Below are positions 1-15,091 of a stretch of 15,091 nucleotides of DNA, piece after piece (positions within the stretch are counted from its first letter, which is position 1; every line of letters begins with the position of its first letter). The position numbers were made by a program, and so were the translations under genes. Source of the stretch: Pilaira anomala. Lineage: Eukaryota; Mucoromycota; Mucoromycetes; Mucorales; Mucoraceae. The stretch is taken from contig JAIXMQ010000186.1 of assembly GCA_025716855.1 (NCBI GenBank), positions 1-15,091 on the forward strand, in the 5' to 3' direction. The notes beneath the pieces are model-generated. The model saw nothing but the letters and a program-made list of their open reading frames with translations, was not told the DNA's origin and made no database searches.

Positions 1-640
1 CCGCTGTATACACCGCTAGCACCTGTGACATAACCGCAATCCAGCAAGGTACCGAATTGAGACATATTAGAGGACATGTCACGGGTCAATTGTTCAGTGC
101 CCCCAAAAAGACGGCCATACTGATCAGGAAGGCCAGTAAGAAAAATCTTTACAATTTCAGCCGTAGGTGATAAAGAGGGGTAAATTCTGAAAGTGTCGGT
201 AAAAGAATTTAAAGAGAACGAAGAATTTTTTAAAAAATAATGATTTTTATTTGGTGAGACTACAACTTCGGCATAGCATCTATTATAATCTCGACGAAAA
301 TGGTCTCTGACTGACCACCGCAGAATTCTTTAAATGCGGAAAGAAAGGTTTTCTTTTTTTCGTCAATGACATTCGTAATGTCAATTAGCAAAGAATTGTC
401 GACGGTGCCCTTAATAAAGGGTCGAACGAGATCTGAGGAAAAGTGATCAAGTGGTGGAGTTGTAGAGTCAGCGCTGGGGGTGAGCTTTCCAGTTTCACCG
501 TTGGGCAGTTGAGTAGGCGTGCGACTGATACTAGAGGTTTTTTTTGCCCCTCCAGAGACAGTTTGAGCCCATGATTTCTTACTATGATGAGTATGCGGAC
601 CTTGAATGGTACCTTTGTGATTATTAGCGGAAGAAGCCAT
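1..640 (-). pseudogene. gag/ORF1-like retroelement protein, N-terminal part, frameshifted, cut by left edge
   Basis: Read on the minus strand, an ATG at 638-640 opens a 126-codon frame that stops with TAG at 260-262. The first ~75 residues are Ser/Thr/His/Lys-rich and contain the motif SWAQTVSGG. Residues 75-120 form an ordered alpha/beta-looking segment (DNSLLIDITNV, then AFKEFCGGQSETIFVEI). A different frame, open from about position 300 to the left edge, continues in the same style with VVVSPNKNHYF, then KIFLTGLP and GTLLDCGYVTG. Those last motifs resemble the RRM-like RNA-binding region of fungal non-LTR ORF1/gag-like proteins. One missing or extra base near 260-270 would explain the break. 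No zinc knuckle is visible, but that part would lie beyond the edge. The family assignment is by motif style only. The gene runs opposite to all other large elements here and probably belongs to another retroelement lying to the left. Confidence 0.5.
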
Positions 641-1313
641 GCACAGATAATAAACTCTCCGACCCCCTTACATTTTATTTTAATTTATTTATTAACTGGT
701 CACAAACAATCATCGTACTTTTTGTTTATTTTTTTTTCTTCTCCTTTATTTGCTCTTACAACCACCTCTTTAATTTACATATTAAGCTTTATTTCTACAC
801 CCTTTGCCTGAAACTTGTATAAAACGCAACTTATATATATATATATATATATATTTAACTGTCTTTTTCTAACTCATCTAAAAAAAAAAGGCTATTAGAT
901 TTCCTTTCTCTTATCAATGATTATAGGTATTTATTATTCCTTTTTATTTTACGTACACACAACACTTTCATAGATAATGGAGATTTAGCAGAATCATATT
1001 ATTATATTTTCAACTTTTCAGTCGGCTTACATATATTATAGCTCATTGTTTATCCCCTATATAATTATATATCTTTTCTATTTATCTACTTTAAAATAAA
1101 ATAATGCTTGTTATTTTAAAACATATATATTTACTTTTTTTTTATTATTGCATGTGAATCATTCATTTGTGCTCAAGCTATCTGAAATATATATAGTGTG
1201 TTTCTTTTATTATAGCAGAGCTCTCTTTTTTATTAAAAAAAACAGACAGTATTAGCTTCACGTGTTTAATAAAAAAAAATATGATGTCTTGACCGAAAAA
1301 AAAAAATGTTCAC
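641..1313. other. AT-rich non-coding stretch
   Basis: No supported gene on either strand. The sequence is very AT-rich with many short T and A runs. A TATAAAA at 818-824 on the plus strand has no start codon of a supported gene near it. The microsatellite at 832-854 lies inside. Upstream regulatory signals of the minus-strand gene (start at 640) or of the gypsy element (from 1510) could be here, but none can be recognised with confidence. Confidence 0.6.
832..854. repeat. (TA)n microsatellite
   Basis: Uninterrupted alternation of T and A for 23 bases in non-coding DNA. Simple dinucleotide repeat. Confidence 0.9.
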
Positions 1314-1464
1314 GGCATTTTGGCGTGAAGGGTATCTTAATGCCTAAGTTTGGCGTGAAGGGTATTTTAATGCCAAAATCTGGGCGTGATGGCAAACTTT
1401 TTAATGCCAGAAAAAAAAAAGGCATATTGGCCTTGCCTATTTTTAGTTGAACTGGCATTTTGGC
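1314..1464. repeat. Short tandem array of ~30-bp GGCGTGA...AATGCC units
   Basis: Two neighbouring 30-bp units (1321-1350 and 1351-1380) both start TGGCGTGAAGGGTAT and carry TTAATGCC at offset 16-24. They differ at four positions. A third, shorter and more diverged unit (TGGGCGTGATGGCAAAC...TTAATGCC) fills 1381-1408. The 11-mer GGCATTTTGGC occurs at 1314-1324 and again at 1454-1464, bracketing the array. GGCATT and AATGCC are inverted copies, so each unit can pair its ends. A-tracts lie on both sides. The array ends about 50 bp before the first ATG of the RT reading frame. Its role is unknown: it could be a leader or LTR-edge repeat of the gypsy element, or an unrelated minisatellite. Confidence 0.8.
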
Positions 1465-1509
1465 CTGACCCATTCGCCTAGGTGGGTTGAAGGCTATGAC
1501 TTGAATTTA

Positions 1510-3003
1510 ATGGCGTCTATTCTTTCAACAATTGAAAACTCTAGAGAAGAAGATATTAAATTACATGTTACTGATTTGACTGAAGACCGTATAAATAAAA
1601 TTCAAATGGGAGAAGTACAAGAGGATATCAAACAAGAATTTTTACAACTTATGAAAAGATATAAAGACGTATTTGATTGGGTTAACGATACGCTAGGATG
1701 TACTCCTGTTATTAAACATCGAATCATCACTGAAGATGTACCACCTATACGAAGTCGACCTTATCGAATGTGTCCAGCTGAAATAGAAAGTTTAAAAGCC
1801 GAGCTAGACAAACTAAGTGAATTAGGTGTCATACGACCCTCAAATAGTCCGTGGAGTTCACCTATCATTTTAATAAAGAAAAAGAACAACACATATAGAC
1901 TTGTTATTGATTATCGCAAAATTAAGGCTATCACCAAGAAAGACGCTTATGCTTTACCTAGAATTGAAACGTTATTGGACACTCTGGGAAATGATTCAAT
2001 CTTTTTTGCGTTGGATATGAGAAGTGGATTTTATCAAGTTGCCCTTTCTGAGGACTCTATAGAAAAAAGTGCCTTCGCTACTGCTCAATTTGGACAATGG
2101 GAGTATACAAGAATGCCTATGGGATTATGTAATTCTGTTGGAACGTTTCAGATAATGGTTGATTTGGTCTTTAAGGATTTGATAAATAAATCTTTAGTCG
2201 CTTATATTGATGATCTGAACTGCTTTTCAAAAACTTATGAAGAATATATTGTTGATCTGGAGAAACTATTTGTGTGTGTTAGAACTGCTGACCTCAAATT
2301 AAATATATCTATGTGCTTCTTTTTCAAGGAAAAACTCAACTTCTTAGGATATATCATTACTAAGGAAGGTCTCGAAACTGATCCCGTGAAAATTGAAAAA
2401 GTACAAAACTTTCCGCTACCAACTTCAGTAACTCAAATCAAAAGTTTTATTGGTATTGCGTCCTATTATAGAAGATTTATAAGAAACTTTGCCGCGATTG
2501 CAAGACCGTTACATAATTTAACAAAAAAGGGACAAAACACATGGAATCAAGGAGCAATAGAAGCCTTCAACAGTTTGAAAGATGCCTTAACAAAAACTCC
2601 GGTATTAGTAAGACCTGATTTTGACAAGCCTTTTATTCTGGTGACAGATGCTAGTAGAGTTGGTATTGGTGCTATCTTAACACAACTTGATGAAGAAGGA
2701 CACGAACATCCCATACAATATATAAGCAGAGGTTTACGAGGTCCTGAAATAAATTACGGTGTGTCAAAACTAGAAGGACTCGCTATTATTTGGTCTGTAA
2801 AGATATTTCGACCATATTTACTGGGAAAGAAATTTACCATTATTACCGATCATGCTGCTATAAACGGATTACTAAAGTCTCAAGAACCAACGGGAATCCT
2901 TGCAAGATGGATTGCAACACTAAATGAATATGAATTTGAAGTGAAATACCGACCGGGAAGAGTCAATGAAAGCGCGGACTTCTTATCTCGTTTGGGGAAC
3001 TAA
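1510..3003 (+). CDS. Ty3/gypsy reverse transcriptase-RNase H
   Basis: Copies element RNA into DNA in cytoplasmic virus-like particles, with RNase H removing the RNA strand. The frame is open from 1447 (after TAG at 1444-1446), but the first ATG is at 1510, giving 497 residues. RT motifs in order: GVIRPSNSPWSSPIILIKKK, YRLVIDYRKI, FALDMRSGFYQV (first catalytic Asp), RMPMGLCNS, and YIDD at 2203-2214 (catalytic Asp pair). Then NFLGYIIT and SFIGIASYYRRFIRNF lead into the connection. RNase H has TDASRVGIGAIL, LEGLAIIW, ITDHAAI and ADFLSR, so all four acidic positions appear present. There is no internal stop or frameshift across ~500 codons. Unusually, YIDD is followed by LNCFSKT, where most family members have a hydrophobic run such as IIVFS. 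Integrase is not fused downstream but starts 288 bp later in the same frame. Gag and protease are missing upstream. Confidence 0.93.
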   Translation: MASILSTIENSREEDIKLHVTDLTEDRINKIQMGEVQEDIKQEFLQLMKRYKDVFDWVNDTLGCTPVIKHRIITEDVPPIRSRPYRMCPAEIESLKAELDKLSELGVIRPSNSPWSSPIILIKKKNNTYRLVIDYRKIKAITKKDAYALPRIETLLDTLGNDSIFFALDMRSGFYQVALSEDSIEKSAFATAQFGQWEYTRMPMGLCNSVGTFQIMVDLVFKDLINKSLVAYIDDLNCFSKTYEEYIVDLEKLFVCVRTADLKLNISMCFFFKEKLNFLGYIITKEGLETDPVKIEKVQNFPLPTSVTQIKSFIGIASYYRRFIRNFAAIARPLHNLTKKGQNTWNQGAIEAFNSLKDALTKTPVLVRPDFDKPFILVTDASRVGIGAILTQLDEEGHEHPIQYISRGLRGPEINYGVSKLEGLAIIWSVKIFRPYLLGKKFTIITDHAAINGLLKSQEPTGILARWIATLNEYEFEVKYRPGRVNESADFLSRLGN

Positions 3004-3291
3004 AATAATACGGAAACAAGGTCCAACTACACACTGATCGACTGGAAAAGCTGATGACTAAAAAATACCAAAAACAATACAAAAAAAAAAAAGAAAACAC
3101 TTCCGAAAAACAATATAAAACAACAATTTCAAAATCACTATTCAAAAAAAAAAAAAAAATACACATACAAATTATCGTACATTTAAAATCACCTCACATT
3201 TGAAATCACCATACATCTAATCAATAAACTTCATCATCTTAATTAATCAATCGTATTACAACTAAATAAACTCAAAAACTATACTACAACA
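3004..3291. other. A-rich spacer between RT-RNase H and integrase frames
   Basis: These 288 bp hold several stops in the frame shared by the two flanking ORFs: TAA at 3001-3003, a TGA-TGA pair near 3052, and TAAs further on. There are two long A-tracts (3081-3092 and 3144-3159). The last 30 bases before ATG 3292 are A/C/T-rich without G and look like a yeast-type leader. No convincing intron borders were seen. It may be a true intercistronic leader or inserted/decayed DNA. Confidence 0.6.
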
Positions 3292-4170
3292 ATGGATATT
3301 ACAATAATCAAATTACTCAAAGCTTACTTATCGAATCTGGAAATATCTGATTTCGCCAACACTGAACAAAAACAATTTTTGAATAAACAAGCCAAGCATT
3401 ATACACTGCTGAACAGGAAACTCTATCGGTGCAACTTGGAAACTTACCAGCATAGAATAGTATTAAATCAATCGGAAGTAATAGAAGTACTATATATGAC
3501 TCATCAACATCCCCTCGGAGGACATTTGGCTTTCAACAACACTTTAAATGAAATTGCGACAAAATATTATTGGCCAAACATGGTGAAGGATGTGACCAAA
3601 TATGTGAGAGATTGCCCTCGGTGCCAACTACATGGTAGGAAAACTCTAAACGAAAGGTTACACCCCGTGGCTGTGTTACATGTCCCGTTTGAGCAAATTG
3701 CTATAGATGTCAAACACGTGTCTACAAGCAGAGGAGGATACCGATATGTGATTGCAGCAATTGACTATTTGACTAAATACGTAGAAGCTAGAGCAGTAAG
3801 ATTTCAAACAGCGATTGAAATAGCTTTATTTTTGTATGAAGAAATTATCTGTAGACATAGTTGTCCTCGAACTATAATTACTGATAACGGCAAGCCTATG
3901 GTGAGCGAACTGGTGTATCAAGTTTGTCTGCAGTTTGGATTGCGCCACAATACAATTAGTCCCTATAACAGTCAAGCAAATGGCTTAATAGAAAGGTTCA
4001 ATAGAACATTTGATCAAATTATGCAAAAAGAACACAAGAAGAAAAGATGGATTGGCATCTTTATCTACCTTCAATGTTATTCTCTTACCGAAGTATGCAG
4101 CAAGCTACTACCAAAGAAACCCCTTTTTACCTACTTTATGGTTATCAACCCCGAACCCCCTTTGATGTGA
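3292..4170 (+). pseudogene. Ty3/gypsy integrase, zinc-finger and catalytic core, frameshifted at its 3' end
   Basis: Inserts element cDNA into the genome. ATG at 3292. The HHCC zinc finger is complete: His73-x4-His78-x29-Cys108-x2-Cys111 (HPLGGH ... CPRC). The catalytic core has Asp139 (AIDVKHV), Asp198 (IITDNG) and Glu234 (NGLIERFNRT). The last two are separated by exactly 35 residues, the D,D-35-E spacing of LTR-element and retroviral integrases. After about residue 250 (KEHKKK, near position 4040) the frame stops making sense. The expected continuation, MDWHLYLPSMLFSYR, is in another frame starting at 4047. A one-base change in the run aagaagaaaaga would explain it. The stretch from ~4047 to the stop at 4168-4170 is therefore out-of-frame noise. 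Whether the break is real decay or a homopolymer sequencing error cannot be told from one sequence. Confidence 0.88.
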
Positions 4171-5150
4171 AGAAAATGCAAGTTCCAACTGAGCTCACTT
4201 TTGATCAAATATTAGAACAAAGAACTCATAAGCAAATCAACACACTACAACTAATCAGGAAGAGCGCTATAAAAAGGATCGAATCATCTCAGAAGTCTCA
4301 AAAGGAAGCTATTGACAAGAAACTACTACAAACAAAGAAGAGTCTGAAACCTGCATTTAAAATTGGAGACATTGTAGAAAAATACCGCGATTACAAAGGA
4401 ACCTCTTGGGCGGGAAAATTAGAAGACCTGTGGGATGGATTATTTGTAATAACCGAATATCTGAAAAAAGGCAGCTATGTAATACAAGGAACAAAAAAGG
4501 ATGGTACTACAGATATTAAAATAGTACATGGAAATCGACTAAGAATATACAAATTACCGGACGTCGGGTGGAAACTAGAAGAAAAATATAAAAAGACTCA
4601 GGTTTCTAACTTGGAAGAAGACCCCCCTCATCTCGAAACTTATAACATGAACTGGGCTGATCGCGAAACTAACGAAGAGGCTGCTAATAAAATTAATGCA
4701 AGACTAGGTCCTATTGGTGAACGAAGTAATAATATGGAGAGACGAGAACCTGCTGAAGTACCTCCTCTTGAACTCTCTGAATTCGACAAGCTTTACAAAG
4801 GAAAAGTACATGAGAATACGGTGACTTGTCTAGATGATCTGGGTGAAATAAGTGAAGGATCTCTCATCTATAATAAAGGCCCGGCGTATCGCGACGAGTA
4901 CCCCTTCAATTTATCGGACCTAGATAACCTAGGATTGTGCGGTGATGAACCCATAATGAATAATGTGACAGATTATCCAAAAGTATCGGTATTAGAACAA
5001 ATGAAGAATGATGCACGAGAATACGAAGCAAGACTGGAGCAAATCTTATTGAACAAGACTAGAAATGAAGTGATACTTAAGCGTATGGCTACCAACGTAG
5101 TTCGAGTATGTCATGAGCAAATGGAACATCCACGAACACAGGAACAATAA
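4047..5150 (+). pseudogene. Ty3/gypsy integrase C-terminal part with GPY/F-like module and long acidic tail
   Basis: This continues the integrase after the frameshift near 4040. Residues 1-40 give the classic end of the core (LPSMLFSYRSMQQATTKETP, then FYLLYGYQPRTPFD). Residues ~100-158 match the GPY/F-type module that follows gypsy integrase cores: FKIGDIVEKY, KLEDLWDGLFVI in place of W.GPY.V, SYVIQGT and VHGNRLRIYK. From residue ~165 to 367 the protein is charged and rich in Glu, Asp and Asn, with no recognised domain and no chromodomain signature. ATG 4047 is probably not a real start, only the first Met after the frame break. The frame ends at TAA 5148-5150, but 45 more codons stay open in the same frame after it. 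This part likely helps bind DNA or steer target choice; that is known of the family, not shown here. Confidence 0.82.
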
Positions 5151-5288
5151 CAACAATATTTACATTTGAGAGGATTCCACATCAAGAGTCTCGTTGCTGG
5201 TCCAAAAAAAGCAGGACGTACCCTAACTTTGAAGAACTATATCAAGAAAATCGACAGCTATGATGGCCCTTGTTTTGACCCTACCTAA
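5151..5288 (+). other. In-frame coding-like tail after the integrase stop
   Basis: Directly after TAA 5148-5150 the same frame stays open for 45 codons to TAA 5286-5288. The stretch reads as protein: basic and ordered, with GFHIKSLVAGPKKAGRTLTL followed by KNYIKKIDSYDGPCFD. The codon context is caa-taa-caa-caa, so a single C-to-T change in a run of Gln codons would create the stop. It may be a nonsense mutation, readthrough, or chance. Confidence 0.4.
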
Positions 5289-5794
5289 GTCCTTTTTCAA
5301 AAAAAAAAAAAAGGTTTAGAGTCTAAACTTCCCTAGCAACCACCATATGTTACACGAAAATCTACCTACTTTTTGGATCTACTTACTTTGCAAAACACAC
5401 AACATTAAATCATTACTTATATTAAATCTACATAGATTGTAAATCACTAAATATTTAAAACTAAAAATAATATAAATACTCATAATATTTTATCATAATA
5501 AAAATTCAATTTACTTTTGTTTCAATTTAAAAAAACCTTTTATCCTAAACTTGATAATTTCCTTAATTTTATTTTGTACTTAAATTCCCTTGAATACTAA
5601 AACTTATTCATTGTAAATTTATCTTAAAACTACTCTTTTCTTTATTTTATCAAGTCGTTCTACTTGTCAACAGGAACTGGTGCTCACTTTTTTATTTACT
5701 TTTGCCTTATTGCTTTATTTTATTCTTTACCACAACATCTTTTGATTAACAAAGGTAATAGGTGAAATTCAGTGTAACATGTTGTGCAGCTTAT
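5289..5794. other. AT-rich spacer, no gene seen
   Basis: About 500 bp of AT-rich DNA with an A13 tract starting at about 5300 and a near-perfect palindrome at 5314-5328 (GTTTAGA-G-TCTAAAC). No ORF with recognisable content. It could be the 3' untranslated part of the gypsy element before its LTR. Confidence 0.6.
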
Positions 5795-6128
5795 GTGACG
5801 GTGTTTCAAAACACGGGGATCTTACGCGCCAGCTATAACAGTATCCAAGTTATAAGGCCGTAAGATCACAGGACCCTTTTAGGATGTTGTACGGGTTGGT
5901 GGCACCGAAAGGTCGGGCGCCAGCCTTATAAATTATTAGAATTACGAATTTAAATAAAATCATCTCTTTTTATTCTATTTTTTTTACTACGTCGAATTTC
6001 TCTCTTCACGTTGGTAGTTGGAGATTATAGTCAAGAAAAGCCTCGGATATTAAGTTTTATTAAGCTACTAGGTAATTTAGATCCCGGCACAACAAACAGC
6101 ACCTTTCCTCTAGTCGTGTAAAAAAACA
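5795..6128 (+). repeat. LTR-like remnant with hairpin and TATA box (uncertain)
   Basis: This segment is distinct from the AT-rich DNA around it. It begins TGTGACGG, contains a 50-nt imperfect hairpin (5818-5867) and an ACC-GAAA-GGT mini-stem (5904-5913), then a TATA box TATAAAT at 5927-5933 and AATAAA at 5953-5958. A moderately GC-rich upstream block followed by TATA and a T-rich tail is the layout of an LTR (U3, then R-U5). It lies downstream of the gypsy pol in the same orientation, as a 3' LTR would. Against this, no second copy is in the window, no clear polypurine tract precedes it, and the ends are not clean inverted TG...CA. A structured non-coding RNA gene is the main alternative. The boundaries are approximate. 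Confidence 0.35.
5818..5867. other. Imperfect inverted repeat able to form a long hairpin
   Basis: GATCTTACG (5818-5826) pairs perfectly with CGTAAGATC (5859-5867). GCC (5828-5830) pairs with GGC (5856-5858), and TATAAC (5834-5839) with GTTATA (5849-5854). Together this gives 18 base pairs around the 9-nt loop AGTATCCAA, with one small bulge and one internal loop. A smaller inverted repeat, GTGTTT-CA-AAACAC, lies just before it (5801-5814). Confidence 0.8.
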
Positions 6129-6146
6129 TTAAATAAAAGATAAAAT

Positions 6147-6152
6147 AAAAAA
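6147..6152 (-). terminator. Pol III terminator of tRNA-Phe
   Basis: On the minus strand a run of six T begins three bases after the tRNA discriminator base, the usual RNA polymerase III stop signal. Confidence 0.85.
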
Positions 6153-6155
6153 GAT

Positions 6156-6180
6156 TGCGGCTAAAGTGGATCGAACACCT

Positions 6181-6212
<32 letters not shown>

Positions 6213-6228
6213 GCTGAGCTATACCCGC
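6156..6228 (-). tRNA. tRNA-Phe (anticodon GAA)
   Basis: Read on the minus strand it is 73 nt including the discriminator A and has no intron. The D stem is GCTC/GAGC, the anticodon stem TCAGA/TCTGA with loop CTGAAGA (anticodon GAA), and the T arm AGGTG-TTCGATC-CACTT with one G-T wobble. Box A (TAGCTCAGCTGG) and box B (GTTCGATCC) are intact, and a T6 terminator follows. The acceptor stem GCGGGTA/TAGCCGC has one mismatch, G5-G68, where a C at position 5 would pair. The 5' end of the gene faces the start of the LINE that follows, and its first 14-15 nt recur at 11267-11280. The gene looks functional apart from the mismatch. Confidence 0.95.
6214..6228. repeat. Left copy of putative LINE target-site duplication (inside tRNA-Phe 5' end)
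   Basis: CTGAGCTATACCCGC equals tRNA positions 15 to 1 read in reverse complement. The matching right copy, with one C missing, is at 11267-11280, directly after the 3' end of LINE copy 1. Confidence 0.65.
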
Positions 6229-6235
6229 ACTTACA

Positions 6236-6454
6236 CATGCTCTTTCGCTTTCTTAACACTTTTATAAAAACTTTTTGAAACTCCGCATTTTTTTATTTTA
6301 GAAAGTATCCATCCATCTATAAAAAGTACATAGTTAGATACATCCGTCAACCAAGAACAACATATTTTTTTTTGGAAGATAGATCACCTTTATTTCTGAA
6401 GATATCCGAAGTTGAATATAACTACATCTTTTGGATTTTATTTGGAATTAGAAA
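6236..6454 (+). promoter_or_regulatory. 5' leader of LINE copy 1 with TATA-like box
   Basis: Untranslated leader between the tRNA gene and ORF1, containing TATAAAAA at 6318-6325, ~130 bp before the ORF1 ATG. LINEs must carry their promoter inside the transcribed unit, so this region is the likely promoter. It is nearly identical to the leader of copy 2 (11284-11504). Between 6289 and 6410 the only difference seen is one T in a T-run. No ribozyme fold was recognised. Confidence 0.6.
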
Positions 6455-7615
6455 ATGGACACCTCCAACTTTGAAAAAATTCTCCAAGGTGTTATGACCG
6501 CCCTGGAAAATTTAAACTCAAAATTTGATGCTACGTCAGCACGTCAAGATCACCTGATTCAGGAACTCAGAGCGGAGAACCAACGTGTCAGCGCAGAACT
6601 GACCAATATGAAAGCCCTTATCAAGTCGCTCCAAGCCATTGTTACTGCAACTTCTGATGCCCCTACCGCCATGAATATTGATGATATTCACACCGGTTCA
6701 AGTCAAGCTTCCTCCCTGGGCTCTAGTGCTAGTAAGTATGCTTCAAAAGATAAGGTAAATGTTACTCCCAGTCGCACAAACGCTGTTACCAAGACCACTG
6801 CTACCAAGACCACTGTTGGCTCGCCTGTTACTCCTACGGTTGTTTCAGTCGCTGAACCAAAGTGGACTCAAGTTGTCAAGCGTAAAGCTAAGGTACCTCT
6901 CTCTGAGCGCAAGACTCTTGCAACTGCACGTGCTTTCTCGTTTCCTCCTGAAGCTGATTCGCCTTCCGGTTATACGCATGTGTATATACCTCGTTCTCGA
7001 AACCTTGACCGTAAAAACGTCCGCCAACGCTTTAGTGTCCTTGGTATCTCTACTGCCTGTGTTTTAGACATTTCGTTCCCTGCTCGTTCGGTGGTTGGCA
7101 TCCTCATCCATAAGGAGTTCAAGACTGAGTTCTTGGCCACTCTAGATAGATGTAAGATTCCAGTCATCCCTGACTTTAATCCTCGTGACCAAAAACATGT
7201 GGTAGATCCCAAGTTTGTTGACCTGCCAGTGCCTCAAAGAGAAAGTCTCGCTGCTGCCTTACATCAAGACCGTTGTATCCGATCTCTGTACTTTGTCCGC
7301 GCCTATTTGGTTCCCAGTATTAGTAAGTACTTTCAAGAACAAGGCTGGCTCTCACCCGCAATTGCTACGAGTATCATTCAAGAACGTGTGCCCCGCCCTA
7401 CCAAGAAGCGTGCTACTATGTCATGGGATTCTACAGCTGAAGCTCTATTGAATGGTTTTACTACTGATGCATCTATGTACGGTCAAGACGACCTTGCTAT
7501 GGTTCAACCTATGCATATTGATACTTCACAACCCGAGGAATTTCATGAGAATGCGTATGGCTCTGACTCCGAGGATTCCACATTTGACGCGCCCGTTGGC
7601 AACCACTCCCAATGA
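6455..7615 (+). CDS. LINE copy 1 ORF1 protein (RNA-binding, gag-like)
   Basis: 386 residues, uninterrupted. The ATG at 6455 is chosen because copy 2 has an ATG at the same place and similarity begins there. Residues ~5-66 form a heptad-like coiled coil (LQGVMTALENLNSKF, IQELRAENQRVSAEL, MKALIKSLQAIV), as in trimeric LINE ORF1 proteins. Residues ~70-140 are a Ser/Thr/Ala linker. After PKWTQVVKRK (~residue 137), residues ~165-250 form a compact alpha/beta segment (GYTHVYIPRSRNLDRKNVRQ, then VLDISFPARSVVGILIH) that could be an RRM-like or comparable RNA-binding fold. The C-terminus is acidic (EEFHENAYGSDSEDS). There is no CCHC zinc knuckle. The role inferred from the family is to coat element RNA and bring it with ORF2 to the target. 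The stop overlaps the ORF2 start in ATGA. Confidence 0.85.
   Translation: MDTSNFEKILQGVMTALENLNSKFDATSARQDHLIQELRAENQRVSAELTNMKALIKSLQAIVTATSDAPTAMNIDDIHTGSSQASSLGSSASKYASKDKVNVTPSRTNAVTKTTATKTTVGSPVTPTVVSVAEPKWTQVVKRKAKVPLSERKTLATARAFSFPPEADSPSGYTHVYIPRSRNLDRKNVRQRFSVLGISTACVLDISFPARSVVGILIHKEFKTEFLATLDRCKIPVIPDFNPRDQKHVVDPKFVDLPVPQRESLAAALHQDRCIRSLYFVRAYLVPSISKYFQEQGWLSPAIATSIIQERVPRPTKKRATMSWDSTAEALLNGFTTDASMYGQDDLAMVQPMHIDTSQPEEFHENAYGSDSEDSTFDAPVGNHSQ
7612..7615 (+). promoter_or_regulatory. ATGA stop-start overlap joining ORF1 and ORF2
   Basis: The ORF1 stop TGA (7613-7615) overlaps the ORF2 start ATG (7612-7614). The same four-base overlap is found in copy 2 at 12630-12633. Such overlaps are known in some LINEs and RNA viruses to allow termination-reinitiation of translation. 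That mechanism is inferred here. Confidence 0.75.
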
Positions 7616-10600
7616 GTGTGTTGTCTCCGTGCAATAATATAACCATTGGTCTTTGGAACGCTAATGGTTTACAGTCAACTACTGTTGCCGATGTCCTCTC
7701 CCACTGTCGCTCCTTCTCTATACTCTTCATTACCGAATCCTGGATGATTGCTCCCTATACCCTCCCTACTACTTGGCCCGAATTTCATACCTATGGGAAG
7801 CCCGTTACTCGTAACACTCCCACTGGTAAAAAAGTTCGTGGTTCAAATGGTATTGTAGCTCTCATCAATCCTGATTGTCCCGTCCCCGTCAATCTCCTTC
7901 CTCCTCCTAATCCGTATACCCTCTGTCTCCAGTTTGGCCAACTGCGTATCTCCTGCTTCTACATTCCGCCCTCCCTCTCCACGAGTCAAGCCGTGGCTAT
8001 CCTTGACTCAGTTCCTCTCCAACAAGATACCATCCTTTGTGGTGATTTTAATGCTCGTTTGCATCACGTTACCGGTGATCATGCTTCAAATCCTCGTGGT
8101 ACTCAGTTCAAGACCTGGTATCAAGACCGTGAATTGACTCTTTTGAATGCCTCACTTGCCTACAAGAAGTTCACTTATCGCAAGATGATGGATGGAGTTG
8201 AACATAAAAGTATAATTGACTATTTTCTTACTAATAATGTTAATATACTACAGAATGCAGCAATACAGGTATATGATGAACTTACCATGGGTTCCGATCA
8301 CTGTCTTCTGTCTCTCTCTTTTGGGTTAGAAATAGATCAAGATATCGCTCCTGCTCCTGAGGCTATTCCTCCTAGAAGAACTTGGCAACTGTCAAAACTA
8401 AAGGAACCAGATGTAGCTCAGCTATACGCCTCTAAGTTTCATACTAATACTCACAGCCTACATGAGACACTAGAAAGGGAAGTTGATGCGACCCTGAATT
8501 CCGTTACAAGCAAACCTGATTTCGACTACTTGGAAGGCCTTCTTTGTGATGCTGTTTACAGCTCCCTAGATTCAAGTCTTGGTACACGACCTCGTAAGCC
8601 GTCTCACTGGCACAAATACTGGACTCCTAGTCTTCAAGCTTCTGCTGGTGTACGTGATCATTGGTACAAGAAGTGGCGGCGAGCCTCTGGAATTCACAAG
8701 CTAGACTACTGGGTTAAGTATCTTCAAGCGTCTAAAAAGTTCAAGTCTGAAGTCTTAACTGCAAAACGCCTGTCGTGGCGAGACTACTGCCGGTCCCTTG
8801 AAACTGACTTCTCCAAAGCTACAGCCCAAATAAAGTATTCAAAGCGTAAGCACGAAAGCTCGGGTACTTTCTCCCATCCAGATGGTCCTGTCACTGCTGC
8901 TAAGGTTATGTGTGATCATTTACAAGAAGTCTATGATGGTCGTCATATCAACACATCATTGTCCAACAACGTTGATACTTCTCTTCTTCTACCAATCACT
9001 ACTGCTCCTGACTCTCATGCTTCTGGTATTTTCGATTCTTCTCGAATCGAAAACTACATCATGTGCTTGCCCCAGCGTAAGGCTCCCGGACCTGATCACC
9101 TCCGTGCCGAAATGCTTCGACCTATAAAGTCGCGCTTAGCTTCCTTGCTCTCGTTGTTTTTTCAGCTGTCTTGGTCCTGGTCAACCGTTCCTCGTTCCTG
9201 GCGTCAAGCTCAAGTATTCCCAATACTCAAGAAAGGTGATGCTACTCTTCCAAGTAACTATAGGCCAATTTCTTTGACTTCTGCTTTACGAAAACTTTTA
9301 GAAATGGTACTTCAAACTGCTGTTACAAAATACTCACCAAAACTTGATATTGCCCAAGGTGGTTTCCGTACCAGGCGTAGTGCTCTCGACCAGGCTTTGT
9401 GTTTACACGATCTTATCCAAGATTATCATCATCAACATCGGGGTCATTACCCAGTAGTGGCGTTTTTGGATATCAAGCAGGCGTATGATACTGTCTCCCG
9501 AGATATTATCTGGAAGGCTCTTCGACTCTCTGGTACTCCTCTGCCTCTCCTTGCCCTACTTCGTCACTTGTTTGATGATGTGTTTGTCTCGGTTCTAATT
9601 GGTAATTGTTCATCACCATCGTTCTCTCCTGTTACTGGTGTTCTGCAAGGTTCTGTTCTGAGTCCTTTATTGTATTCTATATACATTAATTCTCTGCCTC
9701 ACCTGCTACGTTCTTTTGCTTCTGATAAGACTACTAGAGTCACTATTCCAGCTACTAGTTCTTCTGCTTCTGAAACTGTCGCCATCAACTCGCTGCTATT
9801 TGCCGATGATGTTGCTATATTTGGTACTAGACGTGAAGTCCATCAGATGCTAGCCGCTGTTGCTCAACACTCCACGGATCTTGGTTATAGATGGAACCCA
9901 CTTAAATGTGCCGTCATAAATCATCCCCCTGGTCGAACTCCTGCTGGTGTACCTTTGGATCCTCTGAAGTTGTATAATGTAACTCTTCCACAAGTCGATG
10001 AATTTGTATATCTAGGTGTACCTTTTATCAAGTCTGGTATCTCCGGTAATGCTATGGCAAAGCTACGAGCCCCTGGTACAATGGCTGCTATGGCTACTCT
10101 ACACAAGATGGGTGCTCACCGCTCTGGATTCTCTCTGCTACTCAGTTCAAAGTTGTACAAGACCTTTATCCGTCCCAAGTTTGAATATGGCCTAGCCATT
10201 CTTCATTTGCTTAAAAAAGATCTGGCTCTCTTCGAAAAGATACAAGACCGGTGTCTTCGGCTGATGGTTGGGGGTCACCCCACTTCTTCCACTCAAGTTC
10301 TCAAAATCATGATAAATCTGCCTTCGGTTTCTTGGCGTGCAGATGTTCTGGTAACAAATTCTGTCTCCGTGTCCACCACCTGCCTAAGGATTGTCTCTTG
10401 GTTCGCCTCCAAGAAAACATGTCTTCAAGGTCTTTGCTACAATCCTCTCTTAAGAAGAATAACTTGTACACCAGTCTCCCTACCTATGCCACAGAATCCC
10501 GTGATGGGCTGTTCTCGTATTTGGCTGAGGCTCGTCAAACCAGGCTCACCACCTTCCTTGGCAGTACCTCCCAGGTGTTAGCTAGAGCATGTCGCCCGGA

Positions 10601-11048
10601 AATTGGTCTCGACCCCGTTCTGTACCTCCCGGCCACCCGTACCGATAGAAGTAGGCTCATCAGATGGCGTATGGGCTGGTTACCTGGTAACCCTCACGAA
10701 TGCTTGTGTACTCAAGACCACACCTCCCGTCGTCATTTCAACAAATATAACTGTCCAGCAATTCCAACAACTCTCTGGGATGCTCTGCCCCATGCTCCTC
10801 CTGACGTCCATCCAATTGATAATGCAATCTCCCTGCTGCCTCTTGAAATCAAGGACTACAAACCCTTCTGGCCTGCTCTCCTTACTCTACTCTGGTACGT
10901 TGAAATACTAGTGAATCCCTCTGGCTATCTTCCAGAAGACCCTGATCCTGGTGCGTTATGGCGTGATCACAACAACAACCGTACCAAACTTCCTATACTA
11001 CTAATGATCAATCTCAAGATCTTCAAGTTGCGAACTCAAGACTATTAA
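7612..11048 (+). CDS. LINE copy 1 ORF2: APE endonuclease-reverse transcriptase, one frameshift
   Basis: Nicks target DNA and primes reverse transcription of element RNA on it. The endonuclease (residues 1-235) has WNANG with Asn16, ITES with Glu42, GDFNAR with Asp145/Asn147, IDYFLT with Asp203 and SDH with Asp229/His230, so the EEP catalytic set is complete. The RT has KAPGPDHLRAEML, LKKGD, SNYRPISL, AQGGFR, AFLDIKQAYD (Asp620), GVLQGSVLSPLLYSIYINSL and FADD at 9799-9810 (Asp732/Asp733), then YLGVPF. The first frame runs to 10581, but sense ends near 10355. The frame open from 10251 to 11048 then takes over with KFCLRVHHLPKDCL and continues to the true C-terminus. That part holds WRMGWLPG and a Cys-x1-Cys-x8-His-x5-Cys finger starting at 10701. 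The break lies in gtaacaaatt and fits loss of one A. No RNase H domain is visible. Confidence 0.92.
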
Positions 11049-11266
11049 ACTCTTAAAATCTAGCTCTTGGGTCTCCACTTATTGTTCAAAATTTTGCTCT
11101 CATTATAATTCAAAACTATTCCATCAACCTTTTTTTATATTAGGTACCTCTTTTATTAGATAGATATATTTTTTACATCCCCTCCTCATGTTCTCCTATA
11201 GAATGCATTAATGGTAAAATTAACCGAATGCAGTATTCTTCTTATTAATAAAACAAAATCTTTAAA
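11049..11266 (+). other. 3' UTR of LINE copy 1
   Basis: AT-rich, with a direct repeat GAATGCA at 11201-11207 and 11226-11232, a small possible stem TTAAT/ATTAA between them (11208-11223), and a poly(A) signal AATAAA at 11247-11252. It ends ~14 bp later at ATCTTTAAA, with no long poly(A) tail, just before tRNA-derived sequence. Confidence 0.7.
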
Positions 11267-11280
11267 CTGAGCTATACCGC
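11267..11280 (-). repeat. tRNA-Phe 5' fragment; right copy of putative LINE target-site duplication
   Basis: CTGAGCTATACCGC matches 6214-6228 (the first 15 nt of tRNA-Phe, opposite strand) with one C missing. It sits between the 3' end of LINE copy 1 and the 5' leader of copy 2. It is too short to be a tRNA. It is best read as a duplicated target site left when copy 1 inserted between tRNA-Phe and copy 2. Confidence 0.7.
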
Positions 11281-11283
11281 GCG

Positions 11284-11504
11284 CATGCTCTTTCGCTTTC
11301 TTAACACTTCTATAAATTTTTTTTAAACTCCGCATTTTTTTATTTTAGAAAGTATCCATCCATCTATAAAAAGTACATAGTTAGATACATCCGTCAACCA
11401 AGAACAACATATTTTTTTTTTGGAAGATAGATCACCTTTATTTCTGAAGATATCCGAATTTGAATACAACTACATCTTTTGGATTATTTTTTTTGAAGTC
11501 GAAA
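11284..11504 (+). promoter_or_regulatory. 5' leader of LINE copy 2 with TATA-like box
   Basis: Almost the same sequence as 6236-6454, including TATAAAAA at 11365-11372. Differences cluster in T/A homopolymers near both ends. It is joined to the tRNA-Phe fragment through only GCG (11281-11283), where copy 1 has seven bases. Confidence 0.6.
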
Positions 11505-12633
11505 ATGGAACCCTCAAATAATGAAAAAATTCTCCTTGACCTTATGGCCGCTATGGAAAATTTAAACTCAAAATTTGATGCTACGTCAGCCCAGTTCAAT
11601 CATGTGATCCAGCAATTTCGAACTGAGACCGAACGACTTGGCGCAGAAATGGCCCGTATGAAATCGCTCATCCAGGCACTTCAGGCCACTGTTTATGCAT
11701 CTTCTGACGCTCCTGCCGCCATGAATATTGATAATATTCCTACCGCCTCAGCTCCTACTCCTGCCTTAGGTTCTAGTGCAAGTAAGTATGCTACCAAAGA
11801 CAAGGTAAAGAAGGTTACTTCCAGTCGCAATACTCCTGTTACCAAGACCGCTGTTGGCTCGCCTGCTACTACTACTGTAGTTCCAGTCGCTGAACCAAAG
11901 TGGACTCAAGTTGTTAAGCGTAAGCCTAAGGCACCCATCTCTGAACGTAAACGTTCTGCTACTGCTCGTGCCTTTACTGCTCCTGCCACTCCTGGTACTC
12001 CTTCTGGCTATGATTACGTGTACTTACACAGGTCACGTAATATTAATCGTAAGGATGTGCGCCACAAGTTTTCACTTTTGGGTGTTGAGACTGCACGTGT
12101 ACTTGATATCTCTTTCCCTGCTAGATCAGTAATTGGTGTTCTACTTCACCAAGAATATAAGCCCGTCTTTTTACAGATCCTTACCGATTGTAAAATCGCA
12201 TCTATTGAAGCATTTGATCCTCTTGACCCAATTCATGTTGCCGATCCCAAGTATAGTGATATGCCAGTACCCCAAGTGCTCGTTTAGCTTCTGCTTTACA
12301 TCAAGACCGATGCTATAATACACTAAACTTTGTACGTGAATATCTAGTACCTAGTGTTGCTAAATTTTTTGTAGAAAAACATTGGATCTCAGATGCTCTT
12401 GCTACTAGTGTTATTCAACATCGTTTGCCTCGTACTCAAAAGAAATCAAGACTCGACAGCTATCGTGGTTTTGCTACAGAAGCTTTTCTCACTGCTGCTG
12501 GTGATAATGACATGGAAATGGGTGAAGAATTTCATGAGAATGCCTATGACAGCGACAATAGTAATGACTCAGAACGGATAAAGAAACTGAAGTTTCTACT
12601 GAACAACTGCCTCATATTCACCAATCTCAATGA
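11505..12633 (+). pseudogene. LINE copy 2 ORF1 protein, two frameshifts
   Basis: The ATG is at 11505, aligned with the copy 1 start; an in-frame TTG 45 nt upstream is ignored. The N-terminal coiled coil (LMAAMENLNSKFDATSAQFN, then MARMKSLIQALQATV), Ser/Thr/Ala linker, PKWTQVVKRK and the ordered domain (VRHKFSLLGVETARVLDISF) all align with copy 1. After DMPVPQ (~12275) the frame breaks and reaches a stop at 12287. The expected continuation (ALHQDRC..., WISDALATSVIQ, EEFHENAYDSD) is in a second frame to about 12575. A further shift near 12575 leads to a frame that ends at TGA 12631-12633 with IHQSQ, matching the end of copy 1 (NHSQ). That TGA overlaps the ORF2 ATG exactly as in copy 1. Confidence 0.8.
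12630..12633 (+). promoter_or_regulatory. ATGA stop-start overlap in LINE copy 2
   Basis: ATG 12630-12632 opens ORF2 and TGA 12631-12633 closes ORF1 in its ancestral frame. The flanking sequence (tctcaATGAttg against cccaATGAgtg) has diverged while the overlap has stayed. Confidence 0.7.
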
Positions 12634-15091
12634 TTGAGGAATATACATACAATAACATTACTATAGGACTTTGGAATGCTAATGGTTTACACCAGACTAG
12701 TATTTCAGATGTCTTATCCCATTGCCACTCATTTACCATTTTATTTATTACAGAAACTAAACTTTTATCTCCTACTCGCCTCTTTAATCTCAACAACTGG
12801 ACCCAATTTCATCAATATGGTAAACCTGTCTATGTTAACCCAAACTATAGCAGGGGATCCCAAGGTATTGTTGCTTTGGTTAATCCAGATTGTCCCGTCG
12901 AAGTCACTCACTTACTCTCACCTAATCCGTACACCCTCTCACTCCAATTTGGCACATTGCGTATCTCCTGTCTCTATCTTCCGCCTCCTTACCTTCTACT
13001 CAAGTCTTTGCCGCACTTGATACTATACCCCTACAACGAGATTCAATTCTTTGTGGTGATTTTAATGCAAGATTCAGCCAGTTACTTGGTGATGAAGTTT
13101 GTAATCCTCGTGGTACTCTCTTACAATCATGGTGTGAAGATCGCGATCTCTCTATTTTAAATGCTACTTTAGCTTATGGTGAAGCCACCTTTACTCGAAT
13201 GATGAATAATCGAAAACAGCAAAGTATAATTGATTTGTTTATTACTAATAATTTAAGTGTACTACAGAACCCTTCAATGTTCGTCAATCAAGACTTAACC
13301 CTTGGTTCTGACCATTGTATCCTGTCACTTACTTTCGACCTAAATATTGATAATACTCCTCAAGTTATATCTGATGCTGTACCTCCTCGTCGTGTCTGGA
13401 ATCTATCACGATTGCAAGAACAAAAAACTAAAGAATTATATGTAACTACTTTTTCTAATAACACAACAAATGTAATTACCACTTTAGATAGTACCTTAGA
13501 AGATAGTAAGAATCGGCATACACGTTCCTCCAAGCCTGATTTTGATGCTTTGAATGACTCTCTTTGCTCTTCAATCTATTCTGCATTGGATACTGCTATT
13601 GGAAAAAAAAAACAAAGGCCTAAAGAATGGAACAAGTACTGGACTCCTGCTTTACAAACTGCTGCTGATATCCGAAATACTTGCTACCGTCGCTGGCGTA
13701 ATTCAAGAGGTATAGACAAGATAACTAACTGGCTTGCATATGTCAAAGCAAAAAAACAATTTCGGTATGATGTTGTTGCTGCTAAACGACAGTCTTGGCG
13801 AGATTACTGTAACTCTTTAGATCAAGATATCAATAAGGCTGTGTCAATGATAAAAAACCAGAAGCGTAATCGTGAACGTACAGGTACATTTACCCATCCT
13901 GAAGGTCCTAATGCTGCTGCTACTGCAATGGTTACCCATCTTGAACAGGTATACAATGGTAATTTACTTCCATCTCCTCGTCCTTCTTTTTTTTCTTTTA
14001 GCGAAACTGAACTACCTCATGCTATTTCTCATGACATCCCGACGGTACATTTGATATTGAAGAAATAGAAGAGCTTATTAAAACACTTCCTCGTCGCAAA
14101 GCTCCGGTGTTGATCATTTACGTGCTGAAATGCTAGTCCCGATTAAAAAAACAGCTTGCTGTTATTTTATCAAAGTTCTTTGAATTGTGTTGGTGTTGGT
14201 CTTCGACTCCATTGCAATGGCGACATGCACAAGTATTTCCAATTTTCAAGAAAGGTGATCCCACTCAAGCTTCCAATTATCGTCCGATCTCATTAACGTC
14301 TATTTTACGAAAGTTATTTGAAATGGTTATTAAATCGACTGTTGAAAAATACTCCCCTCGTATTGACGTAGCCCAGGGTGGATTTAAAAGCCAGCACTCA
14401 GCTCTTGATCAAGCAGTTTGTCTACATGATTTAATTCAAGATTACTATAAGTCTCACCACGAACGCTATCCGGTCGTAGCTTTTCTCGATATTGCTACTG
14501 CTTATGATTCTGTAGACCGTACAATTATTTGGAAAGCTATGATGATCATAATGCACCAGCACCTTTACTAGGTTTATTAAAAAGTTTATTTGATAATGTT
14601 TCAATTTCTGTTTTAATAGGTAATGTTACATCTACTTCCTTTGCTCCGGTAACTGGTGTCTTACAAGGCTCTGTCTTAAGTCCAATGTTGTATTCAATAT
14701 ACATTAATTCGTTACCTACTCTCCTACGGGTCCATGCTTCTCCTACCACCACTCCGGGTTAATGTTCCTCTAACATTAATAATATTCTGAACTACTTCCT
14801 ATTAATTCATTACTCTTCGCAGATGATGTTGCAATTTTAGGAACGTGTGATGAAGTTGAGTCCATGCTACAACTGCTGCTGAACACGCTATGACTCTTGG
14901 CTACCGATGGAAACCTGAAAAATGCGCTGTTATTAATCATCCTCAGGCCCGATTTAATTCAGTTAACATACGTGCACCTCTCAGCCTATATGGTGTTGCT
15001 ATTCCCAAGTTGATTCCTTTACCTATCTTGGTGTACCTTTAACAAAAAAGGTATTGATAACCATGCCTTGGCTACTCAACGTTCACAAGGT
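12630..15091 (+). pseudogene. LINE copy 2 ORF2: APE endonuclease-reverse transcriptase, many frameshifts, partial
   Basis: Starts at ATG 12630 with NNITIGLWNANGL and ITETK. A shift near 12985 moves into a frame carrying the GDFNAR motif near 13050, then SIIDLFITNN and SDHCILSL (13199-14068 region). Further shifts occur near 14040, in ccggtg near 14105, in an A-run near 14147, near 14540, around 14745-14800 (with a stop at 14760-14762), near 14870 and near 15005. RT pieces survive in order: RRKAP, HLRAEML, FKKGD, SNYRPISL, AQGGF, AFLDIATAYD, GVLQGSVLSPMLYSIYINSL, FADD at 14817-14828, and YLGVPL near the right edge. Catalytic residues are kept, and the damage is almost all indels. Third codon positions are more A/T-rich than in copy 1. 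The element continues beyond 15091. Confidence 0.85.

Follow-up and report, generated by a model that had tools for sequence, protein, structure and literature searches.

The window, a 15,091 bp stretch of the Pilaira anomala genome, contains a tRNA gene followed by two LINE copies. The tRNA gene is an intact tRNA-Phe(GAA) on the minus strand (6156–6228, 5' end at 6228), and its 73 nt are identical to those of all eight other tRNA-Phe genes fetched from the genome. Its first 15 nt, which include the 5' half of the A box, read CTGAGCTATACCCGC on the plus strand (6214–6228). A 7 nt spacer of extra nucleotides (6229–6235) separates the tRNA from LINE copy 1, which lies on the plus strand and consists of a 5' leader (6236–6454), ORF1 (6455–7615; 386 aa), ORF2 (7612–10581), and a 3' end (11049–11266; last bases AATAAAACAAAATCTTTAAA) without a poly(A) tail in the DNA. 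Directly after the final ...AAATCTTTAAA of copy 1, at 11266, comes CTGAGCTATACCGC (11267–11280, minus strand), a stub of the tRNA-Phe 5' end that is one C short. We read the segments at 6214–6228 and 11267–11280 as the left and right copies of a target-site duplication, with tRNA-Phe as the target gene. A 3 nt spacer then leads to the plus-strand leader of copy 2 (11284–11503) and its ORF1 and ORF2 (11504–15091, plus strand), which contain stops and frame changes and are cut by the contig end. The two leaders match in 207 of 222 aligned columns, and the coding parts are 70–76% alike over aligned blocks.

Both strands of the window were scanned with 11 tRNA 5'-end 15-mers, allowing up to three mismatches and no gap. 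The scan recovered the two Phe places, the stub with three mismatches because no gap was allowed; the further three-mismatch matches were Ala (the tRNA-Phe itself) and a stray Lys at 12115. Since stray matches of this quality occur too, the stub lies within chance by the 15-mer scan of the window alone. Chance is ruled out because the stub sits exactly between two elements, and by the whole-genome junction data given below; the tRNA-Phe/LINE/stub arrangement in the window is confirmed as real. The spacers of 7 nt (copy 1) and 3 nt (copy 2) agree with the initial annotation, which placed the leaders 3–7 bp from the tRNA end, and its order of events, with copy 2 inserted at the site before copy 1, is supported.

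Coding content and relatives of the elements

In copy 1, the stop codon of ORF1 overlaps the start of ORF2 as ATGA. A Pfam search with ORF1 gave no match; ORF2 matched PF00078, PF14529 and PF03372, with no integrase among the matches. An ORF2 with an APE-type endonuclease and reverse transcriptase, and without integrase, marks the elements, at the level of sequence, as APE-type non-LTR retrotransposons. The best solved-structure (PDB) match of ORF2 is human L1 ORF2p (E 1.1e-19), and it is this one match that suggests an affinity to L1. ORF2 of copy 1 loses its frame in the 3' part, and another frame is open over 10251–11048. RNase H gave no match in the window's ORF2, which has lost its frame towards the C-terminus, and is absent from the Pfam domains listed for the protein homologues P0001–P0073. 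These homologues are sequences without flanks, and all of the organism-named ones belong to Mucorales (Rhizopus, Mucor, Parasitella, Phycomyces, Cokeromyces, Dichotomocladium). Searching the P. anomala genome with ORF2 gave 53 matches; ORF2 scans of other genome contigs and of viral contigs returned no relative beyond the source genome.

Junctions between LINEs and tRNA genes

The genome surveyed was the window's own (34 Mb). A DNA search with the leader gave at least 18 matches: 12 leader 5' ends and six interior pieces. All 12 leader 5' ends (nine from the window's family, three from a sister family) lie head to head with a tRNA 5' end or a 14–15 nt copy of it; nine adjoin an intact tRNA and three a tRNA stub, and the tRNAs concerned are Phe, Thr, Trp, Lys, Ile and Leu. 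None of the 12 lies at an unrelated site, which bears out, for these two families, the earlier proposal of LINE insertion at tRNA 5' ends. At the opposite end, a 14–15 nt tRNA stub directly follows all six element 3' ends found; these read ...AAATCTTTAAA or similar and have no oligo(A) tail. Element orientation is opposite to that of the tRNA gene at the loci examined. Spacers between tRNA and element are mostly 0–10 nt (22 nt at C143), and the aligned junctions place the element 5' ends at, or mostly within this distance of, tRNA nt 1, head to head, and a copy of tRNA nt 1–14/15 after the element 3' ends. A 14-base leader pattern proved too loose with one mismatch (424 matches, versus 357 for a reversed control). 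Of its 19 exact matches, 11 are leaders, in which the free base is G or A, and eight are non-leaders with T in that position; as a small negative control, a tRNA is found at none of the latter eight loci.

Where both ends of an element were seen, the same tRNA identity is found at each in 13 of 16 elements (one of the 13 bridges two contigs). Two expectations formulated before the sequences were fetched proved correct: the far end of C54 carries a His stub (15 nt, exact), and the C144 element has Gly at its 5' end, present as an array stub rather than a gene. At C157, a 5'-truncated copy begins inside ORF2, directly at the stub; as it starts there without a leader, adjacency to the tRNA is independent of the leader. 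Stubs of the Ala, Glu and Tyr types match real tRNA genes. For Ala, a pattern that assumed a short D loop had no match in the genome, and the pattern without that assumption matched the stubs and one gene. Reproducible insertion at many tRNA loci makes the element a tRNA-gene-targeting retrotransposon.

The leaders of the window's family are 93–100% alike, a degree of likeness that fits an explanation without any targeting, in which a few LINE–tRNA pairs were spread by segmental duplication. However, the adjoining tRNAs differ in type and in 3' flank, and both stubs and native flanks vary by locus. This variety of tRNAs contradicts segmental duplication, which we rejected as having virtually no chance of being correct.

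The window taken alone is compatible with a stub that is a tRNA-like 3' end carried by the element for priming, rather than a copy of the target. The Trp locus may be read in the same way: a C in the stub stands against a T in the tRNA gene, a border base that may derive from the element and that would allow a nick at either 14|15 or 15|16. Against an element-borne stub, the stub is that of the other end's tRNA in the 13 concordant elements and varies among loci (Thr, Trp, Lys, Leu, Ile, His, Gly, Ala, Tyr and Glu stubs occur elsewhere), and native-type tRNA flank comes next in 9 of 11 cases. The evidence for this flank is a CACGTGA box, which 42 of 47 unoccupied tRNA genes have at ~57 bp upstream and which recurs 54–62 bp past the LINE 3' end in those nine flanks; in the other two, both at Ala stubs, it is absent within 200 bp. 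By this criterion, the sequence beyond the stub is shown to be mostly displaced native tRNA upstream flank, where no further LINE comes next. The box is also absent upstream of all 11 occupied tRNA genes with at least 90 bp of sequence, but since the leaders are alike this is no independent evidence. With a sequence that follows the locus tRNA and native-type flank beyond it, the element-borne stub was rejected as highly improbable. A stub that varies with the tRNA is instead a target-site duplication, and the regeneration of the tRNA through a duplication of ~15 bp, as put forward in the initial annotation, stands.

Three of the 16 elements carry different tRNAs at their two ends: C112 (Pro and Asp-like), C143 (Lys-CTT, across the 22 nt spacer, and Glu) and C183 (Met and Tyr; leader start missing). 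At C112, the Pro stub predicted at the far end was not found; searches of the C183 and C143 far ends with the 5' tRNA's own sequence gave no match, the stubs there being from other tRNAs. In such elements the flanks were probably joined, either by recombination of similar LINE copies located at two tRNA genes, or by an insertion that removed the sequence between a pair of tRNA genes. The C112 junctions, which both look canonical, and the leaders of its family, 99% identical between loci, argue for such a joining of flanks; the odd 5' junctions of C143 and C183 argue against it. Two further exceptions are the C75 element, which has no stub at its 3' end, and a leader-like start at C16 with no tRNA within ~200 bp upstream.

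Target choice and proposed mechanism

Junctions of the same kind occur in four more LINE families (at Gly, His, Ala, Tyr, Pro and Glu), and the genome holds at least six LINE families with tRNA junctions, in four classes by A-box sequence. For these other families, the survey covers part of the 53 ORF2 matches through to their ends. The LINE family described initially does target tRNA genes, but it is not the single family to do so. Identity within families at tRNA nt 11–15 amounts to 0.867, whereas shuffled labels average 0.668; 2 of 20,000 shuffles reached 0.867, families and rows having been picked after the data were seen. Target preference of individual families is visible in small numbers, with Leu in three of three loci for one and Gly in two of two for another. 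That families class by tRNA nt 11–15 suggests that the A-box sequence is read. The specificity originally proposed for tRNA-Phe is instead one for the A-box region, shared by many tRNA genes as targets; a specificity for the A boxes of tRNA subsets is supported by these sequence classes.

We consider it very probable that L1-like APE-endonuclease LINE families integrate into tRNA genes by target-primed reverse transcription, with a nick in the A box and a ~15 bp duplication that restores the tRNA. The proposed series of events is as follows: (i) the ORF2 endonuclease would make the first nick within the A box, at nt 14–16 of the tRNA coding strand, (ii) the 3'-OH at this nick would prime copying of the LINE RNA from the RNA 3' end, (iii) the other strand would be cut at or just outside tRNA nt 1, and (iv) the stagger of 14–15 nt would be filled on both sides, such that the tRNA retains its 5' end and A box and the far side of the element is left with a tRNA stub. 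The rebuilt tRNA gene would be open to new insertions, giving tandem arrays with the newest copy beside the tRNA; a duplication that both restores the tRNA and permits serial insertion would lead to arrays such as that in the window. Reading of the A-box sequence is perhaps joined with TFIIIC or TFIIIB.

An alternative is that tethering is sufficient: TFIIIB/TFIIIC would bring the complex (as for TRE5-A and Ty3), and the endonuclease would cut at open DNA and read no sequence. Many tRNA types are targeted, all with a Pol III promoter, as tethering would have it; TRE5-A is described as requiring box B, and its ORF1 protein as binding TFIIIB subunits in vitro (PMC5911963, PMC5006619). However, in the stubs read the 3' junction lies at nt 14/15, inside the transcribed A box, while the TRE5 window is 40–54 bp away, outside the gene (PMC5911963); the family differences at nt 11–15 (Leu 3/3, Gly 2/2 loci; small numbers) also speak against it. 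We regard tethering on its own as unlikely. We lean, by a narrow margin over even chances, towards a LINE radiation in which all of the following hold jointly: endonucleases read the A box (the internal Pol III promoter), families are specialised by A-box tRNA set, cut and restoration are one act, the leader replaces the native CACGTGA upstream region, and tRNA genes are renewable landing pads for stacked LINEs and for CACTA-like DNA transposons (mostly 55–57 bp upstream).

Significance and comparison with known systems

An A-box cut repaired by duplication, reminiscent of rDNA-specific LINEs, would be a different answer to the problem of inserting without harm, over many separate tRNA loci. 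With several A-box classes in one genome, one can ask which APE endonuclease residues govern the choice of target, and whether recognition goes by the DNA sequence or via TFIIIC. Further, with the CACGTGA box displaced, every occupied locus is a natural test of the upstream needs of a tRNA gene.

The literature searched, outside Repbase and subscription journals, yielded no description of tRNA-gene targeting by a LINE in fungi, nor of A-box cleavage by any LINE. As far as the excerpts seen go, fungal LINEs are described at telomeres, subtelomeres or poly(A) sites (PMC7175516), and the tRNA-targeting LINEs in a review table are all from social amoebae and lie beside the gene (PMC5911963). Targeting of the tRNA side is known from social amoebae, and the cut-and-regenerate geometry proposed here is not described in these excerpts. 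Grem-LINE1 of Mucor shares with the Pilaira LINEs, by description only, an L1-like character and a Mucoromycotina host; it occupies pericentric regions, and the text seen does not contain 'tRNA' (PMC7377519). Ty3, Tj1 and DGLT-A are Ty3-gypsy LTR elements with insertion sites a short distance upstream of the tRNA start region (PMC5911963), and differ from the Pilaira LINEs in their integrase mechanism and upstream position. Dada elements insert into tRNA and snRNA genes but, unlike the Pilaira LINEs, are DNA transposons.

The closest known systems are the dictyostelid TRE5 and NLTR-A. In the sections of PMC5911963 consulted, TRE5-A and the other TRE5 elements of Dictyostelium discoideum are L1-type, with ORF1 and an ORF2 encoding APE and RT, and lie 40–54 bp upstream of many tRNA genes in opposite orientation; TRE5-A has UTR modules and an oligo(A) tail, with no tRNA stub described there. 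The Pilaira LINEs share the L1-type layout and the orientation, and differ in lying mostly 0–10 nt from the gene and in having 3' ends without an oligo(A) tail. NLTR-A of Dictyostelium purpureum is a non-LTR element that lies 2–6 bp upstream of mature tRNA sequences and carries an RNase H domain C-terminal to its RT; the text seen contains no 'target site duplication' and names no A-box cut for it (PMC5006619). NLTR-A has an RNase H and an amoebozoan host, whereas the Pilaira LINEs have no RNase H match and a fungal host. The 5' junctions of the Pilaira LINEs, mostly 0–10 nt from nt 1, overlap the 2–6 bp reported for NLTR-A in that text, but their 3' junctions fall within the tRNA gene (nt 14/15).

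Two LINE copies beside a tRNA-Phe gene

The tRNA-Phe(GAA) gene of the window occupies positions 6156–6228 on the minus strand; its first 15 nt (6214–6228), given as plus-strand sequence, are CTGAGCTATACCCGC. LINE copy 1 spans 6236–11266, and copy 2 begins at 11284. Between them, at 11267–11280, lies the repeat of the Phe 5' end that was reported in the initial annotation: a stub, CTGAGCTATACCGC, short by one C. Copy 1 contains ORF1 (6455–7615) and, from position 7612, ORF2, which encodes an APE-type endonuclease and a reverse transcriptase (RT). The best match of ORF2 among solved structures is human L1 ORF2p; the 3' part of the copy 1 ORF2 is out of frame. Copy 2 carries more stops and frame changes than copy 1, as expected if copy 2 inserted first and was then displaced. 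The tRNA-Phe gene is identical to all eight of the other tRNA-Phe genes fetched; hence the insertions left it intact, in line with the original proposal.

The leaders of copies 1 and 2 (6236–6454 and 11284–11503) match in 207 of 222 columns, a greater likeness than that of the aligned coding blocks (70–76%); the difference may come from strong constraint, from gene conversion or from an exchange of leaders. Positions 1447–5150, beyond the 3' end of tRNA-Phe, hold a Ty3/gypsy-type element with RT, RNase H and integrase. One piece of its coding sequence (4264–4388) has 74–78% matches at several other loci, all of which were fetched for their tRNA or LINE content and thus provide no control.

LINE ends across the genome

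The survey covered the 34.25-Mb assembly that contains the window as contig C97. A leader search gave at least 18 matches, of which six are interior pieces and 12 include the leader 5' end. Among the matches listed, all 12 leader 5' ends lie head to head with an adjacent tRNA 5' end: nine at intact genes (Phe, Thr, Trp, two Lys, Ile and three Leu), and three at tRNA stubs downstream of another LINE within an array. Each of six 3'-end matches is followed by a stub (Phe, two Thr, Trp, two Lys). The target is therefore broader than tRNA-Phe, to which it had initially been assigned, and the stub, varying by locus, is not a fixed internal part of the element. By our own estimate, which assumes 500 tRNA genes with a 20-bp zone each, such zones make up ~0.03% of the genome; with the 12 leader ends involving nine separate intact tRNA loci, their tRNA adjacency cannot be chance. 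At least 61 tRNA genes were listed, and of the 51 whose flanks were seen, six, among them those at C143 and C183, have one of these LINEs beside them.

Named ORF2 homologues among entries P0001–P0073 are from Mucorales. Some ORF2 relatives, at 36–58% identity, were traced to their ends, giving families B–F beside family A, which includes the window's copies (the letters are ours, and reflect leader and 3'-end likeness rather than a tree). Both family B (Leu) 3' ends examined carry a stub of their own Leu isoacceptor. Family C is found at His (C54, both ends), Pro (C112) and, with a 22-nt spacer, Lys-CTT (C143); family D at Ile (C182) and Tyr (C183) stubs; family E at Ala (C90, C193) and Thr (C68) stubs; and family F at an intact Gly-GCC gene (C156) and between Gly stubs (C144, both ends). 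Two further elements, on C157, each end in an Ala-like stub. The second starts inside ORF2, directly at the stub, and so this 5'-truncated copy follows the same tRNA rule. The genome holds Ala-AGC, Glu-CTC and Tyr-GTA genes that exactly match the C193 Ala, the Glu and the Tyr stubs; the C157 stub is an Ala sequence with one base different, and calling the C112 stub Asp-like is a guess. A near-terminal motif resembling CTCTTTCRCTTT or CTTTCTTTCGCTT is common to the leaders of families A–E (loci L112, L029, L092, L101 and others). Between two Ala stubs (C193:324444–326399) lies a 1.96-kb element whose leader and 3' end resemble those of family E; it is an internally shortened and perhaps non-autonomous copy.

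Both ends were seen for 16 elements, and tRNA identity agrees in 13: Phe (C97-1), Thr (C192 a and b), Trp (C158), Lys (C1, and C84 plus C141, two contigs that we infer to be joined), Leu (C157-B, C35-B), His (C54), Ala (C193-2, C193-3), Gly (C144) and Ala-like (C157-ii). The three discordant elements are C112 (Pro/Asp-like), C143 (Lys/Glu) and C183 (Met/Tyr). Recombination between like LINE copies would explain C112, where the junctions look canonical; at C143 and C183 the 5' junctions are themselves odd. No stub follows a 3' end on C75, and the ~200 bp upstream of a leader-like start on C16 contain no tRNA; these two cases speak against an exception-free tRNA rule.

Upstream flanks of occupied and unoccupied tRNA genes

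As a stand-in for an empty-site comparison, flanks were searched for the box CACGTGA or TCACGTG. Upstream sequence of 90 bp or more was available for 47 unoccupied tRNA genes; 42 of them have the box 52–88 bp upstream (median 57.5; mostly 52–62 bp and often doubled, e.g. L114–L129, L054–L083), and five lack it. The box is likely to be an upstream element of Pilaira anomala tRNA genes; a literature search combining all terms at once gave no paper. Fourteen LINE-occupied intact tRNA genes were seen, and none of the 11 with enough upstream sequence has a box within 200 bp, because the leaders are alike. The 12 3' junctions listed were selected for an expectation of native DNA on their far side. 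The junction in the window leads into another LINE; of the remaining 11 flanks, nine have the box 54–62 bp beyond the stub, and the other two, which adjoin Ala stubs, have none. In most cases tested, therefore, the DNA beyond the LINE 3' end is the tRNA gene's own displaced flank.

Some LINE leaders contain CACTA-like DNA transposons, whose ends fall into three types (CACTGC..AAGTG, CACTAG..TAGTG and CACTGG..CAGTG). Their distance to tRNA or stub nt 1 is 57 bp at L012/L007 (C192), L013/L006 (C158) and L141 (C54), and 56 bp at L015/L008 (C84/C141). Judged from right ends, the distance would be 55 bp at C78 and 48 bp at C136; a right end at C183 lies at about 23 bp (L112 register), and another occurs at C54 (L093). 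These transposons may independently target the region ~57 bp upstream of tRNA genes.

Insertion mechanism and known tRNA-associated LINEs

The junction geometry fits target-primed reverse transcription. The first nick would fall on the tRNA coding strand, in the A box, after nt 14 or 15, and the second at tRNA nt 1. At the Trp locus, nt 15 is C in the stub and T in the gene, which could reflect either a nick at 14|15 with an element ending in C, or a mutated stub. By family, tRNA nt 11–15 read CTCAR (A, D, E), CCGAG (B), TTAAG (F) and, at four of five family C ends, NNTAG. Within-family identity at these positions is 0.867, a value reached in 2 of 20,000 label shuffles. The 22 rows of this test represent each array and family once, except that C112 and C143 entered with both ends. 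C183 was represented by its Tyr end only; its Met end was excluded, as were the upstream element of C59 and the Ala-like elements of C157. Rows and families were fixed after data inspection. The result favours sequence reading over tethering alone, and is compatible with a joint mechanism.

LINEs that target tRNA genes are known; the variant described here appears to be new, with no such report found for the host group in the literature searched. Grem-LINE1 of Mucor is described, in the available part of its account, as L1-like and pericentric (PMC7377519). The corresponding parts of two further accounts place TRE5 insertions 40–54 bp upstream of the tRNA (PMC5911963), and those of NLTR-A, which has an RNase H domain, 2–6 bp upstream (PMC5006619). 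These parts describe neither a cut within the tRNA gene nor a tRNA stub (PMC5911963, PMC5006619), whereas in Pilaira anomala stubs are present.
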